From assembly GCA_903821875.1 (NCBI GenBank), contig CAIJMU010000105.1:1-48704 (forward strand): 48,704 nucleotides of DNA. The letters run 5' to 3'. The stretch comes from an uncultured Spirochaetota bacterium. Lineage in GTDB: Bacteria > Spirochaetota > Spirochaetia > Treponematales > Rectinemataceae. Position numbers and translations under genes: made by a program. Position 1 is the first letter of the stretch; each line of letters opens with the position of its first letter. The notes under the pieces were generated by a model. That model was given only the letters and a program-made list of their open reading frames with translations. It did no database searches and was not told where the DNA came from. Positions 1 through 48,704 of this stretch are shown one piece after another.

Positions 1-549
1 GGCATGGCCGCCATCGGCGTCGTCATGCTGAGCAACTCGATGAGCCTCCGGGATATCGTCCAGGCCCAGTCCGCCTTCCACGGCCTGGGCTGGAACATCT
101 TTCTCCAGCCCCTGGGCTTCCTGGTCTTCCTCATCTGCGCCTTCGCCGAGTGCAACCGCCATCCCTTCGACCTGGCCGAGTGCGAGGCGGAGCTGATCGT
201 GGGCTACCACCTCGAGTACTCCTCCATGAAGATGGGCTTCTACCTCTTTTCCGAGTACATCAACATGTTCGTGTCCTCGGCCATCATGGCCACCCTCTTC
301 TTCGGCGGCTACAACGTTCCCTTCCTCGACATGCTGGGACTCAACCCAATTGTGATGACCCTCCTCGGAACCTTCGCCCTCTTCGTCAAGATCTTCCTCC
401 TGATGTTCGTCTTCATGTGGGTCCGCTGGACCCTTCCCCGTTTCCGCTACGACCAGCTCATGAATCTTGGGTGGAAGACCCTCTTCCCCCTCGCCATCAT
501 CAACATGCTCTGGACCGCCGGCCTCGTCGCGGCCCGCGGCTTCGTGTAG
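1..549 (+). CDS. nuoH: NADH-quinone oxidoreductase subunit H (cluster 1), 5' end missing
   Basis: C-terminal part (182 codons) of the complex I membrane subunit that forms the quinone-binding cavity together with NuoB and NuoD. The frame is already open at base 1, so the start lies outside the window. The family segment FAECNRHPFDLAECEAELI, then GYHLEYSS, is visible near residues 45-70; it is the acidic cytoplasmic loop typical of NuoH. Hydrophobic helices and a basic WVRWTLPRFRYD stretch follow. The stop is 9 bases before nuoI, so it belongs to the same operon. It is a diverged paralogue of the complete nuoH at 9540-10598. Confidence 0.95.
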   Translation, partial: GMAAIGVVMLSNSMSLRDIVQAQSAFHGLGWNIFLQPLGFLVFLICAFAECNRHPFDLAECEAELIVGYHLEYSSMKMGFYLFSEYINMFVSSAIMATLFFGGYNVPFLDMLGLNPIVMTLLGTFALFVKIFLLMFVFMWVRWTLPRFRYDQLMNLGWKTLFPLAIINMLWTAGLVAARGFV

Positions 550-558
550 GACGTCGGC

Positions 559-1179
559 ATGGCAATGACTCCCCTGACCAATCGCTCCAAGCAGGTGACG
601 CGGCTCCGCATGACCTGGGTCGAGCGCATCTACCTGCCCGCCATCGCCAAGGGCCTCTCGATCACCCTCAAGCACCTGTTCGGCAAGAAGGTGACCTACC
701 GGTATCCCGAGGTGCTTCGCCCGCGGCCCGAGGTCTATCGTGGCATGCATGTGCTCAAGCGGGACGAGGCCGGCGCCGAGCGCTGCACTGCCTGCGGACT
801 CTGCGCCCTGGCCTGCCCGGCCGAGGCCATCACCATGCAGGCAGCCGAACGCAAACCCGGGGAAGAGAAGCTCTACCGTGAGGAAAAATACGCCAGGGTC
901 TACGAGATCAACACACTGAGGTGCATCTTCTGCGGACTCTGCGAGGACGCCTGCCCGAAGGAGGCCATCTTCCTCACGAGCCGCCTCGTTCCCGCCGAGA
1001 ACCACCGGAAGAATTTCATCTACGGCAAGGACAGGCTCGTGGAATCCGGCCCGGGCGCCATCGATGTGAGCGGGCGCCAGACCACTGCCGTTGCAGCCTT
1101 CAAGAAGGACATGAAACACGAGCACAACCGCTGCGGGGCCGCCATGGGTCCCGCCGCCGCGGCGGGAGGCCACCGATGA
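559..1179 (+). CDS. nuoI: NADH-quinone oxidoreductase subunit I (cluster 1), 2x[4Fe-4S]
   Basis: Peripheral-arm ferredoxin-like subunit that passes electrons through two [4Fe-4S] clusters (N6a/N6b) toward NuoB. Both binding motifs are intact: CTACGLCALACP at residues 76-87 and CIFCGLCEDACP at 122-133. Length is 206 aa. The N-terminal amphipathic stretch, ending in KKVTYRYPE, is of the ordinary bacterial NuoI type. The Ala/Gly-rich C-terminus (about residues 185-206) looks unconserved. ATG 559 was chosen; ATG 565 is also possible. The stop overlaps the nuoJ start (ATGA), which suggests translational coupling. Confidence 0.95.
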   Translation: MAMTPLTNRSKQVTRLRMTWVERIYLPAIAKGLSITLKHLFGKKVTYRYPEVLRPRPEVYRGMHVLKRDEAGAERCTACGLCALACPAEAITMQAAERKPGEEKLYREEKYARVYEINTLRCIFCGLCEDACPKEAIFLTSRLVPAENHRKNFIYGKDRLVESGPGAIDVSGRQTTAVAAFKKDMKHEHNRCGAAMGPAAAAGGHR

Positions 1180-1688
1180 TCTCCATCGCCTTCTACCTTC
1201 TTACTGCCCTCCTTTTCAGCGCGGCACTCATGGTGATCCTGTCGAAGAATCCCATGTCCAGCGTGCTGTGGATGGTGGTGGCCTTCTTCGCGATTACTGG
1301 GCACTATGTCCTTCTCAACGCCCAGTTCCTCGTGGTCGTGAACATGGTCGTCTATGCGGGGGCCATCATGGTCCTCTTCATCTACACGGTCATGCTACTC
1401 AACCTGAGCAAGGACAATGACAACAGGGCTTCCCTTCTTGTCCGTCTCGCCGGCATCGTAAGCGGCGGGCTCCTCCTCACGGTCCTCATCGCAGCCCTGA
1501 GGCGTTCAACGGATGCTGCGGTCGGTGATCTGGCGCAGGTAGGGGCCACCTCCCTCGTCGGGCTCGTGAAGCCCCTCGGGCTCGCGCTCTTCAGGGACTT
1601 CCTGGTGCCCTTCGAGCTTTCGAGCGCCCTCTTCCTCGCGGCCCTCGTGGGTGCCGTGGCTCTTGGCAAGAAGGAGGCCAGTGACTGA
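1176..1688 (+). CDS. nuoJ: NADH-quinone oxidoreductase subunit J (cluster 1)
   Basis: Small membrane subunit of complex I (170 aa) with about five hydrophobic helices. The family hallmark is visible around the third helix: FLVVVNMVVYAGAIMVLFI, with the glycine that forms the pi-bulge hinge in NuoJ, followed by VMLLNL. The start ATG at 1176 overlaps the nuoI stop. An open frame extends upstream to 921, but there it only shadows nuoI. It ends 1 base before nuoK ATG 1690 and carries the likely nuoK Shine-Dalgarno (AGGAGG, 1672-1677) inside its last codons. Confidence 0.93.
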   Translation: MISIAFYLLTALLFSAALMVILSKNPMSSVLWMVVAFFAITGHYVLLNAQFLVVVNMVVYAGAIMVLFIYTVMLLNLSKDNDNRASLLVRLAGIVSGGLLLTVLIAALRRSTDAAVGDLAQVGATSLVGLVKPLGLALFRDFLVPFELSSALFLAALVGAVALGKKEASD

Positions 1689-1689
1689 T

Positions 1690-1998
1690 ATGGGAACCAT
1701 AACCCTCGACCACTACATCTACCTCGCATCCGCGCTTTTCGCGGTGGGCGTCGTCGGCGTCCTCATCCGGCGTAACATACTGATCATGATGATGGGCATC
1801 GAGCTCATGCTCAATGCGGTGAACATCCTCCTGGCGGCAACCTCGGCCTTCAACGGCGACAGCGCAGGCCAGGTCTTCGTGTTCTTCATCATGCTGGTCG
1901 CCGCTGCAGAAATCGCGGTGGGCCTGGCCATCATCACCATGATCTACCGGAACACCGGTTCCATCGACGTCAAAGACTACAGCCGGCTCAAGGGCTGA
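1690..1998 (+). CDS. nuoK: NADH-quinone oxidoreductase subunit K (cluster 1)
   Basis: Three-helix membrane subunit, 102 aa, the usual length. The conserved MMGIELMLNAVN carries the first buried glutamate, and AAAEIAVGLAI carries the second; both are needed for proton transfer in the family. ATG 1690 lies 12 bases after AGGAGG. GTG 1681, only 3 bases after it, would add three residues and overlap nuoJ. I prefer 1690 because the protein then begins MGTITLDHYIYL, like other NuoK. Identity with the second NuoK (11597-11905) is roughly half by eye. Confidence 0.93.
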   Translation: MGTITLDHYIYLASALFAVGVVGVLIRRNILIMMMGIELMLNAVNILLAATSAFNGDSAGQVFVFFIMLVAAAEIAVGLAIITMIYRNTGSIDVKDYSRLKG

Positions 1999-2009
1999 CG
2001 GAGCAGCGC

Positions 2010-3899
2010 ATGAACGAAGCAGTACTACTCTGCCTGATCCCGGCCCTCCCCCTCGTCGGTTTCCTCCTCACGGGACTCCTGGGCAAGAAGCTCGGCAGGG
2101 GCCTCTCAAGCTGGATCGGGACCCTCACGGTGGCTGCCTCCTTCGGCCTGGCCCTCACCCTCTTCATCGCCCATCCCGACGGCTTTGCCGCCAGCGGCCT
2201 GGGCATCCAGCTCTTCGACTGGATCCCTGCTGCCGGGCTGACCATAGCCTTCGGCCTGATGCTCGATCCCCTTTCACTCATCATGACCCTCGTGATCACG
2301 GGCATCGGTTTCCTCATCCACCTGTACAGCATCGGGTACATGAAGCATGACGAGGGCGCGCCGCGATTCTTCAGCTTCCTGAACCTCTTCGTCTTCTCGA
2401 TGCTCCTCCTGGTGCTCGCTGACAACTATGCCCTCATGTTTGTCGGCTGGGAGGGAGTGGGCCTCTGCTCCTACCTCCTGATCGGCTTCTGGTTCACCAA
2501 GGACGAGTACAACGCAGCAGCGGTCAAGGCCTTCGTGATGAACCGGATCGGCGACCTCGGCTTCCTCCTCGGGCTCTTCGTGATGGTTGCGACCTTCGGC
2601 AGCCTTTCCTTCGGGGAGGTCTTCGCGAAGGCCGGTGCGATGGAGGCGGGAGCCCCTGCACTGACCCTCATAACACTGATGTTGTTCGTAGGGGCTGTCG
2701 GCAAGAGTGCCCAGATCCCGCTCTACACCTGGCTTCCGGACGCCATGGCCGGCCCCACGCCGGTCTCCGCCCTCATCCATGCCGCTACCATGGTGACCGC
2801 GGGCATCTACATGGTGATCCGCTCGCATGTCCTGTACGACCTGGCTCCGATCGCCCTTACCGTGATTTCCGTTGTAGGACTGGCCACTGCGATCTGGGCG
2901 GGCCTCATCGCCCTCAGCCAGCGCGACATCAAGAAGGTGCTGGCCTACTCTACGGTCAGCCAGCTCGGTTTCATGTTCCTGACTCTGGGCGTCGGTGCCT
3001 ATTCGACGGGCTATTTCCATGTCTTCACCCACGCATTCTTCAAGGCCCTGCTTTTCCTGGCTGCCGGATCCGTCATCCACGCCCTTTCCGGCGAGCAGGA
3101 CATTAGGAAGATGGGTGGCCTGGCCAAGAAACTCCCAATTACCTACATCACCTTCCTTGTTGGCACCCTGGCCATCTCGGGCATCCCTCCCTTCGCAGGC
3201 TTTTTCTCGAAGGACGCCATCCTCGCCGCCGTCTACGCCCGGTCTCCCCTCCTCTGGGGCCTGAGCATCTTTGCCGCCTTCCTGACCGCCTTCTACATGG
3301 GGCGGCTCTTCATCCTGGTCTTCCACAGCAAGGACCGTACGACAAAGGGCGTCCATCCCCACGAGTCACCCTGGACCATGACGGTTCCGCTGATCGTGCT
3401 GGCCCTCGGTTCGACAGCTGCCGGCTTCCTTGGCATGCCTGCCGTCTTCGGCGTTCCCGATTGGATGGCCGGTTTCCTCGCCCCCTCGGCTGGCGAGTAC
3501 GCGGTCGGCCTCGAGGAAGGCACCGAGTGGCTCCTTATGGGGATCTCGACAGTCGTGGTGCTCTGCGGATTCATCTTTGCCGTCCTTAAGTACGGCCCCG
3601 GCAAGGTCGTACCAACTGAAGACAAAAAAACGAGGGGCCCGGTCCGCTGGTCCCTCAGGAAGTTCCGGGTGGACGAGTTCTACGACGCCCTCATCGTGAA
3701 GCCACTTTTCGCCTTGTCATCATGGCTCTTCGGCACCGCCAACGATCGCGGCATCGATGGGGTGGTCCGGGGTACGGCGGGACTGGTCGCATGGGTGGGA
3801 GGCAGGGTCCGCCTTCTCCAGACAGGCAATATCGTCTTCTATCTTTTTGCCATGACGCTCGGCGTCATCGTCATAGCCGCCGTCGCGGCCCTGGGATAA
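2010..3899 (+). CDS. nuoL: NADH-quinone oxidoreductase subunit L (cluster 1)
   Basis: Antiporter-like proton-pumping subunit, 629 aa, about 16 membrane helices plus the long lateral helix near the C-terminus. Key elements seen: FVGWEGVGLCSYLLIGFW with the TM5 glutamate, GKSAQIPLYTWLPDAMAGPTP with the TM7 lysine, and VSALIHAATMVTAGIYM with the broken-helix histidine. The C-terminal RKFRVDEFYDALIVKP and RLLQTGNIVFY are typical of NuoL. It starts 11 bases after nuoK and ends 3 bases before nuoM. Confidence 0.95.
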   Translation: MNEAVLLCLIPALPLVGFLLTGLLGKKLGRGLSSWIGTLTVAASFGLALTLFIAHPDGFAASGLGIQLFDWIPAAGLTIAFGLMLDPLSLIMTLVITGIGFLIHLYSIGYMKHDEGAPRFFSFLNLFVFSMLLLVLADNYALMFVGWEGVGLCSYLLIGFWFTKDEYNAAAVKAFVMNRIGDLGFLLGLFVMVATFGSLSFGEVFAKAGAMEAGAPALTLITLMLFVGAVGKSAQIPLYTWLPDAMAGPTPVSALIHAATMVTAGIYMVIRSHVLYDLAPIALTVISVVGLATAIWAGLIALSQRDIKKVLAYSTVSQLGFMFLTLGVGAYSTGYFHVFTHAFFKALLFLAAGSVIHALSGEQDIRKMGGLAKKLPITYITFLVGTLAISGIPPFAGFFSKDAILAAVYARSPLLWGLSIFAAFLTAFYMGRLFILVFHSKDRTTKGVHPHESPWTMTVPLIVLALGSTAAGFLGMPAVFGVPDWMAGFLAPSAGEYAVGLEEGTEWLLMGISTVVVLCGFIFAVLKYGPGKVVPTEDKKTRGPVRWSLRKFRVDEFYDALIVKPLFALSSWLFGTANDRGIDGVVRGTAGLVAWVGGRVRLLQTGNIVFYLFAMTLGVIVIAAVAALG

Positions 3900-3902
3900 G
3901 CA

Positions 3903-5351
3903 ATGGTCACACTACTCCTGATTCTCCTTCCCCTCCTGGGCGGCCTCCTGGTGATGGCCCTTCCTGAAAAGGCGGCCCGGATCGTCGCGGCCCTCGTTGC
4001 CGGTGTTACAGCCTTGCTTGCCCTGGGCGTCGCCTCGGTCTGGGGCGCGTGGCCAGCGGCGAGCTTCGATTTCCTTCTCGACTGGGTACCGGCCTGGGGC
4101 CTCTCCTTCAGCATCGGGCTCGACGGCCTGAGTCTACCCCTGGTGCTTCTCACCATCGTGGTGGCCCCTGTGGCCCTCATCGTCTCGATGCGGCGCGACG
4201 AGCGGCGGAGCTCGATCCTCTACGGCCTGATCCTCGCGATGGAGGCAGGGCTCGTCGGTGTCTTTGCGGCCCGCGATGCTGTCGTATTCTACCTGTTCTG
4301 GGAGCTGGCCCTCGTTCCGGTGTATTTCATCGCTGCCTTCTGGGGTGGGGAAAAGCGTGTGCCCGTCACCCTCAAGTTCTTTGTCTACACGGTCGTGGGC
4401 AGCCTCTTCATGCTCTTCGGTATCATCTATGTCCATGGCTATACGGCTGGAGCACATAGCTTCGCCCTTTCGAGTTTCTACTCGGCGCAGCTCCCTGAAG
4501 AAGCAGCGCCCTGGATACTCGCCTGTTTCGCTTTTGCCTTTGCCATCAAGATGCCCCTCTTCCCCTTCCACACCTGGCAGAGTGACACCTACAACGAGGC
4601 CCCTGCCGCAGGCACCATCCTCCTCGCGGCCCTCATGGCTAAGATGGGCTTGTACGGAGCCATCCGCTGGATGCTTCCTGTCTTTCCCACGGCCTTCGCC
4701 GCCTGGCAGACAGTATTTATTACCCTTGGAGTGATCGGGGTGGTCTGGGGCTCCTTGGTGGCCCTTGCGCAGAAGGACATGAAGCGCCTTCTGGCCTGGT
4801 CGAGCTTTTCGCATACAGGCCTGATGGCTGCTGGCGTCTTTTCCCTCGGCATGCTCGGATTCCAGGGTGGCATCGTGCAGATGGTCGCCCACGGTCTTTC
4901 GATAGCGGGGCTTCTCCTGGCGGTCGACATCTTCGAGAGCCAGACGGGAGGCAGGCAGATCGGCGCGGTTTCCGGCCTTGCCCACCGCAACGGGGCCTTT
5001 GCGACGCTCTTTGTCATTCTTGCCCTGTCGGCTATAGGATTACCGCTCACAGGCGGCTTTGTGGGTGAGTTCCTCCTCCTCCTGTCCTTGTCAAAGTTCG
5101 GGCTCTGGTGGGCCCTTGTCGGAGGCCTTGGAGTCATCCTCGGCGCGGTCCTCTACCTCCAGTGGATCCGGAAGAGCCTTCTCGGACCTGTGCCGTCCAC
5201 GGTAGCGGTCTTCAAGATGAGGCCATCGGAGGCCGCTGCGCTCACCCTCCTTGCCCTCGCTAGCCTGGCCCTCGGCATCTACCCCAAGCCCCTCCTGGAG
5301 CTTTCCGCTCCGGCCCTCGACGCGATCTTCCACATCATGGGGGCGAAGTAA
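3903..5351 (+). CDS. nuoM: NADH-quinone oxidoreductase subunit M (cluster 1)
   Basis: Second antiporter-like proton channel of complex I, 482 aa, about 14 helices. FYLFWELALVPVYFIAAFWG carries the TM5 glutamate, and the TM7 lysine is in AIKMPLFPFHTWQSDTYNEA. The latter loop has Gln-Ser-Asp-Thr-Tyr where most NuoM have Leu-Pro-Asp-Ala-His; I recall a similar WQ.D.Y form from Bacteroidetes-type NuoM, but this needs a search. NuoM of the second cluster has WTPDGH at this place, so the two clusters differ here. It ends 3 bases before nuoN. Confidence 0.94.
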   Translation: MVTLLLILLPLLGGLLVMALPEKAARIVAALVAGVTALLALGVASVWGAWPAASFDFLLDWVPAWGLSFSIGLDGLSLPLVLLTIVVAPVALIVSMRRDERRSSILYGLILAMEAGLVGVFAARDAVVFYLFWELALVPVYFIAAFWGGEKRVPVTLKFFVYTVVGSLFMLFGIIYVHGYTAGAHSFALSSFYSAQLPEEAAPWILACFAFAFAIKMPLFPFHTWQSDTYNEAPAAGTILLAALMAKMGLYGAIRWMLPVFPTAFAAWQTVFITLGVIGVVWGSLVALAQKDMKRLLAWSSFSHTGLMAAGVFSLGMLGFQGGIVQMVAHGLSIAGLLLAVDIFESQTGGRQIGAVSGLAHRNGAFATLFVILALSAIGLPLTGGFVGEFLLLLSLSKFGLWWALVGGLGVILGAVLYLQWIRKSLLGPVPSTVAVFKMRPSEAAALTLLALASLALGIYPKPLLELSAPALDAIFHIMGAK

Positions 5352-5354
5352 ACC

Positions 5355-6734
5355 ATGAGCCTGTACCTCCTGCTTCCCATACTTGCCGTCATCGTGCTTT
5401 TTGCCAACCTCGGGCGGCTCAAGAGCCTTGGATTCCCCCTTGCCGTCTTCGGACTCATCGTCGCAGCCGTGCTGGCAGGCTTCCAGATCGGCCTCGACCA
5501 CCGCCTCCTCAGGGGCATGGCCGAGTTCGACACCTTCGCCTCCGCCTTCAGCCTGCTCGTCATAGTACTGACGATCCTCGTCGTCCTCCTCCTGGGCTCC
5601 CCCTCGGGCAGGACCGAGGTGCCCCGCGCCGAGAAGGCCGCACTTGTCATCTTCTCGCTGACCGGGGCGGTGATGCTTACGAGCTACACCAACCTCGTGA
5701 TGCTCTTCCTCGGGATCGAGATACTGAGCATTCCCGTCTATGTCCTCGTGGGAACGAGGAAGAGCGACGTGAAGGGCAACGAGGCCGCGCTGAAGTACTT
5801 CCTCAACGGCTCCTTCGCCACGGGCATCCTCCTGTTCGGCATCGGTCTAATCTATGCCGGAACCGGACAGTTCTCGCTGGGAGGAATCCTCCTGTGGACC
5901 CAGGCGAATTCAAGCGGCATACATCCCCTCTTCCACCTCGGTCTCCTCTTTATCCTCTTTGGCCTGGCCTTCAAGGTTTCCGCAGCTCCCTTCCATTTCT
6001 GGACTCCCGATGTCTATGAGGGAGCGCCTACCGCGGTGACCGCCTACATGAGCACTGTCGTCAAGATCGCGGCCTTCGCCGCCTTCTTCCGCCTTCTCTA
6101 CCGGGCCTTCCCGATGGCAGCCGAGAGCTGGCTCTGGATCATAGGCCTCCTTGCGGTGCTGACCCTTCTCGTGGGCAATCTCGGTGCGCTGGCCCAGGGC
6201 GGCTTCAAGCGCCTGATGGCCTACTCGGGCATCTCGCACGCCGGCTACCTCCTGATCGCCCTTCTGGCGACCGGTTCCATGGCCATGGGCACTCTCTGGC
6301 TCTACACTGCCGCCTACGCTGCTGCAACCATGATCGCCTTTGTCGCCTGGGCCCGTATCGAGGAGGGTGGGGAAGGGGATGCCATCGCCGCCTTTGCTGG
6401 CCTGCGTTCGCGCTCGCCCTTCCTCGCCTTTGGACTCGCCCTGGCCATGCTCTCCTTGGTCGGCGTGCCCCCATTGGGCGGCTTTTTCGGAAAGCTCTTT
6501 GTCTTCGCGAACGCAGTAGGGCAGGGAAAGATCGCCCTCGTGGTTTTCGCCGTCGTGATGAGCGCGATCGGAATGGTGTATTACCTGCGACCTCTTATCC
6601 AGGCCTGGTTCAATGAGCCCAGGGTCATGGCAAAGCTGCCACTCCGGGCCGCCGAGTTAGCGGTCGTCGGATTCTGCATGCTGGTGCTTGTGGGTCTTGC
6701 GGCTGCTCCGGCCTGGGTGCTCGGGGCCTTCTGA
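5355..6734 (+). CDS. nuoN: NADH-quinone oxidoreductase subunit N (cluster 1)
   Basis: Third antiporter-like subunit, 459 aa, last gene of cluster 1. LFLGIEILSIPVYVLVG has the TM5 glutamate, AFKVSAAPFHFWTPDVYEGAPT has the TM7 lysine, and KRLMAYSGISHAGYLLI has the usual discontinuous-helix region. The stop is followed 27 bases later by a strong intrinsic terminator, which closes the transcription unit before the second nuo cluster. Confidence 0.95.
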   Translation: MSLYLLLPILAVIVLFANLGRLKSLGFPLAVFGLIVAAVLAGFQIGLDHRLLRGMAEFDTFASAFSLLVIVLTILVVLLLGSPSGRTEVPRAEKAALVIFSLTGAVMLTSYTNLVMLFLGIEILSIPVYVLVGTRKSDVKGNEAALKYFLNGSFATGILLFGIGLIYAGTGQFSLGGILLWTQANSSGIHPLFHLGLLFILFGLAFKVSAAPFHFWTPDVYEGAPTAVTAYMSTVVKIAAFAAFFRLLYRAFPMAAESWLWIIGLLAVLTLLVGNLGALAQGGFKRLMAYSGISHAGYLLIALLATGSMAMGTLWLYTAAYAAATMIAFVAWARIEEGGEGDAIAAFAGLRSRSPFLAFGLALAMLSLVGVPPLGGFFGKLFVFANAVGQGKIALVVFAVVMSAIGMVYYLRPLIQAWFNEPRVMAKLPLRAAELAVVGFCMLVLVGLAAAPAWVLGAF

Positions 6735-6760
6735 CCACGACGTTTACGGTTGTTGAAGCA

Positions 6761-6796
6761 GGGCATCGTGGATTGCATCCGCGATGCCCTTTTTTT
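6761..6796 (+). terminator. Intrinsic terminator after cluster 1 nuoN
   Basis: GGGCATCG at 6761-6768 pairs with CGATGCCC at 6782-6789. A T.G wobble and GGAT/ATCC extend the stem to about 13 pairs around a 3-nt loop, and seven Ts (6790-6796) follow. This is a textbook Rho-independent terminator. It separates the two complex I operons. Confidence 0.93.
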
Positions 6797-6830
6797 CGTG
6801 CGCCTGCACGGGCCATAGACAGTCGTCGTG

Positions 6831-6859
6831 TTGCCAATCATCCCAAATCATACTAGAAT
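6831..6859 (+). promoter_or_regulatory. Sigma-70-type promoter for the second nuo cluster
   Basis: TTGCCA (6831-6836) and TAGAAT (6854-6859) are separated by 17 bases; each matches the consensus at 5 of 6 positions. Transcription would start near 6866 and leave a leader of about 135 nt before nuoA. The leader contains the palindrome AGGCGCCTGGCGCCT (6896-6910) and a CCATCC/GGATGG hairpin (6965-6980) that ends 10 bases before the nuoA Shine-Dalgarno (AGGAG, 6991-6995), so folding could affect initiation. Confidence 0.6.
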
Positions 6860-7001
6860 CCCGCCATTCCTCCGTTCTACTTCCAGCGAATGATCAGGCG
6901 CCTGGCGCCTCCATGCCGGTCTCCTTCCCGCACTCGAGGCCGACGAGCGTTCCTGGGTTTTTATCCATCCTTCCGGATGGTCCAGACATAAGGAGAGTGT
7001 G

Positions 7002-7358
7002 ATGGCCAAGGAATTCGGAACTCTCTTTCTCTTCCTCGCGGGGGGCTTTGTCCTGTCCCTCGTCATCGTATTCGTGAATTGGCTGCTGCGTCCGCGCAAC
7101 CCGAGCTCTGCGAAGGCCCGGACCTACGAGTGCGGGCTCGAAACCGAGGGACCGACCTGGGTCCAGTTCAAGATCAGCTATTACCTCTACGCATTGATCT
7201 TTGTCGTCTTCGACGTCGAGGTCGTGTTCCTCTACCCCTGGGCTTCGTCCTTCAAGAGTGCTGGTCTCGTTCCCTTTGTCGAGATGGCGATTTTCATCGG
7301 CGTGCTGGCCCTGGGGATCTGGTTCGCATGGAAGAAGGGAGCCTTTGAATGGAATTGA
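7002..7358 (+). CDS. nuoA: NADH-quinone oxidoreductase subunit A (cluster 2)
   Basis: Three-helix complex I membrane subunit, 118 aa. The loop motif ending in TYECGLE (cysteine near residue 43) and the acidic helix [11 protein letters not shown] are the family signatures. ATG 7002 lies 6 bases after AGGAG (6991-6995); GTG 6999 directly before it is less likely. It is the first gene of the second, complete cluster and overlaps nuoB by 10 bases. Confidence 0.95.
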
Positions 7359-7882
7359 ATCACAACGACCCCAGCGCTCCGGGGCACGGATCGAAGGAAC
7401 CGACGACCCTCATCAAGGGGCCCTTGCACGACGGAATCGAGGCTGTCCTCGATTTCTGCCGCGGCAACTCGCTGTGGCCGGTCACCTTCGGCCTGGCCTG
7501 CTGTGCAATCGAGATGATGTCGGCAGGAGGGGCACGCTACGACCTTTCCCGCTTCGGCTACGAGGTCTTCCGCCCCTCGCCGCGCCAGGCTGACCTCATG
7601 ATCGTGGCCGGCACGGTGACCGACAAGATGGCGCCCCTCCTCAAGACCATCTACGACCAGATGCCCGAACCCAAGTATGTGCTCGCGATGGGAGGCTGCG
7701 CGATCTGCGGCGGACCCTTCACTGACTCCTACTCGGTCGTGCAGGGAGTGGACACAATTGTGCCTGTCGACGTCTACGTCCCGGGCTGTCCTCCCAGGCC
7801 GGAAGCCCTCATCGACGGCATCCTCAAGATCCGCGCGATGCTCCGCCACCCCGAACTCCGGGAGGTCCGCTTCAATGCGTGA
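7349..7882 (+). CDS. nuoB: NADH-quinone oxidoreductase subunit B (cluster 2), N2 cluster
   Basis: Carries the terminal [4Fe-4S] cluster N2, which reduces quinone. The four ligands are seen: the adjacent Cys51-Cys52 ([10 protein letters not shown]), Cys117 (MGGCAICGG) and Cys147 (PGCPPRPE). Length 177 aa. The start overlaps nuoA, and the stop overlaps nuoC by 8 bases, so A-B-C are probably translationally coupled. Cluster 1 has no visible counterpart because the window begins inside nuoH. Confidence 0.95.
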
Positions 7883-8393
7883 TATCAACAAGATCGCGGC
7901 CGTCCTGCCGAAGGCCGAAGTCCGGGATGGAGCCCTCGTCATCCAGGCCTCCGAAGCGGTGGAAGTCCTCGCGGCAGTGAAGGCCCTCGGTGGCTTCGCC
8001 CTCTTCGACATCACCTGCGTCGACCGTCCGGCCGGCACACCCCCGGCTTCGGCCGAAGGCGCTGTTCCCGCCTACCCGGCCTGCTTCGAACTGGCCTGGC
8101 GGATCTGGGACCTGTCCGAAGGCTCGAAGGATATACTCACAATTAGGTCATTCATCGACCACGACAGGGCCGAGGCTCCGAGCGTGATGGCTGTCTGGAA
8201 ATCGGCCGACATGCTCGAGCGGGAGGTCTGGGACCTGATGGGCATCCGCTTCACCGGGCGCCCCCACCTCGAGCGCGTCCTCAACCGCGCTGACTTCGAG
8301 GGCCATCCCCTCCGCAAGGACTTCGTCATGCCGAAGCGCGACCGCTTTCCGCCGGCATCCTGGGACAAGAAAGCCGCCGAGGGAGGGCAGTGA
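7875..8393 (+). CDS. nuoC: NADH-quinone oxidoreductase subunit C (cluster 2)
   Basis: 30-kDa-type hydrophilic subunit, 172 aa, not fused to NuoD. The family core is visible as [12 protein letters not shown] near residue 37, an ILTIRSFI strand, then [19 protein letters not shown] with [15 protein letters not shown], the standard NuoC signature. ATG 7875 sits inside the end of nuoB. The stop (TGA, 8391-8393) shares its last base with the nuoD ATG. Confidence 0.93.
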
Positions 8394-9529
8394 TGGGCGA
8401 CAACCTGGACGGCGCAAACCTCAACTCCGACGGCTTCGAGACCCAGGAATTCATCCTCAATCTTGGACCCCAGCACCCCTCGACCCACGGTGTCTACCGT
8501 GCCCGCCTGATAATGGACGGAGAGACCGTCGTGTCGGCCGAAAACAAGGTCGGCTACCTCCATCGCGGCATGGAAAAGATGGCGGAGGGACTCACCTTCT
8601 CGCAGTTCACTCCCTATACCTCACGCTTCGACTACTGCGCAGGCGCCCTGCAGCCATGGGCCTACGTGATCGCCCTCGAAAAGCTCGGGGGCATCGTCGT
8701 GCCGGAGCGCGCCGAGTACATCAGGGTGATAACCGGCGAGCTCAACCGCATCTCGAGTCACCTCCTGATGGTCGCCTCGATGGTCCTTGATTTCAGCGCG
8801 ATCACCGCCTGGACCTATGCCTTCAACGCCCGCGAAGGTGTCCTCGACCTCCTCGAGGCAGTAACCGGATCGCGGCTCCTCATGCACTACATGGTCAACG
8901 GTGGCGTCTGGGCCGACCTTCCAGAGGGCTGGGTCCCGAAGGCCGAGGCCGAGCTCGACAGGATCATCGCCCGCCTGGACGACTTCGACATGCTGGTCTC
9001 CGGCAACGAGATCTTCCTCGGTCGCACGAAGGGCATAGCACCGATCAATTCGGAGGAAGCCATCGAGTTCGGCCTGACCGGTGCCAATCTCCGCGCTTCG
9101 GGCCGGGGGCTCGACCTGCGCAGGGATTCTCCCTACTCGGTCTACGACCGCTTCGATTTCGAGGTGCCCGTGCTCCATAACGGTGACTGCTGGGACCGCT
9201 ACTACATCAGGATCATGGAGACGCGGGAGAGCATAAAGATCGTCAGGCAGGCTTTGAAGCAGCTGCCCGGGGGCGACTGGCGCGCCAAGGTGGCGAAGGT
9301 CTGGAAGCCCGCGGCCGGCGAGGCCTACACGATGATCGAAGCCGCGCGGGGGGTCCAGGCCTACCACGTCGTGTCCGACGGCACAGCCAAGCCCTACCGC
9401 GTGCACATGCGCTCTCCATCGTTCTGCAACATAGGCGTGATTCCGGAGAAGGCACCAGGCCTAACCCTCCAGGATTTCATCTCGTTCATCGCGTCGCTGG
9501 ACTTCGTCCTCGGCGACATCGACCGATAG
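8393..9529 (+). CDS. nuoD: NADH-quinone oxidoreductase subunit D (cluster 2)
   Basis: 49-kDa-type subunit that forms the quinone site with NuoB and is related to the [NiFe]-hydrogenase large subunit. Motifs seen: LGPQHPSTHGVYRARL near residue 23, VGYLHRGMEKMAEG, RFDYCAGALQ, then GELNRISSHLL. The C-terminus SPSFCNIGVIPE...SLDFVLGDIDR is the usual NuoD ending. 378 aa from ATG 8393, which lies 5 bases after GGGAGGG (8381-8387); GTG 8390 would add one residue. The hydrogenase nickel-binding cysteine pairs are absent, as expected for NuoD. It is followed directly by nuoH, not nuoE. Confidence 0.94.
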   Translation: MGDNLDGANLNSDGFETQEFILNLGPQHPSTHGVYRARLIMDGETVVSAENKVGYLHRGMEKMAEGLTFSQFTPYTSRFDYCAGALQPWAYVIALEKLGGIVVPERAEYIRVITGELNRISSHLLMVASMVLDFSAITAWTYAFNAREGVLDLLEAVTGSRLLMHYMVNGGVWADLPEGWVPKAEAELDRIIARLDDFDMLVSGNEIFLGRTKGIAPINSEEAIEFGLTGANLRASGRGLDLRRDSPYSVYDRFDFEVPVLHNGDCWDRYYIRIMETRESIKIVRQALKQLPGGDWRAKVAKVWKPAAGEAYTMIEAARGVQAYHVVSDGTAKPYRVHMRSPSFCNIGVIPEKAPGLTLQDFISFIASLDFVLGDIDR

Positions 9530-9539
9530 GCAGGGGACC

Positions 9540-10598
9540 ATGACCGAGTTCCTGACAACTGTGTTTAACTTGATCCAGGGCATCCTCGGCGTGGCTCCTA
9601 CCACGCTGGCCCTTGCCCTTCCCTGGATGGACATATTCTGGGCCTTCGTGTACTTCGTCGGCGCGGTGATCCTCCTCATCATCAACGTGATCATGCTCAT
9701 CTGGATCGAGCGCCGGGCGGCGGGCTTCTTCCAGGAGCGCGTCGGGCCGAACCGCGTCGGTCCCTTCGGCCTCCTGCAGACCGTCAACGACACGATCAAG
9801 CTCCTGGGCAAGGAGTGGATCATGCCCGCCTCGGCCGACAGGATGGTCTTCCTGATCGCGCCCCTCCTTGTCGTGACGGTAGCCGTGACGATGTATGGCC
9901 TCCTGCCCTACGGGCCGGGAATCACGCCGGTAACGTTGAATGTCGGCATCCTTTTCTTCCTTGCCGTGTCGTCCACCAACACGATCGCAGTCCTCATGGC
10001 CGGCTGGGGCTCCAACAACAAGTATTCGCTGCTCGGCGGCATGCGCACGGTCGCCCAGATCATCAGCTACGAGATACCCATGGCGCTCTCGATCATCGGT
10101 ATTGTCATGTTATCCGGTTCCCTGGACCTCGGGGAGATCGCCAGGTCCCAGTCGCATGTCTGGTACGTCTTCATCCAGCCTGTGGCCTTCGTGATCTTCA
10201 CCATCTCGGCCCTCGCGGAGCTGACGAAGTCGCCCTTTGACATGACTGAAGCCGAGCAGGAGTTCGTCGCCGGATATCATACGGAGTATTCGGGCATCCG
10301 CTTTACCCTCTTCTTCATGGGTGAGTACGCGAACCTTTTTTCCATGGCAGCGCTCGGCGTGGTCCTCTTCTTCGGCGGGGCAAGCGGTCCCTGGCTCCCG
10401 CCCTGGATGTGGTTCATCGGAAAGACCTACGTATTCATATTGTTCCTCCTGTGGATCCGCTGGACCTTCCTCCGCATCCGTGTCGACAAGATGATGAAGT
10501 TCAACTGGAAGTTCCTCATTCCAGTGGCCCTGGCCAACCTCCTTGTCACTGGCGTCGGCATCAAGCTCTGGCAGCATTTCGTCGAGAGGAGTATCTAG
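9540..10598 (+). CDS. nuoH: NADH-quinone oxidoreductase subunit H (cluster 2)
   Basis: Complete NuoH, 352 aa, about eight helices. IWIERRAAGFFQERVGPNRV after the first helix and LAELTKSPFDMTEAEQEFV in the acidic loop are the family signatures. The N-terminal 20 residues before the first helix are amphipathic and variable. It sits 10 bases after nuoD, where the standard 14-gene operon would have nuoE, F and G. Compared with the partial NuoH at the window start, the loop residues differ at many positions, so the two are old paralogues. Confidence 0.95.
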   Translation: MTEFLTTVFNLIQGILGVAPTTLALALPWMDIFWAFVYFVGAVILLIINVIMLIWIERRAAGFFQERVGPNRVGPFGLLQTVNDTIKLLGKEWIMPASADRMVFLIAPLLVVTVAVTMYGLLPYGPGITPVTLNVGILFFLAVSSTNTIAVLMAGWGSNNKYSLLGGMRTVAQIISYEIPMALSIIGIVMLSGSLDLGEIARSQSHVWYVFIQPVAFVIFTISALAELTKSPFDMTEAEQEFVAGYHTEYSGIRFTLFFMGEYANLFSMAALGVVLFFGGASGPWLPPWMWFIGKTYVFILFLLWIRWTFLRIRVDKMMKFNWKFLIPVALANLLVTGVGIKLWQHFVERSI

Positions 10599-10600
10599 CC

Positions 10601-11047
10601 GTGTACGGAATCGGAATCATCAAGGGGCTCTTCGTTACGGCGAAGCGGCTCTTCATGCCCAAGATCACGCAGAAATACCCCGAGGTAAAGCCCGACCTTC
10701 CACCGCGAAGCAAGGGTTCCTTTGCCTTCAACAAGGACAGCTGCATTTCCTGCGAGCTCTGCTCGATGGCCTGCCCGAACGGCGTCATCAAGGTGGAATG
10801 GCACAAGGGAGCGGACGGCAAGAAGCGTCTCGACCGCTATCGCATGAACCTCGGCGCCTGCCTCTTCTGCGGACTCTGCGTGGAGGCCTGTCCTACGGCA
10901 CCGATAAAGTCCATACAGTTCAAGACGCTCTTCGAGCTGGCCTGCTGGCGGAAGGAAGACATCTACCGGATCTGGGAGAAGCAGCATCCCGCCGAGGCTG
11001 CTCCCGAGGCAACTCCGGTAGCGGCCAACGCCGCGGAAGGAGCGTAA
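10601..11047 (+). CDS. nuoI: NADH-quinone oxidoreductase subunit I (cluster 2), 2x[4Fe-4S]
   Basis: Two-cluster ferredoxin-like subunit, 148 aa, GTG start at 10601 about 8 bases after GAGAGGAG. Cluster ligands are Cys48-51-54-58 (CISCELCSMACP) and Cys87-90-93-97 (CLFCGLCVEACP). The frame is open back to 10409, but that part shadows nuoH. It is much shorter than NuoI of cluster 1 (206 aa) and has a different N-terminus, which resembles NuoI of 11-subunit, ferredoxin-linked complexes as I recall them. The tail after residue 130 is Ala/Glu-rich and likely disordered. Confidence 0.93.
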   Translation: MYGIGIIKGLFVTAKRLFMPKITQKYPEVKPDLPPRSKGSFAFNKDSCISCELCSMACPNGVIKVEWHKGADGKKRLDRYRMNLGACLFCGLCVEACPTAPIKSIQFKTLFELACWRKEDIYRIWEKQHPAEAAPEATPVAANAAEGA

Positions 11048-11051
11048 CAAG

Positions 11052-11600
11052 ATGCTCGGAGTCATATTCTTCTACTTCTTCGCCGCCCTCGCTGTCGTGG
11101 CCGCTGTCGCCATGGTGGTTACCCGGAACCTCGTCCACGCGGCCCTCTTCATGGCCGGAACCTTCCTCCTGATCGCCTTCCTCTACATCCTGATGGGTGC
11201 CGATTACGTCGGCGCCGTGCAGATCCTCGTGTACGTCGGAGCGATCTCGATACTCTTCGTATTCGGCATAATGCTGACCAAGCGCGACCGCATCGAGGAT
11301 TCCAACCGCTTCAACCGCTACGGAGTGGCTGCGACAATCGTGGCTGTCCTCCTCTTCGCCGGGATCGTGCTCGCTGTCCTCGGGGCCGCCTTCAGGACCG
11401 TCCCCTCCGACGCTTCAACCTCGACGATCCAGACGATAGCCAATCTCTTCCTGAACGAGTACGTCCTGGCCTTCGAGTTCGCAGGAATCCTCCTCCTGGC
11501 GGCCCTCGTAGGTGCAATCGTGATCGGCCAGACCCACCTCGGCAAGGCCAGGGCCAAACCCAGGGCACCAGGCGCCGGCATCGAAGGAGGCAAGGCATGA
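11052..11600 (+). CDS. nuoJ: NADH-quinone oxidoreductase subunit J (cluster 2)
   Basis: Five-helix complex I membrane subunit, 182 aa. ADYVGAVQILVYVGAISIL carries the glycine hinge typical of NuoJ, followed by FGIMLTKRD. The C-terminus is a basic, low-complexity tail (about residues 160-182) absent from NuoJ of cluster 1. It starts 4 bases after nuoI, and its stop overlaps nuoK (ATGA at 11597-11600). Confidence 0.93.
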   Translation: MLGVIFFYFFAALAVVAAVAMVVTRNLVHAALFMAGTFLLIAFLYILMGADYVGAVQILVYVGAISILFVFGIMLTKRDRIEDSNRFNRYGVAATIVAVLLFAGIVLAVLGAAFRTVPSDASTSTIQTIANLFLNEYVLAFEFAGILLLAALVGAIVIGQTHLGKARAKPRAPGAGIEGGKA

Positions 11601-11905
11601 TCGGACTGACGCATTACCTGATCCTCGCTGCCCTCCTTTTCAGCATTGGCCTCCTGGGCGCCATCGCGAAGCGGAATGCCATCTCGGTCTTCATGGGCAT
11701 CGAGCTCATGCTGAACTCCGTCAACATCAATTTCGTGGCTTTCAACCATTTCCTCCATCCGCAGTTCCTCGCAGGGCAGGCCTTCGCGATCTTCGTGATT
11801 GTCGTGGCTGCCGCGGAGGTTTCCGTGGGGCTGGCGATAATCCTCGCGCTCTACCGTCGCCGGGCGAACACGGGTGTCGACGAGCTCGACCTGCTCAAAT
11901 GGTGA
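11597..11905 (+). CDS. nuoK: NADH-quinone oxidoreductase subunit K (cluster 2)
   Basis: Three-helix subunit, 102 aa. The first glutamate is in FMGIELMLNSVN, the second in AAAEVSVGLAII. Gene order J-K-L and the four-base overlap with nuoJ confirm it. A 55-base gap separates it from nuoL, the largest inside this cluster. That gap contains no second gene that I can support. Confidence 0.94.
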   Translation: MIGLTHYLILAALLFSIGLLGAIAKRNAISVFMGIELMLNSVNINFVAFNHFLHPQFLAGQAFAIFVIVVAAAEVSVGLAIILALYRRRANTGVDELDLLKW

Positions 11906-11960
11906 GGGCACACATGGCAGCGCCACAGACGGTAAAGGGAAAGGCAAGGCAGGAACGCAT

Positions 11961-13865
11961 ATGAGCACACTTGCGATAATCCTGACGGTAGCGCCGCTGG
12001 CGGCCTATGCGGTCATCGTATTCTTCACCTCACGCTGGAAGGCTCTCTCCGCGGGCATCGCCATCGCCGCGACGGGGACCTCCCTGGCGCTCTCGATCTG
12101 GCTCCTCCTGGGCATGATCGGCGACCCGACGCCGGTGCATGTCTCGATGAGCTGGCTGTCCATCCCGCACCTGGGCGGCATCAGGGGCCTCGACATCTCC
12201 ATGGGGGTGCTGGTCGACCCGCTCTCGTCCCTGATGATGACAATTGTTTCCTTCGTTGCCTTCCTCGTGATGGTCTACTCCCTGGGCTACATGAAGGGGG
12301 ACGAGGGTTTCTCGAGGTACTTCGCCTACCTCGGGCTCTTCACCTTCTCGATGCTCGGCCTTGTGATAGCCGACAACTATTTCCAGACCTTCGTCTTCTG
12401 GGAGCTGGTGGGGCTTTCCTCCTACCTCCTGATCGGCTTCTGGCGGCTCAAGGACTCGGCGGCCGAGGCCAGCAAGAAGGCCTTCGTGACCAACCGCTGG
12501 GGCGACTTCGGCTTTCTTGTCGGCATCCTCCTCCTGTTCACGATCTTCGGCACCTTCGATTTCGCTGTCCTGGCCAAGGAGATTCCCGCTTATGAGCACC
12601 TGGGCCTCATAGCCCTCATCGCTGTCCTGGTTTTCACCGGCCCCATGGGCAAGTCAGCCCAGGTCCCCTTCCATGTCTGGCTCCCGGACGCCATGGAGGG
12701 CCCGACCCCCGTCTCGGCCCTTATCCATGCCGCGACCATGGTCGCCGCCGGTGTCTACCTCGTGGCCCGCGGCTTCGTGCTCTTCCAGTCCGTGCCCCAG
12801 GTGATGGAGCTCATTGCCTGGATCGGCGGCTTCACCGCGATCTTCGCCGCCCTCATTGCCCTGGTGCAGCGCGACATCAAGCGGATACTGGCCTACTCGA
12901 CGCTCTCGCAGCTCGGCTACATGTTCCTGGCCCTCGGGGCGGGTTCCATGAGCGCGGGCATGTTCCACCTCACGACCCACGCCTTCTTCAAGGCTCTCCT
13001 CTTCCTCGGGGCGGGCTCGGTGATCCACGCCCTCCACGAGCAGGACATCTTCAGGATGGGCGGCCTCTCGAAGAAGATGCCCGTCACCACCTGGACCTTT
13101 GTAATTGGTTCCTTGTCCCTGGCAGGCCTCTTCCCCCTTGCCGGCTTCTGGAGCAAGGACGAGATCCTCCTCGTCGCGCTCAGGGAAGGACAGACTGCCC
13201 TTTTTGTCATCGGCCTGGTCACGGCCTTCCTGACGGCCTTCTACATGTTCCGCCTCATTTTCACCGTGTTTTTCGGGGAGCCCGTTCCCGCTGAACATGG
13301 TCATGGCCATCAGGCCCATGAAAGCCCTGTCTCCATGACCGGGCCCCTCGTACTCCTGGCCCTTCTATCGGTCGTTGCGGGCCTCGTCGGCTCCCCGTGG
13401 TGGCAGGCCTGGTTCGGCTCGTCCTTCGGCTCCTTCATCTTCTTCGGAGAGCCGGAGGCGCCGCATCTCGATCTCGCGGTCGCCCTGCCGGCGACGATCG
13501 TCGCAGTACTGGGTATCGGGATCGCCTGGCTTGTCTATGGGAAGAAGCTTGTCAGGCATGAAGCGCTGGCTGAGCGCTTCCGACCCCTCCACACGCTCCT
13601 TCTCAACAAGTTCTACATCGACGAGTTCTACGCCCTCGTATTCAAGTGGGTGATGATGCTGGGAGGCCGGGTCTTCGACTGGTTCGACCACAGGGTCATC
13701 GATGGAACCTTCGACGGCCTCGGTTCCGCTACCAGGACCTCGGGCGGCAAGCTCAGGCTCCTCCAGACAGGCAGGCTGCAATCCTACGCGCTGGTGCTCT
13801 TCGGCGCGGTGGCTGTGGCAGTCGTACTCGTTTCGACCAACCTGATCGGAGGGTTCGCCAAATGA
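11961..13865 (+). CDS. nuoL: NADH-quinone oxidoreductase subunit L (cluster 2)
   Basis: Antiporter-like proton channel, 634 aa from ATG 11961, which has AGGA upstream at 11951. TFVFWELVGLSSYLLIGFW (TM5 Glu), GKSAQVPFHVWLPDAMEGPTP (TM7 Lys) and ALIHAATMVAAGVYLVAR (His) are all present. A His-rich loop, EHGHGHQAHE near residue 452, is unusual but lies in a variable loop. The C-terminal NKFYIDEFYALVFK and LRLLQTGRLQSYAL show the full lateral-helix region. The nuoM ATG overlaps its last codons. Confidence 0.94.
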   Translation: MSTLAIILTVAPLAAYAVIVFFTSRWKALSAGIAIAATGTSLALSIWLLLGMIGDPTPVHVSMSWLSIPHLGGIRGLDISMGVLVDPLSSLMMTIVSFVAFLVMVYSLGYMKGDEGFSRYFAYLGLFTFSMLGLVIADNYFQTFVFWELVGLSSYLLIGFWRLKDSAAEASKKAFVTNRWGDFGFLVGILLLFTIFGTFDFAVLAKEIPAYEHLGLIALIAVLVFTGPMGKSAQVPFHVWLPDAMEGPTPVSALIHAATMVAAGVYLVARGFVLFQSVPQVMELIAWIGGFTAIFAALIALVQRDIKRILAYSTLSQLGYMFLALGAGSMSAGMFHLTTHAFFKALLFLGAGSVIHALHEQDIFRMGGLSKKMPVTTWTFVIGSLSLAGLFPLAGFWSKDEILLVALREGQTALFVIGLVTAFLTAFYMFRLIFTVFFGEPVPAEHGHGHQAHESPVSMTGPLVLLALLSVVAGLVGSPWWQAWFGSSFGSFIFFGEPEAPHLDLAVALPATIVAVLGIGIAWLVYGKKLVRHEALAERFRPLHTLLLNKFYIDEFYALVFKWVMMLGGRVFDWFDHRVIDGTFDGLGSATRTSGGKLRLLQTGRLQSYALVLFGAVAVAVVLVSTNLIGGFAK

Positions 13866-15370
13866 ACGGACTCCACCTCCTGCCCGGCATCATCCTGGCG
13901 CCCTTTGTGGCGGCCCTCATATTGCTGTTCATTCCTTCAACTGCCAGAAACGCCATCCGGGGGCTTGCCCTCGCGGCGGCAAGCTGCTCCCTCGCCCTGG
14001 CGACCCTCGCCATGTTCACCTATGACAATGCTGCCAAGGGGCTCCAGTTCGTTGAGCATGTTCCCTGGCTCACGACCTTCGGCATCAGCCTTGACCTCGG
14101 CGTCGATGGCCTGTCCCTCCCCCTCGTGCTGTTGACGGCCATCATCCTTTTCGCCGGCGTCTTTGTCTCCTGGAAGCTCGAAAACCGGGCCAAGGAGTTC
14201 TTCACCTATACGCTCCTCCTCGTGGGAGGTGTCTTCGGCGTATTCATGTCGACCGACCTCTTCGTGCTCTTCATGTTCATCGAGATAGCCGTCATTCCCA
14301 AGTATGTCCTCATCAGCGTCTGGGGTTCCACGCGCAAGGACTACGCGGCCATGAAGTACACCCTGTACCTCCTGTCCGGCTCGGCCATCGCGTTTATCGG
14401 CCTCTTTGCGGTGTACACCTACGTCGGCAGCCCGCACACCGGCCTCGGCTACGGTACCTTCAGCCTCGCCGAACTCGCGAAGGTGAACTTCTCGCCCGAG
14501 TTCCAGAAATGGGCCTTCCTCGCGATGCTGGTGGGATTCGGGGTATTGGTACCTATATTTCCCCTCCACCGCTGGACCCCCGACGGGCACTCGGCCGCAC
14601 CAACCACGATTTCGATGCTCCTAGCCGGCGTCATCATGAAGCTCGGTGGCTATGCGATCATCAGGGTCGGCCTGGGCTTTTTCCCCATGGGGGCGCAGTA
14701 CTGGGCTCCCGTTGTGGCCATCCTCGCTGCCATCAATGTCATCTACATCGCCTTCGTGGCCCTGGTGCAGAAGGACATGAAGTTCGTGGTGGCCAACTCC
14801 TCGATCAGCCACATGGGCTTCGTGCTCCTCGGCATCGCGTCGATGAACGCGGTGTCACTGAGCGGTGCGGCTGCCCAGATGTTCGCGCATGGCATCATGG
14901 CGGCCCTCTTCTTCGCGCTGGTCGGCCAGGTGTATGACAAGGCCCACACGCGAAACATCGCCGACTTCGGTGGACTCGCCAAGTACATGCCCAGGACCTC
15001 GGCAGCCTTCCTGGTCGTCGGCCTGGCCTCGCTCGGACTTCCGGGCCTTTTCAACTTCGTGCCCGAATTCACGGTCTTCGCCGGTTCGATCCAGCGTTTT
15101 ACGGTCATCACGATTGTGTCGGTATTTTCCGTGGTCGTGACGGCGATCTATGTGCTCTGGGTCTACCAAAGGGTCTTCTTCGGTCCAGCCAACGAGCGCT
15201 GGGCAGGGCTTCCCGATGCCAAGGGCGTCGAACTTGTCCCGATAGTGCTCCTCGGGGGAGTGCTCCTGGTCCTCGGTGTCTGGCCGGGACCCTTCATGGA
15301 CATGGTGTCCGGCGGAATCATGCCGATCGTCGGCCGCATCGTCTCTGCGCCCATGGGAGGGATCTTCTGA
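13862..15370 (+). CDS. nuoM: NADH-quinone oxidoreductase subunit M (cluster 2)
   Basis: Antiporter-like subunit, 502 aa from ATG 13862. LFMFIEIAVIPKYVLISVWG retains the TM5 glutamate, although the usual preceding Trp is Ile. PIFPLHRWTPDGHSAAPT has Arg-Trp-Thr-Pro-Asp-Gly-His in the TM7-8 region, and LVQKDMKFVVANSSISHMGF replaces the more common KRLIAYSS form. These differences from NuoM of cluster 1 show a different lineage. The open frame upstream of 13862 is a shadow of nuoL. The stop TGA shares its last base with nuoN ATG 15370. Confidence 0.93.
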   Translation: MNGLHLLPGIILAPFVAALILLFIPSTARNAIRGLALAAASCSLALATLAMFTYDNAAKGLQFVEHVPWLTTFGISLDLGVDGLSLPLVLLTAIILFAGVFVSWKLENRAKEFFTYTLLLVGGVFGVFMSTDLFVLFMFIEIAVIPKYVLISVWGSTRKDYAAMKYTLYLLSGSAIAFIGLFAVYTYVGSPHTGLGYGTFSLAELAKVNFSPEFQKWAFLAMLVGFGVLVPIFPLHRWTPDGHSAAPTTISMLLAGVIMKLGGYAIIRVGLGFFPMGAQYWAPVVAILAAINVIYIAFVALVQKDMKFVVANSSISHMGFVLLGIASMNAVSLSGAAAQMFAHGIMAALFFALVGQVYDKAHTRNIADFGGLAKYMPRTSAAFLVVGLASLGLPGLFNFVPEFTVFAGSIQRFTVITIVSVFSVVVTAIYVLWVYQRVFFGPANERWAGLPDAKGVELVPIVLLGGVLLVLGVWPGPFMDMVSGGIMPIVGRIVSAPMGGIF

Positions 15371-16797
15371 TGGACTTCTCCACACTCACCCTTGAAATTG
15401 GAGCCGCAGCCCTTGCGCTGATCCTCCTCGTGGTGGGCCTCTTCCTTCCAGACGGAAAGAAGGGCCAGGTCGGTATCGTCGCAGCCCTGGGCTTCGCCTT
15501 CCTTCTGGTCTTGAGTTTCCTGGCGCCGGGCAGCAAGGGTCCCTTCTTCATGGGCCAGTACATGAACGACGGCATCAGCGTCCTTTTCAAGCAGATATTC
15601 ATACTTGGGTCTTTATTGGTGACCCTGATGTCGCTGCGCTTCACCAGGCGTTTCGAGGACGCGCGCGGCGAGTTCTATGTGCTTTTGGCCTTCTCCCTGG
15701 TCGGCATGATGGGCATGGCCGGAGCTACGGACTTCCTCACGCTCTATATAGCCCTCGAGCTCATGTCGATCCCCCTGGTCGTGCTGACAGCCTTCGAGAA
15801 GGGCAGCATGCGTTCCACCGAGGCAGGCATGAAGTACGTCCTCCTCGGGGCGATGTCGAGCGCCATCCTCCTGTTCGGGCTTTCCTTCCTCTACGGCGCC
15901 GCTGGCTCCTTCGGTTACGGTGCCGTGATGGCAGCGCTGACCGGCGGCCAAACCGGGCCTCTTGTCGTAATTGGCGGTATCTTCGCCCTCGCGGGGCTGG
16001 CCTTCAAGGTGGCTGCGGTTCCCTTCCACATGTGGTCCCCCGACATCTACGAGGGAGCGCCGGTCCCGGTCACCGCCTTCCTGGCGGTGGCATCCAAGGC
16101 AGCGGGCTTCGCGGCCTTGCTGCGGTTCTTCCCCGTCGTCCTCGTCCCCCTGGGTTTGGGCATGACGACCCTCATCGTGCTGATAGCCGCCCTGTCGATG
16201 GTTCTCGGCAATCTGACGGCTATCCCCCAGACCAACATCAAGCGCATGCTCGCCTGGTCCAGCATCGCCCACGCCGGCTACATGCTCTTAGGTGTCATGG
16301 TTGCGAGCTTCGCCGGAGCCGCGGCACTGGTCTACTATCTCCTGGTCTATCTATTCGCGAACGTGGGGGCCTTTGCCGCAGTGACGGCCTGGTCAGAGCT
16401 GTCGGGCTCGGACGAGATCTCCTCCTTCAAAGGCATGTGGAAGAAGTCGCCCCTGATATCCACCGTCTTCATCGTGAGCCTGCTCTCGCTCGCGGGCATT
16501 CCTCCAGCGGCGGGCTTTATCGGCAAGTTCTTCCTCTTTGTGGAAGTCGCGCACAAGGGCTACCTCTGGCTCGTCGCCCTGGCCCTCGTGATGAGCGTCG
16601 TTTCCCTCTACTATTATGTAAGCGTCATAAAGACCCTGGTCTCCGAAGCGCCAGAGGGAGAGACGTCCAAGGCCGATATCCCCCTGGCCCTCCGCGCCGT
16701 GATGCTGGTCAGCGCGGTCTCGACGGTAGTTCTGGGCGTGCTTCCCGGCCCGGTGATGGGATACATCAGGAACATCCTTTCGACCCTGTCGTCATAG
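15370..16797 (+). CDS. nuoN: NADH-quinone oxidoreductase subunit N (cluster 2)
   Basis: Last subunit of the second cluster, 475 aa. LYIALELMSIPLVVLTAF carries the TM5 glutamate, FKVAAVPFHMWSPDIYEGAPV the TM7 lysine, and KRMLAWSSIAHAGYMLL the discontinuous-helix region. It is coupled to nuoM by a TGATG overlap. A GC-rich stem-loop lies 20 bases after the stop and probably marks the operon end. No nuoE/F/G genes follow. Confidence 0.95.
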   Translation: MDFSTLTLEIGAAALALILLVVGLFLPDGKKGQVGIVAALGFAFLLVLSFLAPGSKGPFFMGQYMNDGISVLFKQIFILGSLLVTLMSLRFTRRFEDARGEFYVLLAFSLVGMMGMAGATDFLTLYIALELMSIPLVVLTAFEKGSMRSTEAGMKYVLLGAMSSAILLFGLSFLYGAAGSFGYGAVMAALTGGQTGPLVVIGGIFALAGLAFKVAAVPFHMWSPDIYEGAPVPVTAFLAVASKAAGFAALLRFFPVVLVPLGLGMTTLIVLIAALSMVLGNLTAIPQTNIKRMLAWSSIAHAGYMLLGVMVASFAGAAALVYYLLVYLFANVGAFAAVTAWSELSGSDEISSFKGMWKKSPLISTVFIVSLLSLAGIPPAAGFIGKFFLFVEVAHKGYLWLVALALVMSVVSLYYYVSVIKTLVSEAPEGETSKADIPLALRAVMLVSAVSTVVLGVLPGPVMGYIRNILSTLSS

Positions 16798-16817
16798 TTG
16801 TTTGATGATTGGGCAAG

Positions 16818-16851
16818 GCGCCGTCCGGGGGATCCCCGGGCGGCGCTTTAT
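16818..16851 (+). terminator. Probable terminator after cluster 2 nuoN
   Basis: GCGCCG (16818-16823) pairs with CGGCGC (16841-16846), with CCGGGG/CCCCGG inside and a tiny GAT loop, giving about 13 pairs including one T.G. Only TTTAT follows, so the U-tract is weak. It lies between the convergent nuoN and the minus-strand J-domain gene. Confidence 0.6.
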
Positions 16852-16882
16852 CGTGAGGGCGGCATCCTTAGGGGAGGGGCTC

Positions 16883-17563
16883 TCAGCCCAGGGTGGGACC
16901 TATGCCCAATTCTGCGGCGAGGGCCCTGGCAAAGCGGAGTGCAGGCTGGCCCGGACCTGCCACGAGGATCGGGACAGCGCCGAGGGCATCGAGCCCGCGC
17001 ACGAGGGCGACGCGCATCACCGGCAAGCCCCGCAGGGCGTAATCGATGAGCTCTCCGAGGAAGCTACGTAGTAGGTCGAGTGTAGCCCTGTCGGACTTCC
17101 CGAGTTCCAGAAAGGGTCCGAGGGCGGCATCGAAGGAAGCGAGGGCGGAGCCTTCCGAGTCGAGGCCACGCAGGGCTCCCCTGAAGCGCCAGAGGGCGTA
17201 GGCGTAGCGGAGGCCCTCTTTTTCGTGACGCGGTTCCTTGGGAAAACCCCGCTTCAACAGGAGGGCGAGGCAGGCCCAGAGCCCGTAGGCTCCCGTCGAG
17301 GAGGCGCCAAGGCCAGTGTTGCGAGGATCGCCGCTTGCCGCTACCTTGGCTCGTGCTCCGAAGCGGTGACGCTCGAAATTCGCGAGGGCGGCCTCGTATT
17401 CGGCGCGCACCGCGATGAAGGCGCCGTCCTCCACGGCCGGACCCGCGAGGTCAGGATGCGTGGCCAGCGCACGTTCGCGGAAGGCTGCCTTGAGATCCTC
17501 GATGGAATCGATGTCACCCGAGCGGATGGAGGCGACGAAACGGTTGGGTCTGTTGTCTGGCAG
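16883..17563 (-). CDS. J-domain (DnaJ-like) protein, non-canonical start
   Basis: Reading the frame upstream of the first GTG (17434) reveals a J-domain core: DIDSIEDLKAAFRERALA, then the diagnostic THPDL and FIAVRAEYEAALANFERH (helix III). J-domains stimulate DnaK-type Hsp70 ATPases through HPD. The remainder (about 170 aa) is Ala/Leu-rich and helical; I do not recognise it. The frame opens after TAG at 17578, and between there and 17434 there is no ATG, GTG or TTG. I place the start at CTG 17563, which follows AGGAG (17577-17573) by 9 bases. A sequencing error, or a frameshift from GTG 17568, is the alternative. About 226 aa, alone on the minus strand here. Confidence 0.7.
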   Translation of the reverse strand: MPDNRPNRFVASIRSGDIDSIEDLKAAFRERALATHPDLAGPAVEDGAFIAVRAEYEAALANFERHRFGARAKVAASGDPRNTGLGASSTGAYGLWACLALLLKRGFPKEPRHEKEGLRYAYALWRFRGALRGLDSEGSALASFDAALGPFLELGKSDRATLDLLRSFLGELIDYALRGLPVMRVALVRGLDALGAVPILVAGPGQPALRFARALAAELGIGPTLG

Positions 17564-17585
17564 GCCACTACACTCCTATGCATGT

Positions 17586-17614
17586 GCGCAGGCGCTTGCG
17601 CCAGGTGCCTGCGC
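17586..17614 (-). promoter_or_regulatory. Mutually exclusive hairpins upstream of the J-domain gene
   Basis: GCGCAGGC (17586-17593) is complementary to GCCTGCGC (17607-17614). A second hairpin, GGCGC-TT-GCGCC (17591-17602), uses overlapping bases, so both cannot form at once. On the minus strand the element lies about 10 bases before the AGGAG of the J-domain gene. It could be an attenuator or thermosensor-like leader; that is inference. Confidence 0.35.
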
Positions 17615-17755
17615 CCCGGTGCGGGATGCTTTACGATAGCATATAATCGACGTGGTGGACCTGTCCTGGAGCGATGGGACTGAACAGGAAGGCGATGCTG
17701 CGATGATGACAGGGGATACTTTGCGAGTACGCACAATGCAGAAGGTCCGGTCGGC

Positions 17756-18082
17756 ATGACCGGCGAGGATAGAGGGGAATTGGCAGGCGAGGCTCTGGTC
17801 AAGGAGACTTCCCGGCTTATCCGCCTTGCGCGCTCCCATTGGGACGCCCACGAGAACGCGGCCTGCCGGGCGGAGCGCGACCGCGCCCTGGCCCTCTATG
17901 CTAGGCTCTCGCCCGAGGAAAAGAAGAAGATTCCCCAGGTCCTCCTGGTCTGGCTCCGTTACCGAAGCGAGAAATATTTTGGCGCAGAGCGCACTGCACC
18001 GGGTACGGCAGGCAGGGCACGGGGGAAGAAGCGGTCGGGAAGCGGCACGCCCAAGAGCCCCCCGCCCTCGCCCAGAAGCTGA
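17756..18082 (+). CDS. Hypothetical small basic protein
   Basis: 108 aa, not recognised. The N-terminal 70 residues are predicted helical and charged (ETSRLIRLARSHWDAHEN, then LSPEEKKKIPQVLLVWLRY). The C-terminal 35 residues are a Lys/Arg/Gly/Ser/Pro-rich, probably disordered tail. It starts at ATG 17756 without a clear Shine-Dalgarno. A TATAAT hexamer lies at 17642-17647 with no good -35. The next gene, a nuclease, begins 35 bases later on the same strand, so the two may be co-transcribed. The composition before the tail looks coding rather than random. Confidence 0.6.
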   Translation: MTGEDRGELAGEALVKETSRLIRLARSHWDAHENAACRAERDRALALYARLSPEEKKKIPQVLLVWLRYRSEKYFGAERTAPGTAGRARGKKRSGSGTPKSPPPSPRS

Positions 18083-18117
18083 GTCTTGTTCAGCTCAGCC
18101 ACCGCGAAAGGAATATC

Positions 18118-18600
18118 GTGATATTTGATAGGAAAAAGCTCCTGTTGGCTTCGCTCGCGCTGGCGTCGTTCGCCATGTTCGCAGAAAAGCCTCCGGCGAC
18201 CATTGAAGGGCGGGTGGTAGGCGTCCACGATGGCGACACGATTACCGTGCTGCAGGGCACGACGCAATACAAGGTAAGGCTCGACGGAATAGACGCTCCG
18301 GAACTGTCACAGGCCTTCGGCAAGGCTTCCAAGGCCTTCGCCTCCGATTTCGCCTTCGGAAAGACGGCCCTCGTCAAGGTCAGCGGCAAGGACCGCTACG
18401 GCCGTTTTCTCGGCGAGGTTTTCGTGGACGGGCGCTCGCTCAACCGCGAGATAGTGCGTGCAGGCCTGGCCTGGCATTACAAGCAGTATTCCAAGGATGG
18501 AAGCCTGGCTGCCCTCGAGGCCGAGGCGCATATGCTAGGAAAGGGACTCTGGAAGGACGCGAAACCTGTCCCCCCCTGGGAGTACCGGAAGAAAAAGTGA
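18118..18600 (+). CDS. Secreted thermonuclease (SNase-family nuclease)
   Basis: Staphylococcal-nuclease-like Ca2+-dependent DNase/RNase, 160 aa. An N-terminal signal peptide (about residues 5-22, ending near MFAEK) indicates export to periplasm or medium. The OB-fold core is clear: VVGVHDGDTITV (39-44), YKVRLDGIDAPE with catalytic Arg54 and Glu62, and DRYGRFLGEVF with Arg96. These correspond to Arg35, Glu43 and Arg87 of the S. aureus enzyme. The GTG start at 18118 has AAAGGA about 8 bases upstream. The basic C-terminus WEYRKKK is normal. Probable role: nucleic acid scavenging. Confidence 0.9.
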   Translation: MIFDRKKLLLASLALASFAMFAEKPPATIEGRVVGVHDGDTITVLQGTTQYKVRLDGIDAPELSQAFGKASKAFASDFAFGKTALVKVSGKDRYGRFLGEVFVDGRSLNREIVRAGLAWHYKQYSKDGSLAALEAEAHMLGKGLWKDAKPVPPWEYRKKK

Positions 18601-18703
18601 AATCCGCTACTGTCACATCTGCCCTGGTGAAGCGCTGCGCCTTGGGACATACTCCCTGCATGGGGGATTTCCGGCGCCATACATCCCCTGGCTGGAGGCT
18701 GTC

Positions 18704-19051
18704 ATGAAGGGAAAGCTCAAGAGAGAGGCCCTTACAATAGACAAGATGATTTCCCTCTACTGCCGCAATCTCCATGGCAGCTCGGAGACGCTTTGCGAGG
18801 GCTGCGCCACGCTGCGGGCCTATGCCCTCGCGCGGGTGGGTACCTGCCGCTTCGGGGCCGGGAAACCTGCCTGTGCCAACTGCCCCATCCATTGTTTCAA
18901 ACCGGCCATGCGTGATGCGATCCGCATCTTAATGCGCTACGCTGGTCCGCGCATGCTGCTGAGGCATCCCTGGCTGGCTCTCATGCATGTCATCGATTCG
19001 GCGGTATCCCGGCGGCCTGCCGTTGGCGAGGGTGCCACCAAGCGTGCATGA
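18704..19051 (+). CDS. ygbA: YgbA-like (nitrous oxide-stimulated promoter family) protein
   Basis: 115 aa small cysteine-rich protein. The family pattern is plain: REALTIDKMISLYCRN, a CEGC pair, CANCPIHCFKP, then MRYAGPRMLLRHPWLAL. Six cysteines in four clusters suggest metal or Fe-S binding. In E. coli, ygbA is under NsrR control and its product responds to nitric oxide; the molecular function is not well settled. ATG 18704 has GGAGG 6 bases upstream. I found no clear NsrR or FNR site in the 103-base gap before it. Confidence 0.85.
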   Translation: MKGKLKREALTIDKMISLYCRNLHGSSETLCEGCATLRAYALARVGTCRFGAGKPACANCPIHCFKPAMRDAIRILMRYAGPRMLLRHPWLALMHVIDSAVSRRPAVGEGATKRA

Positions 19052-19071
19052 TGGAGTAAGGGAGGATCGCC

Positions 19072-19338
19072 ATGCCGCTTCTTGAGAGGATTGTCGGATC
19101 CCTGTTTTTCTTCGTCGGGCTGCCGGCTGTCGTGTTTTTTTTCGTTCGCCTCATTCTCCGCGACAAGACCGAGGTGGAACGGCTCAAGGCGAAAAAGGAA
19201 CTGCTCGAAGCCGAGGCGAAAATGCAGGACGCCAAGGCCCGAACCCTCGCCGAGGAAAACCGCAAATACGACCGCATCATCGCTGAATCGGAAAAAGGGC
19301 GAACAACGGGGGAATCCGGCGCAGAGGGCAGTCCTTGA
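19072..19338 (+). CDS. Small membrane protein with coiled-coil tail
   Basis: 88 aa. One strong transmembrane segment at about residues 8-28 (LFFFVGLPAVVFFFV) is followed by a charged heptad-like helix (about 32-78) rich in Lys, Glu and Ala, so the tail is a probable cytoplasmic coiled coil. The start ATG 19072 follows GGAGGATCGCC. No family recognised; the shape resembles phage-shock-type or stator-like small proteins, but nothing here identifies one. It ends 34 bases before the pyrophosphatase gene. Confidence 0.7.
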   Translation: MPLLERIVGSLFFFVGLPAVVFFFVRLILRDKTEVERLKAKKELLEAEAKMQDAKARTLAEENRKYDRIIAESEKGRTTGESGAEGSP

Positions 19339-19372
19339 CCTTGGCCTGATGATAGCGAATATTCTCATACCC

Positions 19373-21028
19373 ATGGAACGAAGCGTCTACGTGATCGGGC
19401 ACAAGAATCCCGATACCGATTCAGTAGTCTCGGCGGCCGCCTATGCCGAGCTCAAGCGAAAGCTCGGAATGAAGGAAGCCCGCGCGGCGCGCGCCGGAGC
19501 GGTCAATCCACAGACCGAATACATATTCGAACGTTTCAAGGTCCCCCTCCCCGAGTTCCTTCCGGACCTCATTCCAAAGGTGGAGTACTGGCTCGGCGAC
19601 CCCGTCCCGACGGTCAAGGAGACCATCCCGCTCTGGGAAGCGCTCTCCATGATGGGAAAGGCCGAGAACAGGGTCCTGCCCATCGTCGACGAGGATGGCC
19701 GCTACAAGGCCCTCCTCCACTACGGTGCCTTCGCTGAGAACATCCTCACCAAGATCAACCCGCACAAGAAAGCCATCATCACGACGAGCGTCGGCCACCT
19801 CATTGCGACGGCGAAGGCCCAACCCCTCCTGGTCTTCGACGAGGCCGCCTTCTTCAAGGCCCGCATCGCTGTCGCTGCCCTCGAGACGCAGAGCTTCCTC
19901 AAGCACCTCAGGGCCGAGCCTGCGGAAAACACCATCGTACTCGTGGGCGACCGCGAGGACGTGCAGCGGCTGGCGATAGAGGCCGGGGTGCGCGTGCTCA
20001 TCGTCACAAATGGTACGATCGTCTCGAAGCCGGTCCGCGAGCTGGCGGAGCGGAAGAGGGTGTCCGTCCTCGTGTCGCCCTACGACACATCGAGCACGGC
20101 CCTCCTGGTCATCTACTCGACGCCGGTCGGTATGATGGGTGACTCTTCCATCGCACCGCTTCAGAAGAAGGACTGGATCAAGTCGGCGAGGAAGGCCCTG
20201 GCAGCCTCGCCCATCCGCTGTGTGCCGGTCGTCGACGAGGACATGAAGGTGATCGGCATTTTCGCCGAGGGAGATCTTGCCAACGATCCCCACGTCGACC
20301 TCATCCTGGTCGACCACAACGAGCTTTCCCAGGCGGTCGAAGGTGCGGAGAACTACCATGTCCTGGAAGTCATCGACCATCACCGCCTGGGTACCTTCCA
20401 GACGAAGTACCCAATTACTTTCATTAATCGCACCGTCGGTTCGACGAGCACCATGGTCGCCTCGATGTACCGCGAATCCCGCATTTCGCTTCCCAAGCCC
20501 ATGGCGTCCATCCTCCTCTGCGGCATCCTCTCGGACACCCTGATCCTCCGCTCCGCGACGACGACCGACATCGACCGCGAGATGGCCGAGTACCTGTCGA
20601 ACATCACGGATCTTGAGCTGGGCGAGCTTGGGCAGTCCATCATGGGCGCTGCGTCGGCCGTTTCCTCCCGTCCCGCGGCGGACATCGTGCGCCTTGACCT
20701 CAAGGAATACACGACCTCAGGCAAGAGGATAACGGTGAGCCAGGTCGAGGTCACCGATACCGACGAGATCCTGGAGAAGAAGGCGGAGATCCTGGCGGCG
20801 ATCAAGGCCGTGCGGGCGGAAAAGGGCTGCTATCTCTCGGCCCTCATGGTGACCGACATAACTACATTGACCAGTCTCCTCATGATCGATGCCGAGAGGG
20901 AGGTCATGCACCTCATCGGCTATCCGAGAAGCGAGGCCGGCATCTATGTGCTCAAGGACATCCTCTCGAGGAAGAAGCAACTGATGCCCGCGATCATTGA
21001 ACTTGTGGAAAAGGCTACCGAGGGCTGA
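19373..21028 (+). CDS. ppaC: Mn-dependent inorganic pyrophosphatase with CBS-DRTGG regulatory insert
   Basis: Family II (DHH) pyrophosphatase that hydrolyses PPi to 2 Pi in the cytoplasm, 551 aa. The catalytic DHH domain begins GHKNPDTDSV (His10, Asp14, Asp16) and is split by a regulatory insert. CBS half 1 is near residues 75-130, a DRTGG-like domain about 130-250, and CBS half 2 about 275-305. DHH resumes with VDHNE (313-317), IDHH (334-337) and GILSDT (384-389). A DHHA2 domain ends the protein. CBS domains of this family bind adenine nucleotides or diadenosine polyphosphates. ATG 19373 was chosen because MERSVYVIGHKNPDTDS matches family starts; ATG 19349 would add eight residues. Neither has a clear Shine-Dalgarno. 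Confidence 0.93.
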   Translation: MERSVYVIGHKNPDTDSVVSAAAYAELKRKLGMKEARAARAGAVNPQTEYIFERFKVPLPEFLPDLIPKVEYWLGDPVPTVKETIPLWEALSMMGKAENRVLPIVDEDGRYKALLHYGAFAENILTKINPHKKAIITTSVGHLIATAKAQPLLVFDEAAFFKARIAVAALETQSFLKHLRAEPAENTIVLVGDREDVQRLAIEAGVRVLIVTNGTIVSKPVRELAERKRVSVLVSPYDTSSTALLVIYSTPVGMMGDSSIAPLQKKDWIKSARKALAASPIRCVPVVDEDMKVIGIFAEGDLANDPHVDLILVDHNELSQAVEGAENYHVLEVIDHHRLGTFQTKYPITFINRTVGSTSTMVASMYRESRISLPKPMASILLCGILSDTLILRSATTTDIDREMAEYLSNITDLELGELGQSIMGAASAVSSRPAADIVRLDLKEYTTSGKRITVSQVEVTDTDEILEKKAEILAAIKAVRAEKGCYLSALMVTDITTLTSLLMIDAEREVMHLIGYPRSEAGIYVLKDILSRKKQLMPAIIELVEKATEG

Positions 21029-21055
21029 GCCGCCCGGTTCCCTTCTGACTGCCGA

Positions 21056-21538
21056 CTACCTTCCGTGGCAGGCTTTGTATTTCTTTCCGCTTCCACAGGG
21101 GCAGGGGTCGTTGCGTCCAACCTTTGGCGCAGCGCGGGTGATCGTCTCTGGGACGACTTCACCCTCCTCGTAGAGCCAGGCTCCGTCCTTTTTCACGAAG
21201 CCCGCGCGCTCGTGGTGGCGGTCCTTGAGGCCGCCCTGGATGTAGGTTGCGATGAACTCGACGCTGCCCTTGTCGTCGTCGGGGCCGCCCTTGTCAGTCG
21301 AGACGATCTCGAGGCCGAGCCACTCGGATTCCAGCGCCCAGCGCTTCGTGGCCTCTCGATCGACCCCCTCCTCGCCGCCGACGCAGGAAGCCACGAGGTG
21401 GTCGAAGGCGCCCTTGACGTAGGCCGAATAGCGGCTCCTCATGAGGGCGAGGGCCGTACGGGCAGGGGCGCTGCCGCTTATGACGGGCTCGCAGCATTCG
21501 GCGTAGATCAGGCCGGAACCGCAGGGACAGTTGCTCAT
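21056..21538 (-). CDS. YchJ-like protein with SEC-C motifs at both ends
   Basis: 160 aa. The N-terminal zinc motif is [15 protein letters not shown] (residues 4-18) and the C-terminal one [15 protein letters not shown]. Between them lies the UPF0225/YchJ domain ([20 protein letters not shown], then GSVEFIATY). SEC-C motifs bind Zn2+ and, in SecA, contact SecB and ribosomes; the function of YchJ is unknown. ATG 21538 has AAAGGAGT 5 bases upstream. It lies downstream of the TraB-family gene on the same strand, separated by an imperfect long hairpin that abuts this Shine-Dalgarno. The open frame upstream to 22036 is a shadow. Confidence 0.9.
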
Positions 21539-21548
21539 AATTGACTCC

Positions 21549-21603
21549 TTTAAGCGGGCGCGCTTCCTTGCGGGTGCATGCGTACCCGGCGCGCGCTTTA
21601 AAA
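21549..21603 (-). promoter_or_regulatory. Intercistronic long imperfect hairpin before the YchJ-like gene
   Basis: TTTAAGCGGGCGCGC (21549-21563) is nearly complementary to the GCGCGCGCTTTAAA region (21590-21603), with small bulges, around a GGGT/ACCC inner pairing. On the minus strand the 3' arm runs straight into the AAAGGAGT Shine-Dalgarno of the YchJ-like gene. It may reduce readthrough from the TraB gene or limit translation initiation. Confidence 0.4.
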
Positions 21604-21615
21604 ACCAGGTCAGGC

Positions 21616-22899
21616 TTACTTGCCCAGCGCCCCGGTGGCGAGGACGGGCAGGGAGATGAAGTTTCCGATCATGCCGCCGAGGCTCGAGAGCACGAAGACC
21701 AGCAGGATCCGCGTAACGCGGTTGCGGTAGAAGCCGCGCAGGCTCGTGACGTCCTCGGCGAGGTTCTCGAAATCGGAGACCAGGGGCCGGCGGAGGAAGG
21801 CCTCGGTGACCCCCGCGAACAATCCCACTCCCACGAAGGGGTTCAGGGTTGCGATGGGCGCTCCTACGAAGGAGACCAGTATCGTGATGGGATTCGCCAG
21901 GCACAGGGCCGAGCCGAGCGCAGCCAGCGAACCGTTGAGCAGGACCCAGCGGAGGAGGAGGTCCAGGCTCGCCTCGGTGCCCGACCGGAAGAAGCCGAGG
22001 GCGATGAAGATGACGATAGCCGCGGGTATGGCCCATCCCGCGATCTTGCCCCAGGGGGAGGGTGCGGGAAGGGTCTCGATCTCGCTTACGTCGGAGCTGA
22101 CCTCGGCCTTCTCGAGCCGTTCGAGCCAGGAGACGATGCCATTGAGGTGGCCTGCACCCACGACAGCGATGACGGGGGCCGGCCCCGAGGAGGCACTATC
22201 AATTGTCATGGTATTTTCTGCTGCGCCATCGGCTGCGTCCTTGGGCGGGACTGGCGTGGGGGTCAAGGCGTTTCCGGCCGCGCGCGCCTCCTCGAAGATC
22301 CGCGAAGCGAGGTAGCGGTCGCGCTCGTCGATGAGGACTTCCTTGACCGAGGGAAGGAACCTGGCGAGCTCTCCCATCATCTCTTCAAGTTCGTTGTTCT
22401 GCTTGAGGTGCTCGATCTCTTCCGCAGAGAGTTTTTCTCCCGACACGGCGGACTCGACGAGGGTAGCCAGGAGCTTCGAGCGGTTCCAGAGGTTGGAGCG
22501 GCCCCAGGCACGCTTGAGTGTCACCTGCACGTCGCGGTCGCAGAAGGCGAAGGGGATTCCAAGCTCCTCGGCTGTGGAAACCGCCGCCAGCATCTCCTCG
22601 CCCGGCTTGACTCCCACGGAGCTGCCCATGCGCCGCTGAAAGCCTGCGAGCGCAAGGTTGGCAAGGAGGAGGAAGCCACGACCCTCGCGGAGGACCTTGA
22701 TGATATCGAGGCTCTCCCATTTGTTTCCTTCGCTCATGGAACGGTAGCGCGCCGCATCGATCTCGACGCAGACCCGGGAGGGCCGCTTCTCGCGGATGAG
22801 GCCGGCGACCTCGTCGATGCTTTCCCGCGAGATATGCGCAGTACCGACCAGTATGACCGGCCTTCCTGCCACTTCGAGGCTACGGGTTGTCTGTGACAT
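21616..22899 (-). CDS. TraB/PrgY/GumN-family membrane protein
   Basis: 427 aa. The N-terminal TraB domain begins with [14 protein letters not shown] and [10 protein letters not shown]; a later [15 protein letters not shown] is the second family signature (GHxxGI). An about 30-residue Ala/Pro/Thr linker lies near residues 205-240. The C-terminal 150 residues hold four to five hydrophobic helices (from [17 protein letters not shown] to the end), so the protein is membrane-anchored. In enterococci, PrgY/TraB reduces pheromone peptide activity, and the fold resembles metal-dependent peptidases (Tiki/EreA). The substrate here is unknown. The ATG at 22899 leaves 51 bases after the upstream TPR gene. 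Confidence 0.87.
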
Positions 22900-22950
22900 G
22901 TGCGTTCCTTGCTGCGTCGTGATGGGGCAAGAGCGGCTGTTGCCAGCTGC

Positions 22951-24525
22951 TCAGCCGTCTTTCCCGAGCCGCTTGAGCTCGGTGTCGAGGAGTCCGAATT
23001 CAAGGGTGTGCTGGCGGTTGAGGCTGCGGTCGAGCACGAGGTATTTCAGGCAGAGATCGGGTTTTCCGCGAATCAGCCAGTATTCCCCCAGGCCAAAAAG
23101 CATCGCCGCCTTGATGTCGAGTTTCTTCTCGCTCTGGATGGCTACCTCGAGCTCGCCGGTGATGTCGTTCATGTCCGCGAGGAGCCGGAGGACAAGCCAC
23201 TGTTGTTGATATTTGCTACGATCGATCTGGGCGGCCACCTTCGAGGCCCAGGCCTTTGCTGAGGCAGTCCGGCCGTCGCGGAACATTGCGATGGCGGCCA
23301 TGGTGGCATAGTCGTAGCGCGTCCTTGAATTGGGCCAGGCCTTCTGGAAGCGGTCTGCTGCATCGGCCCAGCGCCCCAGCCTGAAGGCGCAGAGCCCTGC
23401 GGACTCATAGGCGTACCAGTATTCCTTGTTGGTCACGACCACCCGGTCGTAGTCGGCCATCGCGGCCAAGTCACGCTGGGTCCGCTCGTAGATTGCCCCG
23501 CGGTAGATGTAGGACAGGAAGTAGTCGGGCTGCCGCTCGATGGCGGCGTCGAGGTCGCGCTCGGCTTCCTCGAGGCGTCCGTCGTCATAGCGCAGCCTGC
23601 CCCTGTCGAACCAGGACCAGGCCGCGCCAGGATTGAGTTCGATGGACTTGCCAAGGTCGGATTCAGCTTCCTTGATGTAGCCGAGCTGGTACCTCGCGCG
23701 GCTGTGGTCAGCCCAGAGGGCGGCGTTTTTTGGCTCCAGGACGAGGGCAGCATCGAGGGCCTTTGAGGCTTCGCCGAATTTGCCGAGCCTGTAGAGCGCC
23801 AATCCGAGCCCGTGCTCGGCCTCGGCATTTTGACTGTCGGACTCAAGAGCGGAGCGGAAGGACTTTTCAGCCTGGGCCCAGGAAGAGCTCTCGAGCCACA
23901 GTTGGCCCCATCCGACCAGCACCCGCGGATCCGAGGGTGCGACCTTCGAGGCGGCGTTGAGATAGGCCTTCCGACCCGTGATATCGCCTTGGAAGCGGGC
24001 GATTTTCACTGCCATGTCGAGGGCGGCGAGGTCGTCGGGACTGCTTGCGATGATGGAATCAAGGGTCTTGCGCGCCTCGGGAAATTTTCCTGCCGAGGCA
24101 AGGGCTCCGACGCGGAGCATGGGCAGGACTGCATCGTCAGGATAGGCAGTGATAAGCTCGGAGAGCCGGGCAGCGGCCTCTTCAGCGGCGCCCTTTGCGA
24201 GGAGCTGTTGAACGAGGCGTATGGCCTCAATTTTCGGATCGACAGGTTCGGGCGGGGGAGGGACGACAACAGGAATGGAAGGTTCCACGGTGGGAGGCTC
24301 TGGCGGAGCTGTCGGCTCCGGAATCGCTTCGGGAGGGGGCACCGGCTCGGGCGCCGGCTCGATAATCGGCTGGGGAGGAGGCGTCGGCTCCGGCGTTGGT
24401 TCGATAATCGGCTCTGGGGGAGGCGTCGTCACCTGCTTCGGAGCAGATATGCAGGACTCGACCGAAAGCAGGGCAGCGACGAGGAGGATGGCTGCAAGAG
24501 GCTTGGCTAGGTTCCGGTAGCGCAT
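22951..24525 (-). CDS. TPR lipoprotein with Pro/Glu-rich stalk
   Basis: 524 aa. The signal peptide ends in a relaxed lipobox VESC (Cys25). A Pro/Glu-rich spacer (about residues 30-95) is built from repeats of the PPPEPIIEPTPEP type. Then come about nine tetratricopeptide repeats to residue 400 and a helical C-terminal domain. Predicted to be anchored on the periplasmic face of a membrane and to scaffold a protein complex; the partner is unknown. ATG 24525 has GGAG 9 bases upstream; ATG 24549 and a further upstream start are in frame but would put a charged stretch before the signal peptide. It is transcribed divergently from the 24685 gene. Confidence 0.8.
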   Translation of the reverse strand: MRYRNLAKPLAAILLVAALLSVESCISAPKQVTTPPPEPIIEPTPEPTPPPQPIIEPAPEPVPPPEAIPEPTAPPEPPTVEPSIPVVVPPPPEPVDPKIEAIRLVQQLLAKGAAEEAAARLSELITAYPDDAVLPMLRVGALASAGKFPEARKTLDSIIASSPDDLAALDMAVKIARFQGDITGRKAYLNAASKVAPSDPRVLVGWGQLWLESSSWAQAEKSFRSALESDSQNAEAEHGLGLALYRLGKFGEASKALDAALVLEPKNAALWADHSRARYQLGYIKEAESDLGKSIELNPGAAWSWFDRGRLRYDDGRLEEAERDLDAAIERQPDYFLSYIYRGAIYERTQRDLAAMADYDRVVVTNKEYWYAYESAGLCAFRLGRWADAADRFQKAWPNSRTRYDYATMAAIAMFRDGRTASAKAWASKVAAQIDRSKYQQQWLVLRLLADMNDITGELEVAIQSEKKLDIKAAMLFGLGEYWLIRGKPDLCLKYLVLDRSLNRQHTLEFGLLDTELKRLGKDG

Positions 24526-24589
24526 CGATCCGTGTCTCCGATTCCTCATCAGGGTTTGTTTGCTCCTTGCAAAGCAAAAATGCTTGCGA

Positions 24590-24618
24590 ATCCTATACTC
24601 TCGCAGCCTGTTGCACAA
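24590..24618 (-). promoter_or_regulatory. Promoter for the TPR lipoprotein gene
   Basis: Minus-strand TTGTGC (reverse of 24613-24618) and TAGGAT (reverse of 24590-24595) lie exactly 17 bases apart, about 65 bases before the start codon. Both boxes are only moderately close to consensus. Confidence 0.45.
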
Positions 24619-24647
24619 GGTTGGAACTGCCCCTGGCGCCGACTCGG

Positions 24648-24676
24648 TTGCGTCCGCTCTTCGATTCCGCTATAGT
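24648..24676 (+). promoter_or_regulatory. Promoter placing transcription start at or near the 24685 start codon
   Basis: TTGCGT (24648-24653), a 17-base spacer and TATAGT (24671-24676). Only 8 bases separate the -10 box from ATG 24685, so the mRNA would be leaderless or nearly so. No Shine-Dalgarno is present. Confidence 0.55.
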
Positions 24677-24684
24677 CTGGCCCA

Positions 24685-26457
24685 ATGAAAACGGGATTCT
24701 TGCGCCGGACCCTGTTCGCCGGACTCGTGTACTTCTGCCTGTTTGTCGGCATCGTCGCGCTTCAGTTCTCGTCTCCGCGCGGAGCGAACTGGAAGTCCGG
24801 CTTCGCTGCGTTCCGCGCTACATCCAGTCATGCCAAACCCGAGAGCGTCGAGGGTGTGCGCATAACCCTGGGCGCGCTCCTCCTCGCGATCGACGCGGAA
24901 AAGCCAGCCTTCGCTGTACTGTCCAACGGTGACGAACTGCAGCTCAGGTTATCCGGGGCAGACACCAGCCGAAACGGCGCAACGATGACCTTTACCGATG
25001 ATGTGACGCTCACCCTCCTTTCATCGGGCGATTCAGCCTCGCTGGCCGTCAAATCGGGAGACCCCAAGCTTGTCGCCCTGCGCCTCCGCAGCCAGCTGCT
25101 CGCAGGTGCGACCCTTTCGCGCGGTGAGTCCGGATCCGTGATAACCTCCCGCAGCGATTACTGGAACATCGACCTGCCGGTCAAATCCTTTGGCGCGGAT
25201 ACCCTGACCATCCCGATTGCGAGCCCCCTGGTCTTGGCGGCGATACACAAAGCAGCACCTGTTGCCAAGACCACGGTTGTCGTGAAGAGCGACTTTGACT
25301 TCCGCCAGATCACCCTCTCATGGATCGACAAGGCCTGGTCCGGACTCGGCGAATCCCGATTCAACCCCCAGGCCATCACCTGGAGCATGAAGGGCGGTGG
25401 GTCCGCCTTCTCCGAGCAGGCCCTCCTGGCCTGGCTTGCCGAGTCATTCCGGCGCGGGCAGGGCGAGGCGGCCCTATCCAAGGCCCGTTTGATCCGGGGC
25501 AAGCAGGCCGAAGCGCTTTCCTGGCTCTCCGTTCCCTATCTCGGCGATCTCACGACCCAAATGTCGGCCCGCCAGGCTGATGACGAAAAGCAGGCCGCCC
25601 GGCTATCTGCGTTGGTGAACTCATCGAATCCAGCCATTCTCGAGGAGCGAGATCTCGTCGTGCGCCTCGTGGACCGCTGCCCCCGTGGCTTTTCAGCAAC
25701 GGCCCTCGGCTTCATCGCCTCGCTCGTTGTCGAGGATCTCAGCCTGCGCCAGCAGGTGGGTCTCCTCGCCGCGGCCTCGGACGCGGCGCGCTATCTCCGT
25801 GGTTTCGAGGACGCGCTTCCCAACCACAAAGCCGCCGAGAAAACGGTGATAGCTGCAATTGTTACGATCAGCGGGGGCCGTTTCCTCAAGCCCGCCTCGG
25901 CCAGCATCGATCTCCGGCTGTCCCTGAACGCGGGCTTGCAGCTTATCGCCCTCGGAAAGGCCGAGGGCAAGGACGATATCCTCGCCTCGGGTCAGGCCCT
26001 CGTGGAAAGCGCCCTCGCCCTGTCCACCTCGGATGGCTACCTGCCTGAGACCCTTGTGGTGGCAGGCTCTTCCATCCAGAAGCGCGAGGGCGACATCGCA
26101 CCCGAATCGATCTATCCGCTGCTTGCTGACAATTCGTATTACCCCCACGAGGTTTCCTTCGCCCGGGACGTCGGGCCCGGGATCTGGGCCTGGACCTGTG
26201 CCCCGGTACTCACTGTGGAGGCTGGCAACAACCGCCGTGTCTTCTCCGCGTCCTTCCCCGTCGGCCTTTCGCATTACCTGGCCATCTACGGTGTCCCGAT
26301 TTTCCAGACAATCAAGCTCTATGGGATCAATTACAGCCCCGACTCGCAATTCGAGAGCTACAACGTCTCCGGCTACGTATTCAAGGCATCTACCGGGGCA
26401 CTCTACCTCAAGATGCGCCACAAGGCTGAGGTCGAGAAGGTCGAGCTGGATTTCTAG
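24685..26457 (+). CDS. Hypothetical membrane-anchored exported protein
   Basis: 590 aa, not recognised. An uncleaved signal-anchor or signal peptide is at residues 8-27 (TLFAGLVYFCLFVGIVAL). The next 180 residues look beta-rich (alternating hydrophobic strands, DELQLRLSGAD, DVTLTLLSSGD). Residues 250-430 are Ala/Leu-rich and probably helical, and the C-terminal 150 residues are again beta-like with several aromatic stretches. Predicted to lie in the periplasm on a membrane anchor. It precedes pyrG on the same strand with an 80-base gap that holds its own promoter, so it is probably monocistronic. Confidence 0.8.
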   Translation: MKTGFLRRTLFAGLVYFCLFVGIVALQFSSPRGANWKSGFAAFRATSSHAKPESVEGVRITLGALLLAIDAEKPAFAVLSNGDELQLRLSGADTSRNGATMTFTDDVTLTLLSSGDSASLAVKSGDPKLVALRLRSQLLAGATLSRGESGSVITSRSDYWNIDLPVKSFGADTLTIPIASPLVLAAIHKAAPVAKTTVVVKSDFDFRQITLSWIDKAWSGLGESRFNPQAITWSMKGGGSAFSEQALLAWLAESFRRGQGEAALSKARLIRGKQAEALSWLSVPYLGDLTTQMSARQADDEKQAARLSALVNSSNPAILEERDLVVRLVDRCPRGFSATALGFIASLVVEDLSLRQQVGLLAAASDAARYLRGFEDALPNHKAAEKTVIAAIVTISGGRFLKPASASIDLRLSLNAGLQLIALGKAEGKDDILASGQALVESALALSTSDGYLPETLVVAGSSIQKREGDIAPESIYPLLADNSYYPHEVSFARDVGPGIWAWTCAPVLTVEAGNNRRVFSASFPVGLSHYLAIYGVPIFQTIKLYGINYSPDSQFESYNVSGYVFKASTGALYLKMRHKAEVEKVELDF

Positions 26458-26499
26458 GCCTTGCTTGCGAGGCCCGGCCTCGCTGGACCTGTCCCGTCA

Positions 26500-26527
26500 T
26501 TGACACCCCCCTCCGCTCTCCTATTTA
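26500..26527 (+). promoter_or_regulatory. Promoter for pyrG, probable leaderless transcript
   Basis: A perfect TTGACA (26500-26505), a 16-base spacer and TATTTA (26522-26527). The ATG of pyrG is only 10 bases after the -10 box, and no Shine-Dalgarno exists. Transcription would begin within a few bases of the start codon. Confidence 0.6.
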
Positions 26528-26537
26528 CTGAAGCTCC

Positions 26538-28247
26538 ATGAAGAAGCTCATTTTCGTCACCGGCGGGGTGTGCTCCAGCCTCGGCAAGGGCATCGCAGCC
26601 TCATCGATCGGCGCCCTCATGGAGGCTCGGGGTCTGAGCGTCCGCATGGTCAAGATCGATCCCTACCTCAACGTGGACGCGGGGACCATGAGTCCCTACC
26701 AGCACGGCGAGGTCTATGTCACGGACGATGGAGCAGAGACCGATCTCGACCTCGGGAACTATGGACGCTTTACCAATTCACCCCTGTCGCGGGCCAATTC
26801 CATAACCACTGGCCAGGTCTATCAGGCGGTGATCAACAAGGAGCGTGAGGGACGCTTTCTCGGGCGCACGGTGCAGGTTATCCCCCACGTTACGGACGAG
26901 ATAAAGGCGCGCATCCTCGCCGTGGGCAAAGACCCGGATGTCGATATTACCATCATCGAAGTGGGTGGGACCGTCGGGGACATGGAGTCGATCCCCTTCC
27001 TCGAGGCTGCCCGGCAGCTCCTCCATGAATTCGGCAGGCAGAACGCGATTTCAATCCATGTGACCCTGGTACCGGCGGTGTCAGGGGGCGAGCTCAAGAC
27101 AAAGCCCACCCAACACGCTGTCAAGGAATTGCAGGAAGTCGGCATCCAGCCGGATGCATTGATCCTTCGCGCCTCGGGGCACCTCGACGAGGGCATGCGT
27201 CGCAAGATCGCCGGCTTTACCAACGTCGAGTTCGAGGGCGTCATCTCGGGCTATGACGTGTCGCACACGATCTACCAAGTTCCACAGATCTACCATGAGC
27301 AGGGCCTTGACTCCTTTATCCTCAAGAAGATGAACATAGAAAGCCGCCATGCGGATCTCCGCCCCTGGAAGGAAGTGGTCCGAAAGGTCGTCGAGCCAAA
27401 ACGCCATGTACGGGTTGGCGTGGTCGGTAAATACATGGAGCTTACTGATAGCTACAAGTCCGTGTGGGAAGCCCTGTACCATGGGGGAATTGCCAACGAT
27501 ACGGGTGTCGAGATCATCAAGATCGACTCAGGCAGGCTCGAGGGAGAGCTTGCTGACATCGACGGAGTCCTGGGGACGGTGGACGGCATCCTCGTGCCGG
27601 GGGGCTTCGGCGAACGTGGCATCGAGGGGATGGTCCGCGCGGCGCGTTGGGCGCGGGAGCACGGGAAGCCCTATTTCGGCATCTGCCTCGGCATGCAGAT
27701 CATGGTGATCGAGCACGCGCGCACGGTGCTCGGCTGGGCAAAGGCCCACTCCACGGAGTTCGATCCTGACACTGCCTGCCCCGTGGTGGGTCTCCTGGAG
27801 GACCAGGTGGATGTCCGGAACTATGGTGGTACGATGCGCCTCGGGAAGAGCGAATCGGTCCTGAAGGAAGGTTCCCTCATCCGCGAGGTCTACGGCGCCG
27901 AACATATATGGGAAAGGCACCGTCATAGATATGAGTTCAATAACGCCTACCGAGCGGACTTCGAGAAGAGCGGCCTCGGCATCTCGGGTCTCACACCCGA
28001 CGGGGGACTTGTCGAATCCTGCGAGTGGCCGGGCCATCCCTGGGGACTCGGTGTGCAGTTCCATCCCGAATTCAAGTCGAGGCCGACCCAGGCCTCTCCC
28101 GTCTTCAAGGGCTTCATCGGAGCCTGCGTCATCGCCAATGGCGGCAAGTCCGTGCCTGGCAGCGCGGAAGCCAGGCTGGGCTCCACCGATCCACGCGAGG
28201 CCAAGGCAAAGGCCAAGGCCGGGGAGGGGCATGCGCACCGAGCCTAG
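26538..28247 (+). CDS. pyrG: CTP synthase (glutamine-hydrolysing)
   Basis: Makes CTP from UTP, ATP and glutamine, the last step of pyrimidine nucleotide synthesis. The N-terminal synthetase domain (1-265) begins [18 protein letters not shown] (P-loop), with [20 protein letters not shown]. The class I glutaminase domain (about 290-535) has nucleophile Cys383 in GICLGMQ and His509/Glu511 in VQFHPEF. At 569 aa it exceeds the usual 535-550 aa because of a charged Ala/Lys tail (from about 536) that overlaps the lptC start. Linkage to lptCAB is seen; a functional tie, such as CTP for CMP-Kdo, is inference. Confidence 0.97.
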
Positions 28248-28821
28248 GAACCGGATGCTCATAGTACTCATATTTCTGGCAGTCTTCGGGCTGCTGGCTG
28301 CTTCCTGCTCCTTCGACTATGGCGACGAGCTTGCCCAGGCCCAGACAACCGAGGAACAGCCCACCGCAGTGTTTACCGATTTCACGCACCGGGTCGTAGA
28401 CCGCGACAGGCTCGTGCTCGAGATCCACGCCGCGCGGGCCTCGACCTATTCAACCGGCCACCGAACGGAGCTCAAATCGGTGAACTTCGCCCAGTACGGG
28501 AATGAAGGTGCCCTGGCGGCCTCGGGGAAGGCTGACGCAGCCACGGTCTATACCGACAGCGAGAACGCGGAGTTCCGCGGTCATGTGCTCCTCGAGTCGA
28601 AGAGCGAGCAGGCTGTGCTCGAGGCCGAGGAGCTGACCTGGGTTTCGGACAGGAAGACCATCTCGGGCGGGCTCGAGCGCATCGTGTCCGTGACGCGGCA
28701 GGATGGCGCGTGGGTGCGCGGTGCCGGTTTCAGCGCCGACCTCCGACGCCGGACATTCTCCTTCCAGGAATCCACGAGCGGGCAGTTCGTGAATCCCGAC
28801 GAGGAGCCGGGCTCGCCATGA
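28231..28821 (+). CDS. lptC: LPS-export protein LptC-like, probable lipoprotein
   Basis: 196 aa. One N-terminal hydrophobic segment (residues 9-24) ends in a lipobox-like LAASC (Cys26), and the rest is an LptC/OstA-like beta-jellyroll (VFTDFTHRVVDRDRLVLEIHA, then DSENAEFRGHVLL). In LptC the domain links LptB2FG to LptA across the periplasm. E. coli LptC is anchored by a helix; a lipid anchor here would be a variation. ATG 28231 follows GGGGAGGGG closely and overlaps pyrG by 17 bases; ATG 28255 with AGGA is also possible. The stop overlaps lptA (ATGA). The call rests on fold pattern plus the lptA-lptB neighbours. Confidence 0.8.
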   Translation: MRTEPRNRMLIVLIFLAVFGLLAASCSFDYGDELAQAQTTEEQPTAVFTDFTHRVVDRDRLVLEIHAARASTYSTGHRTELKSVNFAQYGNEGALAASGKADAATVYTDSENAEFRGHVLLESKSEQAVLEAEELTWVSDRKTISGGLERIVSVTRQDGAWVRGAGFSADLRRRTFSFQESTSGQFVNPDEEPGSP

Positions 28822-29612
28822 GTCCCCGCTCCTTTTCAGTATTAATTGCGATATTCATGGTTGTTCCTTTCGTGGCTGCTGACTCCTTCACCTTCTCCGC
28901 CGATTCCGTGAAGAGCGTCCTGGCCAAGGGCAAGGAGAGGACAAGCCTTTCCGGCAAGGCGCGCGTGAAAAGCGATACCATCAACATCACGGCTGACGCC
29001 ATCGAGATCTCGGGTTCAGGCTACTCGACCCTTGTCTGCAAGGGCAACGTCGAGGCTGACGACCAGAAGAACGGCATACACCTTTCGGCCCCCGCCCTCA
29101 CCTATGACCGCACCCATTCCATCGCCCTCCTCGAAGGCCCCTCGGTGCTCGAGGACTCGAAGAACAAGGTCGTCATGAAGGCCAACTGGATCCAGGACGA
29201 CGGGGACAAGGGCATCACGGTCGCCCAGGTCAATGTCAGGATACTGAAGGACGGCCTGGCCTGCCGCTCTGAGTACGTCGTCTACCGGCGCGCGAACCAC
29301 GTTCTGGAGCTTTCCGGGGCGCCGCGCGTTGTGCGGAACGGAGACGAGTACCGGGCTACGCGGATGGTCGTAAATACGGAAACCGAGGAGATCATCCTCG
29401 AAGGAGCCGTCGCCGGTTCGGTGCATTCCGAGGACAGCAAGCCCAAGGCCGCGACTGGAGTTTCGGGTGAGGCAGGCAGCGGCCCAGTCCCCCAGATCCC
29501 GGCCGGCACGCCAGCAGGCGCTCCGGCTGGCAGGCCTACCGGCGCTCCGGCCGGCAGCCCTGCGATCAAGCCTTCGGGAAAGCCGCGTCGCGTCCGGAGA
29601 TCCCTGTGCTGA
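28818..29612 (+). CDS. lptA: LPS-transport periplasmic protein LptA-like, with Gly/Ala/Pro tail
   Basis: 264 aa. A signal peptide (about residues 1-21) is followed by an OstA/LptA beta-jellyroll: KGKERTSLSGKARVKSDTI, STLVCKGNVEADDQKNGIH, then a second half of similar strands to about residue 200. This family forms the periplasmic bridge for lipid A/LPS. The last 60 residues are low-complexity, with a collagen-like repeat (GAPAGRPT, GAPAGSPA) and a basic end; such a tail is not usual for LptA. Start overlaps lptC; stop overlaps lptB. Confidence 0.82.
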   Translation: MSPRSFSVLIAIFMVVPFVAADSFTFSADSVKSVLAKGKERTSLSGKARVKSDTINITADAIEISGSGYSTLVCKGNVEADDQKNGIHLSAPALTYDRTHSIALLEGPSVLEDSKNKVVMKANWIQDDGDKGITVAQVNVRILKDGLACRSEYVVYRRANHVLELSGAPRVVRNGDEYRATRMVVNTETEEIILEGAVAGSVHSEDSKPKAATGVSGEAGSGPVPQIPAGTPAGAPAGRPTGAPAGSPAIKPSGKPRRVRRSLC

Positions 29613-30439
29613 GTGCGCCCGGGTGGGTTCCTGGGATCCATTACGAGGGGCTGCCAGAGCTCCCTGAACCGGAACGGCGCTGGGGCGGTCCCGAGGGTCC
29701 CGCCCCTACCCTGCGGCATCACCTCGACGTGCGGGGCCTGCGCAAGACCTACGGCCGCAAGGTCGCGGTAGCCGATGTATCCTTTTCGATGCGCGTCGGG
29801 CAGGTGACCGGGCTCCTCGGTCCCAACGGTGCAGGCAAGACGACAGTGTTCTACATGATCGTGGGTTTCATCCGGCCCACAGCCGGGCGTGTCTCGATCG
29901 ATGGCCACGAGATTTCCCGCTTCCCGATGTACAAGCGAGCCAGGATCGGTGTCGCCTATCTTCCCCAGGAACCTTCGGTCTTCCGGAAGCTGACGGTCGA
30001 GAAGAACATCCTCGCAGTGCTCGAGACGAGGTCGGACCTCGACCGGAAGTCGCGCAGGCGGAGGCTCGAAGAGCTCCTGTCGGAGTTCGGCATCGAACGG
30101 ATCGCCCGGCAGCCAGCCTTCACGCTTTCGGGAGGCGAGCGCCGCCGCACCGAGATCGCCCGCGCCCTGGCCATCGAGCCCAAGTATCTCCTCCTCGACG
30201 AGCCCTTCGCGGGCATAGACCCGATCGCCGTCCATGAGATAAAAAGCATTGTGCGAAAGCTTTCGGCCTCTGGCATAGGCGTGTTGATAACCGACCACAA
30301 TGTGCGGGACACCCTGGAGATTACCCACGAGGCCCACATCATCAACCTCGGGCGCATTCTCGTGTCAGGCAACCGCGAGGAAGTGCTCGAGAGCGAGCTT
30401 GCCCGGAAGATCTATCTAGGTGAATCGTTCCGCATGTAG
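29606..30439 (+). CDS. lptB: LPS-export ABC transporter ATPase LptB
   Basis: 277 aa ABC ATPase that drives extraction of LPS or a similar glycolipid from the inner membrane through LptFG. Walker A is GLLGPNGAGKTT, the ABC signature LSGGERRRTEIARAL, Walker B YLLLDEPFAGIDPIA, the switch ITDHNVRDT. GVAYLPQEPSVFRKLTVEKN is the LptB-specific Q-loop region. The first 40 residues are an acidic/Pro extension not found in standard 240-aa LptB. The GTG start at 29606 has GGAG 6 bases upstream and overlaps lptA by 7 bases. lptF and lptG are not in this window. Confidence 0.93.
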   Translation: MLSAPGWVPGIHYEGLPELPEPERRWGGPEGPAPTLRHHLDVRGLRKTYGRKVAVADVSFSMRVGQVTGLLGPNGAGKTTVFYMIVGFIRPTAGRVSIDGHEISRFPMYKRARIGVAYLPQEPSVFRKLTVEKNILAVLETRSDLDRKSRRRRLEELLSEFGIERIARQPAFTLSGGERRRTEIARALAIEPKYLLLDEPFAGIDPIAVHEIKSIVRKLSASGIGVLITDHNVRDTLEITHEAHIINLGRILVSGNREEVLESELARKIYLGESFRM

Positions 30440-30459
30440 GTCAGTCATTGGAGGTTTCG

Positions 30460-30570
30460 ATGTTCTGCGTGATCACCAGGCTCCCGGCGGCAATCAGCTG
30501 CCTGGAGCCTCAGTACCCAGCCGCCTGGCACGCTGAGGGGCCGTGCCCCGGGGCAGTGTGGGCAGCATGA
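30460..30570 (+). CDS. 36-residue upstream ORF coupled to hydF
   Basis: ATG 30460 lies 5 bases after GGAGG (30450-30454). It reads 36 codons, MFCVITRLPAAISCLEPQ onward, with three cysteines, and ends with TGA at 30568-30570, overlapping the hydF ATG by 2 bases (ATGA). The good ribosome site and exact coupling suggest it is translated. The same DNA folds into three successive stem-loops, so it may act as a leader peptide controlling hydF rather than as a functional protein. No family recognised. Confidence 0.45.
   Translation: MFCVITRLPAAISCLEPQYPAAWHAEGPCPGAVWAA
30479..30555 (+). promoter_or_regulatory. Three-hairpin leader before hydF
   Basis: Hairpin A: GGCTCC (30479-30484) with GGAGCC (30504-30509), plus GGCA/TGCC inside. 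Hairpin B: CCTCAG (30508-30513) with CTGAGG (30533-30538), plus CCAG/CTGG inside. Hairpin C: GGGGC (30537-30541) with GCCCC (30545-30549), competing with the palindrome TGCCCCGGGGCA (30544-30555). A and B, and B and C, share bases at their junctions, so alternative folds are possible. There is no U-tract for termination. Confidence 0.4.
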
Positions 30571-31931
30571 CGACCCAGTCCGGCGACCGCGTCCACATCG
30601 GCTTTTTCGGAATCCGCAACGCAGGCAAGAGTTCACTCGTCAACGCGATGGCGGAGAGGACGGTCTCGATTGTGTCCGGCCTGCCCGGCACTACGACGGA
30701 CCCCGTTTCCATCCCGATGGAACTCGGAGACCTGGGCTCCGTTTCGCTCGTTGACACCGCAGGTCTCGACGACGGGGGGGAGGTGGGCGCGCTCAGGGTG
30801 GCCCGCAGCCTCGAGCGGCTATCGTGGGCCGATATCGTCGTGCTGGCCACGCCTCTCCACAGGGCGCCGACGCAGGTCGAGGTCGAGACGCTCGCACGCA
30901 TCGGCGCCAGCTCTGAAAATATAGTGATAGTCGGTACCTTCAGCGACCTCGAGCCCGACCCTGCAAAGGAAGAATGGCTCGGGGACCTCGCTGACATGGC
31001 TGGCCTGGAAGCCCCGGCGGGCGGGGACGCGGGTAGTGCGCCGCAGACTCTCCGGCCTCCTCTGGTGCTCCGTGTCTCGTCCCGGACGGGAGAGGGCGTC
31101 GGGGAATTGCGTACTGCTCTCGCTGGGCTCGGCCAGGTCCCGGCGGCGGCCGGCGGCCCAGCGCTTGCGCGCGAGGTCGGTCCCCTCGAGGGCCTCGTGG
31201 AGCGTGGCGACCTCGTGGTTCTCGTGACTCCCATCGATGCAGGTGCACCCCGAGGCCGGCTTATCCTCCCGGAAACAGCCACCCTGCGCGATGCCCTTGA
31301 CCGTGGCTGCGTCGCCCTTGTGACACGGGAACACGAGCTCCCCCTGGCTTTGTCGATGCTTGGGAGGAAGCCCCGCCTGGTCATCACCGACAGCCAGGCC
31401 TTCGCCGAGGTCATCGCGGCCATACCGGGCGACCAGAGCCTCACATCCTTCTCGATACTATTCGCCCGCAAGAAGGGCGAGCTCGCCCGCTTCGCGACGG
31501 GGCTCCAGCTGCTCGAAAGGCTCGCCACCGAAAACCGGAGAGAAAGCCCCAACGCTGATAATCGGCCATTCAGGCTGCTGGCCATAGAGGCCTGCACACA
31601 CAACCGCTGCCATGACGACATCGCGGCAATCAGGATTCCCAGGGAACTCAGCCGTGCCATCGGGAGGCCGGTAGAGGTGACGGTCTCCCGCGACCTTTCC
31701 GATACGCCACCCGCAGCCGGCTATGACCTGGTAGTGACCTGTGGAGGCTGCGTGGCAACTGCTGGCAGGATGCGGGCGCAACTCGACGCCCTCGAGGCGG
31801 CCGGACTCCCGGTACTCAATTTCGGGATTTTCCTGGGCTGGGCACATGGTGCCTTTCCGCGCGTCATGGAACCCTTTGCAGCCATCGGCGAGTGGGCTCC
31901 TGGCGTGGACGCCGCTGCCCGGCCTGTGTAG
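30567..31931 (+). CDS. hydF: [FeFe]-hydrogenase H-cluster maturation GTPase HydF
   Basis: Scaffold GTPase on which the 2Fe subcluster of [FeFe]-hydrogenase is assembled after HydE and HydG action. 454 aa from ATG 30567. Domains: GTPase (1-200) with Walker A GIRNAGKSS and DTAG (switch II), a dimerisation domain, and a C-terminal Fe-S domain with CTH, 46 residues, then CGGC, exactly the CxHx(46-53)CxxC signature. The usual NKxD base-recognition motif appears degenerate (GTFSDLEPD, about residue 127). GTG 30543 is an alternative start, but MTTQSGDRVHIGFFG aligns better with family starts. hydE, hydG and the hydrogenase itself are not in the window. Confidence 0.92.
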   Translation: MTTQSGDRVHIGFFGIRNAGKSSLVNAMAERTVSIVSGLPGTTTDPVSIPMELGDLGSVSLVDTAGLDDGGEVGALRVARSLERLSWADIVVLATPLHRAPTQVEVETLARIGASSENIVIVGTFSDLEPDPAKEEWLGDLADMAGLEAPAGGDAGSAPQTLRPPLVLRVSSRTGEGVGELRTALAGLGQVPAAAGGPALAREVGPLEGLVERGDLVVLVTPIDAGAPRGRLILPETATLRDALDRGCVALVTREHELPLALSMLGRKPRLVITDSQAFAEVIAAIPGDQSLTSFSILFARKKGELARFATGLQLLERLATENRRESPNADNRPFRLLAIEACTHNRCHDDIAAIRIPRELSRAIGRPVEVTVSRDLSDTPPAAGYDLVVTCGGCVATAGRMRAQLDALEAAGLPVLNFGIFLGWAHGAFPRVMEPFAAIGEWAPGVDAAARPV

Positions 31932-31936
31932 TATCG

Positions 31937-31956
31937 TGACGCGCGTTACCGCGTCA
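31937..31956 (+). promoter_or_regulatory. Inverted repeat before nagB
   Basis: TGACGCG (31937-31943) and CGCGTCA (31950-31956) form a perfect 7-bp dyad around 6 bases, starting 6 bases after the hydF stop and ending 5 bases before the nagB AAGGAGGA. It could be an operator or a small stem that limits access to the Shine-Dalgarno. No regulator is identified. Confidence 0.4.
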
Positions 31957-31972
31957 ATTCCAAGGAGGAACC

Positions 31973-32776
31973 GTGAGACTGGTGATCCGACCCGACTATG
32001 AAGAGGTTTCGCGCTGGGCAGCCAACCATGTCGCCACAAGGATCAAGGAGTCCGCTTCGCGGGGCGAGGCCCGTTTCGTGCTCGGCCTCCCGACCGGCTC
32101 CTCGCCCCTCGGCCTGTACCGCCAGCTCGTCGCGCTCAACCGTGCGGGCAAGGTCTCCTTCGACCGCGTCGTGACCTTCAACATGGATGAATACGTGGGA
32201 TTGCCCGAAGACCATCCGGAAAGCTATCACTCCTTCATGTGGAGCAACCTCTTCTCGCAGGTCGATATCCGGAGGGAGAACGTCAACATCCTCGATGGCA
32301 ACGCCTCCGACCTCGAGGCCGAATGCGCGCGCTACGAGGAAAAAATGCGCCAATTGGGGGGAATAGGGCTCTTCGTCGGCGGCGTCGGAGGCGATGGCCA
32401 CATTGCCTTCAACGAACCCGGCTCCTCCCTCTCCTCCCGGACGCGGGTGAAGACGCTCACCATGGACACCAAGGTGATGAATTCCCGCTTCTTCGACGGC
32501 AATCCCGAAAAGGTCCCCTTGACCGCCCTTACCGTTGGAGTTGGTACGATCATGGACTCGAAGGAAGTCCTCATCATCGTATCCGGATTGCCGAAGGCCC
32601 GTGCCCTCCACCATGCCATCGAGGAAGGCGTCAATCACCTGTGGACCGTAAGCTGCCTCCAGCTGCATCCCAAGGGAGTCGTCGTCTGCGACGAGGATTC
32701 CACGATGGAACTGAGGGTAGGGACAGCCCGCTACTTCAAGGAAATCGAAGCCCGCAACTTCGACAACGACATCTAA
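31973..32776 (+). CDS. nagB: Glucosamine-6-phosphate deaminase
   Basis: Converts glucosamine-6-P to fructose-6-P and ammonia, linking amino-sugar use or peptidoglycan recycling to glycolysis. 267 aa, normal length. Family motifs: [13 protein letters not shown] (phosphate loop), [10 protein letters not shown] with the catalytic Asp, and [17 protein letters not shown] with the ring-opening His. The hexameric, allosteric class is likely but not provable here. GTG 31973 is preceded by AAGGAGGA (31962-31969). No nagA or transport gene lies next to it. Confidence 0.96.
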
Positions 32777-32782
32777 ATAGGC

Positions 32783-32945
32783 AGGGGCAAGGGGCGCAGC
32801 CCCCAATGACCAGCCAGCCCTGGTGTAAACCGCCACCAACCCAGTAACAATTACACTAAGGCGCCTTCCAGAATAGCAGGGTCCAGGGGCAGCGCCCCTG
32901 GTCGCCGTTTTAGAGGAAGAGGGGCGGCGCGAGCCGTGGCTCGCG
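32783..32945. repeat. Stem-loop cluster in the nagB-lepB convergent gap
   Basis: Four separate dyads lie within 163 bases: GGGGC/GCCCC (32791-32803), GTGTAA (32823-32828) with TTACAC (32851-32856), CCAGGGGC/GCCCCTGG (32883-32901), and CGCGAGC/GCTCGCG (32928-32945). The gap 32777-32989 contains no gene that I can support. It looks like a REP/BIME-type intergenic element or a decayed repeat. Confidence 0.5.
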
Positions 32946-32951
32946 GGGGAG

Positions 32952-32984
32952 AAACCCCCTTTTATCGAAAAAAAGGGGGTTTTT
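32952..32984. terminator. Intrinsic terminator between convergent nagB and lepB
   Basis: AAACCCCCTTTT (32952-32963) pairs with AAAAGGGGGTTT (32971-32982) around a 7-base loop, followed by further Ts on the plus strand (32983-32984). The 12-bp stem has A/T tracts on both sides, so it may serve both strands, mainly the plus strand (nagB). Confidence 0.85.
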
Positions 32985-32989
32985 CCACA

Positions 32990-34831
32990 CTATATTTTAC
33001 CGAACCTCGTAAACGGCCAGAGCCGGAAGAGAGCCACTCCCTCTATGAAGTCCAGTTCCAGGGGGAAGAGGTCGAGCATGGACGAGTACATCACAGGTGC
33101 CGGATCGGCGGGGTCGAGGGGGCTCTGATGGGGACTCGCCTCCCTGAAGCGAAAATCGAGGGAGTTGTAACGGTTATCACCCATGGCGAAATACTGCGAT
33201 GGGCCGAGGTAGGAGTCCTTGCCGGGAAAGGCCGGGAAATTCCTGGTGTCCCAGTAGCGCAGAAGGTACCAATACAGGCGCTGCGCTTCCTTCCCGGCAA
33301 CCGTGAGCCGGGCGTCTGAGCCGAAGGCGGAGATATCGGCGCCCTGGGCGACAAGTTCGAGATCAACGGCGATGCGGTCGAGGAGATTGCGCTTGATGAT
33401 GAGGGAGAGGGAGCGCGCGCCGCGGTCGTAGGCATCGGCGGGGGGAATCGTGGCAGAGGCTATAGCTCCCCTGGCGTAGGCAAATAGTGCGTCGCGGGTC
33501 CTGGCGTCGGAGGCTGCCGCCAGGGCGAGGGGGAAGTCGTCGGCAGTTACTCCGGCTTCTGCGAAGGGGTTCAGGCCCTTTCCCGCCGCTGCTATGGCCT
33601 CGTCGCGGGCCGTAGTAACGGTTGGCGGCGCCCGGCGGAGCTGGGCAGCATTGAAGGATGCGAGCCTGTCGGGACCGACTTTGGAAAGGGAAACCTCCAT
33701 ATCCAGGATGCGCATCGAGATCGCAGTGGAAAGCGCTGTTGGATCGGAACCAATCCGTGTAGAGTCCATCTCCTTCAGGAAGCCGCGGGTCTCCTCGTCG
33801 ACGGGTATGGACTGGATCTTTTTCTTGAGGGCTGCCGATTCCTTCCAGAGGTCGGCGCGGGCCCAGGTTTCGCTCACTGGCTTCCAGTCGGTGTCGCCCC
33901 GGCGGCGGACGTAGAGCTGGTCATCCACCATCATGAGCCTTTCTCCCGGCACGCCGGTTATGCGCTTCACAAGTGGATCTGCCTTGGGCGTGCCGTCGGG
34001 GAGTGTCGAATCAAGCTTGACGACGGTAAAGCTCAGCATGTAGACGAGCTGTGACAGGTATTTCTTGAGATCGACGCCGTTGTTCTCATCATAGCGCGGA
34101 TTGGCGATCGTGATGATGTCGCCGCGCTGGGGCAGCCTGATCCAGGGCAGGCGCCACTCGGTCAGGGGGATGCGCGGGCCGCTGGCCAGTTTGAGCGTGA
34201 AGGGCCGGTCGCCCACGAGGAAGGCCGGGACCATGGACTCCGAGGGGACAACGTAGAGCTGGAATACGAATATGTTAACTATGAGGACGGCGATGGCTGC
34301 CCAGGCAAGGGCATCGACCCACTCGAGGGCGGCAAGAAGAAAATTGCGTTTGTGGGAGGCGGCCTGGCGCTCGCGGCCTCGCTGCTTGCGCAGCTTGGCG
34401 TCCTTGACCTCATCGGCCTGGATGATCCCGAAGGCCACCAGGGTAGCGGGCCGGGAGGCGAGGACGAAAAGAAGGCCGCCGGCGAGGGTTGCGATCAAGG
34501 TAATCGCAAATATGAAGGTTGCGCGGCCGCCTGAAATGAGTCCCGCCTTTTCCCAGGTGACTCGCGGCAGCGCGTGGGCGAAGTAGAATACCGGCAGGAC
34601 GTAGCCCGAGAATTTCTTCCAGCCGAGATAGAGCCCCTTCTTCCCTTCCCTGTAGAGCAGGTGGAGGAAAAGCAGTTCCAGCCCCACGATGGCCAGCGTT
34701 ACCGCTATGTATATGAGCCAAGGCAGGTCGACGCGGGCAAAACCCGTGAGCGGTATGGAGAGGACGAGGACTGCAATCCAGACAAAGGCAGGCACAAGAG
34801 GCCGGCGCGCGATGGGGTCGATGATTTCCAT
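32990..34831 (-). CDS. lepB: S26-family signal peptidase I with large insertion
   Basis: Cleaves signal peptides on the outer face of the inner membrane by a Ser/Lys dyad. 613 aa from ATG 34831, about twice the E. coli enzyme. Four hydrophobic segments lie in the first 135 residues and another near 175-190, then box B VPSESMVPAF with Ser199, box D LVKRITGVPGE with Lys289, and box E QYFAMGDNRYNSLDFR (GDNR at 551-554). Between boxes D and E, about 255 residues of mostly helical, charged sequence interrupt the catalytic fold where E. coli has about 125. All catalytic motifs survive, so it should be active. GTG 34894 would extend the N-terminus by 21 residues; neither start has a good Shine-Dalgarno. 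Last gene of the minus-strand run. Confidence 0.9.
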   Translation of the reverse strand: MEIIDPIARRPLVPAFVWIAVLVLSIPLTGFARVDLPWLIYIAVTLAIVGLELLFLHLLYREGKKGLYLGWKKFSGYVLPVFYFAHALPRVTWEKAGLISGGRATFIFAITLIATLAGGLLFVLASRPATLVAFGIIQADEVKDAKLRKQRGRERQAASHKRNFLLAALEWVDALAWAAIAVLIVNIFVFQLYVVPSESMVPAFLVGDRPFTLKLASGPRIPLTEWRLPWIRLPQRGDIITIANPRYDENNGVDLKKYLSQLVYMLSFTVVKLDSTLPDGTPKADPLVKRITGVPGERLMMVDDQLYVRRRGDTDWKPVSETWARADLWKESAALKKKIQSIPVDEETRGFLKEMDSTRIGSDPTALSTAISMRILDMEVSLSKVGPDRLASFNAAQLRRAPPTVTTARDEAIAAAGKGLNPFAEAGVTADDFPLALAAASDARTRDALFAYARGAIASATIPPADAYDRGARSLSLIIKRNLLDRIAVDLELVAQGADISAFGSDARLTVAGKEAQRLYWYLLRYWDTRNFPAFPGKDSYLGPSQYFAMGDNRYNSLDFRFREASPHQSPLDPADPAPVMYSSMLDLFPLELDFIEGVALFRLWPFTRFGKI

Positions 34832-34917
34832 GGGATGGAAGTATCCGCGCGAGCGCCGGGGAGAGTCAAGAAGTTCCTTGAACCTTGTTGGCACAGGGTT
34901 CGAGGAACAATCCTCCG

Positions 34918-36618
34918 CTACAGCAATTCCATGAGGCGGATTTCCCCGTCCTTGCTCTCGGAAATGCGCAGGGTGGCTTCATCGTCCGTCCCCTTGTGGC
35001 CCTTATCCCTTGCCTTGGCGCGTAGTTCGAGCGATCCCAGCGCCGCGATGAAGTCCGCGCTGCGGGTCTCTACGAGCACCGAGGCGCCCGTCGTTCGCAC
35101 GAGATCCCTGAGCAGCCCGGCGATTCGTGCCTGCCATGTGGCATCGAGCGAGAGCTCCGGCTCCTCTATGACGACAAGGCTTCCCCAGGGGAGCCAGAGC
35201 AGGCAGGAGGCGAGGAGGATGGCGCGGCGCGGTCCCGCTCCCAATTCGCCGATGGAAATACGCAGCCCGCTTTTCGCGAGGGAGATTGAAAAGCCCTCGG
35301 AAGCGCCCGAGCGGAACTCCAGATCCTCGGCAAGACCGCTGCCTGAAAGGAAGGCCTGCAGCACTCCCCTTCTCCCCTCGAGGTCGAGGACGCCGGGATC
35401 GTTCTCCTTGCCTTCCTCCACGAGGGGGAGGCCCTGACGGCTTTCGCGCGAGGCGATGATGACGTTTCCATAGCTGAGGTCGAGGCGGGCGCCCTTGATG
35501 GCGTGTCCTCCCTCCTCGCTGGCGCAGACTGTGAGGTTGACCGCGTCGCGGAGAAGGCTGGCCCACTCTTCGGCCGCCTTGATCACAAGCACGCTTGTAC
35601 CGGTCGCGGTTGCCATCAGGGGAAGCTCCCCTGAAGCATGGTGGCCAGCTCCGGGAAAATGCGCGATCCTTCCCTGGAGCATTGGGCTATAGAAGCCGGC
35701 GGCAGAGAGGATCTCGTGAAACACCGAATAGAAGGAGAGGCGGATATCCTTCCCGCTCAGGGCTGAGCGCATCGCCCTTATGCCATTGCCCGTGAAGGCT
35801 TCGGCAACGAGGATGTCCGCGAGCGAACGGAGATACTTCTTTTCCTCGCTGAAGTAGTGGCTGTTCATTTGCCGATGGATGATCCATTTCGGCTCGTCAG
35901 TGTCAGCGGGATCAGGGAGCACGAGGCGTTCCACCGAGTTCGCTAGCGCAGTCGGAAGCCGGACCTCCTCGAGGGCGCAGACCAAGGAGAGTACCTTTGT
36001 AACCGACTTTCCCTGCGACGAAGATGCCAAGTCTCGTGCGAGTTCGATCGCCTTGTCGAGGGCAACGAGACTATCCGGCCTTCCCGAGTCAGATCCGACC
36101 AGACGGGCGCGGACGAATGGCAGGTTGAGCAGTTCGACGGTTGAAAGAAGAAGCTCTCCACCGTCATCGAGGGGGGAGGCCGAGAAGAGCAGGATGTGGT
36201 CGCTGTCCCTTACAAGGTCGATGGAGCACTCGGCCAGCAGGCCGCTGGCTCCGCCATCAAAGGGATCGGCGACATAGGACAAGAAGATCTCGAAGTCCCA
36301 GGGCACCGGTTCGGGCCTGACGATCGCGTCGGGGAGGAGGGCCGCGGCTGCATCGACGGAGCAGCTGATCAGGAACTCGATCCTGCCCTTCGGGTCGTGG
36401 CCGTGCACCGCATCGAGGAATCCGGAAAGTCCATGGGCGCCGCCGACAAAACTGAGCTTGAAGGGATCGCTTTGCTCACGCAGGAGGAGGGCTGCCTGGA
36501 TGAGGGAGCTCTTGCCGGAGGAATTGGGTCCATAGAGGACGTTGACGCGCGCGGAGTGGAACTCGACCCACTCTCCGAAGCCGCGGAACCCGCGGACGGC
36601 GAAGCTTTTCTCGCCCAT
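34918..36618 (-). CDS. AAA ATPase of the RecF/OLD/SMC-like class (DUF3696-type)
   Basis: 566 aa. It starts with the FRGFGEWVEFHSARVNVLYG strand and Walker A GPNSSGKSS (residues 30-38). A long middle domain (about 60-440) contains a possible ABC-like signature ISIGELGAGPRRAILLA shortly before Walker B LVVIEEPELSLD (about 481-492) and the D-loop/H-region ASVLVETRSADFI. No TOPRIM nuclease domain follows, unlike OLD proteins. Such ATPases act in DNA repair, plasmid functions or phage defence, but many are uncharacterised. ATG 36618 has GGGAGG 8 bases upstream. It sits between the MBL and signal peptidase genes with short gaps. Confidence 0.82.
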   Translation of the reverse strand: MGEKSFAVRGFRGFGEWVEFHSARVNVLYGPNSSGKSSLIQAALLLREQSDPFKLSFVGGAHGLSGFLDAVHGHDPKGRIEFLISCSVDAAAALLPDAIVRPEPVPWDFEIFLSYVADPFDGGASGLLAECSIDLVRDSDHILLFSASPLDDGGELLLSTVELLNLPFVRARLVGSDSGRPDSLVALDKAIELARDLASSSQGKSVTKVLSLVCALEEVRLPTALANSVERLVLPDPADTDEPKWIIHRQMNSHYFSEEKKYLRSLADILVAEAFTGNGIRAMRSALSGKDIRLSFYSVFHEILSAAGFYSPMLQGRIAHFPGAGHHASGELPLMATATGTSVLVIKAAEEWASLLRDAVNLTVCASEEGGHAIKGARLDLSYGNVIIASRESRQGLPLVEEGKENDPGVLDLEGRRGVLQAFLSGSGLAEDLEFRSGASEGFSISLAKSGLRISIGELGAGPRRAILLASCLLWLPWGSLVVIEEPELSLDATWQARIAGLLRDLVRTTGASVLVETRSADFIAALGSLELRAKARDKGHKGTDDEATLRISESKDGEIRLMELL

Positions 36619-36642
36619 GTGAACCGCCTCCCGGACCGAAGC

Positions 36643-37563
36643 TCAGCCTATCTGATAGGTGCTGCCCTCGCGGGCCATCTCGACGCGCAAGGCGGAGCGG
36701 CCCTCGATCTTTCCCTGGTAGAAGAGCTCACGTTCCTGGAGTTCGGTGTCGCTGGCGTTCGGGTCGTGGTGGGTAAGGAGGAGACGCTTCACTCCTGAGC
36801 GGTGGGCTGCATTGATGGCATGCTCATAGGAGGAGTGCCCCCATCCATACTTGCCAGCGTGGAAATCCCTGGCCGTGTACTGGGCGTCATGAATGACGAT
36901 GTCCGCTCCCCGTATGAAATCCAGGATCTTGTCGTTCTCGTCCCTGGCCGCGAGGTCGCCCTCTTTCGCCGCCTCTTCGTCGTAGTCGGGATCATCAGGA
37001 TCCGTCGGGAAGACGTTGCGGAATGGTTCGTTGTCGTAGACCGTGGCGATGCTGTGGCCCTGGTATTCAAAGCGGTAGCCGAGGCAGAGGATGGGATGGT
37101 TCAGGTACTTCGTCCCCAGGGTGACCCCCCCGCCGAGGTCGTAGCGGGATTCCTTGACCTGAAGGTACTCGATCTCGGCGGAAAGCTCGTCCTGGCGGAC
37201 GGGCCAGTAACGGTAGGACAACTGCGAGCCGATCACATGCTCGAGGGTCTCGTCCTCGTAGGTGACGGGGCCGTGGATGCGCAGCTTCGTGCCCGGGATG
37301 TAGATGGGCGTGAACATGGGAAATCCCATGATATGGTCCCAATGCGTATGGGTTATGAAGATGTCCGTGCTGATCGGCCCCTTCTTGAGTTCGGTCTTCA
37401 CGAGGCTTTCGCCAAGCTGCCTGATGCCCGAGCCCGCATCCACGATGAACAGCCGCCCGTCTGCGCGGATCTCATAACAGGAAGTATTTCCGCCAAACAG
37501 GACGGTGTCGGGGCCGGGGGTCGGCATCGAGCCGCGGTCACCCCAGATCTTCAGCGTGAACAT
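36643..37563 (-). CDS. Metallo-beta-lactamase-fold hydrolase
   Basis: 306 aa, cytoplasmic (no signal peptide). The metal motif THTHWDH is at residues 71-77 (His72, His74, Asp76, His77). Further ligands are likely in IVIHDAQYT and LLLTHHDPNASD. The opening WGDRGSMPTPGPDTVLFGGNTSC is typical of a class-II-phosphodiesterase/RNase Z-like subgroup often seen near signalling genes. The substrate is unknown; a cyclic nucleotide or phosphodiester is a guess. ATG 37563 is preceded by GGAGGG. It follows HDOD by 25 bases. Confidence 0.88.
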   Translation of the reverse strand: MFTLKIWGDRGSMPTPGPDTVLFGGNTSCYEIRADGRLFIVDAGSGIRQLGESLVKTELKKGPISTDIFITHTHWDHIMGFPMFTPIYIPGTKLRIHGPVTYEDETLEHVIGSQLSYRYWPVRQDELSAEIEYLQVKESRYDLGGGVTLGTKYLNHPILCLGYRFEYQGHSIATVYDNEPFRNVFPTDPDDPDYDEEAAKEGDLAARDENDKILDFIRGADIVIHDAQYTARDFHAGKYGWGHSSYEHAINAAHRSGVKRLLLTHHDPNASDTELQERELFYQGKIEGRSALRVEMAREGSTYQIG

Positions 37564-37588
37564 CGGGCCCTCCCTCCTTCCGGACCTT

Positions 37589-38455
37589 TCATTTGGCCTT
37601 CTGCAGGAAGATCTTGGCCTTTTCGATCTCCGCGTTCACCGGCGCCTCGAGCTCATCGAGGAGGGACCGCTGGATGCCAAGCCGCTGGAAAACGTCCGGG
37701 GGCAGCTTCGCGGGATAGAGGTCCCCGGCGAAGCCGATGCTGTTGATGCCCGCGAAGTAGTTGGCCACGGCTACCGTAAGGAGAAAGTCGGTGTTGGTAC
37801 CTTCATAATTAGCAAGATCATGGTGGTAGACGACGGCGTCGGGGATGGCGCCGGAAAGCTTCCACGAGTCTGCCACTATCCTGCCGATCGCGCTGTGGTC
37901 GAAGCCCAGCAAATTGCGCTCGGCCTGCTCGAAGGGAATGCGTTCGCGGTCCGCCAGCGACATCACCCTGACGTATTCCTCGGGAATGGCGTCATTGATC
38001 GGGATCTTGCCGATGTCGTGGAGGAGCCCTCCCGCGAAGTACTCCTCGCGGACCTTGGGATCGACCCCGCGCCTGGTGGCGATGAGCTTGGCGGTGACGC
38101 CCACGCAGAGCGAGTGTCTCCAGAAGCCGTCCATGCTGATCGCATTGAAACCCTTGCGGCCGGCGAAACGGTCGATGATCGCCGTCGAGAGCGCGAGATT
38201 CTTTACGGTGTTGATGCCGAGCATGATGATGGCGCGCACGAGGCTGGTAACCTGCGTGCCAAGTCCGTAGTAGGCTGAATTTATGAGCTTGAGGACGCGG
38301 CCCATGAGTACGGGGTCGAGCTGGATGACCCGATCGAGGTCTATGGGACTCGTCTTGGGGTTGTTGCAGACTTCGAGTACCTTTGAAACGGTCACCGGCA
38401 GGGTCGCCATCGTTCCCACGTACTTCTGGACCCTCGCTAGATCATCGGTTGCCAC
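37589..38455 (-). CDS. HDOD-domain protein
   Basis: 288 aa. The HDOD domain covers most of the protein: [20 protein letters not shown], then [20 protein letters not shown] and the HD-like [25 protein letters not shown] and DAVVYHHDL. These are relatives of HD-GYP domains and usually act in signalling or motility, sometimes without catalysis. Here GLLHDIGK keeps an HD pair, but the GYP motif is not seen. GTG 38455 has AAGGA 8 bases upstream. It overlaps the end of the TPR gene by 14 bases, so coupled translation is likely. Confidence 0.88.
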
Positions 38456-41417
38456 GACCCCGTTCCTTCCTGAGAATCTCGATGAGACGGGCGAGTTTCG
38501 CTGAAACCTTGATGCCGGCTATCTCGACGGGATTCCCCTTGTCGTCGAGCCGCAGGAAGGCTGCATCCTTTGGAAGGTGCGCGGGAAATTCGATTGCGGG
38601 GGGCGGGGAGCGCCGGTCGGTGGGAAGGCGGCGGTCGGATTCCAGGCGCCTCTGCTGCACATCGCTGCGGTCCTTGTCCTCGTGGCGCCGCTCCTGGATT
38701 GTCCGCCGGTCGGATTCCTTGCGGCGGCCAACCTGCGAGCGCCTCGGATCGAGGGGCCGAAGTGGCTGCGGACTCGAAGGAGCCCTCGGGTGGAGGCGGA
38801 GTTCCTCGGCCCTGGCCATGAGTCCCTCATGGCGATCCTCGACCGGTATCCCTTCCCTGGCCTTCTCAAGCTGATCGATGAGATGGTCGAGTCGCTCCTT
38901 GACGCCGCTGATCTCGAATTCGCCATGCATGTCCGAAGGCAGGACTTCGAGGAGATCCTTGAGGTATTCCAGTAGTCCCTTGGTCCGCTCCGCCAATTGA
39001 TGCTTCGTGCCGGGGCCAGGCTCCTGCTGCGCTTCATCGTAGACGCCTGACTCATCCTCGGCGGGCAGGTCCGGGGAGGGCTCTTCCGCCACAACCGCTT
39101 CCTCCGGCAGTAACTCTTCGGCTGGGCTGCCCTCTTCAACAAGTGGCTCCTGAGCAGGCTCTTCCCATGGATCCTCGGCTGCAGCCTCGAGCATTCCGTC
39201 AGGATCCTCGGTAGGTCCATCGACCTCATCCTCTTCGACAAGCAACTCGCCGGCAGGGGCTTCGTCTGGAGGTTCATCATCGGAAGTTTCGGGCTCGTCA
39301 GGTTGCGAGAGCATGTGGTCGACTTCCTCCAAGGGAAGCGTCGGCTCAGGCTCGACCTCAGGCTCAAATTCAGGTTCAGGTTCTAGCTCGATCTCAGCCT
39401 CTAATTCGGGCTCAGGCTCTGGCTCGACCTCAGGTTCAGGCTCTAGCTCGACCTCCGGTTCTAATTCGGGCTCAGGCTCTAGTTCAATCTCAGGTTCAGG
39501 TTCAGGAGGCGGAGGCGGAGGCGGAGGCGGAGGAGGAGCAGGGTGGCTCTCGACCGGGAGCAGGAGCTCCTCTTCCTCTGGCAGGGCCAAGGCATCAAGT
39601 CTTCGCGGCGGTTCCTTATCAAAGTCCTTGAAACCAGGCTCCACTTCCTCCGTAAGCTCATCGCCAAGCTCTTCCGTCCGCTCATCGAGGAAGAGCATCT
39701 CCTCCTCTTCGGGGACCTCGAGGGGATCCATGTGGTTGGCTGAAACAAAGGGCATGAGGAGGGTGTCATCGTCTTGATTGCCGGAAACAGCATCGAGAAT
39801 CGTGGGTTCGGGAGCCCTGCCCCTGGCGAGAGAGTCGCGGAGCACTCCGATGTTTCGATCCATCGCGGATTTCATTCCCGACCCATACTGGCGGACCGCG
39901 TTCTCATATATGCCGATGCCGGAGAGGATCTGATCGACCGAAGCCCCGTCCCCGTGCCCGACGCCGGGATTGGAGCCGCGGATGTTAACGAGGCGTTCGG
40001 CGGCGCTGACAGCCTTCCCGCGCTCGCCGAGCGCGTTCCAGACTGTCGAAAGCTCAAGCTGCACCTCAGGATCGTTTGGTCTCATGACCTCGAGGTCGAG
40101 GAGGGTGGCCTTCGCGCCTTCCCAGTCGCCCTTTTTCTCGCGGGTTCGCGCCAATTCAAGGCGGGCTCGGTTGTCATCGGGCTTGGCGCGCAGGTAATTG
40201 AGCAACTCCGTCTCAGCCCGTTCAAAATCGCCTCGTTCGGATGCGATCCGAGCCAGATCGACACGGAATCCGACCTCATTGGGATCAAGGGAAAGGATTT
40301 TCTCGTAGATCTTCCCTGCGCGCTCCGAATCTCCGAGTCGTTCGATGAGGCCTGCGTAGGGCTTGAGGGCCTTGAGCGCATCGGGCTTACGCCTGAGTAG
40401 CTGCTCGAGAACCTCCTTCGCCTCGGGGTAGCGGCCAAGGTTCTCGAGGAGGGAGGCGAGATGGATGCGAAGGTCGTCATTGTCGGGCATGAGCTCGACG
40501 AGGCGCTCGATCTCCTGGAGGGCCGCGTCCCAACGCCCTGCTTTCTCGAGGACTTCCTCGATGTTGAGGGCGGCGCGGACAAAGCCTGGATCGATTTCGA
40601 GGGCCTGGCGGAACCAGGAGATGGCTTCTTCGGTCCGACCCTCAGCCGAGTGGACAAGGCCAGTGTTGTTTATCGCTTCGATGTTTTTCGGCTCGATGGA
40701 AAGGACCTGTGAGAAGAGGTCGAAGGCTCGCCGGCTCTTGCCAGCACCCAGCAGGGCGACCCCGTAGCGGTTCATCGCCTCGACCCAGCCAGGTCTCCCC
40801 TTCACGGCCTTCTCGTACTCAACGAGGGCCTCCTCGTGCTTGCCGAGGGCGTCAAATGCATAGCCGAGGTTGTAGTGGAAGGAGGGGTAGTTCGGATCGA
40901 CCGCAAGACCCTTCCAATAGATGCGGACCGCCTTTTCTGGGTCACCCATCTGCCGATAGATGCCTCCAAGGTTGTTGTAGGCAAGGACATGTCCCGGATC
41001 GAGCTCGATGGCTTTGGCGAAGGCCATCTCAGCGCCCTTCAGGTTGCCTGTCTGGCGGTAGGAGTTGCCGAGGTTGAACAGGACTTCTGCGTTGCCCGGA
41101 TCAAGGTCCAGTGCCCGTTCGAGGACGCCGATGGCTTCCATGATCTTGCTGAGCCTGAGATAGGCGATGCCCATGTTGAGGAGGGATTCCACATTGTCCG
41201 GTTCGCGGGAGAGGATACTCGTGAAGGCTCCGAGGGCATCCTGGGCCCGGTCAGAGCGGAGGTACACCGTCCCGAGGAGGATGCGGGCATCCATTGAGTC
41301 CGGATTTTCCATCAGGAACTGCCGGGCCAGACGTTCGGCTTCCTCGAAGTCCCGCAGCCGCATGGCGCTTCGCGCCCGGTCAAGAGGCGAGTCGATGGAA
41401 GGCTTGCTCGGACTCAT
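38442..41417 (-). CDS. Large TPR protein with Pro run, Glu-Pro repeat and Arg-rich end
   Basis: 991 aa, no signal peptide, so probably cytoplasmic. About thirteen tetratricopeptide repeats run from residue 10 to 475. A linker follows, then 11 consecutive prolines (628-638) and a Glu-Pro repeat segment (639-692). Next come a strongly acidic region (700-810), a helical stretch (about 820-870), and an Arg-rich segment (892-936) with SDRR/ERRH repeats. The final [26 protein letters not shown] is a short conserved-looking module. TPRs bind protein partners; the acidic stalk and Arg-rich end suggest a scaffold. Start ATG 41417 overlaps the LamG-protein stop (ATGA). Function unknown. Confidence 0.85.
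39340..39540. repeat. Low-complexity DNA repeat coding for Pro and Glu-Pro runs
   Basis: Irregular hexamer-type repeats of the TCAGGCTC and GGAGGC type fill this stretch. On the minus strand they encode the Pro run and the Glu-Pro/Glu-Leu segment of the large TPR protein. Such tracts are prone to length variation by slippage. Confidence 0.75.
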
Positions 41418-43009
41418 GGGGCCGTCCTCGAGGGTCGGGCGGAGACTTCCTGGGAGAATTCTCCGGCCCTGGCCGTTGGATCGCCTCCGGCCACCCTGCG
41501 GGCGGCTGCATCGTACGAGGCTACTGAAAGATAGTATAGCTTCCCGTTCGCCAGCCCGCTCAGGTTTAGTGACAGGTTCTTCCCCGCATCGACGGGACTG
41601 GGTCCTTCGATCGCGTCCTTGCCGAAGTATTCGCCCGGGTGCTCGCCATAGTAGATGAGATAGCCACCCAGATCCTCGACGGGCACTGCTGACCAGCGCA
41701 GCTCAATGCCGCTGTTCTTTACGATCGCCAGGAACTTCGAAGGCGGTGGTGGCGGCGGGTCTGGCTCGAAGCGGAGCGTGATTGCCGACAGGGAGGGTGT
41801 CTGGCTTCCAAGCCCATCGGAGAAAAGCTCGGCCCGCAGCTGCACGAAGCGACCACGGGCGGGATCTGGCAGGCTGGAACCGGAACGGAAGGGTATCCAG
41901 GCGGGGCTGTCGAGCTTCCATCCTGCAGCGTCGTCCGCAATGCGATAGCACAGCTCGATGCCCGTTGAGCCCGGAGTGCGGAAGGCTGCGTCGATGCCGA
42001 TGAGCCGTGAGTTGGTAAAGCCCAGGTCGGCGATCGGCGAGATGACGATGGCCGCTTCGGTCGAGAATGGCGCGAGCTTCGGAGCGGACACGAAGTCCCG
42101 GGTAATGCGGAACTCATCCATGAGGCCCGAGAAGTTGGCTGCGACAAATAAGGGACTGACACCACCTATGGCTGGTTCGAAAACGGTCCCACCCTCGTGA
42201 CCGGTGGATGTCACGTGAGTCATCGCTTCGGGCAGGCCGTTGACCAGATATTCGAGAAGTCCGGAATCGCCGTCGAAGCGAAGCAACTGGTGGGTCCAGA
42301 CCCGGGGGATGAGGGGAGAGCGGGCTTCGAGGTCGATGGAAGTCTCGGCCGGGAAGGGCGTGCCATCACGGGACCTTCCCTCGGGGGCGACAAAGAAGCC
42401 AAAAAAGGACCAGGTGATCTTGCCATGGGAGATGACGCAGGAGAGCTGCTGGGCGAGGGCGTCTTTCCCGGCCTTCCTGATCGACTGCCATTTGAGGAGG
42501 ACCTCGCCGTTTTCGGCATTGGCAGGATAGAGCCAGAACTCGATGGTAAAGTCCCTGAAGCGCGAATCCCGGGAAAGGAGGGCCCGCGGACCGGGATCGA
42601 GTCTCAGCTCGGAATCGGGGCCGTTGAAAGAGGCAGCTGCCGGGCTGAAGCTCGCGCGTTCCCTGTCCACGCCGAAACTACGTCCGACGGTGACGCTCCA
42701 TTCGCCGGCTTCGTCGCTGAGCACAGGATCGTCGAAGTGGAGGAGAAGATCGGTAGTATGTTCGACTGCATAATGCTCGTAGGTGATGGCGTATTCGGGG
42801 GCCCCGCGCCAGCCCCTTCGCAGCGCTGCGCCATCGACGGTCCAGTCGCCAAAACTCGCCGCCCCACGCGGCAAGGCCTGTACAGGAGGCCTGGGTTGGG
42901 CGAGCTGCGTGGGAAGACCGGGGGAAAGGATAATCCTTTCCTCGAGGGCCCGCGCCGGGATTGCAGCGAGCACGAGAAGGGCCAAGGCCCCGATTCCCTT
43001 GAGTTGCAT
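41414..43009 (-). CDS. Exported LamG- and fibronectin-III-domain protein
   Basis: 531 aa. A signal peptide (residues 1-18, [14 protein letters not shown]) predicts export. A LamG/concanavalin-like domain covers about residues 75-300 ([20 protein letters not shown], then [14 protein letters not shown] near 300). Then comes a beta-rich segment, a Pro run (about 424-430) and one Fn3 domain ([20 protein letters not shown]). These are carbohydrate- or protein-binding modules, suggesting a periplasmic or surface adhesin or scaffold. ATG 43009 was chosen because the signal peptide then begins MQLKG; GTG 43021 is in frame. First gene of the six-gene minus-strand run; its start is only 27 bases from divergent uvrC. 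Confidence 0.8.
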
Positions 43010-43031
43010 TCGACCGTACACTACCTATCGT
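43004..43031 (+). promoter_or_regulatory. Possible uvrC promoter, leaderless arrangement
   Basis: TTGCAT (43004-43009) and TATCGT (43026-43031) with a 16-base spacer, ending 5 bases before ATG 43037. The -35 overlaps the start codon of the divergent LamG gene. Weak match. It is listed because the geometry matches the pyrG and 24685 promoters. Confidence 0.35.
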
Positions 43032-43036
43032 CAACT

Positions 43037-45262
43037 ATGGCCGAGAATGAAGCAGTGAGTAAGGGGGGCGAGGAACTCGCCCCTAACCTGGAGGAGCGCG
43101 GCACGCGCTCCGACACCTCCAGGGGCGAGGAACTCGCCCCTAACCTGGAGGAGCGCGGCACGCGCTCCGACACCTCTCAGGGCGAGACTCGCCCCACCAC
43201 CGCACGGGAGCGCAGCGCGCGTTTCCGTGCCCTCGTGCGCGAGGCCCCGGAGGAGCCAGGCGTCTATCTGATGAAGGATGCAGAGGGCCTGGTCATCTAT
43301 GTCGGAAAGGCCAAGGTCCTCCGCAACCGCCTCTCCTCGTATTTCTCCGGCCGCAAGGACGTCAAGACACGCCATCTTGTCGCGCGCATCGAAACCATCG
43401 AGTGGATCATTGCCGCCAGCGAGTATGAGGCCCTTCTCCTCGAAAGTACCCTCATCAAGCGCCTCACACCCCGCTACAACGTCAACCTGAAAGACGGAAA
43501 GACCTACCCAAGCATTCGGATCACCTCGGAAGCCTTCCCCCGTGTCTTTCGTACCCGACGCATCATCGATGATGGGAGCCGCTACTTCGGCCCCTTCCCC
43601 AGTGCTGACCTCATCGATACCTACCTCGACCTCGTCAAACGCCTCTTTCCCCTGCGCCGCTGCGTCAACATGAAGGCCCACAAGGATGTCTGCATGTACT
43701 GGCACATCGGACGCTGCGCGGGGCCTTGCGTCGGAAAGATCACCCGGGAGGAGTACGCTATCCACATCGCGGAGGTCGAGAAGCTCCTGTCCGGCGACAC
43801 CGAAGCCCTTCTGGCCTCCCTTCGTGAGCGCATGGCTGCCGCCGCCGGTTCCCTTAAATTCGAGGAGGCTGCCAGGCTCCGCGACTCACTCCGTGCCATC
43901 GAGGACTTCCGCGGCAAGACAGGCGCTGTCGACAATGACCCTGAAGGACGGGACTACATAGCATGGGCTGCCGATGGCGAGCTCATCACCTTTGCCGTCT
44001 TCCAGATGCGTGGAGGGAGCTTGACCGGCCGCGACCTCTATCGGAGCCGCGTTGCAAGCGCAGAGGACGAGGCCCTCGTCTCCTTCCTCATGAGCTATTA
44101 CGGAAAGGAGCGTCTGCCACCGGCCAAGGTCTTTGTATCAGCGCTGACTGCCGCGCAGGCTGAGGCAGATCAAGCCGCAGAGGCGTCTGGAGTCCCGCTC
44201 CCCTTCTCCGACCTCCCCCTCGTCGAAGCCTGGTTCGAGCGCGAGCTCGGCGTGGCGGCAGCCATCATCACGCCTGCGGGCTTCCACGAAGCGGCAGGCC
44301 CTGACACGGAAGGCCGCGAAAAGCGCCACGCGGCAGCCCTCGCCATGGCCGCTCAGAATGCCCACGAGGACCTCGCCAAGCTGCGGCGCGAGCTTGGCGA
44401 CCCCGCGGCCATCGCGGAATTGAAGTCAGTACTAGGACTTTCGCACGCGCCGGAGCGCATCGAGGGCTTCGACATCGCCCACCTCGAAGGCAGGCACATG
44501 GTCGCCTCGCTGATATCCTTCAAGAACGGCATTCCCGACCGCAAGAACTACCGCAGTTTCAACATCAGGAGCCTGGAGGGGAAGGTGGACGACTTCGCAG
44601 CCATCCGCGAGGCGGTCGCGCGCCGTTACACGCGCCTGGTCAACGAGGACGCGGAGCTGCCCGACCTCGTGCTCGTCGATGGAGGCAGGGGACAGGTTTC
44701 GGCTGCGAAAGAAATCCTCGACGCCCTCGGCCTGGATTGCGACCTGGCGGGGCTGGCCAAGCGCCAGGAGGAAATCTGGCTTCCCGGCCGCAGCGAAGCG
44801 GTGGTCCTGCCCCATGACTCGCCCGCGCTGCGTGTCCTTGTGGCCGTCCGCGACGAAACCCACCGCTTTGCCACAGGCCGAAACCAGCGTCAGCGGGCGG
44901 GCGACCTCAAGTTCGGCCTCCTCGAGGCGGTGGAAGGCGTCGGTCCCGAACGAGCCAAGCGCCTGCTCCGTGTCTTCGGGTCACTGGACCTAATTAAGAA
45001 GGCTTCGGTCGCGGAAATCGCGTCGGCTGGCAAGCTGGGAGCCAAGGTGGCTGAGCGGATCAAGGCAGCGCTCGCTGGACGAGCCGCTGTTGATGCAGGA
45101 CCTGCCGCTGCCGCGCAAGCCTCCGCCGCAGGGGGCGCTGGTGCGAAGCCCGCCGCCGCTCGGGGCAGCGGTCCCAAGCCCGCGCGGCAGGCAGCCGCTC
45201 CCGCGCCTGAAGACGCCGCCACGGGCAACCTGGCAGCGGAACAGGAGCCTGACTACGGATGA
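43037..45262 (+). CDS. uvrC: Excinuclease ABC subunit C
   Basis: Makes the two incisions flanking a lesion in nucleotide excision repair with UvrA/B. 741 aa. The GIY-YIG domain begins GVYLMK (75-80) and IYVGKAK (87-93). A Cys set (RRCVNMKAHKDVCMYWHIGRC...C) follows, then a UVR motif LKFEEAARLRDSLRAIEDFR. The RNase H-like endonuclease has FDIAHLEGRHMVASLISF and VLVDGGRGQ, with a C-terminal HhH (VEGVGPERAKRLLRVFG). The last 60 residues are an Ala/Pro tail. Residues 11-48 are two copies of a 19-aa unit coded by a palindromic repeat, and family homology begins only near residue 60. The true start may be GTG at codon 67; neither start has a Shine-Dalgarno. Confidence 0.94.
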   Translation: MAENEAVSKGGEELAPNLEERGTRSDTSRGEELAPNLEERGTRSDTSQGETRPTTARERSARFRALVREAPEEPGVYLMKDAEGLVIYVGKAKVLRNRLSSYFSGRKDVKTRHLVARIETIEWIIAASEYEALLLESTLIKRLTPRYNVNLKDGKTYPSIRITSEAFPRVFRTRRIIDDGSRYFGPFPSADLIDTYLDLVKRLFPLRRCVNMKAHKDVCMYWHIGRCAGPCVGKITREEYAIHIAEVEKLLSGDTEALLASLRERMAAAAGSLKFEEAARLRDSLRAIEDFRGKTGAVDNDPEGRDYIAWAADGELITFAVFQMRGGSLTGRDLYRSRVASAEDEALVSFLMSYYGKERLPPAKVFVSALTAAQAEADQAAEASGVPLPFSDLPLVEAWFERELGVAAAIITPAGFHEAAGPDTEGREKRHAAALAMAAQNAHEDLAKLRRELGDPAAIAELKSVLGLSHAPERIEGFDIAHLEGRHMVASLISFKNGIPDRKNYRSFNIRSLEGKVDDFAAIREAVARRYTRLVNEDAELPDLVLVDGGRGQVSAAKEILDALGLDCDLAGLAKRQEEIWLPGRSEAVVLPHDSPALRVLVAVRDETHRFATGRNQRQRAGDLKFGLLEAVEGVGPERAKRLLRVFGSLDLIKKASVAEIASAGKLGAKVAERIKAALAGRAAVDAGPAAAAQASAAGGAGAKPAAARGSGPKPARQAAAPAPEDAATGNLAAEQEPDYG
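43068..43194 (+). repeat. Duplicated 57-bp palindromic unit in the uvrC 5' region
   Basis: Two direct copies, starting at 43068 and 43125, are almost identical over 57 bases; a third, truncated copy begins at about 43180. Each full unit contains GGGGCGAG-GAA-CTCGCCCC and GGAGCGCG-GCA-CGCGCTCC hairpins, plus CCTGGAGG/CCTCCAGG at its edges. The length is a multiple of three, so the uvrC frame stays open. Confidence 0.88.
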
Positions 45263-45292
45263 ATTGAGGCCTATTGAGGCCTATTGAGGCCT
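45263..45292. repeat. Three tandem copies of ATTGAGGCCT
   Basis: A perfect 10-bp unit repeated three times fills the whole 28-base gap between the convergent stops of uvrC (45262) and the chemoreceptor (45291). Each unit contains the palindrome AGGCCT. The last copy supplies part of the chemoreceptor stop codon. Confidence 0.9.
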
Positions 45293-47042
45293 AGGGAGCC
45301 CCGACCCTGAAGCGCCCCACCGCCTCAGCGAGCTTCGCGCCGACCTCGAGTCCCTCCCCGCTGAGCGCCGAGATCTCGTCGATGGAGCGGACGATGTCCG
45401 CAGCCCTCTTGGCCACATCGTCCATCGCCGAAGCCGATATCGCCTGGGCTTTTGCGATGTCGTCCTGGGTCTCTCCGATACGCTGGGCTCCGTGGTTCAT
45501 TTCCGCGCTTTCCCTGCGTATCTCCTCGGTCAGGCCGAGAAGTGAGCCGGCGTCCTGCCGCACGCCTCGCCCGCCCTCGGCGAGGGACCGGGTGCTGGCA
45601 GCTATCCCGTCGAAGGCACGCACGAGGCCTGCAACCTCATCCGCGATGCGGGCGAGCGATTCCGAGCTGCCGTTCGAGGCGACGCGCGCGTGGGTAATCC
45701 TGTTGATGATGTCGTTCAAGACAGCCGTGACGATACGAGCGTTCTCCGCGCTCGACTCCGAGAGGTTGCGGATCTCGCCGGCGACGACGGCGAAGCCCTT
45801 GCCCGCCTCGCCTGCATGGGCGGCCTCGATGGCCGCGTTCATCGACAGTAGGTTGGTCTGCGAGGCAATGCCGTTGATCATCGCGATCGCATCCCCGATG
45901 TCGCCGACGCTCTTTTCGATGTCGGATATCTCGGCGTCCACCTCGGCCACCCGCTCCCCGCCGCGTCTGGTCACCTCGAGGAGCGCATTGGCCGCTCCGA
46001 GCTTTTCCATGGTCAGGGTGGCTACGCCTTCGATCGACCCTGACATCTGCCCGATGGCTTCGGTGGCGTGGGCGACCGCTCCGGCCTGCTCTGCAATGCG
46101 CGACGCGAGGTTCCTGAAACCCTCGACGATGGCTGCCGCCGACCTCGAGGCCTCCTGGCTCTGGCCGCTCACCTGTCCTAATTGGTCCTTTGTCGCCCCG
46201 ATGGAATCGCGGGCCGCCGTGACCGAGGCCTTGGCCCTTCCCGCAGCCTGTGCCAGCGACTCCGCGTTGTGCGAACTCAGGCTCTGGAAGCCGCGTATGC
46301 TGAGAACCATCCCGCTGGTCCGCTCCACGAAATCGTTCACGAGGCTGGCGACCTCCCCGACCTCGTCCCGCGATTCGATGTGCACTCGCTTGGTCAGGTC
46401 GCCCTCTCCGTGCGCGATGTCCGCGATGAGGTCGCGCATGCGCCTGAGCGGCGCGATGACCACGAGGCGGAGAAGGAACCACACGAGAAGCGTGAGGAGA
46501 ACCGTCGTGAGGGCAGCCAGCAGGGCCGACTGGACGCGGAAGCGGCTGATGAAGGTATCCGAGTCCTCGGTCGAGATCCTCAGGGTCGCGACCGCGACGA
46601 CCTGCCCGGCCCTGATTCCCTCGTGGCAGGCTACGCAGGATTCGGCGGCGACTAGCGGGCCCGTGACTCGGAGCGTGCGGCCCTTGCCGCTGAGTTCTTC
46701 GAAGGCGACAGCTTCCTTGCCGCTGGCAAAGACCAGCCTTTCAGGACCATCGGGAGCTTCCTGCGCCTTGGTCGTCATGATGGGGAGGGCGAGCACCTTG
46801 AAGCCTGTGATGCCCGGATACTTCTCCAGTGTCTCCTCGAGGGGCGAAACATCGAGGACACCATTGTTCATGGCAAAGGAAAGCGCCTCTATCATGAGGC
46901 GGCTGTCCGTCTCCGCGCGCGTCAGGAGCAGCGAATTCTCCCGTGCGACGAGCTGGGTAGACAGGACCAAGGTCATCATCGCACAGGCGGCCACGACGCC
47001 GAGCACGAGAACGCGCGTGAATTTCCAGGTCAGGCCCTTCAT
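45291..47042 (-). CDS. Methyl-accepting chemotaxis protein with periplasmic CxxCH haem motif
   Basis: 583 aa. The first TM segment is at about 11-31. A periplasmic domain (32-170) contains SCVACHEG, with Cys136, Cys139 and His140 forming a c-type haem-binding site, as in Tll0287-like/DUF3365 sensor domains. A second TM (about 171-197) leads to HAMP (198-245, [15 protein letters not shown]). The signalling domain has the hairpin tip with [20 protein letters not shown]. It should send a signal to CheA/CheW; the ligand may be redox state, O2 or NO. ATG 47042 has AAGGAGG 8 bases upstream, so the longer frame to 47129 is not used. The domain assignment of the haem region is inference from the motif. 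Confidence 0.9.
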
Positions 47043-47100
47043 TCCAGGGACCTCCTTCGTTTCGGTGACCCGGGCAATCGACCACGCGCCAACTGCGCTC

Positions 47101-47129
47101 AGGCTAGCTTCACTTGCGCAAAGCGTCAA
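47101..47129 (-). promoter_or_regulatory. Promoter for the chemoreceptor gene
   Basis: Minus-strand TTGACG (reverse of 47124-47129) and TAGCCT (reverse of 47101-47106) with a 17-base spacer, about 58 bases before ATG 47042. The -35 is 5 of 6; the -10 is weaker. Confidence 0.5.
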
Positions 47130-47179
47130 GGAAAGGCGGATGGGAGGACAGAAGACCCCCGATACACTATCATCCCCGG

Positions 47180-48704
47180 ATGCGCGTAAAACCCATAGCC
47201 TTCATCGTCCTGGGAGCTCTGCTAGCCCTCGCCCTTGCCTTCGCCGTGGTCGAACGGGACTCCCTGACCCACGCGCCCTGGGATCTTGCACGCGATTTCC
47301 GCTTCCCGAACGGGGCAGCCATCGATTCCACAGGCGCTTTCTGGATCACCGACTCCGGTGGAAGACGCCTCACCCGCGTCAATTCCGCGGGGCAGATACT
47401 GCTCAGGAAGGAAGGCGGAAGCCGCTCCGGCGGATTCTACTCGGCGACAATCCTCGGTCCGGCGGGCGAGGAGGGGGTCTGGATCCTCAATGCCATCACA
47501 AGCCGCAATTCGGGCGGAACGGACAAGGAAGAACTCCTCCTGGTTTCACCGGACGGCAGCATCAGCGAACCGCGGTGGACCTTCACCCCGGAGTCGACGA
47601 CGAGCACGGAAATAGACTATGGCCGCTTCCCCTATTTCGTCACCCTGAGCGGAAGCCAACTGTTCTGGTTCGTCTCGGATGGTTCGGGGAATACGAAGCT
47701 GCACAGTGTCGATACAGCGACCGGGAAGGACGAGCTGATCCGCAGCTTCAACGCCATCGATGCCTATGACTTCGTGAGCGCCTCCTACGATCCAGCCAGG
47801 AAGACGGGATGGTTCCTCGACAACAACGCCAACATCCTCGAGTGGAAGCTCGGGAGTGCAGCTCCCCACGTCATCTTCGGCAATCCAGAAGTGCAGGGAA
47901 GGCGGGTCAGGGTTCCCACGGACATCCGGGGACTCCCCGACGGCAGCCTCGTCCTCCTCGACGGAAAGGGTGAACTCGTCCGGATAGCGAAGGACGGCAG
48001 CGTCACGCGGCCGATTACCAAGGCGAGCTTCAAGCACGAGCTGCACATGTCGAACATCGTGATCGGGGACGGAGGACTCCTCACGATGGCGGACGAAACG
48101 GTCGGCGGTGCCTTCGCCTGGGATCCTCTCAATCCCGCCACCTTCATGTCGGTCTCCGGCGCCTCCCTCTCGCGGGATTCCGCGATCATGGGATGGCTGG
48201 CCTGGATCTCGGTAGGGATCGCGGTCTGTGCTTCCCTGACCCTCCTGGTCTTGCTCTACAACGTCGTCATGAAGCGCCGGACCCCCCTGATACTCAAGCA
48301 GTTCGGGATCTTCGTCCCCCTCATCGTCTGTTCCGTCATCGCGGTATCGTACTGGGTCTACCAGGACCTCATGGCGCGTTATACGAAAGAGGTAGAGACC
48401 CGACTCATGGCATGGAGCCAGCTGGCCGCCGGGATGACGGATGCGAAGGACATCGAGGAATTGCGCATGGGGGAGAGGACCCAGGGCGAGGTCAGCGGAT
48501 CGGAGGGCTTCGACAGGCTGACGAAAATCCTTGCCAAGGCCGTAGGCAACAATGCCGACCGCTGGAATGCCAATATCTATGACTATATATACGTACCGAC
48601 TGGTTCTGGCTGGTACGTCTTCGACCAGTTCGGATACTATGAACGCTACCTTCCCAAGCCCGGCATGCTCCGTGTCGCCAATTCCGGCACGCCCATGGTC
48701 GACC
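47180..48704 (+). CDS. Membrane sensor-like protein, 3' end missing
   Basis: The open frame runs from ATG 47180 off the window end (508 codons). A signal anchor (about 5-24) precedes a beta-rich domain (25-330) with NHL/propeller-like repeats ([20 protein letters not shown], then [17 protein letters not shown]). TM helices follow near 337-360 and 375-395. A further domain ([19 protein letters not shown], then [13 protein letters not shown]) looks like an extracytoplasmic sensor of the kind found before HAMP/cyclase/GGDEF outputs. The output domain is not visible, so no function is given. It is transcribed divergently from the chemoreceptor; no Shine-Dalgarno is seen, and TACACT lies 11 bases before the ATG. 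Confidence 0.75.

Follow-up and report, generated by a model that had tools for sequence, protein, structure and literature searches.

The window (the whole 48,704-nt stretch of DNA analyzed) contains a uvrC gene with a complete set of UvrC domains, i.e. GIY-YIG, UVR, RNase H-like and HhH (Pfam). The 5′ part of this gene carries a tandem repeat, detected by TRF as 57 bp × 2.3 across positions 43065-43195 (131 bp), through which the uvrC frame is unbroken (ORF analysis). The gene and its repeats are arranged as follows:

43037-45262, plus strand: uvrC, 741 codons plus stop (ORF, Pfam matches, start codon kept in 10 relatives)
43065-43121, plus strand: 57-bp unit 1, residues 11-29, GEELAPNLEERGTRSDTSR
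43122-43178, plus strand: 57-bp unit 2, residues 30-48, GEELAPNLEERGTRSDTSQ
43179-43235, plus strand: diverged third copy, likely the source of the units, residues 49-67, GETRPTTARERSARFRALV, ending within the first helix of UvrC

An initial sequence-only reading had described two near-perfect 57-bp copies and a truncated third in this region. The two copies were confirmed (55/57 columns identical, 2/57 different), although the first begins at 43065, three bases before the position (43068) originally given as the start of the element. A third copy is indeed present, but it is probably not truncated: although diverged, it seems to have full length and to reach 43235.

The array has the features of an in-frame intragenic tandem repeat: (i) head-to-tail copies, (ii) a unit length that is a multiple of three and (iii) an open frame. 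Since head-to-tail copies of the unit leave four of the six frames open (two of the three on the coding strand), the open frame is unremarkable by itself.

Hairpins within the repeat units

Each unit contains two hairpins, termed A (GGGGCGAG-GAA-CTCGCCCC) and B (GGAGCGCG-GCA-CGCGCTCC, with outer arms CCTGGAGG/CCTCCAGG). Two hairpins per copy had already been noted in the sequence-only reading, and the third copy also folds into two. Their positions are:

43065-43083, plus strand: hairpin A1, 8-bp stem, 3-nt loop
43087-43123, plus strand: hairpin B1, inner 8-bp stem at 43093-43111 plus the outer arms
43122-43140, plus strand: hairpin A2, match to the hairpin A pattern
43150-43168, plus strand: hairpin B2, match to the hairpin B pattern
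43180-43194, plus strand: hairpin A3 of the third copy
43202-43230, plus strand: hairpin B3 of the third copy, its 12-bp stem including G-T/G-U pairs

The window was searched with both patterns on both strands, with up to three mismatches allowed and shuffled windows as control. The hairpin A pattern gave four matches (0.04 expected), all of them in the array, and the hairpin B pattern gave five (0.10 expected), four of them in the array, both strands being counted in each case. Folding of a single unit yielded z-scores of −5.84 as DNA and −6.15 as RNA, and a fold as strong as that of one unit was reached by a fraction of 0.0006 of 5,000 57-nt coding windows from the same genome. The z-score for the first 179 nt of uvrC was −6.68.

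The third copy has a predicted folding energy of −31.9 kcal/mol as RNA, compared to −34.0 kcal/mol for the unit, and of −17.5 kcal/mol as DNA, compared to −21.2 and −20.6 kcal/mol for the two units. A fold as strong as that of the third copy occurs in only 0.1% of coding windows. The units therefore gain little stability over this copy, whose fold as RNA is almost as strong as theirs. The presence of strong folds in both the putative source and its copies, despite their divergence, could reflect selection for structure.

The uvrC start codon and the N-terminal extension

The spacing between a TATCGT box and the ATG at 43037 is preserved in 10 of the 29 relatives. All 10 belong to the same family, and in most of them similar codons follow the matching ATG. 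The ATG at 43037 is therefore likely to be the uvrC start, and the N-terminal residues conserved at the start are MAENEA. As the array begins 28 nt downstream of this codon, it is translated, and the earlier suggestion of a hairpin array in an untranslated leader was rejected.

An alignment of 31 sequences was used to model the structure of UvrC (mean pLDDT 80.0, pTM 0.51). Residues 5-50 have a pLDDT below 50 in this model, and the first helix is formed by residues 56-68. The 38-residue extension is predicted to be disordered and is probably neutral. The C-terminal tail of the protein is also encoded by a low-complexity repeat (45116-45191; 30 bp × 2.6, TRF), and residues 690-741 are predicted to be disordered by the structure model. 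A perfect 10-bp repeat, ATTGAGGCCT × 3.1 (45263-45293, TRF), is located immediately 3′ of the uvrC stop codon.

Upstream of uvrC, a divergent gene (41414-43021, minus strand) encodes a protein of 535 residues that matches Laminin_G_3 (Pfam). Its start is GTG 43021 or ATG 43009, and it adjoins the uvrC promoter region. Between the two genes lies a box, CGTACATTnATTATCGTACnnTATG (43015-43039), that is common to the 10 family members and slightly altered in the window. This box looks like a promoter that serves both genes, from which uvrC would be transcribed as a leaderless mRNA.

A leaderless uvrC mRNA, if such it is, would fit an explanation in which the hairpins near the 5′ end of the coding region are selected as RNA structures that tune translation or stability of the message; the great strength of the fold across the first 179 nt and the formation of two hairpins by the source and by each copy point the same way. 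Against this, folding of 75-nt segments from the corresponding site of 29 relatives gave z-scores of −2.02 to 2.39 (two below −2), i.e. no RNA structure is conserved at the site, and a conserved RNA element in the uvrC genes of these relatives was rejected. We consider a selected array very unlikely.

Distribution of the array among relatives

UvrC was found in 38 of the 39 genomes searched (own genome included). Of the 37 matching genomes besides the own one, 29 were used for reading the N-terminal region. The 57-bp array is absent from this region in all 29; the repeats that TRF detected there, in five genomes, are all short (9 to 15 bp). The N-terminal stretch of UvrC varies in both length and sequence among the relatives.

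The sole other genome of the genus compared (G001) contains an empty site. Its positions 5472-5514 and 5509-5721 match window positions 43037-43081 and 43188-43400, respectively; these two matches are adjacent, slightly overlapping, and no array separates them. As judged from these comparisons, the array is an in-frame gain of approximately 38 codons in the present lineage, ahead of the GIY-YIG domain, in agreement with the open frame and the roughly 38 added residues noted previously. An in-frame gain in a gene whose relatives lack the insertion is a feature shared with the palindromic elements of Rickettsia.

The array might instead owe its second unit, or its whole existence, to faulty assembly of the metagenome bin. 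The genome is in 193 contigs, so that a wrong copy number is possible, yet the array is short, its units differ at two positions and it preserves the frame of a complete gene, all of which make an artefact highly improbable.

Search for other copies of the unit

The sequence-only reading had likened the array to dispersed palindromic elements that insert in frame into genes, as in Rickettsia. Other copies were sought by several methods. In the own 4.68-Mb assembly, blastn (E ≤ 10) returned 17 other matches, all with E values of 0.285 or worse and no longer than 38 nt. A covariance model of the unit, with 150 of 182 candidates scored, recovered from the own genome both units, a match that mirrors the array on the antisense strand and a single further match with an E value of 0.84. 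A six-frame search with the unit peptide gave no second match in the own genome, and outside uvrC no match below E 0.59 was obtained in 10 genomes. A scan of genome contigs for exact patterns yielded no matches, a weak result given the strictness of the pattern and the possibility that the own genome was outside the set scanned.

When the search was extended to 390 genomes of the order (at most two candidates scored per genome), matches at E ≤ 0.05 were found in 17 genomes including the own one, i.e. in 16 of the 389 others, and about 19 would be expected by chance. The best covariance matches in relatives were those in G017 (E 8.2e-4) and G010 (E 0.0065, 0.0070 and 0.0113), scoring 31.8 to 26.2 bits compared to 92.3 and 89.5 bits for the units. 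Two of the three G010 matches sit at the end of one contig (C19).

A dispersed palindromic element was therefore rejected, since no second locus was found in the own assembly and the number of weak matches across the order is close to that expected by chance. Absence of another copy from the genome was one of two observations named in advance as contrary to that proposal; the other, the same extension in all relatives, was not made. Nor did blastn and the covariance model find in the own genome the dispersed copies expected of a MITE or REP; inverted repeats are present in the array, and a target-site duplication would be indistinguishable from the tandem repeat. The array was also not assigned to PARCEL, as its unit has 19 rather than 25 residues and UvrC has no DUF285-type Pfam match.

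It is conceivable that a mobile palindromic element of the Rickettsia kind entered uvrC in frame and was then duplicated, its other copies having been lost or left unassembled. The array is palindromic, in frame and absent from relatives, and the few covariance matches below E 0.02 in G017 and G010 are consistent with such an origin. We nevertheless regard it as quite unlikely in view of (i) the lack of a second copy in the own genome, (ii) the low bit score of the best match elsewhere, (iii) the chance-level number of weak matches in the order and (iv) the resemblance of the unit to the codons of uvrC that follow it.

Similarity of the units to the adjacent uvrC codons

This resemblance was examined at the nucleotide and codon levels. 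Local alignment of unit 1 to positions 43179-43260 gave a score of 36, reached by a fraction of 5e-5 of 20,000 random windows drawn from a sample of the own genome (773,472 bases, comprising the window and 38 other stretches). The gapped alignment requires gaps of 2, 2 and 1 nt. Read as codons, the units and the third copy both have 19 codons, GEELAPNLEERGTRSDTS(R/Q) and GETRPTTARERSARFRALV, respectively.

In register, over codons 8-19 (past hairpin A), the unit and the third copy share 19 of 36 bases, and 13 of the 17 differences are transitions. Compared with 300,000 in-frame coding windows, identity alone has a p value of 0.004, and identity together with transitions one of 3e-5 (1.3e-5 and 5e-5 for two other cuts). 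Hairpin B alone, treated as a free local match to the neighboring sequence, gave a weaker p value (0.0048). Continuing in register, the third copy leads into the first helix of UvrC, which is conserved. Residues like ARFRAL, just ahead of the GIY-YIG domain, recur in relatives without units 1 and 2, which indicates that the third copy is the older one.

The in-register likeness to the third copy suggests that the units are most likely duplicates of uvrC's own codons. The array would then be an in-frame tandem duplication of the N-terminal codons of the gene, involving no inserted foreign element; we consider this the probable explanation, though with appreciable room for doubt. Alternatively, the palindromes could have been made de novo on site, by template switching or fold-back synthesis at the palindrome GGGGCGAGACTCGCCCC, in which case the hairpin B half would not come from uvrC codons and its likeness to them would be due to chance. 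Hairpin A is plain in the third copy and hairpin B is only weakly like its neighbor, in favor of such an origin; the in-register likeness with its preponderance of transitions speaks against it, and we judge it unlikely.

Proposed origin of the array and its hairpins

With duplication of uvrC's own codons as the preferred origin, the array may have arisen in four steps. The alignment and the relatives suggest an ancestor with a single quasi-palindromic copy, corresponding to the present third copy, whose end lay within the first, conserved helix of UvrC. Tandem duplication of these 57 bp, a length divisible by three, probably through slippage at a hairpin, would have set a spare copy between the MAENEA start and the helix. 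This spare copy would then have diverged, mainly by transitions, while its hairpin stems became perfect; the simplest known process for such a change is template switching between the arms of the palindrome, for which the test described below is a weak one. The last step, a second and recent duplication that produced units 1 and 2, is shown by their near identity (55/57). The end product is a complete UvrC with a 38-residue extension that is predicted to be disordered.

Hairpin B of the unit differs from that of the third copy at 4 of 19 bases, all by transitions. Three of these four changes fall in the stem, and each turns a G-T or mismatched pair into a Watson-Crick pair. Among the four-transition changes of the 19-mer of the third copy, 24 of 3,876 yield all eight Watson-Crick pairs, in a test that was post hoc and whose ancestor is uncertain. 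When 25 random changes were introduced into the third copy, the mutants had a mean folding energy of −13.8 kcal/mol, and a fraction of 0.0002 of 5,000 reached the value of the unit (−34.0 kcal/mol). In this weak, post hoc comparison the stem changes fit copying from the opposite arm, but selection for structure would look alike.

Template switching is reported to create or perfect hairpins generally (PMC8794818) and to do so in yeast coding DNA (PMC8604942). The uvrC differences are like the template-switch mutations described there in raising the pairing of quasi-palindrome arms in coding DNA; they differ in being joined with a tandem duplication (PMC8794818, PMC8604942).

A translated palindromic repeat may thus have been born beside its parent, with template switching between arms perfecting the hairpins of the daughters, so that coding palindromes could arise without a mobile element. 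We put this forward as a tentative possibility, itself rather doubtful.

Comparison with known systems

In Borg elements, disordered regions are created by amino-acid tandem repeats that are in frame, and flanking partial repeats and some hairpin-forming units are reported as well (PMC9879509). The uvrC array is similar in its unit length divisible by three, its location in an ORF, its recent origin and its product, predicted to be disordered. Unlike the Borg repeats portrayed there, it is a single array in a bacterial DNA-repair gene, its unit is GC-rich and palindromic rather than A-enriched, and the copy that flanks it belongs, in diverged form, to the gene (PMC9879509). Rickettsia palindromic elements are likewise palindromic, translated and in frame within housekeeping genes; however, they are about 150 bp long and dispersed, whereas the uvrC unit is 57 bp long, tandem, confined to one locus and similar to the gene's own codons (PMC10969869). 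PARCEL also consists of tandem, palindromic, translated repeats, which are 25-residue repeats of the DUF285 type, whereas the 19-residue uvrC unit is not spread in the genome (PMC2996958). Judging by titles, no paper was found on a tandem repeat or N-terminal extension of this kind in uvrC/UvrC.

Overall, the uvrC array is most likely a lineage-specific in-frame tandem duplication of hairpin-rich codons that was later re-duplicated, adding a putatively disordered extension. The case is a modest one, and known processes account for most of it, namely in-frame disorder-making repeats (PMC9879509) and the switching of templates at quasi-palindromes.

What stands out mildly is that a GC-rich coding palindrome in a DNA-repair gene still lies next to its likely parent. 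Coding palindromes are usually attributed to selfish elements. Here the source copy apparently adjoins the repeats, and the origin is therefore directly testable. The case points to local duplication combined with hairpin chemistry as a route to new disordered protein ends, and it cautions in annotation that an in-frame palindrome need not be a mobile element.

Other tandem arrays and hairpins in the genome

The 773,472-base sample of the own genome contains 15 tandem arrays with a period of at least 20 and a match of at least 85%. Two of these (the uvrC array and one on contig C54) surpass every one of 300 doubled random n-mers in folding, and the median rank is 0.23. There are 185 perfect hairpins with stems of at least 8 in the sample, compared to 107 in one shuffle; among the longest, many are located outside open frames, where they could act as terminators. 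No multi-copy family of short palindromes emerged when the sample was compared with itself by all-against-all blastn.

The C54 array (12381-12474) is a hairpin-rich tandem repeat of 33 bp in 2.8 copies, in frame at the 3′ end of a gene. It encodes an 11-residue repeat (GAASVGATSNS-like) just ahead of the stop codon of a 182-residue protein. Matches to this protein were found in 9 of 10 other genomes, ending at residues 148-172, and seven of the eight matches listed with detail contain a stop inside. From these matches, we would guess that the repeat tail is special to the present genome. A second hairpin-rich in-frame array, here at a C-terminal end, hints that the process is general in this genome.

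Overlapping tandem repeats (TRF) were also detected at 39343-39538 of the window, where they encode an acidic proline-rich stretch of a 991-residue TPR protein.
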